A stretch of 64,000 bases of DNA. Source: Prorocentrum cordatum. Its lineage: Eukaryota > Sar > Dinophyceae > Prorocentrales > Prorocentraceae. Location of the stretch: positions 252,501 to 316,500 of the forward strand of contig CAUYUJ010014205.1 in the NCBI GenBank assembly GCA_963575745.1, read 5' to 3'. Below, in pieces: positions 1 to 64,000 of this stretch. Numbering within the stretch: the stretch's first letter is position 1; every line of letters begins with the position of its first letter. Below the pieces are notes generated by a model. It was not told the origin of the DNA, did not search any database, and saw nothing but the letters and a program-made list of their open reading frames with translations. A program made the position numbers and the translations under genes.

Positions 1-1
1 G

Positions 2-3000
2 GGAGGCACAGCATTCCTGGTTCCGCTGGCAGATCGTGATCAGGAGGACCCTCAGGTGCATTTTGACCATCAGATATTGGCCGCGGGAAGGGTGGCCCTT
101 CTCACAATATACAACTCCGCTGACAACTTCACGATGAAGATCTTGAACGTACACAACTTCGAGTTGGACATCGTTGCCCAGTCCAAGATTGCGCACTCTT
201 GGAAGGAAATGGTCCAATGGAATATTGAGAGCCCTGTTACTAGAGCGTTTGTGGCTGCTGGAGATTTCAATGTCAAGTCAGGTCCTACGCGTAGCTACAC
301 CGATCCTGTTTCTCGGACATTTTCGCCAGGAACCCTGCCTGCTGAGACAGCCCGAGGCACTCAACCTTTGCAAGCGTTCTGGGAAAGACTCTTTGCGATG
401 GTTACGGAGATCTCCACTGACTGTCCCACGCATTACTGCAGAGATACGTCCACGGCGGCTACACTGGATAGGTTCTTCATTGCCATCCCAGCGTACTACT
501 TGCTCGACGTAGAGGTGATCGCGGAGGTGGATATTGATGCTGCCGCTATCTCGGACTCCAGGCTCAGCGACCACACACCGATCACCCTGCATCTTAGGGA
601 TCGAACCCGCCAGAGTGAGCAGACGGGCATACCTGAGCACGTATTTCGAGATCCTCGCTATGGTGAAATTCTTGGTCAGCTTCTTGATGCTGCACAACTA
701 CATCGATTTCCCGCGGTCTATCAGTGGAGATGCATGAAGGACTTCATGTCTGAGGCGGCACGCCAAGTCCGCAATGAGTTGCAGCGCATGCCGATCTCCG
801 CCAAGGACCCTCGTGCCAAGGGGGGGCGCCTCATCACGCTCCGAGCTATTTCGCGATGTGTCTGGCGCAACGATGTGGGCACCGCCTACAAGCTGATGGC
901 CACCACGGCCGACGGCGCGCGCTTCCTGGCCGTCTCCAACGGCTGCGTCGAGCTCGGCGAGCGGCAAGAGTTCGGCGCCCTGATGCGTGCCATCAACTTC
1001 GACTACCAGCAGAGGGAGGCCAGGCTTGCCGAAAGCAGAGCATCCAAGGGGGAGGGAGCGGTGGTTGAGGATGAGAGACGAGCGGCGCGGATGCATAAGC
1101 GACGAGCGTCGTTGTGGGCCCCCAAGGCTCGTCGTCTCGTCCTTGCGGGGATAAAGCCCGAGAGCCTTCAGCACTCTCCAGTAGCCCGGGACCCCGAAAA
1201 TATCGCCGCCGCCCTGACCTCCCACTGGAAGCCCATCTTCGGTGCGAAACTAGTCCAGGAGGAGCCCCTTCAGGAGTATCTTGATCGAGTTGCCCCACAG
1301 CGTCCCCTACTACCTCTTAGACTTCCTACAGAAGGTGATTTAGGACGTGCTCTCAGATGTGCTCGACGTTCGGCCCCTGGACCCGACCAGCTTTCGTACA
1401 CGGCCTGGAAAGCTCGCCCAGAACAACTAGCAGTGCTACACAATCTCATGACTTATCTGTTTGGAGGCCACGCAGTCCCCATGGAGCTTAACGACAGCCT
1501 CTTCGCGTTTCTCCCTAAAGGCTCGGAGCCCGAAGATGCCCAAGGATGTGTTCGGTCACCTGCAAAGGTCCGCCCTCTTAGCCTCAGGAACACGGACACT
1601 AAAATAATGGCCTCTGCTGCTAACTTTCAGATCCGTCAGGTGGCCCAACAAAGCGCCCATGAGTCCCAACAAGGCTTCATCCCAGGCCGTAACTTCCTGT
1701 CGAATATCGTCATGCTGGATGTCGAGGCCCGTAAGGCGAGCATCAACCCAGAGGCTGCCCAGGACCTTCCGATCTTCGCCGCCTACGATGTGGAGGCGGC
1801 CTTCCCGTCCCTTGGCCATCAGTGGCTGTTCGAGATCCTGAGTAGGACTGGGCTCCCGACAGGCTTCCTCCATTTCATTCGTGCCCTCTACTTCCTCCCT
1901 AGAGGCTTCGCTCGGATCCAAAATCAAATCGTCTTTTTATTTCATCTTTGCTCTGGAGTTCTCCAGGGCTGCCCCTTGTCAGGCTCGCTGTGGGCTTTGG
2001 CAATGGATCCGATCCTTAGATGCCTACATGCTGCGACTCAGCTCCCGAGGGCGAGGCACCACAAGGGATCTTTGGGTGGGTGTGCGGACGACGTGGGGAT
2101 GGTGATGCCTCGCCTTCAGGACCTCGTCCCTGTGGCCAAAGTCTTTCAGGACGTCGAGCGTTTAGCGTGCCTCAGGCTTCAAGGAGCCAAATGCGTCCTG
2201 GTACCCCTGTGGACCGAGTGCACGCCTGAAGTCCAGGACACGGTCCGAAACGAGCTCCGTCGGTTGATTCCTGAATGGGCCAATTTTAAAATCGCTGGCC
2301 ACACGACTTATCTTGGGGTCGAAATGGGTCCCGAGGCAATTCTCAGTATGATTTGGGCCCCAGCAGCGGAGAAGTGGTGGACGCGTACAGCTGCGCTACC
2401 GCAATCAGGGGCTGCGCCGTCTGTTCTGTCATTGTTGTACAACACGACCGCCCTCTCGACCCTTTCGTATCTTGCCCAGCTCTTTCCGATCCCTGCCATG
2501 ATTCGTAAGCTAGAGCAACAGGCATTGCACAAGCTGCTCAGGCTCCCGCCCAACAGCCTCAGCCTTGCCGATCTGAATGCGCTCCCATCGTTTTTAGCCA
2601 TTGCCCCGTCCTCTGTGCAGCTGCTTGGCTGGGCTAGTGCATGGCGAACGTCGTTTCGCACGCTGAATCATGTTTGGCAGAGAGCGTTGTCCAGCCTGAA
2701 GCAGCATGCGCAGGACAACGCTACCATCGTTCGCATTATTGCAGGAAAGTTCTCTGCGCCGTGCTGGCGGCGACCATTTTCAATCGCCCAATTCTTAGAA
2801 CGTTCAAGGCTGCCGCCTCCCCGCTTCCCTAGTGCAGCTGGGTGGCAAGCTGCATTTCGAGCAGCGCGCGAGCACACCACGCGCGCGGAGCAGGAAGCCC
2901 ATCGCCCTCATCCGCAGAGGGTATTTACACGCACGCTCCGCCCATCCGCCTTTCCCGATTCCTTTCCTATCACTCTTGGCAAGAGGCTGCTCGCTTGGCA

Positions 3001-3469
3001 AGTAGAGATTCCTGGGGGGCTGAGGTCGGTGGTCGGGAGGTGGGCTTCATGCAAAACTTGCCTTGCGACCCTCAAGCCATCCTGGCAGTGGAGCATTTTC
3101 AAAACGCTGTGCGGCGCGTGGACGACCACCCACAGGCTCCATATCGGGCACCCCCCAACCAGCTGCGTCTGGGGGTGCACAGCCCCAGATGCGATCGCAC
3201 ACTATTTGAACTGCCCAAGACTATATTACCATTGCGCCTGCCACCCTGCATGGGCACGCAGGCACTTTCCAGCCAGCCCGCTCACTCTCCTTGGCCTCGG
3301 GGAGGAGAGCGATTATCAGATCGAAGGCGCCGAGCTCAGTCGAGCCGAGTGCCTCAAGGCGACAGCCCTCGCTTTCCAGATGTACCACAAAGCGCCGAGA
3401 GCGCAAACTATGACTTTACAGCAGGCCATCGACATTCGAGGTGCCGCCGAATTGGCACTCGAAAGATAA
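2..3469 (+). CDS. LINE retrotransposon ORF2 (endonuclease-RT-zinc knuckle), 5' cut by window edge
   Basis: Reverse transcriptase polyprotein of a non-LTR retrotransposon, which copies element RNA into a nicked chromosomal target. The frame is open from base 2, so the GTG at 56 is not a real start and the protein continues to the left of the window. Domains in order: C-terminal part of an endonuclease/exonuclease/phosphatase (EEP) fold, with GDFNV near 260 and SDHTPI near 570; reverse transcriptase with motif A (YDVEAAF, near 1785), motif B (LQGCPLSG, near 1965) and motif C (CADDVGM, near 2085); then a thumb/connection region and a C-x3-C-x8-H-x4-C zinc knuckle (CVWGC...HYLNC, near 3165). No RNase H follows, unlike the LINE at 50.4 kb, so this is probably another clade. 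There are about 1150 codons without stop or frameshift, which is exceptional in this window. Family certain; activity is inference. Confidence 0.9.
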   Translation, partial: GGTAFLVPLADRDQEDPQVHFDHQILAAGRVALLTIYNSADNFTMKILNVHNFELDIVAQSKIAHSWKEMVQWNIESPVTRAFVAAGDFNVKSGPTRSYTDPVSRTFSPGTLPAETARGTQPLQAFWERLFAMVTEISTDCPTHYCRDTSTAATLDRFFIAIPAYYLLDVEVIAEVDIDAAAISDSRLSDHTPITLHLRDRTRQSEQTGIPEHVFRDPRYGEILGQLLDAAQLHRFPAVYQWRCMKDFMSEAARQVRNELQRMPISAKDPRAKGGRLITLRAISRCVWRNDVGTAYKLMATTADGARFLAVSNGCVELGERQEFGALMRAINFDYQQREARLAESRASKGEGAVVEDERRAARMHKRRASLWAPKARRLVLAGIKPESLQHSPVARDPENIAAALTSHWKPIFGAKLVQEEPLQEYLDRVAPQRPLLPLRLPTEGDLGRALRCARRSAPGPDQLSYTAWKARPEQLAVLHNLMTYLFGGHAVPMELNDSLFAFLPKGSEPEDAQGCVRSPAKVRPLSLRNTDTKIMASAANFQIRQVAQQSAHESQQGFIPGRNFLSNIVMLDVEARKASINPEAAQDLPIFAAYDVEAAFPSLGHQWLFEILSRTGLPTGFLHFIRALYFLPRGFARIQNQIVFLFHLCSGVLQGCPLSGSLWALAMDPILRCLHAATQLPRARHHKGSLGGCADDVGMVMPRLQDLVPVAKVFQDVERLACLRLQGAKCVLVPLWTECTPEVQDTVRNELRRLIPEWANFKIAGHTTYLGVEMGPEAILSMIWAPAAEKWWTRTAALPQSGAAPSVLSLLYNTTALSTLSYLAQLFPIPAMIRKLEQQALHKLLRLPPNSLSLADLNALPSFLAIAPSSVQLLGWASAWRTSFRTLNHVWQRALSSLKQHAQDNATIVRIIAGKFSAPCWRRPFSIAQFLERSRLPPPRFPSAAGWQAAFRAAREHTTRAEQEAHRPHPQRVFTRTLRPSAFPDSFPITLGKRLLAWQVEIPGGLRSVVGRWASCKTCLATLKPSWQWSIFKTLCGAWTTTHRLHIGHPPTSCVWGCTAPDAIAHYLNCPRLYYHCACHPAWARRHFPASPLTLLGLGEESDYQIEGAELSRAECLKATALAFQMYHKAPRAQTMTLQQAIDIRGAAELALER

Positions 3470-3912
3470 GCACGCGCCCTCATCCTGATTTGGGTGGGGC
3501 CGGCGTTTCTTTGATTGGGGTGGGGTGGGTGTTTTGGATTTTGTATTTGTGTGGGGTGGGGATCTTTCACAGTCCGCTGCACGTGGACGCAGCAGCACTT
3601 GTACGGTGAGCTGCTCCCGTCCTGCTGCTGCCCTGTCCCGCGCTCTCTTCTCTTGTGGGGTGGGGGGATGGAGTTTATGGAGGTGGATGGGGAGTCTCGA
3701 GAGTGTTTCGCTCTTCGCTTGCTCACTTGGACTGCTCGCCTGTCTCTGTGGGCTCCACTGGTGGCGTAAGTGGCAACGGGGTAGGCTACCCCTCGGGAGG
3801 TCGAAAAAGACCCCAGCGCCACCCAGTGGGAGCCCACGCTCTCCCTCGGCCGACGCTCATGCGCTGGCCAGAGGTCGAGGTCGACAGACGAACCGTTCCC
3901 ATTGGTTACGTC
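3470..3912. other. Post-LINE non-coding stretch
   Basis: Sequence after the LINE stop codon, rich in G and T (GGGGTGGGG-type runs near 3520-3560 and 3655-3670). It may be the element's 3' untranslated region. No poly(A) tail or tandem 3' terminal repeat is evident before the TCC tract. Overlapping ORFs here are short or shadows. Confidence 0.4.
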
Positions 3913-3913
3913 G

Positions 3914-4093
3914 GCTCCTCCTCCTCCTCCTCCTCCTCCTCCTCCCCCCTCCTCCCCCTCCTCCTTCTCTTTCTCCTTCTCCTCCTCCTCCTCCTCCTCC
4001 TCCTCCTCCTCCTCCTCTCCTCCTCCTCCTCCTCCTCCCCCTCCTCCTCCTCCTCCTCCTCCTCCTCCTCCCCTCCTCCTCCTCCTCCTCCTC
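3914..4093. repeat. (TCC)n microsatellite
   Basis: About 180 bp of TCC/CTC trinucleotide with a few CCCC and TTCT interruptions. It is a polypyrimidine tract on the plus strand. Apparent poly-Ser, poly-Leu, poly-Pro or poly-Glu ORFs across it are artefacts of the repeat. Confidence 0.95.
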
Positions 4094-4112
4094 TGCTCAA
4101 GAAATTGTTTAC

Positions 4113-5040
4113 ATTTCGCAAACCTCACCGGCCCATTCAGAAACCCTGTCCATGAGAGTTGTCGGGGAATGGAGAGAAGAGACACATATTGCGAAACAGA
4201 GCGTGCGAGGAGAGGAGGGGAAGGAGAGTGCCGAGCCATCTTGGAGGCTGCATATCATGGAGAATCAGAGACCTTCTTGGAGCTACGGGGGGTCATAGTC
4301 GGGCTCTTTGGGGGGCATCTTGGGGCCCTCTCGGGGCTCTTTGGGGGGTCTCGGGGTCCTCGTGTGGCTCTTTCGGGGCGCTTCGGCAGCCTTGGGGCCC
4401 TCGTGGGGCCCTGTTGGGGCTGAGCCCCAAGAGAGCTCCAGGAGCTCTCTCGGGGCCCTCTTGGGAGCTATGGAGCGCCTCCTGGGGCCATCTTGCAGAC
4501 CATCGATCAAAGGATGGGGGTTCCTCGATTCGCCTCCCCCCTCAGGGGGGCCATCAAAATAGCCTCTTGGAGCGCTCTTGGGGCCCTCTTGGGCCCTTCT
4601 TCGAGCTTTCGCGGGCCATCTTAGGGCCATCTTGAGTTTTGAAGCGCATCGGAAGCGAAGAGGCGAAAAGGCAAGAATCAGCGCTTTTCCTTGGGTTGGT
4701 GAAGGAGTTTGGCTTCTCGGGGAGGTCCTGAGGGGTCGCCAAAAACACTTGGATTTGTTTTGTGGCCTTTGTGGGGCCTCTTGGAGGCATGTTGTTAGCT
4801 ATCTTGGGCCACGTTGGGCTATCTGGAGCGATCTTGGAGGCCATTTTGGGATTTCTGAGGCCCTCTAGGAGCCATCTTGGGCCATCATGGACGCTCCAAC
4901 CCCTCGCGACCCCCCCCCCGTCCAGGTCCAGTATAGGGGAGGGGTAAACCTCTCCCCGAAGGGGAAGAAGGGGTTGTGGAAAAGGAAAGAACGACACCGT
5001 TAGACCACCTGTCGCCCAGAGGGCTGGTGGGACTTAGGCT
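4113..5040 (+). mobile_element. Element A, copy 1 (TIR-bearing non-autonomous repeat)
   Basis: First of three copies of an approximately 0.9-1.0 kb repeat (others at 5806 and 46199). The left end carries a degenerate terminal inverted repeat (CTCACCGGCCC at 4124-4134) followed by CATTCAGAAACCCTGTCCATGA, given here in two parts: CATTCAGAAACC and CTGTCCATGA. The middle is a block of short CTTGGGGCC-type repeats containing an ATCGATCAAA box near 4502. Near the right end is a hairpin, CTCCCCGAAGGGGAAG (4953-4968). The right terminus is GGGCTGGTGGGA (5021-5032), the inverse of the CCCACCAGCCC left end seen in copies 2 and 3. No coding capacity. This resembles a MITE or foldback element; the class is inference. 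Confidence 0.65.
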
Positions 5041-5357
5041 CGAGCACCATTGTGGCAATACGATTCCCCGCAACCGCGCCTCCCCGCGGTGCTTGGGGGG
5101 CCGCACGCTTCCCGTCCATACCTTTCTCGGATACGCAGTTGTGTTGGCGAAGGCGGCTCTCTGTTCACGAGCGTCCACGGCCAGACCGTGGAGCACGTGC
5201 GCATGATGCAGCACTTCTGAGTACAAACACAAGATCCAGAGTAGTGCGACAAGCGTTCCAGGCCAGTGAAGGCGTACAAGCCATAGCCGATCAATGCAGG
5301 CGGAGGCAGTCGGCACCTGAGCGACCTGTATAGTGTTTCCAAACGAGGAGCTCACCA
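5041..5357. other. Unassigned
   Basis: No gene or strong repeat recognised. A CAGCAG at 5352-5357 could be a splice acceptor for the coding-like stretch that follows, but this cannot be proven. Confidence 0.3.
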
Positions 5358-5805
5358 GCAGGACGTGGCGAGCGCCGTGCAGGCGGTCACGTCGGCCATG
5401 GCGCTGTTCTTTGATCCGATCAGCAAGCAGGTCTTGGCGCAGCAGATCGCGGCCACTCAGAGAGCGGCGGCCAAGCCAACAGCCCCAGAGGTGCCAGCAG
5501 CAGAGACGGCGCGCTGCGCTAACTTCGCGTGGCGAGACGCATCGCTGGAACACTCAGGCTGCTACGTATCCAGATGCCAGGAGAACCTGCAGAAGGCTCT
5601 GACCAAGGAGGAAGAAGAGGAGGAGGAGGAGGAGGAGGAGGAGGCGCAGGAGGAGGAGGAGGAGGAGAAGGGAGAGGAGAAGGAGGAGGAGGAGGAGGAG
5701 GAGGAGGCCGCCCGCGCGCTCGCTCTTGCCGAGATCAACAAAAGCACGCCGGCGGTGGCGTTGGCGCGCGAGGCGGGCGTCGTCTCGGCTCAATTGAATT
5801 CTAAA
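5358..5805 (+). pseudogene. Coiled-coil, retroelement ORF1-like fragment with a GAG-tract expansion
   Basis: An open frame of about 150 codons (ATG at 5365 region). The N-terminal 80 residues have ordinary composition, with Ala/Gln-rich helix-like segments such as MASAVQAVTSAMALFF. A Glu-rich stretch then encoded by (GAG)n, about 5608-5708, is followed by AARALALAEINKS. The frame runs directly into element A copy 2. The next coding-like sequence, beyond that element, is also a LINE ORF1-like coiled-coil region, so this may be the left part of the same LINE. Not recognised at family level; a host exon is possible. Confidence 0.35.
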
Positions 5806-6720
5806 CGCTTCGCGTATCCCCACCAGCCCGTCCAGAAATGAGCCCCAGGGGAGTGGAGGTGATGAGGGAAGCGGGGGAGCGTGCAGAAAAGCAAAGGGCG
5901 GGGTAAGCCGCCATATACCCCAAGAGGGGGAGGATGTAGGAGGAGTCGTCGTCGTCGGAGTAGGAGGAGGAAGAGGAGGAGCAGCAGGAGGAGCAGGAGG
6001 AGGAGGGGGAGGGAGGAGGAGGAGGAGGAGGAGGAGGAGGAGGAGAGGAGGAGGAGGAGGAGGAAGATGAGGAGGAGGAGATGGAGGAGGCGAGGACGGG
6101 AGGACGAAAGGAGGAAGGAGGAGGAGAGGAGGAGAGGAGGAGGAGGAGGAGGAGGAGGAGGGAGGAGGAGGGAGAGGGAGGAGTGAGAGGAGGAGGAGGA
6201 GGAGGAGGAGGAGGAGAGGAGGAGGAGGAGGAGGAGGAGGACAATGGCGAGCTTGGGGGCCTCTTGGGCCGTCTTTGGGGCCTCTTGGCGGTCCTGGGGG
6301 CCTCTTGCGTATCTCGGGGAGCCTCTTGGGGCTTCTTGGGGGTCTCTTGGGGCCTCTTGGGGGTCTCTTGGGGGCCTCCTGGGGGCCTCTTGGGGCCATC
6401 TTGGGGCCATCTTGGGACCTCTTGGGGCCTCCTGGGCGCTTCTTGGGGCCATCTTGGAGGAGATATATCAAAGAAGGGGGGGGTTAATTAGCGTTGCCCC
6501 CCCAGGAGGCCAAAATGGGGCCAAAACCTTAGTAAAATCAATGATTTTGGCTTCCTCGCCGAGGCCATCTTGGACGCCCCAACGACCCGCGGACACCCCC
6601 GTCCAGGTCCAGGGGAGGGGGTAGGGGGAGGGGTAAACCCCTCCCCGAAGGGGAAGAAGGAGGGGTGGAAGAGGAAACGCTCTAAACCACCGACGCCCAG
6701 AGGGCTGGTGGGACTTCCTC
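5806..6720 (+). mobile_element. Element A, copy 2
   Basis: Begins at CGCTTCGCGTATCCCCACC (5806-5824), with the inverted-repeat core CCCCACCAGCCC at 5818-5829, and ends at GGGCTGGTGGGA (6702-6713). Inside are a long (GGA)n tract, CTTGGGGCC-type repeats, a block ATATATCAAAG near 6461 in the place of the ATCGATCAAA box of copies 1 and 3, and the hairpin CTCCCCGAAGGGGAAG at 6641-6656. It splits two coding-like fragments that may belong to one LINE. No protein is encoded. Confidence 0.7.
5940..6240. repeat. (GGA)n tract inside element A copy 2
   Basis: About 300 bp of imperfect GGA repeats, purine on the plus strand, with GTCGTC interruptions at the left. Element A copy 3 and the array C units carry GGA at the equivalent place, so the tract looks like an expandable part of the element. 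Confidence 0.9.
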
Positions 6721-7474
6721 AGCCGCGACGGGTCCCAGCTCCAGCGCCGCGCCCGCGGAACCCATGATGAGCGTCACCTGGGACGAGGCTTTTTTCAAGC
6801 AGCTGAACACGTTGGACTGCACCCCGCAGAAGCGCGCCGAGGAGAAGGTGCCAGAGAGGGAGCTGTTGGCGGTTAGGGGGAGCGTCATCACCAAGGCCGA
6901 GCAGGTGGCCAAGTGGCGAGCGGATGTCCTGGCCCTCAGGCAGCAGGTCCAGGACAGGCCCATCAATGAACGCAAGATCGACGGCGAGGACGGCGGCGCC
7001 AGCACAGAGGGCGACGCGTCCATGGATGTCAGGCAGCAGACAGCTTCAGATTCGCATCGTCAGCATCAGCGGGCGCTTCAGTCGCACCGGCAGAGGGGCA
7101 GCCCATTCAGGAGACGATTCAGCAGGAGATGAAGCGCACCCGTCAGGCAGCAGCCCTGGGAGAGGAGGCGGCCAAGGCGGTGCCGAGCGGTGATGGTAAG
7201 TGATGTATTGCGACGGCAGCAACACAGCGGTACTTGCTGCCCGGAGTAGACTACGCCGCCTGATGTCTCTGCCCATCGTGCTGAAGATGAGGAGAAGTCT
7301 GTCAGCATATGCGTCAGCAACATCGCGATCCTAGGCAACGAGTCCTGGGGTTATCTGCGCAAGGGGTCCACCCTCACCAAGTACGAGTCTCGGATGGCAC
7401 GCGAGCCGACAACCCCGCGAGAGCAACGGGCAGGTCCACTTCGGAGGCGACGGCGGAGCGCGCCTACGATCACC
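6721..7474 (+). pseudogene. LINE fragment: ORF1-like coiled coil and start of endonuclease, broken by the DIRS-like insertion
   Basis: ATG at 6764 or 6767 opens a frame with a helical segment (MSVTWDEAFFKQLNTLD, then KAEQVAKWRADVLALRQQV). The open frame ends at 7132, but a coding-like stretch continues in another frame (QETIQQEMKRTRQAAALGEE, ending near 7195), so there is a frameshift. Near 7285-7400 another frame reads SVSICVSNIAILGNESWGYL, resembling the first strand of a LINE EEP endonuclease. The inferred continuation, with its C-terminal endonuclease motifs, lies at 14.76-15.04 kb on the far side of the DIRS-like element. Decayed; family assignment moderate. Confidence 0.5.
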
Positions 7475-7497
7475 GAGCGGGTTCCACTACTCGCAAA
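7475..7497 (+). repeat. Left terminal inverted repeat of the DIRS-like element
   Basis: The core GTTCCACTACTCGCAAA (7481-7497) is found reverse-complemented and perfect at 14612-14628. Including the preceding GAGCGG, 22 of 23 positions match. Confidence 0.75.
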
Positions 7498-7555
7498 ATG
7501 CCTATTCGCAAACGTCCGAAAAAACACATGTCTGTTTCGATGTAATTTCACATAC

Positions 7556-7588
7556 ATATGTATATATATATACACACACATATATATG
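7556..7588. repeat. AT/AC dinucleotide tract
   Basis: TATATATA/CACACA-type simple repeat just inside the left end of the DIRS-like element. A longer TATATA tract stands at the mirror position (14537-14573). Confidence 0.85.
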
Positions 7589-7634
7589 GTAGTTTTCACA
7601 ACTGAGGGCTAAGCAGAGGCAGAGGTCCGACGTA

Positions 7635-7657
7635 CTCATAATTTGGCTCTTAGTTTT
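7635..7657 (+). repeat. Direct repeat inside the DIRS-like element, left copy
   Basis: Perfect 23-bp direct repeat of 14325-14347 (core CATAATTTGGCTCTTAG). It lies 25 bp before the first ORF here and just after the methyltransferase region at the other copy. Such split direct repeats are known in PAT/Ngaro-type relatives of DIRS. Confidence 0.8.
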
Positions 7658-7681
7658 TGGGGGCCCCAGCGCCCGGCGTCC

Positions 7682-8065
7682 ATGATCTCCGCCCTCTGCG
7701 CGCTGGTGCCGGAGCTGGGGCGCAGCCTTGGCACGGGCCTCGCTGTCTGGGCGGCGCGCGGCGACCCTGCGGTCTGCCCCGTGTGCACCTGCGAGCCCAC
7801 CTTGCAGTGCCCCGACTTGCACTGCGACTGCTCGGGGCTGCGGGGTGGCTCCCAGTCGGGCCCCTCCACCGCGGTGCTGGTGGCCTGCGTGGTGGGTGCC
7901 ACTCTCGCTGGCGCCTCCGTCGGCGCTGCGGGCGCCTGGGCCGTCCTCCGCCTCCGCGGCCTTCCCGCCAGCCCGTCCGCTGGCCACGCCGAGCCCGACG
8001 AGCTGGGCGAGGAGGTTCGGGCGCAGGTGAGGGCGTTCCGTGAGCGCAAGCTCGCCCTGCAGTGA
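7682..8065 (+). CDS. ORF1 of DIRS-like element: small Cys-rich membrane protein, unknown function
   Basis: 127 codons from ATG 7682 (an in-frame TTG at 7643 is upstream, but ATG is preferred). The sequence shows a hydrophobic N-terminus (MISALCALVPELG), a compact cysteine cluster near residues 35-52 (CPVCTC...LQCPDLHCDC) that could bind metal, and one strong transmembrane segment around residues 60-90 (TAVLVACVVGATLAGASVG). The tail is charged and ends LALQ. The TGA stop overlaps the next ATG as TGATG. A membrane protein is not a usual DIRS component and I do not recognise the family. The frame is intact although the rest of the element is decayed. Confidence 0.6.
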   Translation: MISALCALVPELGRSLGTGLAVWAARGDPAVCPVCTCEPTLQCPDLHCDCSGLRGGSQSGPSTAVLVACVVGATLAGASVGAAGAWAVLRLRGLPASPSAGHAEPDELGEEVRAQVRAFRERKLALQ

Positions 8066-9334
8066 TGGCGGCGCCTGGTCCTCCAGCGCATCCCTCGCTC
8101 GCGGCGGCGGGCGTGGCCATCGGGGAGTTCATCGGGGTGCAGTACAGCGTCGCGGGCAGAGCGCTCATCCACGAGCGCGTCGTCGTGGCCTTGAACCCCG
8201 GTGCGCTTGGCACCGCGTCGATCATCACGGTGGACGGCGACGAGTATGAGGAGCAGCTTGTCGGCACAGCGGACGTGCGCAACTGGGACCTGCTGCCGGG
8301 CGGAGCACCTGGCGGGGTTTTCCCCTGGGCGCCCGCGGCGAGGTACTACCACTTCAGGGCCATCCCCACAGCGGCCGCGTTGACGGCTGCGGCTGGCCGC
8401 GCCTGCGCCCGCCAGGGCTTGGCGGCGCCTGCCGGGCCCGTAGTGCCCAACGTTGCGGGGAGGATGTTCGCGGTGGCCGCAACGGCGGCGCCGGCGGCGG
8501 GCGTCCCCGCCGCGCTGCCTGGCGCTGCACCTGGCCCGGAGGCCGGCGGCCTCGGCGCCCTCGTGGCCGCGCTCGGGGGGCAGGCCGGCGGAGCCGCTGA
8601 AGGCGCGCTCGCACCGGCGCCAGCTCCAGCTGCCGCCGCTGCTGCCTGCGGCCTTGCCGCCCCTGGGGCCGAGGGAGCCCTCCTCGCGCCGGCGGGCCCC
8701 GCTGCGTTGGCCGCGGCGCCGGCTGTGCCGGCGGCTGCCGCTGCCCCCGCCGCCGGCCCCCTCGCCGAGGGACTGGCGCCCGCGGGCCATAGGGTGATGC
8801 CGCCACCCGCCAGCCCCCGCGCTGCTGTGGGTGCTGCAGTATTTGGCACAGCGGTCAGGGACTCCGACGGCTCATCATCAGCGGTGGCTGGCAGAGACGG
8901 GGCTTGGTCCAGAGTCCCCAGGCGTGGAGATCCACCAGATGGGGTGCATGGTCCTCGAGTCGGCCGTCACCTATGACCAGGTGCACGCCGCGAACTTGGG
9001 GCATCTGGAGCTCATCGCTCGATCGGTGCAGGTGCAGGAGGAGCGCTACCGTGAGATGGTGGCCCCGAGCGAGCCTGGCGCTGCGGACCGCGCCGTCATG
9101 ATGGGCTCGCAGGAGCTCGACGGGGCTGTCTGCGTGTGCCCCGCATTGCGAGACCACCTCGCGCAGGAGCTGCAGCGGGAGATGGCGGTGGCGAAGGAGA
9201 GGAGGAAGGCGCGCGAGGAGCGCGCCCTCGCCAGGGGCGTGCCCGGCCAGCCTGGCGCAGGGCGCGGGAGGGGGAGACGGGGCGGCCGCGGCGGCCGGGG
9301 CGGCTCGCCCAACGCCGCCGGGGCCGATGCCTGA
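8065..9334 (+). pseudogene. Gag-like ORF of DIRS-like element, one frameshift
   Basis: Starts at ATG 8065, sharing bases with the ORF1 stop. Residues 1-110 are ordinary, globular-looking sequence (AIGEFIGVQYSVAGRAL, ARYYHFRAIPT). A long Ala/Pro/Gly-rich linker follows. The first frame stops at 8976, but coding quality moves to another frame around 8.9 kb (MGCMVLESAVTYDQVHAANL) with a helical, coiled-coil-like part (LAQELQREMAVAKERRKARE). The end is a basic Gly/Arg tail (RGRGRRGGRGGRGG) typical of nucleic-acid-binding gag C-termini. The TGA at 9332-9334 overlaps the ATG of the pol ORF at 9327 (ATGCCTGA). Gag role inferred from position and the basic tail. Confidence 0.6.
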
Positions 9335-10990
9335 CCTGCCCCGGGGCGGATGGCCTGGCCAGCCGCCGCCCCTGCCCCATCGCGGGTCACGCCACATGTG
9401 CGACCCGCCCGCTCCCCTGGCGACGCTGGGCACCGACCGCAGGAGGAGGACCGACATCGGAATCTGTTTCCCTCTTCCGCTGCTGGCCGCGGCGGATGCG
9501 GCGCCTGGGTCGTCGGGGACTCGGCGGCGCGTTCGTGCCAGCCACGCGTTCGCGCACGCGCTCGGCCGTGCCAGCGCCGCCATGCATGCCCTGAATCACT
9601 TCCACGGCGACCAGTCCTCGCCCGCGCCGACGCCGTCTGCCGGACAGCGCTGTGCTGCCGCTCGCATCTGGGACTCGATCGTCGCCCTCGGCCCTGAGCC
9701 GGATGAGTATCGTGGCGACGTCTCAGATCCCGACGGGGCCTTCCAGGAGCTCCTTGCTGGGCCCGCGCTGTACCCTGACGGCGGCGGGCCCACCACTCCC
9801 TACGTGCCAGACCTCGTCTCCTGGCCGGACGCGTCGCAGCCCCCCGCGCCGTTCCTTAGGCTGCTGGGCGAGCGAGACTCCGCCTCGCTGCGGGAGTGGA
9901 GGTGCCAAATGCTTCGTGAGCCCGAGGAGGCGCGGCAGCTTCGAGCGGAGGCATGCCCGCAGGGCCCGTATGCGGATTCTGCCTTGCTCCGTTCACCGTT
10001 GGACTACGCCTCGTTTCTCAGAGCGGTGGTGGAGCGCAGCATGCTCGCCTTCTCCCCTTCGCGAGGGCGTCGGGGCAACGTGGTTTTTTTGTGCCGAAGA
10101 AGAGTGGTCAGCTCAGGGTCATCTTCGACACTCGCCTGGCCAACTGCGCGTTCATCGATGCGCCCCGCGCCCAGCTGCCGTCGGCATCAGCCTGGGGGCG
10201 GCTCGAGTCGGGCGACGTCCGGTTCTCCATCGCCTCGGCGGACCTCGACGTGGCCTTCTACCACGTGCGGGTCCCGGAGGGCATGGAGGAGTACCTCGCG
10301 TTGCCGCCGATCCCCGCCAAACATCTCGCGTCGCATGGGATCGCAGTGGCGGGGGTGGATCCTCGAGGGCGAGTCGCTTTTTCTGCCTCAGGTTGTCGTG
10401 CTGCCGATGGGCTTCAGCTGGGCCCTGCACCTGTGCCTGGCGGCCCTTCAGACACCCTTGGGTCGTGCAGGTTTCTCGCCCAGCGACCTGATCCTTGACG
10501 GCCATTGCGGCTGCCAGCGCACCGACGACCTTGATTCTGTCGTGGGCGCCGGCTAAGTGGACAACTACTTCGTCCTCGGCGGCCCCCCAAAGACGGTGAG
10601 CGTGCGGCTGCAGGCCATCGCGGATGACTTGACGCGCCGCGGGCTCGCTGTGCGCGAGCTCGAGGCGCCTTCCCAGGACCGCGACTTCTTGGTGCTGTCG
10701 CTGCGCGAGGGGCGCTGGCCCAGCCTCATGACCCGCAACATCTGGAGGTTGCGTGCCGCCATCCGCGCGGCGCTCCGGAGGCGTGTCATCAGCGGCTTCT
10801 TGCTCCGCGTGCTGACGGGCCACGCCACCTGGGCGCTGCTTTTGCGGATGGGGGCTGCTGTGCATCCTAGGGGCGACCGACGCCTACATCGAGGCCGCTG
10901 GGCCAACTGCTGCCCTGCTCTGGCCCACCGTCCGCCACGAGCTCCAGCCAATTCACGACCTGCTGCCGCTGTGCACGGCGGACCTTGGCG
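9327..10990 (+). pseudogene. DIRS-like pol: reverse transcriptase part
   Basis: Reverse transcriptase spread over two frames by at least two shifts. Visible motifs: FFVPKKSGQLRVIFDTR near 10085 (finger motif), ASADLDVAFYHV near 10232 (motif A, catalytic Asp), VVLPMGFSWALHL near 10393 (motif B), and motif C at 10554-10565. There the reading frame gives a TAA where the Tyr of a YVDN box is expected, followed by VDNYFVLGG, so the catalytic box itself is cut by a stop. The VDN form, rather than VDD, also occurs in other element families, but here activity is excluded by the stop and shifts. The region after 10560 (RLQAIADDLTRRGL) is the thumb/connection. Confidence 0.8.
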
Positions 10991-11699
10991 CTGCGTGGCA
11001 CGGGCGAGTCGCCTGCGCGGACGCCTCGCCTTTTGGGCTGGGCGTCGCTGCTCGCCGCGCCCCAAATGACCTCGCGGGCGCTATCGGGAGAGTCGCTGAA
11101 AATTGAATGTAGAAGGTCGAGGGCGGGGCTCAGGCAAGGAGTAAGACGGCCGGGCTCAATATCGATGCTTCGGACGCGCCGCTCGGGGACGTCGTCGCTG
11201 ATCTCGGGGATGACGCTCGTGTATCTGGTGATGGGATCGATGACTACTCGTCGTTCGTGGACGCCCAGGGCGGGGCCCTCGCGGGCCCGTGGGAGATGCA
11301 GTCGCCAGGGCCCCCCGGGGACACCGACAAGTCGATCCTGGACATGCGACCTGCCGTGGACTTCGACGAGGTTCCTGCTCACTTCGTTCGGGGGTCTGCC
11401 TGGGACTCGGTCGCCGCGGTGTACATCGACGGGAGGGCCGACATCTTGGCCCTCGGGGGGGGCTCTCGTGCTCGGACATCGGCACTTCCTTCGGTCCACA
11501 TCCGCGTTCGGGGCCCCTTTTTTCAATCCTGTCCGACAACCTGCCGTTGGTCCTGTTCGTTGGGAAGGGCCGAGCCCGCAGCAAGCATCCGCAGAGCACG
11601 CTTCGAAAGGTCTGTGCGCTCTCTGTGGCCACTGGCTCAACCCTCTCAGCGCGGTGGGCCCCCTCCGAGTCCAACCCCTCAGACGCACTCAGCCGCGGG
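10850..11699 (+). pseudogene. DIRS-like pol: RNase H part
   Basis: After a frameshift near 10.86 kb the frame reads VRHELQPIHDLLPLC and then ADASPFGLGVAARR (catalytic Asp at 11020-11022), a standard first RNase H strand. A TGA follows near 11103. Further on, a shifted frame gives ILSDNLPLVLFVGKGRARS (about 11524-11580) and RWAPSESNPSDALSRG (about 11653-11700), the later RNase H motifs with the second and third Asp. RNase H removes template RNA during DNA synthesis. Order and spacing fit retroelement RNase H directly after RT. Confidence 0.7.
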
Positions 11700-11756
11700 C
11701 GCGCTGGTTGGTTCTCGGGCAGCCGGACTGCCCCGCGGCCCCCAGGTGGCGGGCTG

Positions 11757-12995
11757 CTGGTTCATGCGGCTGCTCGTGTCGCTGCTGGCGCTGTCCCAGA
11801 CGGCGGCGGGGGCTCGGCCGCTCTCCGCGCCGGCGCCGTCTGCTCTCCGCGCCGAGCGGGCGCGCCACGCGCGGGAGCTCGCGGCGGAGACGGCGACGGT
11901 CGCGGGCCCGTCGTTGCTGGAGCGTCTGGCGGCGAGGTTCTCGACCGCGCGGCTCTACCGGGGAGCGCTTGCCAGCTTCGTCGTGCACTGTGCCGGGCGC
12001 CGCCTGGATTGGACGAGCCACGCGGGCTTGGACCAGGCGCTGGTGGAGTTCAGGGACAGCGAGTTCCTCTTTGGCGGCGGCGGCAACCAGGGGAATGTTC
12101 TCCTGGCGGCGGCGGCGCTCTTCCTCGGCTCCATCCACAAGCGGACCCCTGTGCTGTTGCCGAGGGCTCACCGAGCGGCAGCGGCCTGGGCACGGCGCGC
12201 CCCTGCGCGCACTCGACTGCCGCTGCCGCGCCGCGCGGCGTTCGCCTAGGCAGGCCTCCTGATTCACGACGGCCCATGTGCATCTTCGTCATGTTCGCCT
12301 CGTACCTCAGGCCAGGGGAGGCTGCGAAGCTCTGCGGTCGCCACCTCACTGCGCCGTCCGAGGCGGCGGGCCCGGGCCACCTGTTCTTCGGGCTGCTCCT
12401 GCACGAGAGCGGGCAGGAGCCGGGCAAGACGGGGGCGAACGACGAGAGCATCTTGTTCGACCGCGAGGCCTGGCTCAACCCGCTGCTGCTGGCTCTGAAG
12501 CTGTCAACGGCGCCCTCGGAGCCGCTGCGGGGGGAGGAGGTGCGTCGCCTGGGCACGCTGTTCAGCCAGGCGCGTCGGCGACTGTCGCTGGACCGCCTTC
12601 GCCCCCACCTGCACAGCTTGCGCCGCGGGGGGGCCTCAGGCGACATGCTCTCCCAGAGGCGCCTGCTTGCCGAGATCCAGCGGCGCGGGCGCTGGCGGAC
12701 ATCCAAGAGCCTGAACCGCTACACCAAGGAGACCAAGCTCCTGGACGAGCTCTCCTGGATCCCGCCCGAGGTCATGGAGCTCGGGGCCTTTGTCGAGAGC
12801 AACCTCGTCGCGCTGGTCGGCGGCTGCCTGCCCAGCTGGCTAGCGACTGGCCGCGTCCCGGCCGCCGTCGCGGCCCTGCTCAGGGCGCCGGCGCCCGCCT
12901 CCCAGCGCGGCCACTTGAGGGGGCGGGCGGCGCGCAAGCGGCCAGCGGCAGCACTGCTGGCGCCGACGAGGGCGGCCCGCCTGCGGACGCCGTGA
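11757..12995 (+). pseudogene. DIRS-like tyrosine recombinase
   Basis: N-terminal helical core-binding-like region in one frame (LLERLAARFSTARLYRGAL, near 11915-11970; that frame stops at 12249), then the catalytic domain in another. Catalytic elements: Arg in SYLRPGEAAKL (near 12300), His and Arg in LHSLRRGGASGD (near 12608-12643), Trp in RRGRWRTSK (near 12685), and the nucleophile Tyr in LNRYTKETK (near 12712). The full R, H-x-x-R, W, Y set is present. The enzyme joins DNA circles to the target by strand exchange. The frame ends with a basic tail at 12995. Frameshift near 12.2 kb. Confidence 0.8.
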
Positions 12996-13399
12996 GGCGG
13001 CACTTGCAGCGGCAGCACCGGCGCGCGGCGGCGCCGGGCCGAGCCCTGCGGCGCCGCCCTGTCCTGGAGCTCTTCTGCGGGGCCGGCACAATTACCAAGG
13101 CGGTGCTCGCCTGTGGCCTCGCCGCCTTCGGGCTGGACTGGCATCGCAGCCCGCTAGAGGACCGCGTGCAGCCAGCATTCATTGCCACCGTCGTTGGATG
13201 GATCCGATCTCGAGCCGTCGGCGCCGTCTGGCTGGGCACCCCCTGCGCCAGCTGGACGCGCGTCTCGCGGCGCCCTCTCAGATCGGACAGCCACCGACTT
13301 GGGCCTCCCAGAGGCAGAACAGGCCCGAGTTGCCGTTGGCAATGCCATTGCGCGTGCGACTATCATAATAATTCGCGCCTGCCTCGCCGCCCGCATTCC

Positions 13400-13980
13400 C
13401 GTTTTTACTCAATAGCGAAGACTGATAGGTTTCTAGTAGGGTCAAAAGAGAGCATCATGGGTCTGGGCGCGATCCGGGGGAGGATGCCGGGGAGATGCCG
13501 GGGAATTCGTTTTAACCAGACAGTAGCGCACTTCGTGGTCTTCGAGTTCCAAGAACTCCATTCCCGGGCCACATTTTGAATGCCCGGAGCCAACTGTAGG
13601 CCAATTCGTGTTCTTCGTGTTCCCAGAACACCATTCCCGGGCCACATTTTGAATGCCCGGAGCCAACTGTAGGCCACTTCGTGTTCTTCGTGTCCCCAGA
13701 ACACCATTCCCGGGCCACATTCTGAATGCCTGGAGCCAGCTGTAGGCCACTTCGTGTTCTTCGTGTTCCCAGAACACCATTCCTGTACCACATTTTGTCT
13801 GCCCTGCATTGCCACTGCGACTGCGACTGGGACTGCCGTTGCCACTGCGACTGCCATTGCGGATGCGATTGCGACTCCGAGTGCACCAGAATTCTACAAT
13901 TGGAATCCTACATGAATCTAAAGGGGAATGCTTCCAGATATGCTCATACACATCGCTGTTAGGTTGCTTTGCCGGGATAA
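13400..13980 (-). mobile_element. Element B, copy 1 (TIR element with internal 73-bp repeats)
   Basis: Inverse copy of the element at 30492-32050. The right end has the TIR as TCGCTGTTAGGT (13953-13964) followed by TGCTTTGCCGGGATAAT, matching the start of copy 2. The left end has the degenerate partner ACTCAATAGCGA (13407-13418). Inside are a CTGCGA/CTGCCA-type short repeat (13800-13890) and about 3.5 tandem copies of a 72-73-bp unit. It interrupts the methyltransferase reading of the DIRS-like element cleanly. No protein is encoded; the open frames are a by-product of the repeats. Confidence 0.75.
13547..13800 (-). repeat. 72-73-bp tandem repeat of element B copy 1
   Basis: About 3.5 head-to-tail copies, each with CCCGGGCCACATTTTGAATG, then GGAGCCAACTGTAGGCC and a TTCGTGTTCTTCG segment. 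The same unit, inverted, occurs about seven times at 31436-31925. Confidence 0.9.
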
Positions 13981-14324
13981 TTCTCGAGAGTCCGCAGACC
14001 TCGCAAATTTGGTCGCGCCCACAGTTCGCTCGTCTTTGTCGCAGATCTTGTTGCCATAAGTCTGTATTGCACCAGTGCCAGCATGGGGCCAAGTATAAAA
14101 AGGCTACCACCATCTTGTCCCGGGGCACCTGTTCCACACGCCCGCTGGAACGAGTGCGCACAGGCGAGAGAGGCATCTGCAGCAGGACAGGCAATCATCA
14201 TGTTATTCTAGAGGGCAACGACGAGCAGGGGCGAAAGCGCACCGCCGTGGCCGCCGAGTACCCTCGCCCACTCGCTCTGGCCGCCACTCAGTGCATCATC
14301 AATGCGATGCACGTTCGGCCCGGC

Positions 14325-14347
14325 CTCATAATTTGGCTCTTAGTTTT
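14325..14347 (+). repeat. Direct repeat inside the DIRS-like element, right copy
   Basis: Perfect 23-bp match to 7635-7657; see that entry. Confidence 0.8.
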
Positions 14348-14536
14348 CCCATGGCCATTCCGACACGCCTCTTCGCGCAAGTTTGACGGGGCGCGGGCCG
14401 CGCAGGTGCTTCACGCGAGAGCAGTCGCGCTCCACGTCCAGGCTCTGCCGCCTCTCAGCTCGATCGGCTCTTGATAATGCCTGGCCCTCTGGTGTCCCAG
14501 AGAAAAAAGGATTCCTGGCCCGGGAACCGTTGCGAG

Positions 14537-14573
14537 CTATGTATGTATATATATATATATATATACATATACA
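14537..14573. repeat. (TA)n tract near the right end of the DIRS-like element
   Basis: TATGTATATATATATATAC-type simple repeat, the mirror partner of 7556-7588. Confidence 0.85.
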
Positions 14574-14611
14574 TCCCCCGCGGCGGATCCAGGCCATTTG
14601 GGAGTAGTTAC

Positions 14612-14634
14612 TTTGCGAGTAGTGGAACGCGCTC
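14612..14634 (-). repeat. Right terminal inverted repeat of the DIRS-like element
   Basis: TTTGCGAGTAGTGGAAC (14612-14628) plus GCGCTC is the reverse complement of 7475-7497 with one mismatch. Confidence 0.75.
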
Positions 14635-14759
14635 GTCGATGCGAGGGGGGGATCATGTTCGCCCGAGGGCATCATGCAGTCCATCGTGTGACTCGAGAAG
14701 GCGCCAGCAGCTAATGTGCCGAGCTGCATGCCGACCTTGATGCGCATAAATGGTTTCTC

Positions 14760-16190
14760 GTTTCTTGTGGTTCTGTTGTACGCGCATCCGTCGCTTGGTT
14801 TTCAGGCCCCAGCGCCAAGATATGCTCCAAGTTTAGTGTTGTCGTCTCTTCTTTGAAGTTGGCGTGGTTGGTGATCGGCGGTTATCACATCAACGCCGAA
14901 GTTTTCAGGAAATCAGCTTTCTGCCGTCAGGTCGGAGGCGTCATTCGTCGGGCAGACGTTGAGCACGTTTGCATAGGGAGTTCAAGCTGTTCGCATATCG
15001 ATTTCGCCATGGCACCCGAGAGTTGGATGCCATAGATGTTGCGCGTTCGAGCCTTAGACGATGCACTTTGGGCATTTCAAATCGGACTCGCGGTTGAAAT
15101 GCTCTGGGGGGGCCACTTCTCACGCGGCCCTGAATAGTTTCATCTAGATTGCCACGGGTGCCTCCTCCGTTTGCCCCAGCCACTGCAGGGCCCAAGCTGA
15201 GTGCCAAACGTTTCGAGTTGGCCGAAGAAGCTGAGATGGAAAGTGTGAGACTTGCCGGTGGGTGCGATGAGTTTTTCGGTGGTTAGTTCTCCGGCAGGCC
15301 CCGCCCTGAGCCCGTTGACCCTGGATATCTCAACCCCGACCCGGGCGATTCGCCGCAGGTCGCCAGGGCCCATGGGGCCGGGGATTGCGCCGGGTTCTTC
15401 GAACAGAGGAAGACGACCTTTGGGCCGACGAGTCCAGGTTTCACCCCAGGCCCCGCGCTGGGCACAGTGAGAATATTAGCCCGGAGGAACCTCCGCCAGC
15501 AATTCGGAGGGCATCGAGGTCAACCGCCCAGCCAAGTGCTCTCGGAACGACGACCCCTTAGAGGGGGATGCAGCCGATCTCGCCCAAGCCGACGCCGCTG
15601 CCTCACGCGCCTCTCTCTCCTTTTTTAAACTATTACCTCCACCGCGCGGGCGGCCGCTCTGGTTCGAGCCCCCTAGATGTCGCGCGCACTTCGCGACGTT
15701 CGGCAACCCATTGCTCGGTCGCTCGCTCTCCAGGCGGGCGCGCAGCGCATTCTTCCGATCGGCGGGGCCTCCGCGAGGTGGACCGCTGGGACTGCCGCGT
15801 CGAGCCATCGCAACCTGAGCGCGCCCGAGCGCTCCAGGGGCGCTGGCTGCGAGTCGGCGGTCGCACCAGTCACGCGAGCCGAACGCTTTCGGCAAGAGCC
15901 GTTGAGGGACGGCACCCCGCGCTGGCGGGCACGAACACATTGCGCGGCGCGGAGGGCCCCGAGGCGCGAAAGGCGCGGCAACGGCAGGGCGCAGCTCGGG
16001 CACTTTTCGGCAGCTGCCGATCGACGGGGCAGGGGCTGCGCGCCCAGCCAGCGTCGGCTCGTGGGGCGCGCTTCTGTTTGATCTCCGTCGCGCGATCGAG
16101 CCAACGGTTGAAGGTCTGGCACCTCTCCAGGAGACAGCTTTCAGGGCGCCCGAGAGGGCCTACAACGCGGCGGCGTCAGCTTCACTCCGG
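14760..16190 (+). pseudogene. LINE endonuclease C-terminal part and linker, right of the DIRS-like insertion
   Basis: Reading across frames from 14730: a hydrophobic strand (GFSFLVVLLYAHPSLGF), then LKLAWLVIGGYHINAEVF (14856-14909, the GDWN-type strand, here GGYHIN), AFCRQVGGVIRR and a terminal strand SCSHIDFAMAPESW (14985-15029), all in the order of a LINE EEP nuclease. After that come a CGLQIGL-type segment in shifted frames and linker sequence (PKLSAKRFELAEEAEMES; LTLDISTPTRAIRRR). From 15.45 to 16.19 kb only Arg/Ala/Gly-rich frames with stops remain. This completes the LINE begun at 6721-7474. No RT motifs follow, so it is truncated or too decayed. Confidence 0.55.
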
Positions 16191-16195
16191 GAGTT

Positions 16196-18100
16196 TCAAT
16201 GGCGGCCCAGTAGCTCGGATTCGCAGGTGGTCGCATGCGAGTCGGCAGCGCCCATCGCAATCCCGGCGCGCCCACGCCCGAGCAACGGCCGAAAGCCGGC
16301 GGAGCTCATCGGCGCCAATTGCACTTCGGTCCATATTGCCTCGGCTGCGTCGGCGTTGCTAGAGATGGCTGGGCTGGCGGAGGTGTCGGCGAACGCTGCG
16401 GCGTAGGTGACGTCGGCCCTATTCCATGCGACGGCAGCGTAGTCTCCATGGCCATGGCTTGGAATGTCTGCGCCATGCGGTTCGTCGTCGGAGTCGGTTG
16501 AGACTGGGCTGTCGTCCGGGGTTCTGACGATGGTGTTAGTGGAGTTGGCGAAAATCCCAGCGTCGGCGATGAGCTTGGCGCCCCCCTGCGCGCTTTCCCG
16601 TCGACGCCCACTGGCAGCGGAGGGCCCGACGCTCCAATTGCATGAGACCCACCGCTGATGCCGACGAACATGCTGCAGTAGATGGCCCTCCTGACGCCCC
16701 ATCCGCATTAGAGCCAGAAACCTGCATCTTCATGACCAGCTGGCCCAATGAGCAAGGGGCATCATCTTGCTGCTTAGCATTGGTGAGCGCGCCATGCGTC
16801 ATTTTCATCATGGTAGAAGGCTGGCCGCCGATCCACTGCATCTCATTAACACTAGCGCGACTCCAATAGCAAGCAATTTAGGGGTTTTCTGGCCGCGCCG
16901 TCGTCGGTTCACTTTCGGCAAAAGGGACTAACGGGTCAGGCGGCCGCGCCGTCGTCAGAATTCCCAACCCCTCCTCTTCGTTGCAACATCCCCGCAATTC
17001 CCTAGGTGGCGGTCGTCAGTTTTTTGTGACCTTCTCTTTGTTGTGAGAGAGGTGTTTACGTCAGTTTTGCGATCCCCGCCCTTCATTTTTTCCTGGTGAG
17101 TCCACGTCGTCGGTTCTGACTGTTCTTGGGCTTGATATTAATAATTCCCCCGTAATATTTCATTGTTGGCTGAGCTGACGGTGGCGGAGGAGTCGATGGC
17201 TCCCGCTTGGGGCGTCGGCGGCATCTGAAGATCATGCGGTGCCGCCCATGGGCATCCTTAGCCCAGCTGGCGGTGGCGGTGTCGGTGTTGGTGCTGGCGC
17301 GGTTACAGCTGCCCCAGCTGCACTTTTTGGAAGTGAACCTGACAAGTAAGACGCAACCCCAAATTTGGGACCTTGCCATTTATGATCCGCCATGGGATCG
17401 TCCTCATCTTCGTCCAATTCATATTGCTCCAACGTTTCGGTTTCAATGATGTGGGGCTGAAACTGTTCAAATGAATATGCGAGATTTCTCTCCTCATCAT
17501 CAATATGGGTGGCTTCGTCACAGAACATCTTGAGCTCGTCGGTTATATAGCTTTATGTTGCCCTCAGTTGTCCAAGTTGCGCAAATGCGTTCGCCGTGAG
17601 CTGAATCATAGGGTTTATATGCTTAGTTCCAACATGGTGTCGTCGAACGTCTTGTCGGTCTTCTTTGCCGCCATTGCGAGTGAGGCCAACGTATTGATCT
17701 CACTGTTTCAGGGTCGTTGGAGTCGTATTGCTTGCCATAGCTGGAGATTGGGCAATTCGGTGCGGGTGATCGGGATGACGGGCGATATGAATACCTTGAG
17801 CTGCTTCAGTATCGCTGGATAGTCGCCTCTTCCTTTGCCAGAGTCCCTGTTTCCCTCTCCCTTGGGCACGGATTCACTTACGGTTCTCTTTCTCTTGCCT
17901 ACAAACTTGCAATCGTGTGCAACTCCCTTTTCGATAGTTGTTGTCCAGGTTTTTTCCGCACAAGTATTTCCTATGGTGTCCTTTGACGCTTCTCTGATTC
18001 TTGACGCACTTCCAAAGAATTCCGGAGCGACGTCTTGCCGAGCGTCTGCTGCTGGGAGGCCCCACTTTGTGAGAACGAACGCTTAGAACCCGGAATGTTG
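16196..18100 (-). pseudogene. Unassigned minus-strand coding-like region with stops and frameshifts
   Basis: Several minus-strand pieces have ordinary, non-repeat composition. About 18090-17715: an open frame of some 125 codons without a start (DVAPEFFGSASRIREASK; GVAHDCKFVGKRKRTVSE; FISPVIPITRTELPNLQL). 17528-17232: 98 codons rich in Asp/Glu (FCDEATHIDDEERNLAYSF; YELDEDEDDPMADHKW) followed by a Pro/Thr linker. 16841-16536 (STMMKMTHGALTNAKQQD) and 16708-16196 (ADAGIFANSTNTIVRTPD; ADIPSHGHGDYAAVAWNR). Stops and frame changes lie between them. They may be exons of a host gene or a dead retroelement ORF. I recognise no family. Confidence 0.35.
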
Positions 18101-18457
18101 ACTGCACGAGCTACCTTCGAGAGAATTCTGGTTTTGGCTCTGATGTGTCTTTTTCTCCTGTGCCACGTGGGTTCATGCTGGCTCCTCTGGCTCTTTTTGC
18201 CAGCCGTGATGTGATAAGCGTGAGGAGAGATGAACGAAAGACTGTAGCATGTCGCGGCAGCATGCGCGCCTGAGGCCCGAGCTGCACCTGGACAGCCACA
18301 CCTAGTGTCGGTGGCTACCAAGCTTTGGAGTCCAATGGCCTCCTCCTCCTCCTCATCCTCCTCCTCCTCTCCCTTCTTGTTTTTTCCTCCACCGTGACGA
18401 TGGCGTCGACGACGACGTCGACGCCCTCAAACGGCCTACGCCCTCACGGTAACCGCG
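18101..18457. other. Unassigned, with a short CTCCTC tract
   Basis: No gene recognised. A small CTCCTC pyrimidine run lies at 18341-18372 and a GACGTCGACGACG run near 18405. Confidence 0.3.
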
Positions 18458-18478
18458 GTGGCCGCGAGCGGGGCTTGT

Positions 18479-18600
18479 CCGTTCCGCCGGAAGGTCACGA
18501 AGGTGATCAGATGCGAGCATGGCGGTTACTTGGTTGCCATGCCCGACGGGCAGATCAAAGTGGCGGGCGGGAGAGACGGGTCGTGGCGGCCGCCAGAGAT
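18479..18600 (+). CDS. Candidate exon of a fascin-like (beta-trefoil) protein
   Basis: Open frame with CEHGGYLVAMPDGQIKVAGG followed by RDGSW, which matches the usual fascin-like pattern: a G-x-Y-L strand, a polar turn D-G, a second strand and a W. Fascin-like repeats bundle actin or bind carbohydrate; the role here is unknown. Other candidate exons with the same pattern lie at 20119-20198, 20747-20805 and 22185-22305 on the same strand. Exon ends here are uncertain. Confidence 0.4.
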
Positions 18601-20118
18601 GATGTTTGTGTATCACGCGTTTTCTTTTTCGGGTACAGTCAATATTACAACTTGGTAGGCGATATTCCTCTGATTGGCTATATTGGAATATCGAGCACTT
18701 GTCGGACCAAGCAAATCTAAATACGTATGATGTGGTCATTTGGATCAGGCTGCCATCGATCCCATTAATGTGCTGTTTATTGCGGGTAACCCATGCATTT
18801 GTTCCTGATTTATTTCCCCGGGGCCGTGTCCAGAGCCCTTTTGCAAGACCTTGTGCAGCGTTGTGCAGCCATCGCCGGGTTTTTGCGAGCTTGGCGGAAT
18901 TCCCACACTTAGTTCTGAATCTGCTCCTACTGTCATTGTGCCTGCGGCAAATTTGCCACTTTGTCAGCGAAGCACTCTGTGTGGTGGCCCTTCGAGCACC
19001 GCCCAGAAGGTCGTCTACGGCTTTTAGCAGGCCCCTTTGGGCCCTCGACCTCGAAGGCTGGAAGAGGACCGATTTTCAGCCGAAGAGTGTGTACATCGAA
19101 AACCATTCTAAACCTTTATAATATCACCACATGTGTTTTGGCTTCTCGAGGGCCTCTTAGGCAGCTGTTGGAGGTTTCTCGGGACCTATTGAGCGCGTCT
19201 CAGTGTCGGCAATGTTGGGCTACCTTGACAGCTTTAGTGCTGTCTGGGTCGCCTTGGAAGCCTTCGAGAGCCAAGGAGAGCCCCAGGGAGGCGTTGGGCC
19301 GCCCAAGGGAGCCTCGGGAAAAGGGGAGGAGGGAGGAGGGAAAGTACGCGAGTCAGTGTGCGAGTCAGTGTGTCGAGAGAGGTGCGGGGGCCCTCAGAAG
19401 ACCCGCAGAAATCGTCCCAGACAGCCCTCCGCATTCCACCACGCCTCAACAGGCCAGGAGGCACCACGAGACATCCAGATAGTGACCTTAGTCATTACAG
19501 ATCTCAATGTGCGATGCTCGGTATGGGGTAATGTAGGTTGAAAGGTCAAAGGTGTTTGGTACGGTATCAAGTTTTTGGTTCATATCGAACGGACACGCTT
19601 CGGCACATAGGTAAAGAGAGCCTTACTTCAGGGCCCCCAGTGTAGATACGCCACATTGTGATAGTCGCCAAGCTTATATGTCAGAGTACGCTCTTGAGCT
19701 CCGAAGGTAAATCACATACAAGCCAGCATTCGCGAGGAATTACTCATGCGAGAAAAGGCGTCGCTGGGGAGGGGGTGGCAATTTCGCGCGACAGGCCAAA
19801 AAGTCTCGGTCCCTGGCTTGTCCTGCTTGTCCTCATCCTTATCGTCGTGGTCCTCTTCATATTTCTCTGCAATGTGTTCCTCATGTTGTTATTGTTCTCC
19901 GCGGCCTAGGGTATGGTGGTGACGAAGGGTCGAGTGCGCGCAGGAGAGGCATGAGGGTACGAGACATAGATGTTCCATGATGGAGGGCAAGAGAACTAAG
20001 GCCAGTGTCGGAGTGGTGTGGTGCCCAAGCGATTCTCTCTACATCTGTCGTTCGCAAGATGGGCGGCACGAAAAGAGAACATCTGAAGAATATTTCCCGG
20101 GGGAAGCAGGATAGCCAG
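18601..20118. other. Unassigned, probably intronic or intergenic
   Basis: No coding region or strong repeat recognised. A weak block of CTTGG-type short repeats lies at about 19140-19300. If the flanking fascin-like exons belong to one gene, this would be intron. Confidence 0.3.
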
Positions 20119-20198
20119 AACCCTTGCGGCGATTGGGAGAAGTTCTTCTTGGTGGCGATGGAGGACGGGAGAGTCGCCATCAAATCAGACCATGGCAG
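20119..20198 (+). CDS. Candidate fascin-like exon upstream of a GT-AG intron
   Basis: Preceded by an AG at 20118-20119. Encodes CGDWEKFFLVAMEDGRVAIK and then SDHGR, a near-ideal fascin-like strand pattern (W-E-K-F, D-G-R, H-G-R). It ends CATGGCAG at 20198, directly before GTGC. Joining it to the exon at 20747 restores the frame as H-G-R-Y-L-A, which is the consensus at this point of the fold. That agreement is the main evidence that the intron is real. Confidence 0.55.
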
Positions 20199-20746
20199 GT
20201 GCTTCCCCAATGACAGTGTTCATGCTGTTCAAGTTTGCATGCTTATCTTTTTTGATCGCCAACCCCATTTGTCTCCACTTCTCTTGATGACTCACGCCTG
20301 CACGTGCCAAGCCTCTCACAGATCCAGATCCCAATTTTCCCACGACTTTACAAGACTGCTCATCTTCCCCGACCACCAACGGATTATTTTGCAATCTGCG
20401 GGCTCCAGAGTTCTCGACCTCTTCCCCATAATCAATTCCTGATGATCCTGGGGCCCACGAGCGGAACGCATTCGCCCGAGATCAAGGAAACGCGCCAGAA
20501 CTGAACCAAAACCATAACGGCCTCTTGTCCTGGGACGTAGGCTCCGAATGCCAGCTTCGTCTCGGCGGCGCTGAATAGTCCAGAACTTCGACCCCTCAAT
20601 CCCTTCCTCGTCCTCCCGCCGCCCCTCCCTCCTGGAAGAGTACCGAGCGCAGAATAATCTCGACATTCGGTCATAAATCATCCTCCTCCTTTTCCCTCCA
20701 CTTCCCCCCCTGCCGCTGGGGGCACCACCCCCTCCTCCGCCAGCAG
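20199..20746 (+). other. Predicted 548-bp intron flanked by CAGGT direct repeats
   Basis: Starts GTGCTT and ends CCGCCAGCAG. CAGGT occurs at both boundaries (20196-20200 and 20745-20749 in ggCAGGTgc and agCAGGTac), so the exact junction can slide. Short direct repeats at splice sites are the mark of introner-type insertions reported in dinoflagellates. No terminal inverted repeats were evident to me. Confidence 0.5.
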
Positions 20747-20805
20747 GTACCTGGCGGTCCAGGGGGATGGGAGCGTGCGCGCGGATGCGGACAGCGCCGA
20801 CGTGG
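20747..20805 (+). CDS. Candidate fascin-like exon downstream of the intron
   Basis: Reads, after joining, R-YLAVQGDGSVRADADSADV: strand, D-G turn and strand, continuing the unit begun at 20119. The 3' boundary is unclear (a GTGG near 20802 could be a donor). Frames further right become Ala/Val repeats over a GTCGTC tract. Confidence 0.5.
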
Positions 20806-22184
20806 AGGCCCCCTGCCTGACGCCGCCGCAGTCGCCGCTCGTAGCGGAGGGCGTCGTCGACGTCGCCACCGCCGTCGCCACGTCCGAGGATCGAAAAGTC
20901 GTCGTCGTCGTCACCGTGCTCGCCGCCGCCGCCGCCGAGGATCGAAGCAGATGGCGTTTGATTTCCCCCTGGAAATCTCGAATTCGGGAGGGGGGGGGGG
21001 GGGCGGGCCCCGAGGCCGTCGAGAATCGATCCGAAATCTAGAAGCTGGAAGTGAATTTGAACGGATTTCTCCATCGTCGTTGTCGCCGCCCCCGCCGTCG
21101 TGCTCGTCGTCGTCGTCGTCGTCGTCGCTGCCAGCGCCGCCGCCGCCGTCGAACAAAATCCGTTCAAAATTAGATCCCGGATCCCTCCCGAGACCCATCC
21201 TGGCTCGTTTCTCAAGCGCTCCCGGAAAGGTCCAGAAAACTCGCGAAACGACATTGACGCCGCCGTCGTCGCCGGCGACGGCGACGACAATCATCACGAC
21301 AGTGAAAACGACGGCGGCGGCGGCGGGTTTGTTTTGTCACCCGTGTGTTTCACCTTACGTAAGGTTTGTTCGATTGGTTTTCTCGCCCTCTGGTGTTCTC
21401 ACCCTTGGCGTCCGTCCGTTCACGCAGAGCTTTTCTCGCCTCTGGTTTCTGTTCACCCACGCAGGTCCTCTTCTTTGAGTTGCTCCTCCTCGTCATCTTC
21501 GAGGTCCTCCTCGTCGTCTTCGAGGTCCTTCTCTCACGACGGCGAGGGCGACGGTAGTGCCGCCGGGATCCGCGAGGGGAGGCCGCCCGCTTCGAGCTCG
21601 CGGAGCACGCTTGCGGCGGCGGGCTGCTCTTGGCCACCACTGAGGGCCCGCCACCAGGGGGCTGAGGGCATCGTCGAAAGAGTCGTCGACGTCGTCGTCG
21701 CCGTCAGCATCGCCGTCGACGTTGTCGTCCTTCGTCTCCTCCTCCTCCTCCTCCTTCTTAAACTCCTCCACATCCTCTGTCTCCTCCGTGCTCTGTCTCA
21801 TCCTGCTCCTTCCTCCTATCCCCTCCTCTTGCTACATCCTCGTGTTCCTTCCTCCTCCTCGTCCTCTTCCTCCTCTTCCTCTAAGACCTCCTCCCTCCTC
21901 CTGCTCCTTGTCTTTCGTCACAGATCCATCCTCCACATCTTCTTCAGGAGGAGAACGACGACCACGACGGCGGGGAAGAGGGGAGTGGGGACGAGGGGAT
22001 GGAGACAGAGACGGAGAAGGCAGAGGAGACCGAGGGGGGATGAAGACAGAGACAGAGAAGGCAGAGGAGACCGAGGGGGGATGAAGACAGAGACGGAGAA
22101 GGCAGAGGAGACCGAGGAGGAGAAGGAGGAGGAGGAGGAGGAGGGCGACGACGACGGCGAGGACGAAGAAGGGGAGGCAAGTGT
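20806..22184. other. Unassigned; GTC/CGC-rich and CTCCTC-rich stretches
   Basis: Contains CGTCGTCGT/CGCCGCCGC runs (20845-20940, 21075-21150, 21680-21730), pyrimidine CTCCTC runs (21735-21900) and a threefold repeat of about 50 bp (GATGAAGACAGAGACRGAGA, 21998-22115). Candidate exons may be hidden but none is convincing. Confidence 0.35.
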
Positions 22185-22305
22185 TTCATAGCCATGCCCG
22201 ACGGGTCCCTGCGAGCCGACAGCTCGAACCCCGACGGCACCTGGGAGAGGTTCGAGATCTCGGACCTGCAGAAGGACGGCTTGCTCGAGAGCGCGAAGGG
22301 AGAGG
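22185..22305 (+). CDS. Candidate fascin-like exon
   Basis: Reads KCFIAMPDGSLRADSSNPD then GTWERFEISDLQKDGLLESA, again strand, D-G turn, strand and W-E-R-F. It is preceded by GAGGCAAG, a possible acceptor. Similar to the exons at 18479 and 20119, so one multi-repeat gene is plausible, though these could be separate gene fragments. Confidence 0.45.
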
Positions 22306-22439
22306 GGGGACGGGGGAGGCAGCCTGCGCGGGAAGGCCGCGCTGGGGCGCGGAGGGGCCCCAGGCCAGAGCGTGGCAGCCTGTGTCCGCTGCCCCTGCTC
22401 GGAGGGACGCATCTTTGCACCAACATCCTCCCCGGGTGA

Positions 22440-22514
22440 AAGCTCTTCTACCAGGACGGCACCAGCTCGAAGCTCACCCCTTTCCTTTTCGATGAAGACC
22501 GCCCCAAAGATGCT
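22440..22514 (+). CDS. Possible further exon of the same gene
   Basis: KLFYQDGTSSKLTPFLFDED then RPKDA, ordinary composition with a D-G turn, ending at GCTGGTGC (possible donor). No start or independent motif. Weak support. Confidence 0.25.
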
Positions 22515-23729
22515 GGTGCATATCGGCACGCCTCCCATCTGCGCCCGTTCGTCGAGGGTGGCCCCTTCACTCCAGGGAGACCGCCCCGGGTCTTCGGGTG
22601 CACACCCGCACGCCTCCTCGCCTGCGCCCTCACGTGTTGGCACCACCCCGCGGCAGGCCCGCGCCGCCCCCGACGCGGCGGCGCGCAAGCGCGGGGGCCC
22701 GAGGCCGAACGCCCTCGCCGGGGGCCTCGGGGCACACGGCCAGGGGAGGAACAGAGGCCACTCTGGCTCCCAAAAAAGACGAGGACAAGGAGGAGAAGGA
22801 GGCGGTTCACGACGAAGGGGAGGAAGGGGGAGGAAGAATTGGCGATTGCCGAATAGACATGGGCGCTTGCTGAGCAGTCCTGCCTCGTTCGGTTCCTTCT
22901 TCGGGCTGCGTTTGCCGGCGCGCTTCGCTTGCATGGGGTGCTCACAATTGAGGGCGGCCCTTCTTTCCGTCATACACTGAAGGCGGCCTTCAGCGCGACG
23001 TCCGCACGAGAAGTGGGAATGGACCGGGGGAGCGGAGGACGAGTCGAGGTCCGAGCGGCTCGCGCGGTGCCAGGAGGCACGGCCCGCGCCAGGAAGGTGA
23101 GGTCTGGGGCTCCAGTCGCGATTTTTCGCGATGTTGCATGTGCTTCGCAACGTCGTATCTCAGGGAAGAGGTGTGAGAACTGGGAGGGGGGATGGTATTG
23201 CCAGGGTCATGACATCTCCCAAATTCCGTCTCCCAGATTTCATGGCCCCCTCTTCTTGTTTCAGTCGGCTCCCCGCCCGGCCCCTCGTCCGCGCGCACAT
23301 GCCTCGGGCCATGATGCCCCCGCCCCCCTCTTCCTGGCCCCCCTCTTTGACGCACCCGAAGAGGGCACAGCAAAGCCTTTGTGACAGTCGAACACATTTG
23401 CAAAGCGAGTGACCTCTGCCGCTGCCCCTCGAGCATGGCTGCAGTAGCCACGGCGATGGGGCCAGCGCTTCAGCATTTGGAGATCTGCCCGGCCTGATGC
23501 AAAGTCGAGTGAACGCTTATTGCCTCCATTTTAACCTGTCCAGCCAGCCTTTGTCAGGGGCGTTTGCTCGCCAGAGTCTGCCTCGAGAAGGGGGCATCGC
23601 CGTTACAATTGCCCGGCATTTGGCATCGGAGCGCTACGCGAAGAGAAGCAGATGGCATGGCCTCACAAGTGCTGCAAGGGTCGCGGCGGAGTTCCAGGAA
23701 AGAAGAGGGAGACGTGATGAGAGAGCGAG
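22515..23729. other. Unassigned
   Basis: GC-rich sequence with long but Arg/Ala/Pro-rich frames on both strands and no recognisable domain. Confidence 0.3.
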
Positions 23730-23825
23730 GACGTCATCTTGAACCGGAAGGAGCTGTTCGAGTTCTTCGACCGCCTCTCCGAGGACGCCATCTGCGAGAA
23801 GCCCGCTGCTTTCGCACGTGGGGCT
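23730..23825 (+). CDS. Possible exon, unknown protein
   Basis: Open frame DVILNRKELFEFFDRLSEDA then ICEKPAAFARG, which looks like true protein (amphipathic helix) against a background of repeat-like frames. It ends near GCACGTGGGG. It might be a C-terminal exon of the fascin-like gene; no motif supports that. Confidence 0.3.
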
Positions 23826-25399
23826 TCCAGCTTTCGGGCGTCGCGCGCACGGGGGTGGCGTGAGGGGAGCCGCCTCCTCAGAAGATGAGGCGGGGGGCGG
23901 ATTCTCGGAGGGCACGGGGCGTCTTGGAAGCTATCCCGGTGTCTTGGAAGCCTTACGTATTGGAAGCTTCCAGGTCCTTCTAAGAAGACCACCGCTCCCT
24001 GAAAGCACCCCGCCTGCTTGCAGGGCCAGTCCTTCCCGCCCCCCCCCTTGTTGCGCGCCGTCAGATTTCGTCGAAGTCCATATTATTCCATGATGTTTGC
24101 ATCGCTTGTCCCCAGCTGTCGCTCAGAAAGGGAGCAGCCAGAGGCGGTCACGGCTGGAAGTCGGAGTCGCGGGGAGCCTGCGGCGCCCCGTGTGTCTCAG
24201 ATCTCGCCCCGCCCCCCCTTGGCGAAGGATTGTCGCTGGTCACTTCCTTGAGCGTGACGGCCCTTGTCGCAGTTTCTTCCTTATGGCTCGAAGGATGGAG
24301 GGCATTTCCGTTTCAAAGCTGAGCTCCCGCTTGAACTGCGTTAGGTGGCAAATCATGGGAGTTTTTTTAGCACTTTGGCGAATCTCAGCTCCAATTCAGT
24401 GTCTTTAAGTATTGTTTAGTGCGGCTTAGTGCGGCGCGTGTCTTCCTTCTCCTACCCTCACCTTTCCACTCCCAGCTCTTCCTCCGCTTCCCCCATGACC
24501 CCCCTGTCTTTCTCTCCCCTCCAGGCCCATGCTGCCTGCGCGCGATTTCTAGCGACGTTCCCTCCCGCGTGACAGGTCGTTGTGCTGGGTCAGAAAATCC
24601 GCGGCCCAAACTTGCGCGCTCTCGAACTCCCCCACATGGGGGCGGCTGGATACCTCCAGCACGATTTCTCTTGTTATGCCCTGGTTATCGGGCCCGCCCC
24701 GTCGCAGCGTCTGGGCGCGGCGCCCGGGGCGCATCATCGCTGGTCACAGCAGAAGAGCTTCAGAGAAGAAGCAGGGCGGCAGCGAGTGATGCCGCTGCCA
24801 ACGCTGGCTGGTCAGGCGGTGCCGCAGGAATGCGTTTGACTTCGCAGTGCATCTCGTAGGCGTTCCCAGCGCGCGTGCGCGAAGCGTTGGGGGGCGCCCA
24901 GGCAGCGCTTCGATGCTTGCGCGCGCATCGAGTAGGAACGTTCTACGCAGTCCTTGGCAAACTTGCTCAGGCGCCTAGTCAGCGCTTCCAAGCTCGCGTG
25001 CCCAGCGCTTGCGTCACTTAGGATGGCAAAAGCAAGCTCGCTTGACGCGCCCCGACGCACCATTTCAGAATTACTACCGTTTCTTCGGTGCTCAGTGCAG
25101 TACAGACTGGGGGCCCCCCTCCCCCGCCGCCGTCATTTTGAATTGATTTTGGCCAGCGAGCCCGCCGCCATTTTGCTGTCTGTTCCCCGCGCTTGTTTTT
25201 TTGTTCCATGTGAGTGTGCTAAACCCGGCGTCCGGGAACGCCCGCGCGCGCTCGCGGGAGAGTCGCGGTGCCGCGTTCTCTTCGCGGAAATTCCAAATCT
25301 TCTGCTTTGAGAAAATAATATGGCTTGCATTCTCGGTTTACGCGGACAAATCTTCATTTATTGTTTTTTGTTTTGACGTCCCGTCCGTTTTTTCTTCAA
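23826..25399. other. Unassigned
   Basis: No gene recognised. A TTTAGTGCGGCTTAGTGCGG motif at 24416-24435 matches, inverted, a motif near 33000 and resembles the ends of repeat E. CGCGC-rich short repeats with AGCGCTT boxes lie at 24850-25010. Confidence 0.35.
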
Positions 25400-26810
25400 A
25401 TATATGAAAGACCGTGTTTTACCACTGCTGGGGGGAAACAGGGAGGGGTCTCACCTGCGGTTCCCAACCCGCCCCCCCCCCCCGTTTCGGAAACCGGAGG
25501 GGGGGGTCACTACCAGTTCGCCCCCCCCCTTTCCGTTCATGAAAAGGAGAGGGGGGGGTCACTACCAGTTCGAGCCCCCCCCTAGCCTGGAAAACCCGGG
25601 GGCCGGGGGTCACTGCTGGTTCGAACCCCCACCCTCCCCTCCCCCTTCGCCGCCGGCAGACGATTCCTGCTCCTCGGGACAGTTAGAGAGTGGTGGGGAT
25701 AATTACTGGGACAGTGGCGGGGACGGTGGTGGCGGGGACAGTGGTGTGGAGACAGTGGGACACTGATGCAGACAGTGGTGGGGACGGTGGTGGTGGGGAC
25801 AGTGGCGAGGGGACAGCGGGACAATGGTGGGGACAGTGGGACAGTGGTGGGGACGGTAACGTGGTGGGGACAGTGGTGAAGGCGATGGTGAGGACGGTGG
25901 CGGGACAGTAGTACAGTGGGGACAGTGGTGTGGTGGGGACAGTGGGGACAGTGGGACAGTGGCGGGGGCAATGAGGACAGTGGGACAGCACAGTGGGACA
26001 GCGGCGGAGACAGTGGGGACAGTGGGACAGTGGTGGGGACCGTGGGGGAAAGCGGGGAAAGCGGGACCGTGGTGGGACAATGGTGGGGAGAGTGGGGACA
26101 GTGAGACATTGGTGGGGGCACTGGTCGGGACAGCGGGGACAATGGTGGGAACAGTGGGACAGCGGTGGAGACACTGGGACAATGGTGGGGACAGTGGTGT
26201 GGGGACAGTGTGAATGTGGTGGGGACAGTGGGACAGTGGCGGGGACAGTGGTGGCGGGGACAGTGGCGAGAGCGGTGGCGAGGACGGTGGCGGGACAATG
26301 GGACAGACGTACAGTGGGGACAGCGGTGGGGACACTGGTGGGAACAGTGGGACAGCTCAGTGGGACAGCGGCGGGGACAGTGGGGGCAGTGGGACAGTGG
26401 TGGGGACCGTGGGGGAAATGGGGAGAGTGGGACCGCGGTGGGGACAGTGGTGGGGACAGCGGGGACGGTGCGACAGTGGTGGGAGCACTGTGGGGACAGT
26501 GGGGACGGTGGTGGGAAAAGTGGAGACAGTGGTGGCGTAGACGCTGGGACAGCGGCGGGGGACGTGGTGCGGACGGCGGTGGTGGGGACCCGGGAGTCGT
26601 CTGCCGGCGGTGAGGGGGGAGTCGTACCAGCAGTGACCCCCCCCGGTTTTCTGGAGGGGGGGGGGGGTCGCACCGGCAGTGGGTTTTCCAGGTGGGGGAA
26701 GGGGGTGGGGGGGGGACAGCAGGGGGGGGGGGGGGGGGTTTTGAAGGGAAGGGGGGCTGGGTTCCAGAGGATGAAGGGGGAATTTTCCATGGTAAAGCGG
26801 CGGTGGATCA
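25400..26810. repeat. Repeat D: G/C-homopolymer inverted arms around a minisatellite
   Basis: Left arm: three copies of GGGGGTCACTACCAGTTCG-like sequence (25500-25625), then CGCCGGCAGACGA near 25654. Right arm: TCGTCTGCCGGCG near 26592, then CCAGCAGTGACCCCCCC near 26620 and further G runs to 26740. The arms are inverse, so the block can fold back. Flanks GTGTTTTACCACTGCTGG (left) and CATGGTAAAGCGGCGGTGG (right) are also roughly inverse and may be the termini. No coding capacity. Confidence 0.6.
25680..26570. repeat. GGGACAGTGGTG minisatellite
   Basis: About 890 bp of degenerate 9-15-bp units built from GGGACAGTGG and GTGGGGACAGTGG. The long Gly/Asp/Ser and Pro/Thr/His frames are repeat artefacts. 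Confidence 0.95.
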
Positions 26811-27289
26811 CGCTTTCTCAAAAATATTATGCGTTCATTAATCGTTATGATTGCTCGAGTTCCGATTTTTATTTGTTTGTGCAACTTCGCTGTAATTTTA
26901 TTCAACTGATTTCAAAACGCAGCCCGCCATAATAATTCCGCACTGGTTACAAGACGATCCGCTGCCAATATTTTATGGTGGGGAAAACTGATTTGCATAG
27001 TTTGTTGTTTCGCCGCCCCCTTATTTTCTGATGTGGGGCGCGTTTTATGGATTCCGGTGCGATATTTCAGACGCCCGCGAGCTACGCGCCACGCGCGGAT
27101 GCCAAGCTCGCCCAGGGCGGTTCGAGGGGCGCATATTCTTGGGTGGCTTCTCGAAGCTTACAGGGTTCAAATCAGAAGGTGGGCCGTTGACCGAGCCTCA
27201 GAAGCGACGTCTGCCCTCAGTCAAGGTGCCTTGCATCGGCGCGAAAGTGCTTGCAGCGGGTTTCGTGGGCAGTTAGTGATCACTTACTA
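26811..27289. other. Unassigned, lower-GC spacer
   Basis: AT-richer than its surroundings at 26815-27010. No gene recognised. Confidence 0.3.
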
Positions 27290-28770
27290 CCTGGCCAGTC
27301 CCGCGCGGGCGGGCTTGCGCATGCCCGGGGTCTGCGCCCGCGCCGCGCTAGGCGGCGCCCGCTAGGCGGCCCGCGCGCGCCGCCGCCGCCGCCCGCCGCC
27401 CGTCGCTCGCGGCGCCCAAAACCTGGCTGGCCAAGCGGCTTGAACGCCCCGTCCAACGCGCGCGTTCCCGCGCGAGGACGCTGCAAAACATGCGCGCAAG
27501 CGGTCTCTGCTCGCGCGCTCTCGCGGCGGTTGCGGCGGCGGGCGAGACTGCGGGTCGGCGAGAACCCCGCGCGCGCACTCGCTGTCAGGCGCAAGATGTT
27601 CAGGGCCCCTATGGCGGCGCGCTGGACCGCGAACGACCAGCTAGACGGTCGCTGGCCCAGCGCGGGGGGGCGCCTCGAGGGCTGCGCAGTTGACGGGCCT
27701 GCCCGTGGAGGAGCATGGCGAGGTTGCCGATGCGCTTGGCAGCAGCGACTGCGCGAAGCACCAGGCACCTCCAAATCTGCCGCCCATGCCCGCCGATCCT
27801 CGCGCCGTAAGAGTCTCGGTGGCGGATGAGTTCCGCGCCCGGCTGTGCGGGGGTGCGCGCGAGGAGAAGGCGGCTCGTTTTCTGGCAGCTTCGGAACCGA
27901 GGGGCGCCGCTGACGCGCGCGGGGCCGTTTTCGCGATGGTCCTGGGCCCCGTGATGGCGCGGAATTCTTTCTGCGCCTCTCCATATCTGTCGTCCTGGAG
28001 GTTTTCGCTCCGGGCCCCCAGTCAGGTTCTCGCCGAGCTTGCGTCGGCCACTTGCACGGCATCGGAGTTACTGGGAAAAAGGGCCCTGGCAGTTGCGCCG
28101 CCTTGACTTCGAGCTTGCTGTTTTTCGTGCCCGGCGCCCCTGCGCGATTTTCGGGCCCTGCTTTCCCCGGCGGGCCCCCCCGCCGATCGCGTTTGCACGG
28201 CCTTCGTGGCGCCTTGGTTTCGGTCCTTCGTCGGCCCCCCGCGTCGCCGCGCGACGTAGTCGCGCGTTTGGCGCTTGACTCTAGACCGCGTCCAAAGCAA
28301 ACGCCCGCCCCGCCCGCGCGCGCCTGGGCACTCGCGCGCACTCGCTCGCGCTCGCATCCCACCGCGCTCGCCCTCGCCGACGCGCGCGCGCGCCTGCGCC
28401 CCGCGCCACCGCCGCGCGCGCGCTCACTGAGACGGGCGCGCACATACGCACGCGCACACAGCGCACGCAAAACAGCGCACGCGCACGCCCGCGCCCGCGC
28501 GTGCCCGCGCGATCGCGCGACCAGACGCCCAGACGCGCGCGCGCCCACGCACTCACGTCCGCAGTTGCCCACGTGCGCTCATTGTCTGCCCCTCCGCCCG
28601 CTTCGCCAGCGCCCCGGAGGGGGAAGCGCCGCCCTGTTGCGGGGCCGGCCTTCCCACTCCAGCCATTCTGCCCTCGCGGAGTTCCGGCGGAAATTGCGGG
28701 GCGGGCGGGGTTTTGAGGAGGGGGAGCGCGCGGCGGACCCGCCGTCGCACCCCCCGGTTGCCCGGGTCCG
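27290..28770. other. Extremely CpG-rich block with alternating GC runs
   Basis: GC well above the rest of the window, with many GCGCGCGC and CGCACGCGCACAC runs, densest at 28290-28560. The ORFs are Arg/Ala/Pro-rich on both strands and unlikely to be real. The alternating purine-pyrimidine runs are of the kind that can adopt Z-DNA. Confidence 0.5.
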
Positions 28771-28789
28771 CAGTTTCGTGCTATTTTAG

Positions 28790-29556
28790 TCAGATCTCAT
28801 TCAGTCCAGTGTCATTTAGTGCCAGATTTGGGCCCCATCTAGCGTCATGTAATACCATACGTCAGATACAAAAGGCTGACGCCACATCCGCCGACCCTCG
28901 TCCTGGCACGAGGCCACAGGGAGGGCTGACGACGCTCGACGTTCGCCCGGCGTTCGAGCTTGAAGGCGGCCGTGGACCAGTTCGGCGCTCCCGCTACGCA
29001 TCCAGTGGCCTTCGACCCATCCCGCCATGGCGCCCGGGCCGCGGGCGCGAAGCCTATTGGGCGTTCGCGGGGCCAGCCGCCAGCCCAAATAGAGAACTGA
29101 TGCGCTTGCCCCTCGAACCACCGCGCAACGCGAAAAACTTGCGCGCCTAATGTAGGCGGGCCGCCGCTGGCGCCTCCGCGCCGAAAGGCCCTGCCAGGCG
29201 CCCCCCGGGGCTCCTTGGCGGCGCTCTCCGCGGGAGCCTCCGGGGGGCGAGCGTGCGCCAGCGGTGCTGCGGCGGCCTCCTAGCGCGAGGCCCGCGAAGA
29301 CCTCCTCGTCCTCGGCGCCAACCCCAGGAAGGGGCGGGCCCGCGTGGCCCGTCCGCCCGCGCCCCTGAGCGCGAGGCGGCGGCTCGAGGATGGCCAGCGA
29401 ACAACATTCTGCGACGACCCCCCCGCCGCCGCCGCCCGCTCGCCCCGCGCCCGCCCGCCCGCCCGCCCCCGCGCGCCCGCCCGCGCGAGTCGCAGTAAAT
29501 CGCACTATGTGGCATTAAATCTGGCACTCAATCGCACTAGATGGCACTAAATGGCG
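28790..29556. repeat. Repeat E: foldback repeat with TTTAGTGCCA ends
   Basis: CATTTAGTGCCA at 28813-28824 is exactly inverse to TGGCACTAAATG at 29542-29553. GTGCCAGATTT (28820-28830) is inverse to AAATCTGGCAC (29517-29527). The right end holds several CGCACTA/TGGCACTAAA sub-units. About 770 bp in total, no coding. Related motifs occur near 24416 and 33000. Confidence 0.6.
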
Positions 29557-30491
29557 TTGCGGGGTGCTTCGGAGTCAGGGCGGGGGAACTGCTATCTTCG
29601 CGGACGTCTGCGGCCAGATGGTGAATTTCCATAGTTCCCGCGCATTGGATCCGGGGCCCCGCCGCGTCAGCCGCGCGGCGCTTCAGCGGGAGGAGCCAGC
29701 TGGGGAGTGATTTGCGCAGCACTTTCGAGGGACATGATTCGGGGCCAGAGGCGCATCGTGGCCGCCGCCTTTGGGACGGTGGTGGTGGTGTGGCGGGGGC
29801 GGAGCAGGCCCTGGCGGCGGCGCCGCCGACGGTGGCGGCGATGGCGGGGCGGGTGGGTGGGTGGATAGGGTGGGGTGGGGCGAGGTGGGTGGGGTAAGTT
29901 GGGCAAGTGGGGTGGATGCGCTGGCGGTGGGTGAAGGTGGTGGTGGTGGTGGCGGCGGTTGGGGAAATACGCGGGCCGGCGGGTGGGTGGACGGGCGGGG
30001 ACGCGCGCGCGCTCGCGGGCCTGCGCGGGGGGGAAAGGAGGGGTGCGTCATATATTAGAGCGAACGTTGGTGATATCATGATTGGATGGGGGCTCGAGGC
30101 GGGGGGGGGGCGGGGGGAACGCGGCGACGGGGGCGGCGGGCTGATGGGAAGGGGTGGGGGAGGGGGAGGAGGAAGAGGAGGAGGAGGAGGAGGAGGAGGA
30201 GGAGGAGGAGGAAGAGGAGGAGGAGGTGGAGGTGGAGGCTGGCGAGGGCTCATTTTCAATAGGGGACATAACCAGTAGGGAGACAGCCGTTTGAAAGTCC
30301 TGAACCGGGCGAGAAAACCAATGAACTTTCATGTGGCGTCTTGACGGCCCTGGTCCGTGCCAAAACACCATTCCTAGGAGTTCAACACCGCGAGTCAGCG
30401 TAATTGCTGCGCCCTGGCAGTCCTACATCGCTGCAAAACATTATGTTTCTGGTGCGCTGACAATGGGAATCCGTGAAAGTTCTGCTGACTT
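29557..30491. repeat. GGTGG-type and GGA simple repeats, otherwise unassigned
   Basis: GGTGGGTGGGTGG and GGTGGTGG runs at 29770-29965, alternating GCGCGCGC near 30005, and a GGA tract at 30160-30238. 30240-30490 holds nothing recognisable. Confidence 0.6.
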
Positions 30492-30649
30492 TTAGATTAT
30501 CCTGGCAAAGCAACCTAACAGCGATGTGTAGGAGCATATCTGGAAGCATTCCCCTTAAGATTCAGATGAGAATCCAGTTGTAGAATTCTGCTGTTCTCGC
30601 AGTCGCAGTCGCATTCGCGATGACAGTCGCAGTGGCAACGGCAGTCGCA

Positions 30650-31433
30650 GTCACAGCCTCAGCCTCAGCCTGCCTCAGCCTCAGCCTCAGCCTGCCTCAG
30701 CCTCAGCCTGCTTCAGCCTCAGCCTCAGTCTGCCTCAGCCTCGGCCTCAGCCTCAGCCTGCCTCAGCCTCAGCCTGCCTCAGCCTCAGCCTCAGCCTCAG
30801 CCTGCCTCAGCCTCAGCCTGCCTCAGCCTCAGCCTCAGCCTGCCTCAGCCTCAGCCTCAGCCTGCTCAGCCTCAGCCTCAGCCTCAGCCTCAGCCTCAGC
30901 CTGCCTCAGCCTCAGCCTCAGCCTCAGCCTCAGCCTGCCTCAGCCTCAGCCTCAGCCTCAGCCTCAGCCTCAGCTCAGCCTCAGCCTCAGCCTCAGCCTC
31001 AGCCTCAGCCTCAGCCTCAGCCTGCCTCAGCCTCAGCCTCAGCCTGCCTCAGCCTCAGCCTCAGCCTCAGCCTCAGCCTCAGCTCTCAGCCTCAGCCTGC
31101 CTCAGCCTCAGCCTCAGCCTCAGCCTCAGCCTGCCTCAGCCTTCAGCCTGCCTCAGCCTCAGCCTGCCTCAGCCTCAGCCTCAGCCTGCTTCAGCCTCAG
31201 CCTCAGTCTGCCTTCAGCCTCAGCCTCAGCCTCAGCCTGCCTCAGCCTCAGCCTGCATCAGCCTCAGCCTCAGCCTCAGCCTCAGCCTGCCTCAGCATCA
31301 GCCTGCCTCAGCCTCAGCCTCAGCCTGCCTCAGCCTCAGCCTCAGCCTGCTTCAGCCTCAGCCTCAGTCTGCCTTCAGCCTCGGCCTCAGCCTCAGCCTG
31401 CCTCAGCCTCAGCCTCAGCCTGCCTCAGCCTTC
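30650..31433. repeat. CAGCCT hexanucleotide array
   Basis: About 780 bp of CAGCCT with GCCTCAGCCTG interruptions. It lies inside element B copy 2, at the site where copy 1 has only about 90 bp of CTGCGA-type repeat, so the array expanded in this copy. Confidence 0.95.
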
Positions 31434-31435
31434 AA

Positions 31436-31925
31436 AATGTGACCCGGGAATGGAATTCTGGGAACTCGAAGAGCACGAAGTGGCCTGCAGTTGGCTCCGG
31501 GCATTCAAATCATGCCCAGGAGTGGAATTCTGGGAACTCGAAGACCACGAAGTGGCCTACAGTTAGCTCCAGGCATTCAAAATCATGCCCAGAAATGGAG
31601 TTCTGGGAACTCGAAGACCACGAAGTGGCCTACAGTTGGCTCCGGGCATTCAAAATCATGCCCAGGAATGGAGTTCTGGGAACTCGAAGACCACGAAGTG
31701 GCTTACAGTTGGCTCCGGGCGTTCAAAATGTGGCCCGGGAGCTGAATTTTGGGAACTCGAAGAGCACGAAGTGGCCTACAGTTGGCTCTGGGCGTTCAAA
31801 ATGTGGCCCGGGAATGGAGTTCTGGGAACTCGAAGAGCACGAAGTGGCCTACAGTTGGCTCCGGGCATTCCGAATGTGGCCCGGGAAAGGAGTTCTGGGA
31901 CCTCGAAGACCACGAAGTGTGTAAC
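31436..31925 (+). repeat. 73-bp tandem repeat of element B copy 2
   Basis: About seven units with period 72-74 bp, judged by GGARTTCTGGGAACTCG at 31452, 31524, 31597, 31670, 31743, 31815 and 31888. The units contain CACGAAGTGGCCTACAGTTG. Confidence 0.95.
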
Positions 31926-32077
31926 TGTTTGCTTAAAACGACTTCCGCGGATTCTCCCCGGCACCCGCCCAGACCCCCTTGGGGAGTCAAGATGTTCTCT
32001 TTTGACACCACCAGAAACCTATCAGTTTTCGCTGTTAGGTAAAAAAACACATGCAAGGCTGTATGGCGAGGACCGCA

Positions 32078-32430
32078 TCTTGAAATGGAACCGCCCTCCA
32101 TCCGTGAAGTTACTGTTGATGTTTAAGACGACTGCGCGCGGCGCTGGGGCGACGGCTACATGTTGAAAGCCACCCGCCCTTTACCCGCAAAGCTCTTGCA
32201 GTTGTTGCAGACGACTGTGCGCGGCGTTAAACTATAAGTGCATTTTGCAAGCGGCCCGCGATTGATTCGTGAAACTTTTCCAAACGTTCAAAACACCGTG
32301 AGCGGCGCAAGCGCGAGAGAGCATCATTTTGAACGCCACCCGCCCTCAATCCGTGAAACATTTGCAAACGTTTGAAACGAATGTGCGTGGTAGCGACCCG
32401 CCCTCCATTCGTCCAGCCCTTGCGAATTCG
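32078..32430. repeat. Degenerate tandem repeat, period about 60-90 bp
   Basis: Four to five diverged copies of an ACCCGCCCTCCATCCGTGAA-type segment followed by a CAGACGACTGTGCGCGGCG-type segment (starts near 32088, 32168, 32245, 32337 and 32397). No coding. Confidence 0.7.
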
Positions 32431-32455
32431 TACGTTTCAGGATCATCTATTGTGC

Positions 32456-32772
32456 GGAGGACTAGGAGGAGGACGAGGAGGTGGAGGAGGAGGAGGAGGA
32501 GGAGGAAGAGGAGGAGGAGGAGGAGAGAGGAGGAGGAAGAGGAAAAAGAGGAGAAGAGGAGGGAAGAGGAGGAGGAGGAGGAGGAAAGGGGCGGAGGAGG
32601 GGAGGAGGAGGAGGAGGAGGGAGGAGGAGGAGGAGGAGGAGGAGGAGGAGGGGGAGAGGAGGAGGAGGAGGAGGAGGGAGGAGGAGGAGGAGGAGGGAAA
32701 GAGTGGGAGGAGGAGGAGGAGAAGGAGGAGGAGGAGGAGGAGGAGGAGGAGGAGGAGGAGGAGGAGGAGGAG
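32456..32772. repeat. (GGA)n microsatellite
   Basis: About 315 bp of GGA with AAAGAGG-type interruptions, purine on the plus strand. Confidence 0.95.
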
Positions 32773-35149
32773 TGAGGAGGATTTGTTTGGGGCTCATCGG
32801 ATAGGTAAGAAAAACGATAATGGCCGCTGATGGTGGGAGGATATCAGGTAATCATCAAACGCGCCCCCTGAGAGGATCTTTTGGGTACCGTACGTGGGCC
32901 AGCAACGAAGTGGGTCAGCGGTGGGCCCGCCTCGAAACTCGCGCGTTGCCGCAACATGAACCTCCAGTGCGTGGACCGCGCGTCGGGCTGACCAGCACTA
33001 AGTCGCACTAAGCCGCAGTAGATGACACAAAACGAAGACCACAAGTGCTAAAATAGGCTCCCATGATTTGCCACCGAAATTGCGGGCACACGGGGCGCTC
33101 GTCTTTCAAGGCGGCGCCTCGCGCAGTGAAAGCAAGGCTTGTACTGACTTCTGTGGAGAGGACTTTGGACCAGACGGTGCATCGTTGATACATATTGTGT
33201 TTGCTCTGATCATCGTCGTCGTCCTCCTTCTCCTCGCGCGCGGGGAAGGGGGGAGGGGGAGGATGAGGAAGAGATGAGGAGAAGGAGGAGGGAATAGGAG
33301 GGAGAAGGAGGAATGATGAGGAACATCCTTCTTCTCGATAACCCTCTACCTCAAGCGTTTCTGTCTTCCCCGCCCAAAGGAGGCCGAGTACTTTACATCA
33401 TTGACCTACGTCGTCAACATTTGGAGCTTGGGAGGCGTCGTCAGGATGGGCGGGGCTTGTCCGCGACCCGGCTGTGGTGACGCAGGGCACGGAGGAGGAA
33501 GGGCGGGAAGGAAGGAGGGACTAGCAGGAGGATGAGGAACGGAAAGGAGGGGCGTAAAATTGTCCCTCGTCAGCATGCTGCACTGCTCCGCCGCCACGGT
33601 GGACCACGTCGTCGTCCCCGGCTTGGCGGAGTGCAGGGGGCATCGGGGGCGAAGCGCGCAGCACTTTGGATCCTCGGGTGGACGGGGTGGTGGGCCTGGT
33701 GGACGCGCCAGGGCCCCCTCCCCCCACCGTCGCGGGGAAGAAGCCACGCTCTCGACTTCCTCGAGGAATGCTACCACGAGGTTTGCAGCGGTGGCCGTGC
33801 TCCGTGGCCGCCAGATCGCAAGAGAGCTGCGCGCGGCCCCAGGAGTGCCGGCCCAGTGGATCACGATCTGGTGATCGCGCTCCGTTGGGGCCCGCGGAAT
33901 GCACGGATCCCGCCAGGGCCCAGCAGCATACGCAATACGCAACTCGGACGCGCCAGGGCCTGCGCGCAGGCGGCGCCCCTCGGGCGGCACGCGCCCCGCG
34001 CGCGCGCACGCCCGCGGCCGGGGGCGCCGCCGCCTACAGACTGGTCGAGGCCACCCACGCGGCGGGGGGAGTACGGTGGGCTCATGGCATGAACCCACCG
34101 TGCTCCCCGCCGCATGATGCGGCGATTGCACGCCGGCGACGCCAGCGACGGCGTTCAAGGTTGAATTCTGCGACGCGAAAGCACCGAGGGGCACGGTGAC
34201 GCCACTGGACCCGACGGGGCCGCGATCGGTTCAAGGTTGAACGATCGAGGCGGTGTAAAAAACTTTTGCGCGCGCCGACGCCGCACGAACCTACGGGGAG
34301 GCGCGTGTCCGCCTCGCCCGGGGTTTCGCTTTTTGCCCGCTTCGCTTTGCCCAGTTCGCTTCGCCTGGGGGGGTGCTTCGCAGGAGTTCGCGGAGAGAGG
34401 GAGGGAGGCAGCCAGCGGCAGCACCTGTGCCCCCCCCGGCCCTTTGGAAGCGCCGCGCGCAGCTGTTGAAGGAGGAGGAGGAGGAGGAGGAGGAGGAGGA
34501 GAAGATCGGTCTCGACACTCCCCTCTCGAGTCCCGAGGGATCGTCGACACGATGGGTCCCCCAAGAGTTGCGGCTGGTCGGCGGCCCTCCTCGGAGAGGG
34601 GTCGGAAGGGGGGCCTCGGATTGCTGAAAGAAGAGCACATCTGAGGTGGGATGGCGCTGGCGGTGCTGCTCCGAGGCGCCGAGCGTTGGACCAAAGCCGA
34701 GGCGGGATTGAAGGCCATCGTCTGCGATCTGGATGAATTCCAGGAGCGGGCCCCCACTTCGCCACTGTTGGAGGTGGGGACACTGGGCAATGCCCACCTC
34801 CGACGATGACACCCTTGCACCGCGAGTGGGGGCGCCGCTTTCACAGGGAATGTATGTCCGCCCCGAGAACTTGCGATCAGCTCTTCGGGGGCCCAGCCCG
34901 CTCTGCTCTGTAAAGATTAATTACATTGGTTTGATGCTTGAAGTTTGCACTTGGAAAGGCCATGCGTTGGTACGCGCAGGCGCTGAGACGCGTGGCCGTC
35001 CTCTTTCCCATCTTGCCTGGCCCCTTCATCCTCTCCTGCTACCCTCCTTTCTTATTCAAGTGGCTCGTACCATTCCGCCGACCCCCAGAGGAGAAACGAA
35101 GTCCACGGGGGAGGGCTTTTGCCGATTTTGCCGCTTGGGAACCTATTGG
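32773..35149. other. Unassigned stretch
   Basis: No convincing gene. Notable sub-features: AGCACTAAGTCGCACTAAGC near 32994 (repeat E-like motif); GAGGAG-rich runs at 33240-33320 and 33480-33540; a near-direct duplication of CCACGTGGTGGG/GTACGGTGGGCTCATGGCAT-like sequence around 34070-34110; and a GGA run at 34470-34502. Long ORFs on both strands are Arg/Pro/Ala-rich and overlap each other. Confidence 0.3.
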
Positions 35150-35560
35150 AGGGCATATTGGGCATCTTTTGTGCCTCTTGGGTGTCTGTTGGAGTCTCTT
35201 GGGGGTCTGTTGAGCGCATGCTAGCCGTCTCGGGGGTCCGCCTGGGGCGGAGGGCTCGAAATGTCAGTTCGAGTTCACCCTCTTGAGACTCCTTGGGGGC
35301 CCTCTTGGGCTGTCTTGGACGCCTCTTCGGCCGTTCCGGGGCTCTCTTGGGCCGTGCTCAGGCCCTCTTAGGGACCTCTCGAGCCGTCATGGAGCGATCT
35401 TGGGGGCCTCTTGGGCCGCTTTGGACGCTGTTGAAACCAAAAGGGTTAGTATTCGTTTTCTTTCGAATTTGGGGCGATGTTGGCGTCTTGGAGGCCTCTC
35501 GAGCCGTCTTGAGGCTACACTTGTTGTTTTTGAAGCCTTCTTGGCGTGATTGAGCCCAGC
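35150..35560. repeat. CTTGGGGCC-type short-repeat block
   Basis: Degenerate 10-12-bp units (CTCTTGGG, GCCTCTTGG, CCGTCTTG) like those inside elements A and C, but without their conserved heads or hairpins nearby. It may be an isolated fragment. Confidence 0.6.
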
Positions 35561-35809
35561 TTGAGCAAGCTTAGATAGAATCGTGGCCAGCTTGGAGGCC
35601 ACGGACTGTAGAAATGGAGGCTCCAGAGGCACTGTGGTGAGTGTTGGGGAGCCTGGGGAGCTCCCCCCCCTGGCCCCCCCACTCGAATCGGATGTCAGAC
35701 CCCAGGGGAGGGGGGAAAGGTGAGGGGGACAGCCAATCATCTCACACGCATTTGCACACCTGGCAAGCGGGGGTCGGCGAATTATCTGTCCATCTTCCCC
35801 GCTTCTTCT
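35561..35809. other. Unassigned
   Basis: No gene recognised between the short-repeat block and the ATT tract. Confidence 0.3.
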
Positions 35810-36025
35810 TCTTCTCAGTAGTATTATTACTATTATCAGTATTATTATTGTTATTATTTTTATTTGTATTTTTATTATTGTTGTTATTATTATTATTAAA
35901 AATAATATTATTATTATTAATTTTATTATTACTATTATTAATCGTATTATTATTTGTATGGTTATTATTGTTCTTATTATCATTAGCAGTATCATTATTA
36001 TTTTTATTATTATGAGTATTATTAT
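35810..36025. repeat. (ATT)n microsatellite
   Basis: About 215 bp of ATT/TTA trinucleotides with GTT and AGT variants. It grades into the AGT tract that follows. Confidence 0.9.
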
Positions 36026-36321
<296 letters not shown>

Positions 36322-36572
36322 TTGTTGTTTTTCTTGTTCTACCTATTATTATTCTTCTTCTTTATATTCAGTTCCTCCCCCTCCTTCTTGATTTGTTCCT
36401 CCTCCCCCTCGTCCCCCTCCACCCCACTGTCCGTAGCAATTTCGGCCCAATTCGGCGATCTTGCCCGCCGCCGCTGGTCTCCGCGGGCCTTCAATCGCCG
36501 CCCAGCTGGGCCAATGACGCGCGTCGGCTCGCTCTGCGTTCCGCCGCAGCCCCCGCCCCTCGGCGGGGCCGC

Positions 36573-36637
36573 CAAGTATCCACCAGCACCGATTCTGGCC
36601 GGGCCACTCCTGGGCCCAGGATCGGTGGATACCCCCC
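36573..36637. repeat. Imperfect hairpin upstream of the phosphatase gene
   Basis: GTATCCACC (36577-36585) pairs with GGTGGATAC (36624-36632), and CCGATTCTGG pairs with CCAGGATCGG with one mismatch inside it. Function unknown. Confidence 0.5.
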
Positions 36638-37072
36638 TCCTGGCCGCACATCGGGGACCCAGGATCGGGAGAGGGGGGGGGGCGTACCCAACGACTTGTG
36701 GCCTGGGACGGGCCTGGCCTGCATCGGTGACCAGGTGTATCGTTGGCGCCCCCGCACCTTCCGTTGCTGCCCCGCCCGCCGCGCGCGGCCCCCCGCGGCG
36801 CCGCAGCGCCACGCCGCACCACCGCCCACCGCCCGCGACGGCGGTGCCGCTCACTGGCGGACGGCCCTGCGGAGCACCGCGGCCGCCGCCGCTGGGGCAG
36901 CGGCCGCGGCGGGCGGCGCGGCGCGGCGAGGCAGGGCGCAGGCCAGGGCGCTGGGCGGCGCCGCGGCGCCGCGGCCAGCGGCGCGCTGCGGCGCCGCGCG
37001 ATGCGCCGCGGCAGCGGGCGGGGTGGAGCCGGGGCCTCCTTGCGGCGGGCCGGGGTGCTCCGTGCTGCGGCA

Positions 37073-38630
37073 GGTGGTCATTGTGCACCGGCACGGGGCG
37101 CGGTTCCCGTCGAGGCCCACGGGGCGCGAGGACCTCTCGTGGCCGCAGGGGGCGCAGTTCTGGCGGGCCTACAAGGGGCACCTGACGCCGGTGGGCAGCA
37201 AGCAGATGCTGGACCTGGGCTCTGCCTTCCGCGAGCACTACATCGCCGCTTCGGGCGGAGGCCTCTTCGCTGGCCTGGGCGCGGTCGACGGCCGCGCCGT
37301 CTGCAGCCACAGCTCCAACCTGCAGAGGACCTTGCAGAGCGCGTGGTCCTTCCTGCTGGGGGCGTTGGGGCCGACGGCGCCGATATTTTGCGCGTCCCGT
37401 TCCGACCGTGTCACAGCAGATCTCCGTCGTCAGCAGCTAGGGATACCCATCTTCATCGAAGAGGCCCCGTCGGGAGAAGACAAGCTCTTTCACGAGTGGA
37501 CGCTGCACGAAGATTATCCTTCGTGGCGCAAGGCGAACGAGAGGCGCTCTCCGCGTTATCTCGAAGCGGCGGAGTGCCCTGCGCACCAGCGTCTCGCTGA
37601 GAGGCTCTATGCTGCGACAGGCCTGGAGGCCCTGAGCCCAGGCCACCCTATGATCGAGCGGCTGATCGCCTCGAAGGACGTGGACACCGTGGTCCAGATC
37701 GAGGAGGCCCACGCTCTGCCGCTCCTCCCGAACCAGGAGGGCGTCGCCCTGTCGGCCGGGGAGCTGGCCATGCTGGCGCGGCTGGCGATCGAGAAGAAGC
37801 GGTGCTGGTTCCAGGAGTCCGTGCGCGGCAGGGTGGCCGAGTCCTACGGCAGACGAGCAGCCGGCTACCTGGCGCACAGTGTGTGGCGCCATTTGAGCGA
37901 GCGGGCGAGTGGCAAGTCGTCGTTGCGGCTCGTGGAGTTCTCGTGCCACGACACGACGCTGTTCGCCCTCGCGAACTTGCTGGGCTGCGAGCTGCCCGAC
38001 GCCGGCTTTGCCTCTCACTTCGTCTTTGAGCTGCACCAGGAGCCGGGGCCAGCCGCGGGCGGTGGGCCCTGGAGCAGCCCGCAGGTTCGGGTGCTCTTCA
38101 ACCCCGGCCCGACGAAGGGCATCTGCTTCGCGGACCTGGTCGCCAGAGTCCCCCCTCTGCACGAGGGCGCCGTGCAGCCTTGGGACAGCCTAGGCACGGG
38201 GTCCGTGCCGCTCCACGCGCTCGAGCAGCACTGTCGCATCCCAGAGATCGAGGAGTCCCTTCAAGTCGTTGCCGAGCTCGTGGGCAGGCACGAAGAGGTC
38301 CCGCTGCGGGAGCTGCTCCCCCAGACCCTCCAGTCGAAGCGCGACGAGTGGCTCGCCGTCCCGCGCTGGAGGCAGCGATACCTGCAGAGCTTCCAAGCCA
38401 TGGACTTGGATCGCGACGGAAAGGTGGGCGAAGAGGAGGCGCAAGCGCTGCTGAGCGAGCGAGGGGTGGAGCCCAGACCAGCCGTCACACGGATGCTGTG
38501 GGAGCTCTTCGGCAGAAAGCCCAGTCAGCCACTTACAGATGAGGAGTACTACCTGCTCATGAGGACACTGTACGACATCCGCGACAGCCACCCGAACTCG
38601 TTCGCAGGGGAAGAAGTTGTTGTGACTTGA
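37073..38630 (+). CDS. Histidine-acid-phosphatase-type enzyme with C-terminal EF-hand
   Basis: Best-supported host gene. Near the start, VVIVHRHGARFPSR holds the RHG-x-R phosphate-binding motif of the histidine phosphatase clan (acid phosphatase/phytase branch); the nucleophile is the His. The proton-donor motif appears as SCHDTTLFALANLL (near 37950). LTPVGSKQMLDLG and SSNLQRTLQSAW match the family's substrate-pocket helices. About residues 440-470, FQAMDLDRDGKVGEEEAQAL (38392-38451) is an EF-hand loop with Asp, Asp, Asp, Gly and Glu in calcium positions; an EF-hand on this enzyme is unusual. The frame is open from 35958, but the upstream part is AGT repeat and an Ala/Arg-rich stretch without Met. 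I therefore start at the possible acceptor CGGCAG before 37073; the true 5' exon is not identified. Stop TGA at 38628. Confidence 0.8.
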
Positions 38631-39239
38631 GCTTCTTGTTCCCTCCTCCTCCTGCCCAGCCCTATTCTTCTTCTTCTTCTTCCTCCTCGGATCCCTCTTG
38701 CTCTGAAAGGGAAGTGAAATCCCGCAGGACCTTTCCCGCAACATTCCGGCCTAATAAAACCCCAAGGCCCACGCAGGTCCGATGTGATCATTGCTATTCC
38801 CTGGGCGTGCGTAAGTCCTAACCGACGGGGGGGGTGATTGCGACGGCAAAGGTCTTGTTCATCGCGCGCCAGGGCGTGCGATCATTCCGCGAGCGTATTG
38901 GCGTACAACCTAGTTCTGAATAGTAATCCCCCTTGTGCTAAGCAGGCTCTTCCTGAACACCACTGCGCACCTCACAACACACCTTTCACATCCACCTCAC
39001 CATCAACACCATCGCGCTCACCCTCATCCTCGCCGTCACCCTAGTCACTACCCTAGTCTTCACGCACATCGTCTACCTCACCCTAGACAGCATTGCACCC
39101 TTCATTGTGCGATGGGTCGAAAAGGCAATGCATTGGAAAAGAAAATTGGTTCCGATGGGATCTTCGATGCCACCTGACACCACGTGGTCACTGGAGGGCA
39201 TTATGTCAATGGTTGCACGTGCCACCACATGTTACCACA
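38631..39239. other. Post-phosphatase region
   Basis: Pyrimidine-rich CTCCTCCT/TTCTTCTTC run at 38644-38690, then AATAAA at 38753, which could be incidental because dinoflagellates seldom use that signal. Nothing further recognised. Confidence 0.3.
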
Positions 39240-39630
39240 CGCCAGCACACAGCACGGGCGACGGATCCGAGAGTTGGAGATTCGGCACCGCATGGCAGCA
39301 CACGGCATCACGTGGGCAAAATGTGACATATCTAAGATGTCGGGGTTACTGCACCACACGGTGAGCGGATCCGACAGTTCTGGATACAGCGCCGCGCGGG
39401 CAGTGGATCTCAGTTGGAAATACGGCGCCACTCGGCACCGCATTGACAACATATCCGAGAGTTGGGGATGTGGCACCCCACCGGGCGGAAACGGGTTTTC
39501 GAGTTTAAAGCAAAGCACATTGGCAGCAGACACGAGCAATAGGAATTTGGCGCGAGACTGCACACGGGTAAAATTTGAGAGCTGGCCGCACGGTACCATA
39601 CGGCATGATGGCGGATAACGGATCCGACAC
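39240..39630. repeat. Degenerate repeats with ATCCGAGAGTTGG boxes
   Basis: GGATCCGAGAGTTGGAGAT near 39263, GGATCCGACAGTTCTGGATA near 39367, ATATCCGAGAGTTGGGGATG near 39450 and GGATCCGACACC near 39619, with CGGCACCGCAT segments. Diverged repeats; the unit length is not constant. Confidence 0.5.
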
Positions 39631-41576
39631 CATGGGCACGCATTGTCCATATACATGTCTTACAAAGCCATAGGTGATGTTTACGGCATTGGCTTCTTGT
39701 TAAAACCATTTTTCATGACATGAAAGTAATGTTGCGATGGGTCCGAACGGACACAATTTTCATGGCATGGGTGCCCACTCATTTGTTTGATAGTCTTTGC
39801 AACCAAACATTGGCCCATCAGGGCGCGGTTTGGGGATGTTTGGGGCGCCTGGGGGGTGTTTGGGGTCCGTGTGCAGTCCATGGATCGGCATCGAGCGTGG
39901 TAGAGGTAAGAAGGATTCCTGCGAAGCTCCACAGTGGTTTCTTGGGGGTGCCGTTGGAGCCTTCGGACATTTTCAGAGCTGTTATCAGTAGTAATGTGTG
40001 ATGAGCAAAAACAAATTGAAAAGGTTATGCGGTTCGGTGCATTGTCTTCCGAGGATAAATTGGCGAGGTATGCGGGACGATCGAACAGGAGACACGAGGT
40101 GTAAGCGGACCCCCTGAAGAGTTGCAGAAGTTGTTTGTTTGGAATGGTGTGTTGAGCAGACCTCGTCAGGTTGTTGTTCAAGTCTGGAATGAGTCTGGGT
40201 TGGGGTTGCGGTGGCTTGACATGCTGCCCCGCGTCGCCTTAAGCGCTAATAGGATGACAGGCACTCCTTACTTACCCATGCCCTGTCGAGGCCGATCTTC
40301 GGGAGTCTGTCCAGACAATCATCAGCATGCATGGAACACCGTTGAGAAGGGGGGCGAGGGAGAGTTCCGACAAGGCTAATGTTTGCACAGCATGGAGCGT
40401 CTCGTTCCGCACAGAGAGGTTGTCGGACGAAGCGCATGCTCTGGACCGTGAGGACTCTGACTCGTGCTTTTCGCCCCGCGACGGCGGCGGGCAGGAGATG
40501 TTTGGTGGAGAGGTGGAGGACTGAAGAGACAGGAGGACGCGGAGGGGGCGGAGGATGAGAACCAGTAAGGATCAGGCGCGAAGAGCAGGGCGAATGCGGC
40601 GGGGAGGCTGAAGCACCACTCCTGCATTCTGGCCGGAGGCGGTCGCTACTTGAAGTTCGACTTCGGAGGGAGGGGGGCGGCGCGGTTCTGCCTGGAACGG
40701 CCGCGGAGGGCGCTCTCGCAAAGGGCATCTCCCAGTCTCTTCTCTCCGCCTCCGGCCCCCATCGATGGTGTTCGCTCGATATCGGACCGTGGGCCTTTCG
40801 GCTCGAAGAGCCCTGGGAGGGAGGAGGAAATGGGCGGCAGAACGTGTAGCCCCGCTTGTCGCTCGAGACCCGTTCAAGCACAGACGAGGGCCAGAGGGCT
40901 CTACATATGCGGTTACAACCAAAAACACCAGGCTCCCAAGCCCGTCCTCCTCCTCACTCCTACCTCCTTATTCCCCTTCCCTCCCTCTTCCTCCCCCCTC
41001 CTTTGTATCTCCCTCCCCTTCCTCACTCCCTCTTCATTCCTCCCTCCTGCCCCTGTCAGCTTCCTTTGCCCCTTCCTCCCTCCCTCCCTCCTCTTGCCCC
41101 ACTCTCCTCATCATCCCCCTCCCTCCCTCCCTCTGGGAGCCGCTCTCAAGACTCGGGACCATCAGGAATGGAGTTGGGGCGAAGAGTTGCCCCCCCGGGC
41201 AAGGGGTGCGAGGCCTTCGGGGCCCGCTGGCTCAAGAATCTACGCGTCGGAGGACTGGGTACCAGGGGGCTCCATACGCACGATGTGGCCCGCCTGGGCG
41301 AGAGCTGGATACGCTTGCAAGTGCGGCCCTTTCGGCGCTCGGCCCTGCGTGGCGTGGGCGCTGGTCCTCCGCAGCCCGCGAATACAGCAAGTGGCCTCTG
41401 CGCGCTCCCCGAGCAAGTCCAGCCGAGTGCGTTTCTGGCCTCCTGGTAGGCCTTGCCGCGCAGAGCGAGCAGGCGACTCTCGCGACCCGTCGCGGCCAAT
41501 GGATTAGCAGCGCCAAAGGCGAGGCCTTCAAGTCGGCGAGCCGCCAGGAGAGCCAACAGCCAGGTGCCAGGCGGAA
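39631..41576. other. Unassigned
   Basis: TTTGGGG-type short repeats at 39820-39875. A frame at 40615-40665 reads CILAGGGRYLKFDFGG, which is weakly fascin-like. A CTCCCTCC pyrimidine tract at 40945-41140. A GC-rich frame at 41170-41590 (WPAWARAGYACKCGPF) might be decayed upstream sequence of the retroelement fragment that follows. None is convincing. Confidence 0.3.
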
Positions 41577-42430
41577 GGCTTCAAGGAAGACACCAATAAG
41601 AACACGAACATGGTCGCCACCCTCCTGTTGGCCACATCTTCGCTGAACGCCCTCGCTATGATGAAGTACGCGATCGCCTCAATGGAACCGCTCGATCTAC
41701 AGATAAAGAAGGTCATGAAGGACCAACACGAGCTTCAGATCAAGATCGATAAGAACGACGCCAATATAGACGAGCTCCAGGAACTGCGGTACCACATGAG
41801 GAAGCAGATGGGCCAGTTGGAGGACTACCTAGATCACCTCAAGCAACTCAAGGTGCAGGAGGTGGTCAGAGAGGGAGCCGACGGTCCGTACTAAATGGAC
41901 ATTGGCAGGAGAGACCAGCTCGCAGCCTCGCCAGTCCAGGAGGCAGCAATGGCGCCAGAGCTGGTACAGCAGAACCATCAGATGACGGCCCATATCCAGA
42001 GGTTGGAGGCGCGGCAGCGAGCGGCGGAGGCGCAGATGAGCTAGATGAACGCGCAGATGCAGCTCCTCATGGCGAAGGGGATGGGCCCAGGGACTACCAG
42101 TCCGAGCGGTTCGGCACCCATCCCGTGGAGCCCGCCACACCCATGCCGCCCCAGATGTACCAGCAGCCTTGGGCAGGACTGCTCCAGCTGCAGGGCCTGG
42201 CGCCGCAGCGTCCGGCCCACCTCAGCAGCCTCAGCAGGGGCAGCAGGAGGCAGCAGCGGCGGCCGCCGAGCCACTCCCAGAGGGACAGCCTCCTCCGCGC
42301 CAGGCGTCGCCCGCCACCAAGCCACGAGGGGACGGCTTGGAGGGCGAGCCGGCAGCCAAGGCCTGGCTCGTACCGACGGTCGAGGAGCTGAGGGCCACGA
42401 TGGACACCCTTGAAATTGGACACCATACCT
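41577..42430 (+). pseudogene. Retroelement ORF1-like fragment (coiled coil), decayed
   Basis: ATG 41610 opens MVATLLLATSSLNALAMMKY, a hydrophobic helix, followed by a strong heptad-like coiled coil (IKKVMKDQHELQIKIDKNDA; LRYHMRKQMGQLEDYLDHLK). A TAA at 41892 is followed in frame by more helical sequence (AAMAPELVQQNHQMTAHIQR), a TAG near 42041, then MNAQMQLLMAKGMGPG. A later part continues in another frame (PATPMPPQMYQQPWAG), so there are two stops and at least one shift. LINE or gag ORF1 is inferred from layout only. Confidence 0.45.
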
Positions 42431-42689
42431 AGATCATGCTCAGCTCGGGAACGCATGTGCACTCGCCCACGCAGGAGGTCACATGAGGTCACCTCCCAGA
42501 AGCGGCGCCAGCACCAAGCGAACATGGCGGCGGCAGAGCTAGAACGCAGACAGAAAGCATGGGAACCACCATTGGAAGCGTTATCAGACTCGCAGGAGAG
42601 AGGCTGCCTACGATTTGAGTGTCCATCGTCCAGATGATCGCGCCAGCAGGTTGCGTCAACCCGAAGGCGGAGGAGGACCGTCAGGCTCA
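42431..42689. other. Unassigned
   Basis: Short stretch between the plus-strand ORF1-like fragment and the minus-strand LINE. No feature recognised. Confidence 0.3.
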
Positions 42690-44540
42690 GAATGCTTGGC
42701 GTCAGGGCTAGCCCTTCATCTCGACGACGGACGCGTGGAAGCCGTCGAGCGCTTGGTGCCCGTCAGCTCGCAGCGCAGCCCACGAGTGGGTGGCAAGAAT
42801 GTGAGTGGCACGGTGACCTTCGGAGAGAAGCCATTATCCGCCCTCTTTGGAGCGGTGCTCGTTGTCCCCGATGGTCGCTCTTCCCGATGGCCTGGCTGGG
42901 TTGGCTGTGAGTCGGGGTCCAGACTTCTTGGCCTCCTTGTGCCAGTGATCCAGACCATCAGCGTCCACATGAGACTCAACTGCACCAGTAAAGCGGAAAC
43001 TGCCATGCTGCGAAGAGTTAATGCAATCCTACATTTTAGGACCAGCGCAAGTGACGCTGGCGAGAAACAACGTGGACTGGTCATTATCTGAAGTAGACCC
43101 AGAGGCTGCTGTGCAGCCTGCACCGTAAAGGGACCCTCAGCCCTGGCAGTCGTCGAACCAGTCGGACTCGCACTTGGGCCAGAAGTCGCTCTCGGCGTCG
43201 TATCTCATGCTGGAGTCGCGGCTGCCTTGTCGAGGGCGGCCGTCGCTGTAACTGTTGCTTCCTTGGCTGCCCTGGCCGCCGCGAATTGGGTCTCCGACAA
43301 TTTTTCCGCCGCCGCTGCGTGACGTACTTGGTCAGGTCCTTCAGCAGCACCTGTAGCTCCCTGTGGTGGGGGCCCCGCTGCCTTGGGCTGGTCTGGCTGG
43401 CTTGCCAGTGCCGCCTCGCCCGAGTCGCCCTTACGCTTCTTGGCCATCCTCGCCGTGATGTATTATTCATGGCCGCCGCCTTCTCCTGCCACTGCTTCAC
43501 CTCGGCGTGTTTGCTGCTGACCATCGGCCTGGGCAAGCTCCAGCGCTGCGGCCCGCTCGTTGGCCTCGGCGTGCTCAAGGTTGTCTTTGGCCTTGAGGGC
43601 AGCCGAGACCGCTTGGCCGTGCCTCATACATCCCCATGAAAAAAGTTTATGACACAAGTGGCACAGGGATGGAAGCCTAAAAGATGTTGAATCAGACCAG
43701 GCGGGGCCCGTCGCACAAAGTGACATCCGCCTGTCAACGTTACGGAAAAACGTATCGTCTGCATCGCACGCTGCATGTTAGCCATCCGACTGGTGGGAAC
43801 GAAACCGCAAGGCAGAACGTGGAACCGCCTACGCCAGCGGCCCTGTGATGGATTAGCTTGGAAGAGCACCCGGGCATTAAATGGCGTCCGCCTCCCAATG
43901 TTGCCATTGGGCGCGCAAACCAAAGTGTGGCTTATCAATGACCTGGCCCATGGTGCACGCCTGCGCACGCCGCCAACATTGAAAGGCGAATATCACTGAA
44001 TCCGTTTTGGGCGTTGCCGTCTGCAGATCATTCACGATGTTCGTCTTGTTGATGTTGTTACATGTTTCCTGGCTGTGTAGAGCCCGCTCTCCAAGCTCCC
44101 GCCGTCTGGCGCACGGCCTCGTCGGGGTTTGGGGAGGGCTTCGCTCGGTCCTTCTTCTTCGTCTGGATCTCGTCGCCCAGCAGCTTCCTGAGGAGGGGGT
44201 CCGTAGTCTCCGCGAGCGTGGAGGCCAGCAGCTCGATGTCAGTTGACGCCGAACTGGGGTTCCCCGCGCCAGTCTTCGGACCATTCGCCTCCTGGGAGAG
44301 TGGGATGGCACAGCTTGGCCTGGCCTGGCACCCGCAGCCGTAGCACTCCTGCCGCGGGACTTCAGAGTCGCGTTGCATTCGCATTTGCCACATGCGGCGC
44401 ACTTGGACCACGACCAGCTGCCAGCGTTCCCCGTAGCCTTCGTCACCTCATTTTGGCCAATCAGAGCGTCTGCACACTCGGGCAGCCTGGGAACTGCTGC
44501 ACGCTGGCGCAGCAGGCTGATTGTCCCCCAAGCACATCGT
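42690..44540 (-). pseudogene. LINE ORF1 and start of endonuclease, minus strand, with an internal insertion
   Basis: From right to left: a Cys-rich segment (SKCAACGKCECNATLKS and, in another frame, RQECYGCGCQARPSC, near 44330-44430), then ELLASTLAETTDPLLRKLLG and DEIQTKKKDRAKPSPNPDEA (near 44105-44235), typical of dinoflagellate LINE ORF1 proteins. This ends at about 44085. Related helical sequence resumes near 43570 (ALKAKDNLEHAEANERAAAL) and continues to 43205 (AKKRKGD; TQFAAARAAKEATV). Below 43080 an endonuclease-like N-terminal region appears (AVESHVDADGLDHWHKEAKK; NPARPSGRATIGDNE) with stops. The gap of about 440 bp (about 43640-44080) looks like an insertion of unknown type. Confidence 0.55.
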
Positions 44541-45225
44541 GAAGGCGGTGAGAGCTGGGCGCGAGCTGCCCAAATGGTGCTCGAGCCCAAGTTGCTTGAT
44601 GGAGGAGGAGGGGGAGGTGGAGGGGAGGGGGAGGGAGGGAGGGTGGGAGGGAGGGAGTGAGGAGGACGTGGAACCAGGAGCTTTCAGAAGGCACGTGTGG
44701 GCGACTCGCTGCACGTCGTCGTCGCGCAGCGTGCACGCGTGACGGCCTGCTCGCATTCCGCACTCTTTTGCACCCCGCCTGGTGTTCCAGGGTCGAGCAT
44801 AGATCGATAATAATCACGTGACATCGAGGCGCGCCGTGATTCAAGTTTGCCAGGAATCAAGGGTGAACCGCAGACCAGCATAGGCCATTTCACAAAACTA
44901 AGTCGTGGGCGCTTAGGCAAGCGGTCATATGGAGAGGATTTCGGAGCAATTCGTGGGATTACACACGGCTGCCAGCCGAAGCTGGGTTAGAAACGATGAG
45001 ACAGGCGGGGGGGGGCTAGACAGGTCCCGACAGGCACATCTAGGGCATTGGGGAATCATCGCGCCGACGTATGGGGCACAAGGGACGTTCGATTTAGTAA
45101 TATCGACCCCTATTGAGATCACGCAAATTCCGACACAAACTCGAGCAGAGGCAAGGCGGCGGCAGCGGCAGCAATTTCAAGCTTGAAAGTCCGAATAGGC
45201 AAGAACAAGGCATTGCGATACTAGA
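44541..45225. other. Unassigned, with a GGGAGGGA run
   Basis: G-rich GGAGGGAGGG run at 44600-44665. Otherwise nothing recognised. Confidence 0.3.
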
Positions 45226-45510
45226 TGCCAGGGCGTACGAGACCACAACCATAACTTCAGTGGGATGTTGTTCTAAAGCGGTTTACAAACATACCAGCAG
45301 TATGCAGCAGGGCCCCAGACCATAGTTATGCAGCACCTTTCAATAGTAGGTCAACACATGCCAGAGCGTACGAGACCACAGCTACAGTGTACAGCTTGAG
45401 TGAGATGTTGTTTAAGAGCGGTTGAGAAAACAACACGCCAGCATTAAGCAGCAGAGCCCCAGACCAAAGGTATGCTGCCGCACCTTTCAAGACTAGGTCA
45501 ACACAATCCA
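45226..45510. repeat. Two tandem copies of an approximately 140-bp unit
   Basis: Both copies contain GCGTACGAGACCACA, GAGATGTTGTT/GGGATGTTGTT, CAGCAGRGCCCCAGACCA and a CACCTTTCAA...TAGGTCAACACA end. They have diverged by many substitutions and small indels. Copy 1 is about 45226-45359 and copy 2 about 45360-45510. Confidence 0.75.
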
Positions 45511-45879
45511 CTTCATTATGACATTGAATATGTAGGTGCCCATCAGCGTACGCAGGATATGGAATGGGCCACAGGCCCGCACAAGGCAATCGATCACTCA
45601 GGAAATACGTTCTGAATAATTTCCTCCATGGCGCCTGGAGGGGCGGCACCGACCGCGAGCTTGGCCCCGAAGTGAAACGGAGAGCCCCCCTACTGGGACA
45701 TCGGTTTCGGGTTCGTGTCGTGCGTGTGGGCGAAGCGGAGCTGCGTGGGCAGTCGGGGGGAATGAATCCTCCTCTGGCTAGGTCGCGGCGAGGACAGAAG
45801 TCCGCCCCCCTCCCCTCCTTGGCCGCGTGACGAGCGGGTGCCGGGGGTGTCCCGCCGTGGTGTCTCTCGTCGTGTCCCG
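45511..45879. other. Unassigned
   Basis: No gene recognised between the duplicated unit and the 12-bp minisatellite. Confidence 0.3.
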
Positions 45880-46120
45880 TGAGATCGATGGTGAGATTAA
45901 TGGTGAGATCAATGGTGAGATGGAGAGTGAGATCGATAGTGAGGTCGATAACGAGATCGATAGTGAGATTGATAGTGCGATCGATTGTCAGACCGATAAT
46001 GCGATCGATAGTGAGATCGATCGTGAGCGGGATAGTGAGATCGATTGTGATGTCGATAGTGAGATCGATTGTGCGATCGATAGTGTGATCGATGGTGAGA
46101 TCGATAGTGAGATCGATTGG
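45880..46120. repeat. GTGAGATCGATA 12-bp minisatellite
   Basis: About 20 copies of GTGAGATCGATA with small changes. Produces an artefactual Ile-Asp-Leu-Thr frame on the minus strand. Confidence 0.95.
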
Positions 46121-46198
46121 GTGAGACATTGGTTCCTCCCCCCTCCCGAGCCTCCTTATCACCCGAAGGGTGGCAGTATAGCTAAAAGATACCATTCA

Positions 46199-46724
46199 CG
46201 CTTCGCGTATCCCCACCAGCCCATTCACAAACCCTGCCCATGAAAGTTGACGGGAAAAGGGACGAAGAGGCACATGCTGTGAAACGAAGCAGGCAACTAG
46301 GGTGAACAGAGAGATCTCAGGGAGCAAGGAGGTGGCCTTGGAGGGTCTTTTCGGGCCATCCTTGGGGCTCGCGTGGGGATGAGGGAAAGAGGAGGAAGAG
46401 GAGGAGGAGGAGGAGAAAGAGGAAAAGGAGGAGCACCACGAGGAAGAGGAGGAAAAGGAAACGGGGAAGACGATGGGGGCAAGGACGAGGAGGAGGAGGA
46501 GGAGAAAGACAACGAGGACGAAAGCAGAGCCCTCAAATCGCATCTTGGAGCCCTCTTGGAACTCTTTTGGGTGATCTTGGGGTCATGTTGGGGCCTTTTT
46601 GGGGTGTCAAGGGGCCCGCTTGGGGCTCTCTTGGAGCCCTCTTGGGGGTCGTTTGGAAGCCCTGGACAGCCTCTTGGGGCCATCTTGGAGGCCATCGATC
46701 AAAAGGGAGCTGTCACAATTTTCG

Positions 46725-46776
<52 letters not shown>

Positions 46777-47202
46777 CCCCCGCCCCCACCCCTCCTGGGA
46801 CCATCCTAATTACCTCTTGGGGCGTTCGTGGGGCGCTCTTGGGGCCGTCTGGGGGGTCGCTCTTGGACCCCTCTTGGGCCCCTCCTGGGCCATCTTGGGG
46901 CCGTCTTGAGGTCTCAAAAGCGCATCGGGTGCGAAACGGCGAGAAGTCAAACATCAGTGTTCGTTCCTCAGGTTTTTGCATGATTGTGGCCTCTTGAGGG
47001 GGGTCCTGAGGGGTCTCCGAGATCACTTGGAACCGTCTTTGTCGGAAGCTATTTTGAACCATCGTCGGTTACCTTGAGCCATCTTGGAGGGGAGCCATCT
47101 TGGTAGGGGAGGGTACCCATCCCCGAAGGGAAGAGGGTTTTTGGAAGAGAAAAAGAAGGCTCGCTAGCCCACCTTAGCCCAAAGGGCTGGTGGGGCTAAG
47201 GT
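46199..47202 (+). mobile_element. Element A, copy 3
   Basis: Left end CGCTTCGCGTATCCCCACC with the TIR core CCCCACCAGCCC (46211-46222), then CATTCACAAACCCTGCCCATGA-like head sequence shared with copy 1. A GGA-rich tract follows (46385-46510), then CTTGGGGCC-type repeats, the box CCATCGATCAAAAGGGAGC, a 51-base poly(C) run, more short repeats and a weakened hairpin (ATCCCCGAAGGGAAG, 47119-47133). The right TIR is GGGCTGGTGGGG (47184-47195), a perfect 12-bp inverse of the left core. This copy shows the termini best. Confidence 0.7.
46725..46775. repeat. 51-base poly(C) run
   Basis: Uninterrupted C on the plus strand inside element A copy 3. Its true length may differ, because such runs are hard to sequence and assemble. 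Confidence 0.9.
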
Positions 47203-48976
47203 GGTTGAGACTAGAAGCGGCATGGCTGTTCGTCACCTTCTACGCACGAGGCGTCGCTGCCGCGAGCGGCAGGATACTGCAGGACACCGAGATGTACCGC
47301 CCTGTAGTTGAGAAGGAGGCAGGGGGGAGGATGAGTTGGAGGATCACCAAGAGGAGCGAGGGAGCTGGGGGGTGCAGGGAGGGCGCGAGCCCCTTAAGAC
47401 CAGCTGCTCTCTTTTGCGGCGGCGTTGCCAGCGAGGCAGAAACGAAAGGCAGCTGTCTAACTTGGCGCGCTCCTAGGGCCATGCGAATGTTCCCGGTGTC
47501 TACGGCCACGACGCGCGGGTGCCCAAACACTTGGAGGCAATCGTGGGCCCTCTTGGGCATTACATTATTCGAGTCCTCTAGGGGCTCTCCCAATGACCCC
47601 TAACCCTGTTGAACTTTTCTCGGGTCCCCTCCTCGGCTCTTCGTTGTGTGTCTGAGGCCTCTTAGGGGGCTGTTTGGGGGCTTCAGGGGCTTCCTCTGGA
47701 TTCTCTTGCGGCCATCTCGGGGCAAATCTGCACCCTGCTGGGCCCCTCTGCCAGGTTTCCAGAGGTCTCCAGACGTTCAAACGGGGCCAAGAGCGTCCAA
47801 CATCACTGGTATCTCTCGTGCCCCCAGGTTTCTCGACCCCTTCAAAGGACAAGCTTTTCATCCTGAATGTTTTCCGATCGGCGCTGTACTTGTCAGGAAA
47901 AACGCCAATGTTGAACAGATCATGACATATCATGACGTCTGAAGTCTAGGCATCTCGCTGCTCGAGCGAAGGCGGCGTCCCCGACGCGAAGGAGGCAGGC
48001 AGGAGCCGCGCCCGGACGGCGCATCGGCAGAAAATAGCATGCGGAAGACATACCTGAAACGCATGCAAGAACACCTGCGTGCAGACGCAGTGCCTCGGTG
48101 GACAAGCGCCGGACCCTTCGTTCCGGAGCGACGCGAAGGAGGAGGTCCCCGGAATTCCCTGGAGATCTTTGGGGCCCCCGCGGCGGCTTTGGAGGCCAAC
48201 ACAAAGTTACCAGATACGTCAAAAATCCGGATTGTCAATCTTCCATCCAGTCACGTCGGTGCAGCGTTTGTCAGCATCGAGCTGACGTTATATATCGTGC
48301 AGGACTCTTCTGACCACTGACGCCCAGGCGTCCGACGATGCGACCATTTAAAATCCGCGGCCGCAGAGGTCTCGACCCCTGCCCCAGGGGAAGGCAGTGT
48401 CCTGGGGGCCGAGAAGGGGCCCGTGGAGACCGACATTGAAGGAAAGCGCCGAGAGTGAACAGAATGAAGTCCAGGCCTCGGAAAAAAATAGCGAACACTC
48501 ATGCCACGTTCATCTGTGACCGCCTCCCCCTTCCCCCAATGTTCAAAGTTGGCGGTGGGTCTGATGAGTTGCACCTCGACCGCAGTCTCCCCCGCGCGTG
48601 CCAACTTTGAGTTTGGGGGGCAGGAGGGGGGTGTTCACTGATTGTTTCCCTCTACCGTCCGTTGGATGTCTGGGCTGTGCTGACGGTGCGCACGCCAAAT
48701 GTCACGGAATCAGCTGGTCGTCGGTCCTCACCGCCGAGGCGGAGCGTCGACGCTTCCAGAGGCGTCAGGTCAGGGCAGGGCCCATTTCGATCCGACCAGT
48801 CCGATTCGATGCCGATTCCGGCCGGCCCGATGCGATTCGACTCCGATGTTTCGACGATCCGATGCGGCCCGATATTCGCACGGGCGCTCGTGTGCGTTGT
48901 GGAGGTCTTTCGTCCTCGGGGCACACCCCAATCCGATCCGACGTCCCGATTCGATGCAAGCCGATCCTGCAGGCTG
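47203..48976. other. Unassigned
   Basis: Contains a 138-codon frame (47190-47603) starting inside the right end of element A with no domain, and weak CTTGG repeats at 47600-47780. 48780-48900 has CCGATGCGATTCGA-like repeated motifs. Nothing recognised. Confidence 0.3.
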
Positions 48977-49383
48977 GGAGGAGGAGGAGGAGGAGGAGGA
49001 GGAGGAGGAGGAGGAGGAGCAGGAGGAGCTGGAGGAGGAGGGAGGAGGGGGAGGGGGAGAGGAGGAGGAGGAGGAGGAGGAGGAGGAGGAGGAGGAGGAG
49101 GAGGAGGAGGAGGAGGAGGAGGAGGAGGAGGGGGAGGGGGAGGAGGGGAGGAGGAGGAGGAGGAGAAGAGGAGGAGAGAGGAGGAGGAGGAGGAGGAGGA
49201 GGAGGAGGAGGAGGAGGAGGAGGTGGAGGGAGGAGGAGGGAGGAGGGGGAGGAGGGGGAGGAGGGGGAGGGGGGGGGAGGAGGAGGAGGAGGAGAGGAGG
49301 AGGAGGAGGAGGAGGAGGAGGAGGAGGAGGAGGAGGAGGAGGAGGAGGAGGAGGAGGAGGAGGAGGAGGAGGAGGAGGAGGAG
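48977..49383. repeat. (GGA)n microsatellite
   Basis: About 405 bp, the longest GGA tract in the window, purine on the plus strand. It abuts the minus-strand LINE fragment. Confidence 0.95.
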
Positions 49384-49389
49384 TGTGTG

Positions 49390-50262
49390 GGCGAAGTGTC
49401 CGAGTGGCGCGACGCAGCTCACCGAGGTCATTCGGAGCCCCGCTGGGTGGCGCTTGGGTCTATTCTGGGCCAGGCCGACGCGCGACCCACTTACCACTTG
49501 CGCCACCCGCGGAGCTCGTGGCTGCAGGAGAGCATGCATCTCAGCATTCTCCTGCGGCGAGAGGGCGACCGCATGGCCCTCAAACAGGCGCCGGCCAGTG
49601 TAAAGGTGCTGGCCCCGCAGAACCTTGCCTCGCCTGCACTTTGCCTGGGCGTGGGCAGGCGCACCCTCACAAGTCTGAAGGATCTTAGCCCTGGCGCTCG
49701 AGAAGGCCCCACAATTGCCACAAAGCAGAACACGTCCAGCAGCACGCAAAAAGACATGACGGCGCAACGGTAGCTGCTGGGGGGCCGCCCTCGGGGCGGG
49801 CGAAAATCGGGCATCCTTCGCAGGCGCTTGTCGGCAGGGCGTCATGAGGAGGGTTTCTTTGCCCTGCCAGGTGCGGGCATGCCTTCCGCAGCCCCAATTC
49901 TGACACCGCCAAGCCACTCTTTCCCAGAGGAGGGAGTGAGGGGAGGTCCCAGGAGGAGGCCCAACGCGAGCCCAACGCCTCTCCCGGCCCCCCCTTTGGT
50001 TCTGACGGCCGCTGGTGTCTGCAAGAGTACCAGCGTGCATGGCCATGCTGGCCACAACATTGCCCATGTTGCAGTCATCATCTGCACGCTTCTATCAGAC
50101 TTTCTTTAGCCTCTCCGGGAGGTCACCTAACGCAGCTCCAGGTTTGGCCTCGTGGTCGGCCTGGGCGTTCCCGAGGACGTCGAGCCTCTCGAGGCCCTCG
50201 AGGGCCGCGGGGTCACGGCCCGAGTGCGCCTTGACTTTCACCACATCGGGCGCCCCCAGAGG
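49390..50262 (-). pseudogene. LINE 3' fragment: RNase H end and zinc-finger tail, minus strand
   Basis: From right to left: VVKVKAHSGRDPAALEGLER and DVLGNAQADHEAKPGA (50260-50130), the last RNase H motifs (K-A-H and N-x-x-A-D), then a stop at 50095-50097. Beyond it, in the same frame, come RRHVFLRAAGRVLLCGNCGA and a C-x2-C finger with a second Cys (LQTCEGAP; KCRRGKVLRGQHLY, about 49740-49580), as in LINE C-terminal tails. The frame then runs into the GGA tract. Truncated at the 5' side by the GGA tract at 50263. Confidence 0.6.
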
Positions 50263-50347
50263 GAGGAGGAGGAGGACCAGGAGCAGGAGCAGGAGGGGCT
50301 GGAGGAGGAGGAGGAGGGGGAGGAGGAGGAGGAGGAGGAGGAGGAGG
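50263..50347. repeat. GGA/GGAGCA tract between two LINE fragments
   Basis: About 85 bp of GGA with CAGGAGCAGGAG variants. It separates a minus-strand and a plus-strand LINE remnant. Confidence 0.9.
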
Positions 50348-50372
50348 TCCTGGGCAGTAAATCTCTCCGCAT

Positions 50373-52290
50373 TTTCACCGCGGGTCCCTTGGCGAGCGGC
50401 ACTTTCGGAGCGGAAGTTTTTGGCATCAGTGATAGAGAGTTGCACCAGCTTCGCTCCCTTGGGATGTCTACGATATCTCCTAAGTCGCAGCACCGCTCTC
50501 TCACTGCGATCTCTCTTCTGGAAGGGGATCCGCCGTGGAGGGTCAGCGTTGCCCCTTTGGTTTGCTATGCCAAAGAGCTGTGGTTAACTTAGACTAGACA
50601 GTTCTCGGGGTCTCTCTCCTTTGGGCTTCTGAGGCATGCTTGGAACTCGGTTTTGTGTAGGGACGATTGGTCTTGGGCCAAGGTTTCTGGGCCCCTCAGT
50701 GCTCTCAGGATGACCCTCTACAGGCTTGGGTGGTCCATGAACTCGTTCTGCGAGTGCGTGGACGACAGGGGCCACCTCCTCAACCTGCTCATCCTCTCTC
50801 CGAGGCTCGTCGGGCAGCTTGCAAAGGCTGCGGTGTTCAGGGGCTTGGAGAGGGAATCGGGCCCGAAGTTCGGAGTTCCCCACCGTCTCTGTTGGGAAAT
50901 GTTGTTTGAAAAGCTTAGGTCCAGCGAGGTCTCTTTCAAGGACAAGTCCACCATGAGGGCCCTCGCCAGCAACGCCATCTGGACTAGTGGCGAGGCCAGG
51001 AAGGCTGGCTACGATATCCCCTCGGCCTGTGCACTGTGTGGCCAGCACGAGGACACGCTCTGGCACAGGCTTTGGCAATGTACAGCTTGCGCCGAAGTGC
51101 GAGAGCGGCTCGTGCCTGAAGATATCCTTGCTCTCGCGCTGGACTCGGAGTCGGGCGACTATGAACACACGCTGTTCGTTCATGGCGCCTTCAAGCACCC
51201 TGGAGATGACCTTCCCAAGCCCTCGTCTGACGGTGTTGTGCACGTGGAATGGACGGTGCCAGAAGCCCAGCCCCCAGGCCTCCCTGGCCCTGTGAAAATT
51301 CACCCTGATCTCGGTCTCTGGGGTCACGTTTTCCTGGACGGCAGTTGTTTCAAGCATCCTGTGGTTGAGCTTTCCCGTGCTGGTTGGTGCCTGGCCATGA
51401 CGGATGATAACGCTAACCTGCTGTATGAGATCACAGCCCCTGTCTGGGCCCCCTACCCTCAGACCCCCCAGGCGGCCGAGTTTGGGAAGTTTGGGGGTCT
51501 GAACTTTTCCTTGGAGGCTGGAGCTGACTGCTTCAGCGACTGCAGAAATGTGGTCGACCTTTTCCTCCAGGGCCCAGGCAGATACCTGTCTCCCAGGCTC
51601 CAGTATTCAGGGCTTCTAATTCACGGTGCTGCTGGAGCTGGTTCTAGGATCACCAGCCTCACCAAGGTAGATGCTCACAAGGACCTGGACGAGTCAGGCA
51701 TCAGCGCTCGAGAGCGCTTCATGCGCCAAGGCAACAGTTTCGCTGACTTGGGTGCCAAGCGAGCGGTGAGGTGGCCCCCCAGTTTCTGTGCTGGCGATTT
51801 GGAAGCAGTTGATTTAAAGGTCTAGATCGCCAAGTGTGTGATAGACCTTGCCGCTGCCGTGTTCCCTCTCTTTCCTCGGGTGGAGTTTCGGGGGTTGGAG
51901 CGGGTTCCTCCTCCTCCTCCTGCTCCTCCTGCTGCTCCAAGGCATCCTCACCAGTGGACCCATATGTCGGGGTTCTGGCGCTGTCGAGTCTGCTTGAAGG
52001 GCTCGGCGATCTCCGCCCGTCCTGCTGGGGGTTCGTGCCGAGGTCACAGCAGGCTCGACAGTGTTGTTTTAGATCGGCTCCAGCACCGAGTGCTCGCGCT
52101 GGAGGCTAGCGACAATTCGCACATTTGGCGGTCTTACTCCTCCGGCGCCCAGGCGTGTAATTTGGGCAAGGTTTGCAAGCCGCCGACGACCACAGGCAAC
52201 CGCAATTGGAACAAAATCATGCAAGGGAAGCTCCCCGATAAAGCGGGCGTGACTCTCGATTTGGATCTGGTCAAATTCTTGTTCCTTTGA
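50373..52290 (+). pseudogene. LINE ORF2 C-terminal half (post-RT, zinc knuckle, RNase H, zinc finger)
   Basis: One reading frame of about 640 codons interrupted only by two TAG codons (50590 and 51823). The first part (GAEVFGISDRELHQLRSL; RSLTAISLLEGDPPWR) is the post-RT connection. A CCHC knuckle follows (CALCGQHEDTLWHRLWQC, near 51029-51082). RNase H is next: HVFLDGSCFKHP (Asp, near 51336), AAEFGKFGGLNF (Glu), CRNVVDLF (Asp) and VDAHKDLDE...GNSFADLGAKRA (near 51668-51760). After the second TAG, FWRCRVCLKG and SCRGHS form a C-terminal finger. The RT core and endonuclease are missing, so the copy is 5'-truncated near 50373. The RNase H separates it from the LINE at the left edge. Confidence 0.75.
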
Positions 52291-52968
52291 GATCTCAGCC
52301 GCTGAACCCAAAGCCCCTCACAGTACCTGGTTCCAGAGCTGTGGGTGGTGGCGGGGGAGGCGGCGAGTGCTCTCGGCATGCGGCCATGGTTTTGTTGCGG
52401 CGCTGCATTCTTAGCCTCCAGTTTGCAGCTTTGTTTGAGGCGCCGTGGATGACAAAAAAAAGAGGAGGAGGAGGAGCGGACCTGCAGCGGGGCCAGCAGG
52501 CCGCTGGGGCGTCGGATGGAGCCTCACCGACGGCTTCCCCGACCTTCCGAAGGGCACGTGCCTGCAGGAGCCCCGCCCTTCTGGGGTTGGGAGGGGAGGG
52601 GGGCGACCGAACGCCCAGCCGTCGGGACCCTGCCCAGACCCTGCGATCCTGGCGTCACAATTTCATTCCCACGGGGCGATTTCGTCCTGCCTCGGGCCCC
52701 GGGATCCTCGCGGCCCCGCATGATGGGCGAGAGGGCCGACCGAACGCCCAGCCGCTGGGGCACGTGAGCACGTGGACTGACTTGAGAGGTACTACCTCGA
52801 AGGACCTGGGTGGCGTGCATCGCCATTGCCAATTGCATCGCCAAACGGCAGCCGCGTTCCGAGCCCCGCAGGTTATCAATGGGTTCGCACGGCTTCTTCA
52901 GCTGCATCGCTTCGAAGAGGGAGAAGAGTGGAGATACGGTGTGTTGGCGTCGCAGCTCCACGAGTCTC
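52291..52968. other. Unassigned
   Basis: Two near-identical GGCGACCGAACGCCCAGCCG-like segments (52600-52622 and 52735-52757) form an imperfect direct repeat of about 135 bp. No gene recognised. Confidence 0.35.
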
Positions 52969-55900
52969 AGCTATCGAAGACGCCTACGGCGAATCACCGC
53001 CGCCCCCTGCCCCTTTGGAAGCGCGTCTGTGGCCGACAGCTGGGCCAGAGCTTGGCCAAACTATCGGGCCAGTTGTTCCCGAGTCGGTTTGGAAAGACTT
53101 CGGGGAACGCATGGGGGAGCAAGAAGAAGAGGAGGGGCAGGATGAGGAAAAAAGAGGAGGATGAGGAGGAGGAGGCCTCTTGGGCGCATCTTGGGGCACT
53201 CTTGGGGCCTCCTGGGAGCTTCCTGGGGGGGCTTCTTGGAGGGTCGTTGGGGGCCTTAGGGGGCTTCTTGGGGGCCTCTTTGGCCGTCTTAGGGCGCTCA
53301 TGGCTTGTTTGACGCCGTCGGAAGACGTCTTAGGGGCCTGTCAGGGTCGTGTTGGGGCCCTCGTGGGGCAATCTTTCAAAACACAAAAACCCTTAGGAAA
53401 ATCAATGATGTTGGCCTTTTCGGGCCCTCCTGGACGCCTTTTGGGCCGTCTTGGAGGCCTTTGGGGGGCTTCTTGGGCAATCCGGAGGCCATCTTAGGCC
53501 GTCTTGGGCCGTCTTGGGGGCATTAGCCGTCTTGGAGGCCATGTTGGCCGTCTTGGAGGCCTCTTGGGCCCGCTTGGGGCCGTCTTGGCGGCCTCTTGGG
53601 CCGTCATGGGGCCATCTTGGAGTCCTCGTGGGCGATCTTGGGGGCCTCTTGCGCCGTCTTGAGCCGTCGGAATGCCGAGGAGAAGCAAATGCCAAAATCC
53701 GTCAAAAACCAAAGGACAATCAATGATTTTGACCTCTTCGGGCCCTGCTGGAGGACCTCTTGGAGGCCTCTTGGACCGTCTTGAAGGCCTCTTGGGGGCC
53801 TCTTGGGCCGTCTTAGGCCATCTTGAGGCCATCTCAGGTCGTCTTGGGTGAATATTGGGCCGTCTTGGAGGCATCTTGGGGCCATCTTAGCCGTCTTGGA
53901 GGCATCTTGGGCGTCTTGGAGGCCTCTTGGGCCGTCTTGGGGCCCTCATGGGGCCATCTTGGGGGCCTCTTGGGCCGTCATGGGGCCATCTTGGAGTCCT
54001 CGTGGGCGATCTTGGGGCGATCTTGGGGGCCTCTTGGGCCGTCGGAAGGCCGACAAGGCGAAAATGCCGAAGTCCGTCAAACGCCTAAGAACAATCAATG
54101 ATTTTGGCCTCTTCGGGCCTTCCTGGAGGACCTCTTGGAGGCTTCTTGGGCTGTCTTGGAGACCTCTTAGGGGGCTTTTGGGCCGTCCTGGGCCATCTTG
54201 AGGCTATATTAGGCCTTCCTGGGTACATCTTGGGCCGTCTTGCAGTCATTTGGGGGCCATCTTAGCCGTCTTGGAGGCCATCTTGGCCGTCTTGGAGGCA
54301 TCTTAGAGGCCATCTTGGGTCATCTTGAGCGAAACATTGGGGATTGAGGTCCTTTCCGGGTGGCCGGCGGGACGGGCCGAAGCCCCAGCTAGCACTCCAG
54401 GCACCCTTGCTATGAATCGACAGGGGGCGGCGGATCGAAGACGACTACGGCGAATCACCGCCGCCCCCTGCCCCTTTGGAAGCGCCTCTGTGGCCGACAG
54501 CTGGCCCAGAGCTTGGCCAAGCTATCGGGCCAGTTGTTCCCGAGTCGGTTTGGAAAGACTTTGGGGAACGCATGGGGGAGCAAGAAGAGGAGGAGGGGGA
54601 GGATGAGGAAAAAAGAGAAGGAGGAGGAGGAGGAGGAGGAGGAGGAGGCCTCTTGGGCGCATCTTCGGGCACTCTTGGGGCCTCCTGGGAGCTTCCTGGG
54701 GGCCTCTTGGAGGGTTGTTGGGGGCTTTGGGGGGGGCTTCTTGTGGGCCTCTTTGGCCGTCTTAGGGCGTTCCTGGCTTGTCTGACGCCGTCGGAAGCCG
54801 TCTTGGGGGCCTGTCTGGGTCGTCTTGGGGCCCTCTTGGGGCAGATCAGAGGTTCTTAGATGCCATTTTGGGCGTCTTGGAGGCCTCTTGGGCCGTTTTG
54901 GGGCCCTCTTGGGGCAGTCGTGGGAGCCTTTTTGGGCCGTCATGGGGCCAACTTGGAGGCCTCTTGGGCGATCTTGGGGGCCTCTTGGGCCGTCGTGAGC
55001 CGTCGGAATGCCGAGAAGAAGCAAATGCCAAAACTTATGAAAAACCTAAGGAAGATCAATGATTTTGGCCTCTTCGGGCCCTTCTGGAAGACCTCCTGGA
55101 CGCCTTTGGGGCCGTCTCGGAGGCCTCTTGGGCCGTCTTGGGCCTTTTTGAGGCCGTCTTAGGTTGTCTTGGGTGCATCTTGGGCCGTGTTGGAGGCATC
55201 TTGGGGCCATCTTAGCCGTCTTGGAGGCCATTTTGGCCGTCTTGGAGGCCTCTTGGGCCCTCTTGGGCATGGGGCCATCTTGGAGGCCTCGTGGGCGATC
55301 TTGGGGGCCTCTTGGGCCGTCTTGAGCCGTCGGATTGGAGGCCTCTTGGGGGCCTCTTGGGCCATCTTAGGCCATCTGGAGGCCATCTCAGGCCGTCTTG
55401 GGTGCATCTTGGGCCGTGTTGGAGGCATCTTGGGGCCATCGTAGCCGTCTTGGAGGCCATCTTGGGCGTCTTGGAGGCCTCTTGGGCCCTCTTGGGGCCC
55501 TCTTGGGGCTGCCTTGGGGGCCTCTTGGGCCGTCATGGGCCTATCTTGGAGTCCTCGTGGGCGATCTTGGGGCGATCTTGGGGGCCTCGTGGGCCGTTGT
55601 GAGGTCTTCGGAAGGCCGAAAAGAAGCAAATGCCAAAATCTTTCAAAAACCAACGGAAAAACAATGTTGTGGGCCTCTTAGGGCCCTCCTTGAGGACCTC
55701 TTGGAGGCGTCTTGGGGGGCTCTTGGGGGCCTCTGGGGCCGTCTTGAACCATCCGGAGGCTATCTTAGGCCGTTTTGGAGGCATCTTGGGCCATCTTGGA
55801 GGCATCTCGGGGCCATCTGAGCCGTTTTGGAGGCCATGTTGGCCGTCTTGGAGGCCATCTTGGGCAGTCTTGGAGCCGTCTGGAGCAGGAAAAACCCTTT

Positions 55901-58900
55901 GCAACCACCTCCGGAGAAGCCGAGCAATATTTCCGGGTGTCCAGCGGGACGGGCCGAAGCCCCAGGGGGAGTTTCTTGGGAAAAAGAACCAAAACCAAAA
56001 CCGAAAGGATTCAGCACGCCAGGCACCCCTGTGGCAAGCCAACAGGGGGCGGCGGATCGAAGACGCCTACGGCGAATCACCGCCGCCCCCTGCCTTTTTG
56101 GAAGCGCCTCTGTGGCCAAACGTTGAGGCCAGACCTGCCAAGCTGTCGGACCATGTGTTCCCCGAATCGGTTTGGAAAGCCTTCGGGGAACACGTGGGCA
56201 TCTTGAAAGTCATCTTGGCCGTCTGGAGGCCATTTTGACCCTTCCGGGCCTTCTTGGAGGACGTCTTAGAAGGCTATTGGGCCGTCTTGGGGGCCTCTTG
56301 GGCCGTCTTGGGGGCCTCTTGGGGCCGTCTTGGGGGACTCTTGGGCCGTTCTTGGGCCTCTTGGGCGATCTTTGGGGGCACTTGGGTCGTCTCGGGCCGT
56401 CGGATGGCCGAACAACAAACAAATGCCACAATCCTTCAAAAAACTCATGGGAAATTAATGATTTTGGCCTGTTCGGGCCTTCCTGGAGGCCCTCTTGGAG
56501 GCCTCTTGAGCCGTCTTGGGCCAGCTTCGAGCCAACTTCGGCCATCTTGGTGGGCTCCTGGCCCGTCTGACGCCGTCGGAAGCCGTCTTGGGGGCCTCTC
56601 TGGGCCGACTTGGGGCCCTCTTGGAATGCTCCAGGGCCGTCTTGGAGGTCATCTTGGCATCTTAAAGGCCTCCTGGGCTGTCTTGGCGGCCTCTTGGGGC
56701 CGTCTTGGGGGCCTCTTGGGCCGTTCTGGGGCCATCTTGGAGGCCTCTTGGGCGATCTTTGGGTGCTCTTGGGCCGTCTCGGGCCGTCGGAAGGCCGCAA
56801 AGAAGCAAATGTCAAAATCTGTCAAAAACCTTGGGACAATCAATGTATTTGGCCTTTTCGGGCCTTCCTGGAGGCCCTCTTGGAGGCCTCTTGGGCCGTC
56901 TTGGGCCAGCTTCGAGCCAACTTCGGCCATCTTGGTGGGCTCCTGGCCCGTCTGACGCCGTCGGAAGCCGTCTTGGGGGCCTCTCTGGGCCGACTTGGGG
57001 CCCTCTTGGGGTGCTCCAGGGCTGTCTTCGAGGCCATCTTGGGCGTCTTGGAGGCCTCTTGGGTCGTCTTTGTGCCCTCTTGGGGCTGTCTTGGGGGCCT
57101 CTTTGGGCAGTCCTGAGGCCATCTTGGAGGCCTCTTGGACGCTCTGGGGGCGATCTTGGGTGCCTCTTGGGCCGTCATGGGTCGTCGGAAAGCCGAAAAG
57201 GAGCAAAAACGAAAAACCTGTAAAAACTTTAGCCTCTTCGGGCCCTCCTGGAAGACCTCTCGGAGGCCTCTGAGGCCGTCTTGGAGGCCTCTTGGGCACC
57301 TCTTGGGCCGTCTTGGGCCGTCTTGGAGGTTTCTTGGGCGGACTTGGAGGCATCTCCTCCTCTCTTGGGCCGTCTTGGTCTTGGACCATCTTGGAGGCCA
57401 TCTTGGGCCAACGTGGCCATTTTGGAGGCCATCTTGAGCCATCTTGGCTTTGAGATCCTGGAAGATCTTTCCGGGTGGCCGGCGGGACGGGCCGAAGCCC
57501 CAGGGGGAGTCCCTTGGGAAAAAGTTCAAAACCAAAACCGAAAGGATTCAGCACGCCAGGCACGCCTGCGATGAATCGACAGGGGGCGGTGGATCGAAGA
57601 CGCCTACGGCGAATCACTGCCGCCCTCTAGAATCGCCCATGTGGCCGAGCGTTGTGACAAAAGCTCTGCCAAGACATCGGGCCATGTGTTCCCCCAACCG
57701 TTGTGGAAACCCTTCGGGGCACACTTGGGGGAGGACGGCGGGGAAGATCAAGAGGAGGCGGAGGAGGAGGAGGTGGAGGCGGCGGCGGCGTCGGCTGCGC
57801 CGCCGCCGCCAGCCAGGCTCCCCCCCCCGCCGGGGCCGCCAGCCGCCGCTGCCCGGCCGCCGCGCGCAACGCGCAGGGCCGGGCGCGCCGGGCGCGCGGG
57901 GCGCGCGCGGCGCGGCCGTCCCGGCCGCCGTGGGGTCCCCTTCGGACTCGGGGGCCCCGGGGCCGTGGCGCACGGAGGAGGAGGAGGGGGCATCTTGGGA
58001 GCCTCTCGGGACACTCTTAGGGCCTCCTGGGAGCTTCCTGGAAGCCTCTTGGACCTTTTGGGGGCTTCTCGGGTGCCTCTTTGGCCGTCGTGGTGGGCTC
58101 CTGGCCCGTCTGACGCCGTCGGAAGCCGTCTTAGGGGCCTCTCTGGCCCGACTTGGGGGTTTCTTGGAATGCTCCAGGTCCGTCTTGGAGGCCATCTTGA
58201 GCGTCTTGGAGACCTCTTGGGCCGTCTTGGCGGCCTCTTGAGGCCGTCTTGGGGGGCTCTTGGGGCCGCTCTGGGGCCATACTGGAGGCCTCTTGGGCGA
58301 TCTTTGGGAGCTCTTGGGCCGTCTCGGACCATCGGAAGGCCGAAAAAAGCAAATGCCACAATCCTTCAACAATTCTTTGGAAATCAATGATTTGGGCCTC
58401 TTCGGGCCTTCCTGGAGGCCCTCTCGGAGGCTTTTTGGAACGTCCTGGGCCATCTTAAGGCCATCTTCGGCCGTCTTGGTGGGCTCCTGGCCCGTCTGAC
58501 GCCGTCGGAAGCCGTTTGGGGGACCTCTCTGGGCCGACTTGGGGCCCTCTTGGAATGCTCCAGGGCCGTCTTGGAGGTCATCTTGGCATCTTAAAAGCCT
58601 CCTGGGCCGTCTTGGGGGCCTCTAGGGGCCGTCTTGGGAGCCTCTTGGGCCGTTCTGGGGCCATCTTGGAGGTCTCTCGGGCGATCTTGGGGCGATCTTT
58701 GGGGGCTCATGGGCCGTATCAGGCCGTCGGAAGGCCGAAAAGAAGCAAAAATCAAATCCTTCAAAAACAATAGGACAATCAATGTTTTTTGCCTTTCTGG
58801 CCTTCCTGGAGGCCCTGTTGGAGACCTCTTGGGCCGTCTTGGGCCAGCTTCGAGCCAACTTCGGCCGTCTTGGTGGGCTCCTGGCGCCGTCGGAAGCCGT

Positions 58901-59845
58901 TTGGGGGGCCTCTTTGGGCCGACTTGGGCCTTCTTGGGGAACTCCAGGGCCGTCTTGGAGGCCATCTTGGGCATCTTAGAGGCCTCTTGGGCTCTCTTGC
59001 GGCCGTCTTGGGGGCCTCTTGGGCCGTCATGGGGCCATTTGGGGGGCCTCTTGGGCGATCTTTCTGGAGCCGTCGGACAGCCGAAAACGGGCAGATGCCA
59101 ACATCTTTCAAACACTTCCGGGAAATCTATGATTGTGCCCTCTTCGGGCCTTCCTGGAGCACCTCTTGGAAGCCTTTTGGGCCGTATTGGAGACTCTTGG
59201 GCCGTCTTGGGCCACCTTGAGGCTATCTTGGGCCGTCTTGGGTGCATTTGGGGCCGTCTTGGAGGCATTCGGGGGCCAGCTTAGCCGTCTTGGAAGCCAT
59301 CTTCGGTCTTGGGTGCATTTTGGAGGCCATTTTGAGCCGTCTTGGAGCCGTCTGGAGCAGAAACAACTTTTGGAACCAGGTCTGGGCAATCTTTCCGGGA
59401 CCCCGGCGTGATGCGCCAGAGGCCCAGGGGGAGTTCTTGTGGAAAAGAACCAAACCAAAACCGAGAGGATCTAGCACGCCAGGCACCCCTATGATGAATC
59501 AACAGGGGGCGGCGGATCGAAGACGCCTACGGCGAATCACCGCCGCCCCCTTGCCTTTGTGGAAGCGCTTGTGTGGCCGAACGTTGAGGCCAGTTCTTCC
59601 AAGCTATCGGACCATGTGTTGGACCGAGCCTTCGGGGAACACGTGGGCATCTTGAAGGTCCTCTTGGCCGCCTGGAAGCCATTTTGACCCTTTTCGGGCC
59701 TTTTTGGAGGGCGTCTTGGAGGGCTCTTGGGCCGTCTTGGAGGCCATCTTGAGCGTCTTGGAGGCCTCCTCGGCCGTCTTGGGGGCCTCCTGGAGCCGTC
59801 TTGAGCGTCTTGGAGGCCTCCTCGGCCGTCTTGGGGGCCTCCTGG
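52969..59845 (+). repeat. Array C: five higher-order units of 1.5-1.9 kb
   Basis: Each unit has a conserved head centred on ATCGAAGACGCCTACGGCG flanked by GGGGGCGGCGG and CCGCCGCCCCC (heads near 52975, 54422, 56043, 57580 and 59508; the first lacks its left arm). Then come CCCCTTTGGAAGCGCCTCTG, sometimes a GGA tract, and a long block of CTTGGGCCGT/CTTGGAGGCC short repeats. Periods are about 1450, 1620, 1540 and 1930 bp. Heads 3-5 are preceded by a shared leader (CAAAACCGAAAGGATTCAGC). All long frames here are Pro/Arg/Lys or Leu/Gly repeats. Unit 4 contains an extra GC-rich insert (57770-57960). Confidence 0.8.
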
Positions 59846-59849
59846 AGCC

Positions 59850-59886
59850 CTTGAGCCAAAATGGCTCTTAGCCATTTTGGCTCAAG
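59850..59886 (+). other. DinoSL relic arranged as a 17-bp-arm palindrome
   Basis: CTTGAGCCAAAATGGCT (59850-59866), loop CTT, AGCCATTTTGGCTCAAG (59870-59886): perfect arms. The right arm plus one loop base (59869-59886) matches the last 18 of the 22 nt of the DinoSL, the leader trans-spliced to nuclear mRNAs. The LINE ORF1 begins 95 bases downstream, at 59981. The left arm is the same leader in reverse. Confidence 0.8.
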
Positions 59887-59980
59887 GACTCAAGGACTCC
59901 TCGGTGCCACTGGAATTCCTAAACTACAGTCGGCACTGACGAACGTAAGCTTGCACCAGATACCACCGCCACGATTCGGC

Positions 59981-60945
59981 ATGGCGCAATGGTCCAGCAC
60001 GGCACGACACCAGTCGTGGCACGCGTCGCACGGCCACGGATGGGGCTCGCAGCCTTCATCATGGTGGCAGTGCAACTTCTGCTCGTGGTGGAATACCGCG
60101 GACCCGTTGCAACCGGGCACGTGAACGTGAAGAACGGCCACATCGACCACCCAGTGAGGAACGAGATCAGCACGCTCTCGGGCCAGGTGGCGAATATGTC
60201 GTCTCAGCAGTCGCTCCTCCCTCAGTCGCAGCCGGGAGCGGACAATGCCGAGGTGAAGCAGGTTGATGCGGCACTTGCCAACCTCCCGCCGGGGCCAGAG
60301 TACGCCTCAGCGAGAGCAGAGCTGACAAAGGCCGCGCAGGCGGCCCGAATGAAGATTGTGAAGTCGAAGCCGCTCGGCGCCCAGCTGGACTCGTGCAAGG
60401 GCGCGTTGGACAGGTGCACGAAGCGCATCTCCGAGATCGACGCGATGGCGGACAAGCCTCAGCTGGCCCGTGCGACGGCGACGCAGGAGCAGGAGAGGCT
60501 CCAGGCCGAGTTGGCGGAGCTGCAGAAGAATGCAGCGCAGCAGCCAAGCCAGCCGAACTCCATAGAGGCAATGACGTCGGTCCTCGACGACGTCTTGAAG
60601 GAGATGTCGGTAGGCTTCGTGGACCCACAACACGTGGCGCAAGCGAAGGACCTGATGCAGCAGCTCGTCACTGGCATCCAGTCCATAGCAGCGCAGGCAC
60701 AGCAGACAGCCTCAGTAGCAGCGGTGGCGGTGCCCGCCGTTCATCAGCCGGTCCCGGTCGACACTTCTGGGGACATCGAGCTGGAGGTGCCGCCGCTGCC
60801 TGGGATGGGGTCTGTCACAGATCCAGCCATGGAGGTAGGACGCAAGCCTCTCAAGAGCAAGACCCCCCCCCCAATGCCACCGCGTACGGGCCAGTTTTTC
60901 CAGCCCCTGGAGCGGCCCCTGGGGGGGCATGAGCGTCCGATCTGA
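59981..60945 (+). pseudogene. LINE ORF1 downstream of the DinoSL relic
   Basis: ATG 59981 opens 47 codons with WWQCNFCSWWN, the first half of a W-x-C-x2-C finger, and a stop at 60124. Coding quality then continues in the frame of ATG 59989 to a TGA at 60945: VRNEISTLSGQVANMSSQQS, a helical Ala/Gln/Glu-rich coiled coil (LDRCTKRISEIDAM; TQEQERLQAELAELQKNAAQ) and a Pro-rich tail (TPPPMPPRTG). Thus one frameshift near 60.1 kb. ORF1 proteins of LINEs bind element RNA. Assignment rests on position ahead of the endonuclease and on the coiled coil. Confidence 0.6.
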
Positions 60946-61589
60946 TACCCGTGTTTGTCAACACGTAGGGGAATCACATATTTCAGTAGGGGCCCAGGGG
61001 ATGATTTTAAATTGGCCGTGCCACCCAGAGGAGTACCAGCGTGGTCGTAATTACGCAGTGCTACCGCCAGCCAGGAATGCCGCACCCTGCCCGGGAGCGA
61101 CTTGTGAGAGCGTCGCCCAAGAGATGCTTTCACCAATGCCCGTATGTAGATTTGGGAGTAATGACTGCGAGGTTGGGTATAACCAAGCAGTACAATACCT
61201 AGAGTGTAGTAGTTGCTACGCTTGGAACGGGGAGCATGGGAGCGTTGACCGAGAGATGCTTTCAGCCGAGTGCTCGGATCATTCATTTGTACATGCATGC
61301 CCTTTTGATGTTTACGATATCTGTGCTTGCATTGAGAATTTAGGGGTTCAGCCCCCCCCCCCGCCCCATCGAGCGAGAGGTGAACTGCTGCGGAAGGGGC
61401 GCGGGGGGAACGAGAGGAGACGGGTGTTGCGCGGAGCAGGTTGGAGAGTGGAGGGCCCAGGGGGGCCGAGCCGACGTGCACGGTCAAAACTTCGACACTT
61501 CTTCAGCTTGCGTTGGAGGCCGTGCCCAGGTGGCCCTGAGAAGGCCCATGTTCATGAAGCCGGGGGTGGAGCCGACCGCCCGGGCCAAG
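60946..61589. other. Spacer between LINE ORF1 and endonuclease
   Basis: Two direct repeats of GAGAGATGCTTTCA/CAAGAGATGCTTTCA type (61119-61133 and 61251-61265) and no domain. In-frame sequence of the 60929 ORF here is not endonuclease-like, so it may be untranslated or inserted. Confidence 0.4.
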
Positions 61590-64000
61590 AAGACGAGAAT
61601 GTCCGAGTTGGCACGGCAAATGTGCAGACGTTATGTCTATGGGAAGAGCGACGTGCTAGTACTAGGGCTGTAGGAGTGGTGTTGTCAGGAAATGTGCATT
61701 TGCTTGAATGCACGTCTGCACGGTCTGGGATTGACACTGTTGGGATCCAGGAAGGCCGCTCCATTTCACAGCGCATAAAATCAAGCACGTCCTACACCAC
61801 GTTTGTTGCGAGAGCCAATTCTCGTGGCAACTACGGCGTGCAGATATGGATTTCGAAGGCCCTGCAATTTGAGGACGACCGCTTTCACGTGATAAGCAGT
61901 CGGGCCGCGCATGTTGCAGGCAAATCCAAGAAACTCGGTTGTTCGATGATTGCGGTCTCGGCCCATGCCCCCATGGAGCGGGATCGGGAAGAGGCGAACA
62001 ATGTATTTTGGGACGATCTGACGAGTGTGTTGTTGAATGCACGAGGCAAGTACCCATGTGCGCATGTAGTGTTGTGCAAAGATGCAAATGCCAAGAAACC
62101 CTCGCCCCGAGATACGTCGCCTCCATCGAGAGACAGAAATGACGACAACCGTTGGCGTTTCATGACACTTCTGCATAATACGTCTTTGCATGCGTCGTCA
62201 GAGAAATTTGAGCACGGATGCACGTGGAGGTCGCCGAGAGGCACTGTCTCGTCGATCGATTATGTTTGCACCAGTACCCAGCTTGATGCCGATGTTAAAC
62301 GAGCGTGCGTCGAAGACAGCGCGCCCTTAACAATCGGCGGACAGGAAGATCAAAGGTTGCTCGTGGCAGAGTTTGGGGTTTCCCCAGGGCTGCCATGACA
62401 GCCCGGCGGAGAAAACCAAAGGCCCCGGGAAGTTCCGCTTCAATCAGCTGGAGTTGAGGAGCGGATGGGCCGTTGAGCGATTCAAGCGTTACGCGTGGGA
62501 TTTCTCACCCCAGCCAGGCACTGTCGACGAGCACCTTCGCGATTTGAATGCCTACGTGAAGGCGCCTGCTTTGAAGTGTTTTGGCGAGCCTAGAGACATC
62601 CCGCAAAAATCTTGGATAACCCCAGACACTTGGGTCATCGCGAGGCGCGTTGCTCCCATGCGGAGGCGGATGCATAAACTCGGTTCTTGTTTTAACGCGT
62701 TCTTGGTTGAGCGAGCATTTTATGCATGGGCGCCCTTGCGCGGGTGCGTGTTCCAAGCTCCCTCGCAAGCGTCGCGCGGCTGGGCGGCAATCGGCCAGAG
62801 CGAGACCGCGAGGGCAAAACAACGCCATGTGGCAACCCTCAAAGCAGGCGTTCGCTTGTCTTGGACGCTTCGAGTGTCTCCGTAAAGCCACTTGTCAACA
62901 GAGATCGCGAAGCTTGGTGGCGCGACGCCGCCTGGGAGATCCAGTGTGCGTCGCAATCGGGTGACATGCGGCGCAGGTTTCGATTGCCTGGCAAACTAGA
63001 CGGAAGGCAAAAGGCCACCTCGGGCTCTGCCATTCGAAAGAAAAGTGGCGAACCGGTCGCTGGCGAGCCAGAGCGCCAAGGACGATGGCAAGAGCATTTT
63101 GCCGAGGTGTTCAGAGGGGCGATCGCGAGTAAGGCATTGCTGCGCGCGCCTGCGCCGCAAGACATCGCGCGAAGCACGAGTCTCAAGCTGTCGCCTGAGC
63201 GGGCGGCGCGGGCACACCGCAAGCGAGAATCTTGTCGCGGCGTCGGCCCAGATGAGATGCCAGCCGAGCTCTTGAAGGCAGGGGGAGACGCCATCGCTGT
63301 GAAATATTTTGCAGTCGAGAAACGTGTTGTTGAAAGCGAAACTTGGCCAGACGATTGGATGGGGGGTCGTGTGCAGGAGATTTCCTAGGTGAAGGAGTCG
63401 GACGACGAGTGCGACAACAACAGGGGAGCGCCGTTGTCTGACCATGCAGGAAAGGCATTTTGCCCCCAGCTAAGCGAGCGCATCGAACCGCGCTACAACT
63501 CTTGCCTGCCAACGTCGCAGTACGGCGCAATTAAAGGAGGTGGGACCGATGTTGCCCACAACCTGGTTCGCGCCGTTATAGAATATGCGTCGTCGCATTG
63601 TTTGTCAATATTTGTGCTGTTCATTGATTTGGTCAAGGCTTTCGACGGAATCATCCGCGAACTCATATTTGGCTTCTCAGCTTCTTCCCAAGAGTCGCCC
63701 GTCGAGTACTTGGCGCCCCTCGGCGTTGACCAGGACGTTGCCGAGTGGCTGGCGTCTTACATATGCTCCGAAGGAGGCGTGTTTGAACAGTGGAACGTGG
63801 ACCTGAAAGTTACCTCCCTTGTGGCGCGGCTGCACGAGGGGCCGCGGTTCCCGCGCGGCTCGCTCGACACAGTTGCGCGGTCGCACAAGGGAGGGCGCCG
63901 GGGATGCATCTTCGGAGCTGCGGTTTTCAACGCGGGATACTCGGTCCCGATCAAAATGTTCCACGAGGACATGAGGCGCAAAGGCATTGCCCTACGCGCG
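61590..64000 (+). pseudogene. LINE ORF2: endonuclease and start of reverse transcriptase, right edge
   Basis: EEP endonuclease: VRVGTANVQTL (61608), DTVGIQEGRS (catalytic Glu, near 61735), GNYGVQIWISKAL, MIAVSAHAPMERD, VVLCKDANAKK (the D-x-N step, near 62075) and SSIDYVCTS; the final Ser-Asp-His is replaced by EDQ. A TGA at 62396 ends this frame. The linker continues in another frame (FRFNQLELRSGWAVERFKRY, to about 62885), then back in the first (NRDREAWWRDAAWEIQCAS). A TAG at 63386 precedes the RT: FVLFIDLVKAFDGII (motif A, near 63610) and GGRRGCIFGAAVFN (motif B, Gln replaced by Arg, near 63894). The frame is open to base 64000, where the window cuts it. Two shifts, one stop. Confidence 0.8.

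Follow-up and report, generated by a model that had tools for sequence, protein, structure and literature searches.

A palindromic spliced-leader relic at the 5′ end of a decayed LINE in Prorocentrum cordatum

How does the end of the dinoflagellate spliced leader (DinoSL), in both orientations, come to lie between a repeat array and the first open reading frame of a LINE? The locus sits in a 64,000-nucleotide stretch of Prorocentrum cordatum DNA (the window, in whose coordinates positions are given). The initial annotation described a perfect palindrome with 17-bp arms at 59850–59886, the right arm of which, with one loop base, is identical to the final 18 nt of the DinoSL. The palindrome is there and its arms are in fact 18 bp long: the longest hairpin found in the window with loops of up to 30 nt has arms at 59849–59866 and 59870–59887 around the loop CTT and reads CCTTGAGCCAAAATGGCT-CTT-AGCCATTTTGGCTCAAGG. 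The arms lengthen to 27 bp at 93% pairing. Positions 59869–59886 match the DinoSL printed in PMC6050394 (DCCGUAGCCAUUUUGGCUCAAG, 22 nt) at 18 of 18 positions, as had been claimed, and the CCG ahead of these 18 nt is missing from the window copy. The ORF1 start at 59981 lies 94 bases past the SL, in line with the 95 bases first given. The SL core AGCCA-TTT-TGGCT is self-complementary and forms a hairpin, and the RNA fold of 59850–59990 has a z-score of −6.5. Rfam found nothing at gathering score in the window. Features are collected in Table 1. In an SL RNA gene, a GT donor comes after the SL exon. At 59869–59886 the SL is followed by GACTC and not by GT, and we rejected such a gene at this place.

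Table 1. Features around the palindromic SL relic, in window coordinates
Feature	Position	Strand	Method
Array C, degenerate 11/21/32-nt repeats (GGCC-NTCTTGG) and some other sequence; LINE target	53174..59845	+	TRF, self-BLAST
Likely target duplication, 5′ copy, GGGCCTCCTGG	59835..59845	+	
AGCC between target duplication and left arm; last base belongs to the 18-bp stem	59846..59849	+	
Whole perfect palindrome, 18-bp arms	59849..59887	.	hairpin search of window, loops ≤30
Left arm, antisense of the last 17 SL bases	59850..59866	-	hairpin and word search, ladder alignment
Loop CTT	59867..59869	.	
DinoSL relic, last 18 nt of leader, exact, TAGCCATTTTGGCTCAAG	59869..59886	+	
LINE leader, common to window copy and L097; opens with GACTCAAG	59887..59980	+	
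ORF1 start (MAQWSS...), broken after 47 aa in window copy	59981..60124	+	
Remainder of ORF1, other frame; no family above its cut-off	60125..60945	+	
Endonuclease region, limits by eye	61600..62398	+	
Reverse transcriptase start; LINE continues to C13356:317948	63389..64000	+	

The simplest origin would be chance, with array C, which holds SL-like words, drifting into the palindrome. The word GCCATTTTGG does occur three times in array C outside the SL, and array site 57433 is the SL 17-mer with three mismatches. Markov models of orders 1–4, built on the array or the window, nevertheless predict only 7e-7 to 1.4e-5 sense 17-mers per 64 kb, with 1.7e-4 as the highest expectation for the antisense 17-mer. 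No hairpin in 600 simulated array-like sequences exceeded 12 bp and none in 120 window-like ones exceeded 14 bp, compared with 18 bp observed, and the real array, once the palindrome is taken out, reaches 13 bp. With up to three mismatches allowed, the SL pattern is found at three places in the window (0.23 expected), namely the two palindrome arms and site 57433. Since the array-trained nulls speak against it, as do the SL relics that six of seven copies of the LINE have at this border (see below), we rejected an array origin of the palindrome and regard it as extremely improbable.

Downstream of the relic, coding content and borders indicate a decayed LINE of about 5.6 kb, whose 5′ end the SL relic marks. 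Its ORF1 is open over 330 aa in two related copies (L097 and L098), and a search of a protein database with ORF1 gave 5381 candidates, none with E ≤ 0.001. Exo_endo_phos_2 matches weakly at approximately 62012–62296 (E 9.9e-4) and RVT_1 at approximately 63446–63661 (E 2.9e-3), both under the curated Pfam cut-offs; endonuclease (EN) and reverse transcriptase (RT) are both above their Pfam cut-offs in the SL-headed elements L091, L093 and L108. The stretch GACTCAAG, which stands after an AG at the start of the leader, is a possible older and decayed SL end. Two further LINE pieces lie elsewhere in the window, one at 2–3469 with an open frame containing RVT_1 (E 2.2e-16) and one at 50593–51825 with zf-RVT just below its cut-off.

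The borders place the insert in array C from about 59846 to C13356:317948, and are best read as approximate, the target being repetitive. A (GAA)n tail closes the LINE at C13356:317948, past the window, and array C then resumes (in L095 from base 1550). The 3′ copy of the likely target duplication, GGGCCTCTTGG, follows outside the window at C13356:317949–317959, and is identical to the 5′ copy at 10 of 11 positions, GGGCCTC(C/T)TGG, with limits again approximate in such a target. The flanks align to unbroken stretches at three other places in the array with an overlap of about 10 bp. When 3′ ends were sought in four other copies, three (L103–L105) were located, each with an A/G-rich tail and similar repeats beyond it, and that of L106 was not found within the 2 kb taken. 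The borders of L099 have GGGCTATCT in common.

Array C itself has higher-order periods of 375–385 nt and also longer blocks, each with a CAGGGGGCGGCGGATCG hairpin, and one of its words, GCCATCTTGG, differs by a single base from the SL's GCCATTTTGG. Tandem repeats of 73 nt were found by TRF at 13529–13804 and 31431–31919; by eye, the consensus unit of one place looks like the reverse complement of the other. The translated ends near 4130, 5810 and 46200 resemble one another (..HQP(V/I)(Q/H)K.. or variants); they adjoin tracts of (GGA)n/(CTC)n as well as short pieces like array C, which suggests that an element is dispersed here or that a junction is repeated.

A search for the family with positions 59888–60400 returned seven candidates, and all seven, the window copy included, were scored. 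Over the 140 nt that precede the shared body, the relic unit CCATTTTGGCTCAAG found best matches of 15, 15, 15, 13, 12, 10 and 14 of 15 positions; further upstream in the same loci the score never exceeded 10 in 436 overlapping windows. SL relics, several of them as ladders, are present at the 5′ boundary of six of the seven copies (12–15 of 15), and in the seventh, L101 (10/15), a relic is indistinguishable from the array. The initial annotation had asked whether other copies extend upstream with conserved sequence and lack the SL; there are no such copies among the seven. The window copy and L097 have the leader GACTCAAGGACTCC... in common, and their upstream sequences diverge at a CAAG, which is what trans-splicing to an AG would leave. 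By one threshold (at least six TCTTGG/CCAAGA in 700 bp), array-C-like repeats surround five of the seven LINE copies versus two of 26 general SL sites, 23 of which have CTC/GAG repeats upstream. The latter sites are a non-random set, being the first 30 places listed, on C1 and C2 only, less four duplicates.

We also searched the whole 4.128-Gb assembly of 21,875 contigs. The SL 17-mer has 18,998 exact copies (9610 + 9388; reversed control, 2), the 21-mer CCGTAG... has 14,218 (7201 + 7017; control, 0), and exact double ladders of SL plus 15-nt relic number 1,684 (870 + 814; control, 0). From 13 SL sites on 11 contigs, picked by hand among the first 100 listed, at least 5 kb behind each was taken, and EN or RT was detected behind seven. 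Pfam recognised them in L091, L093, L108, L109 and L113 (the last below the cut-off) and tblastn in L091, L093, L108, L110 and L111. Behind L107 lies a WD40 retrogene, and no EN or RT was found by Pfam or tblastn behind L090, L092, L094, L112 and L114. For a second family, queried with L091:95–600, 40 of 326 candidates were scored. The best 10 of these 40, the query's own locus among them, begin exactly at the SL (eight at 15/15, two at 14/15) and have TA-rich sequence ahead of them. Six more, matching over the first 78 nt only, likewise have the SL at their start, and their relic units carry no more than one change. As a rule, then, members of both LINE families tested in this genome appear to start at the SL.

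Directly after the SL in L119–L134 there is a conserved module of about 78 nt, beyond which the sequences differ. It was seen in 10 of 10 fetched TA-flanked copies and six of six fetched CTC-repeat-flanked elements, and its place and size recall the trypanosomatid Pr77. Rfam gave five weak matches on six loci with the module, none of them on the module itself. A pairing between SL tail and module was considered with RNAalifold and dropped, with no covarying pair and no preference for this fold in single sequences (z-scores of −0.3 to −1.7). SL-headed elements (L056–L085 and L096–L128) seem to be family-specific in their choice of simple targets, namely CTC/GAG repeats, TA-rich repeats or GGCC-NTCTTGG arrays.

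With SL relics in six of seven copies, the relic is best explained as the initial annotation proposed, namely as a DinoSL brought to the 5′ end of a LINE by a trans-spliced and retroposed RNA. The LINE RNA would have been joined to the host's 22-nt SL by trans-splicing, and the tagged RNA would then have entered array C through target-primed reverse transcription, leaving a new copy whose 5′ end is the SL, now encoded in DNA. That LINE RNAs were trans-spliced and then retroposed seems well supported for this genome in general. Against this reading stand L101 with no distinguishable relic, the loss of the SL's CCG from the window copy, and the window's EN and RT scores below the curated cut-offs. 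LINE enzymes are capable of template jumping, and SL relics are common in this genome; the RT could have jumped to SL RNA or an SL-bearing mRNA, or the LINE could have landed beside an old relic, with no trans-splicing of its own RNA. A jump or a chance neighbour would however scatter the junction, and in the L091 family the SL ends at the same element base in 10 of 10 fetched copies. The 15-nt steps of the ladders, moreover, are what successive rounds of trans-splicing at the SL's own AG would give, a process described for retrogenes (PMC3229502). We consider an SL acquired in these other ways very unlikely.

The inverted arm is a separate matter. Its possible occurrence at many unrelated loci had been raised at the outset, and this proved not to be so: with loops of 0–30 nt allowed, the exact palindrome is present at four places in 4.13 Gb, the window, L087, L088 and L089, and all four have loops of 2–3 nt. 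L087–L089 read CTTGAGCCAAAATGGCTCAAG on one strand, followed by the regular relic CCATTTTGGCTCAAG. Relative to these three, CTCTTAG replaces CTCAAG in the window, a joint that differs from the ladder by one substitution and one insertion. Relative to the partly decayed ladders of L097, L098 and L102, the first unit of the window has TTT changed to AAA and CCGT to CTTG. Single inverted units occur 26 times genome-wide (12 + 14; control, 0). Among seven that we examined, a regular or near-regular relic follows in L087, L088, L089 and L115 (the same place as L070), decayed units follow in L116, and none is clear in L117 and L118. Symmetry runs past the inverted unit for 14 bases in L118, for 8 in L088 and for 1–3 in the others.

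These counts bear on whether the inverted arm is real. A fold-back chimera made in sequencing or assembly could give such an arm, and fold-back products are typically short palindromes; yet there are 26 inverted units in the genome, three of them within other exact palindromes, and a random chimera would usually be expected to have arms longer than one SL unit. We judge an artefact to be highly improbable.

The initial annotation offered two origins for the second arm, snap-back priming of the first-strand cDNA at the leader and two head-to-head insertions. Of these the latter would give arbitrary spacing, and the loops of 2–3 nt in four of four exact palindromes do not show it. Snap-back fares better, as a serious rival with less support than the reading we prefer. 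Here the first cDNA would have folded back at the SL, leaving symmetry centred on the SL hairpin and running on behind the SL; in the window, pairing of the first unit around its own AAA extends to 6 bp only. The CTTG arm of the window is complementary to the second unit plus one further base, and is therefore more closely described as that unit's inverted copy. By comparison, L118 (G000:C6114:383828-383848), with 23-bp arms around AAA, resembles what a genuine fold-back of an SL cDNA end would leave. In L099 a leader stretch matching window CCACTGGAATTCCTAAA is inverted, and this stretch lies within a hairpin in the window's predicted fold; L099 is possibly another hairpin inversion.

A related route is twin priming at integration, in which the cleaved top strand of array C (...TCCTGG) would have annealed near CAAGGA of the SL-tagged RNA and been copied 5′-ward, the arms then being joined by three bases. 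Twin priming is known to yield 5′ inversions of LINE-1 (PMC4245944, PMC2837659), and the window has features that fit: the left arm begins just past the target duplication, at most four bases away, as twin priming predicts, and imperfect complementarity runs beyond the SL (the 27 bp at 93%). The partly inverted leader of L099 and the symmetric extension of the SL hairpin in L118 and L088 (14 and 8 bases) also favour twin priming or snap-back, and this symmetry led us to weigh that rival higher and inversion within a ladder lower. On the other side, twin priming would be expected to leave arbitrary joints, and the four exact palindromes keep loops of 2–3 nt that correspond to the ladder period; L087 and L089 have only 1–2 further symmetric bases; the bases just ahead of the window's left arm also match the array's 52-nt repeat; and the exact antisense 17-mer is in none of the other six family copies. 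Aligning the arm to the relatives' ladders, to whose spacing it comes close, demoted twin priming from an array end CTTGAGC. Taken together, we hold twin priming or snap-back to be possible and distinctly the less probable origin of the antisense arm.

The ladder spacing in all four exact palindromes favours the inversion of one ladder unit, and the best reading of the left arm is a first SL unit that has been inverted. The insert probably began as a tandem ladder of SL plus 15-nt relic, as in its relatives. A template switch at the inverted repeats of the SL core would then have swapped the first unit for an inverted copy, turning TTT into AAA and CCGT into CTTG; the new CTTG would pair with the CAAG of the second unit, and the inverted first and plain second units would together read as a long palindrome. 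L087–L089 fit such a switch, and the window fits in part, with an arm that pairs with the neighbouring unit and a joint that carries two changes. The CTCTTAG joint counts against ladder inversion, since an arbitrary joint may apply in the single case of the window, as does the closeness of the left arm to the target duplication. From these comparisons we infer both the trans-splicing of LINE RNA and the inversion by template switching within a ladder, and we think it rather probable that a trans-spliced LINE RNA was retroposed into array C and that a ladder unit was afterwards inverted. In sum, the SL-tagged LINE of the initial annotation stands, and its proposals for the second arm have less support. 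The palindrome would be a small and rare local mutation, an example of inversion at the leader hairpin.

What might SL-headed LINEs mean for this genome? We are evenly divided over the following proposal as a whole: that LINEs here use the host's SL trans-splicing to make their 5′ ends; that the inserted SL, which ends in AG and contains CCGTAG, would provide splice acceptors of its own, so that read-through transcripts would be trimmed to the element start and tagged again; that such LINEs could dispense with a promoter of their own and stay full length; that the ladders would count rounds of retrotransposition; and that different families would have the SL 5′ end in common, some also the 78-nt module, and insert into different targets (TA-rich, CTC/GAG, array C). 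Dinoflagellate retrogenes are thought to arise when retrotransposon enzymes act off target on SL-tagged mRNAs (PMC12014239). If LINE RNAs are themselves SL-tagged, a single molecule would unite the tag with the source of the enzyme, and the recycling of mRNAs would follow from the LINE life cycle. Counts of SL relics are not counts of retrogenes, since seven of the 13 sampled SL sites head a LINE, and SL ladders could serve as a record, copy by copy, of retrotransposition rounds.

The SL search also gave hits on three viral contigs (L001, L002 and L003). In L001:1936-2914 (IMGVR_UViG_3300045993_001077), classed as a virus, there are two full DinoSL copies, one of them approximately 45 nt upstream of a 254-aa ORF. 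The contig is mostly 10–24% G+C and the DinoSL island 39–49% G+C, a pattern that retroposition of an SL-tagged host mRNA into a viral genome would give. The 52 bacterial and archaeal stretches with the 17-mer, where about 30 are expected in 257 Gb, were treated as chance.

SL relics in genes are well known, and as far as our searches show LINEs headed by the SL are undescribed: we found no report of LINE families starting with the DinoSL in the literature searched, a body of text that mostly excludes subscription journals. In dinoflagellate genes the SL or a 15-nt relic lies upstream of retrocopies, and repeated rounds have produced tandem ladders (PMC6050394, PMC12014239, PMC3229502). The elements described here resemble these DinoSL-tagged retrogenes (DinoRL) in their DNA-encoded SL or 15-nt relic upstream and in their ladders; they differ in that the tagged unit is a LINE, the presumed source of the enzyme, with the tag at the same base family-wide. 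Work on endogenous viral elements has noted SL relics near viral genes and named LINEs as the likely machinery (PMC10235124). In Schistosoma mansoni the SL was reported inside 32 gene bodies, six of them transposable or retrotransposable elements, and trans-spliced, retro-transcribed elements were suggested; the authors could not exclude chimeric assembly, and we saw no family-wide test of 5′ ends there (PMC5832876). The trypanosomatid L1Tc/ingi elements with Pr77 are likewise LINEs among SL trans-spliced genes and have a short shared 5′ module, but L1Tc has its own promoter and is described as giving unspliced transcripts, whereas in the present elements the SL itself forms the 5′ end (PMC8190864). 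LINE-1 twin priming also combines inverted 5′ sequence with a target duplication (PMC4245944, PMC2837659); the inverted part here is a duplicated 17-nt leader unit rather than a LINE segment with a deletion. In yeast, template switching at short inverted repeats homogenises the arms and inverts the spacer, as in REG2, where arms grew from 5 to 16 bp; in L087–L089 the SL unit would have gone from 5-bp to 9-bp arms with TTT turned into AAA. The yeast cases concern coding genes with known ancestors, whereas the ancestor here is reconstructed and the inverted unit of the window pairs with its neighbour (PMC8604942).
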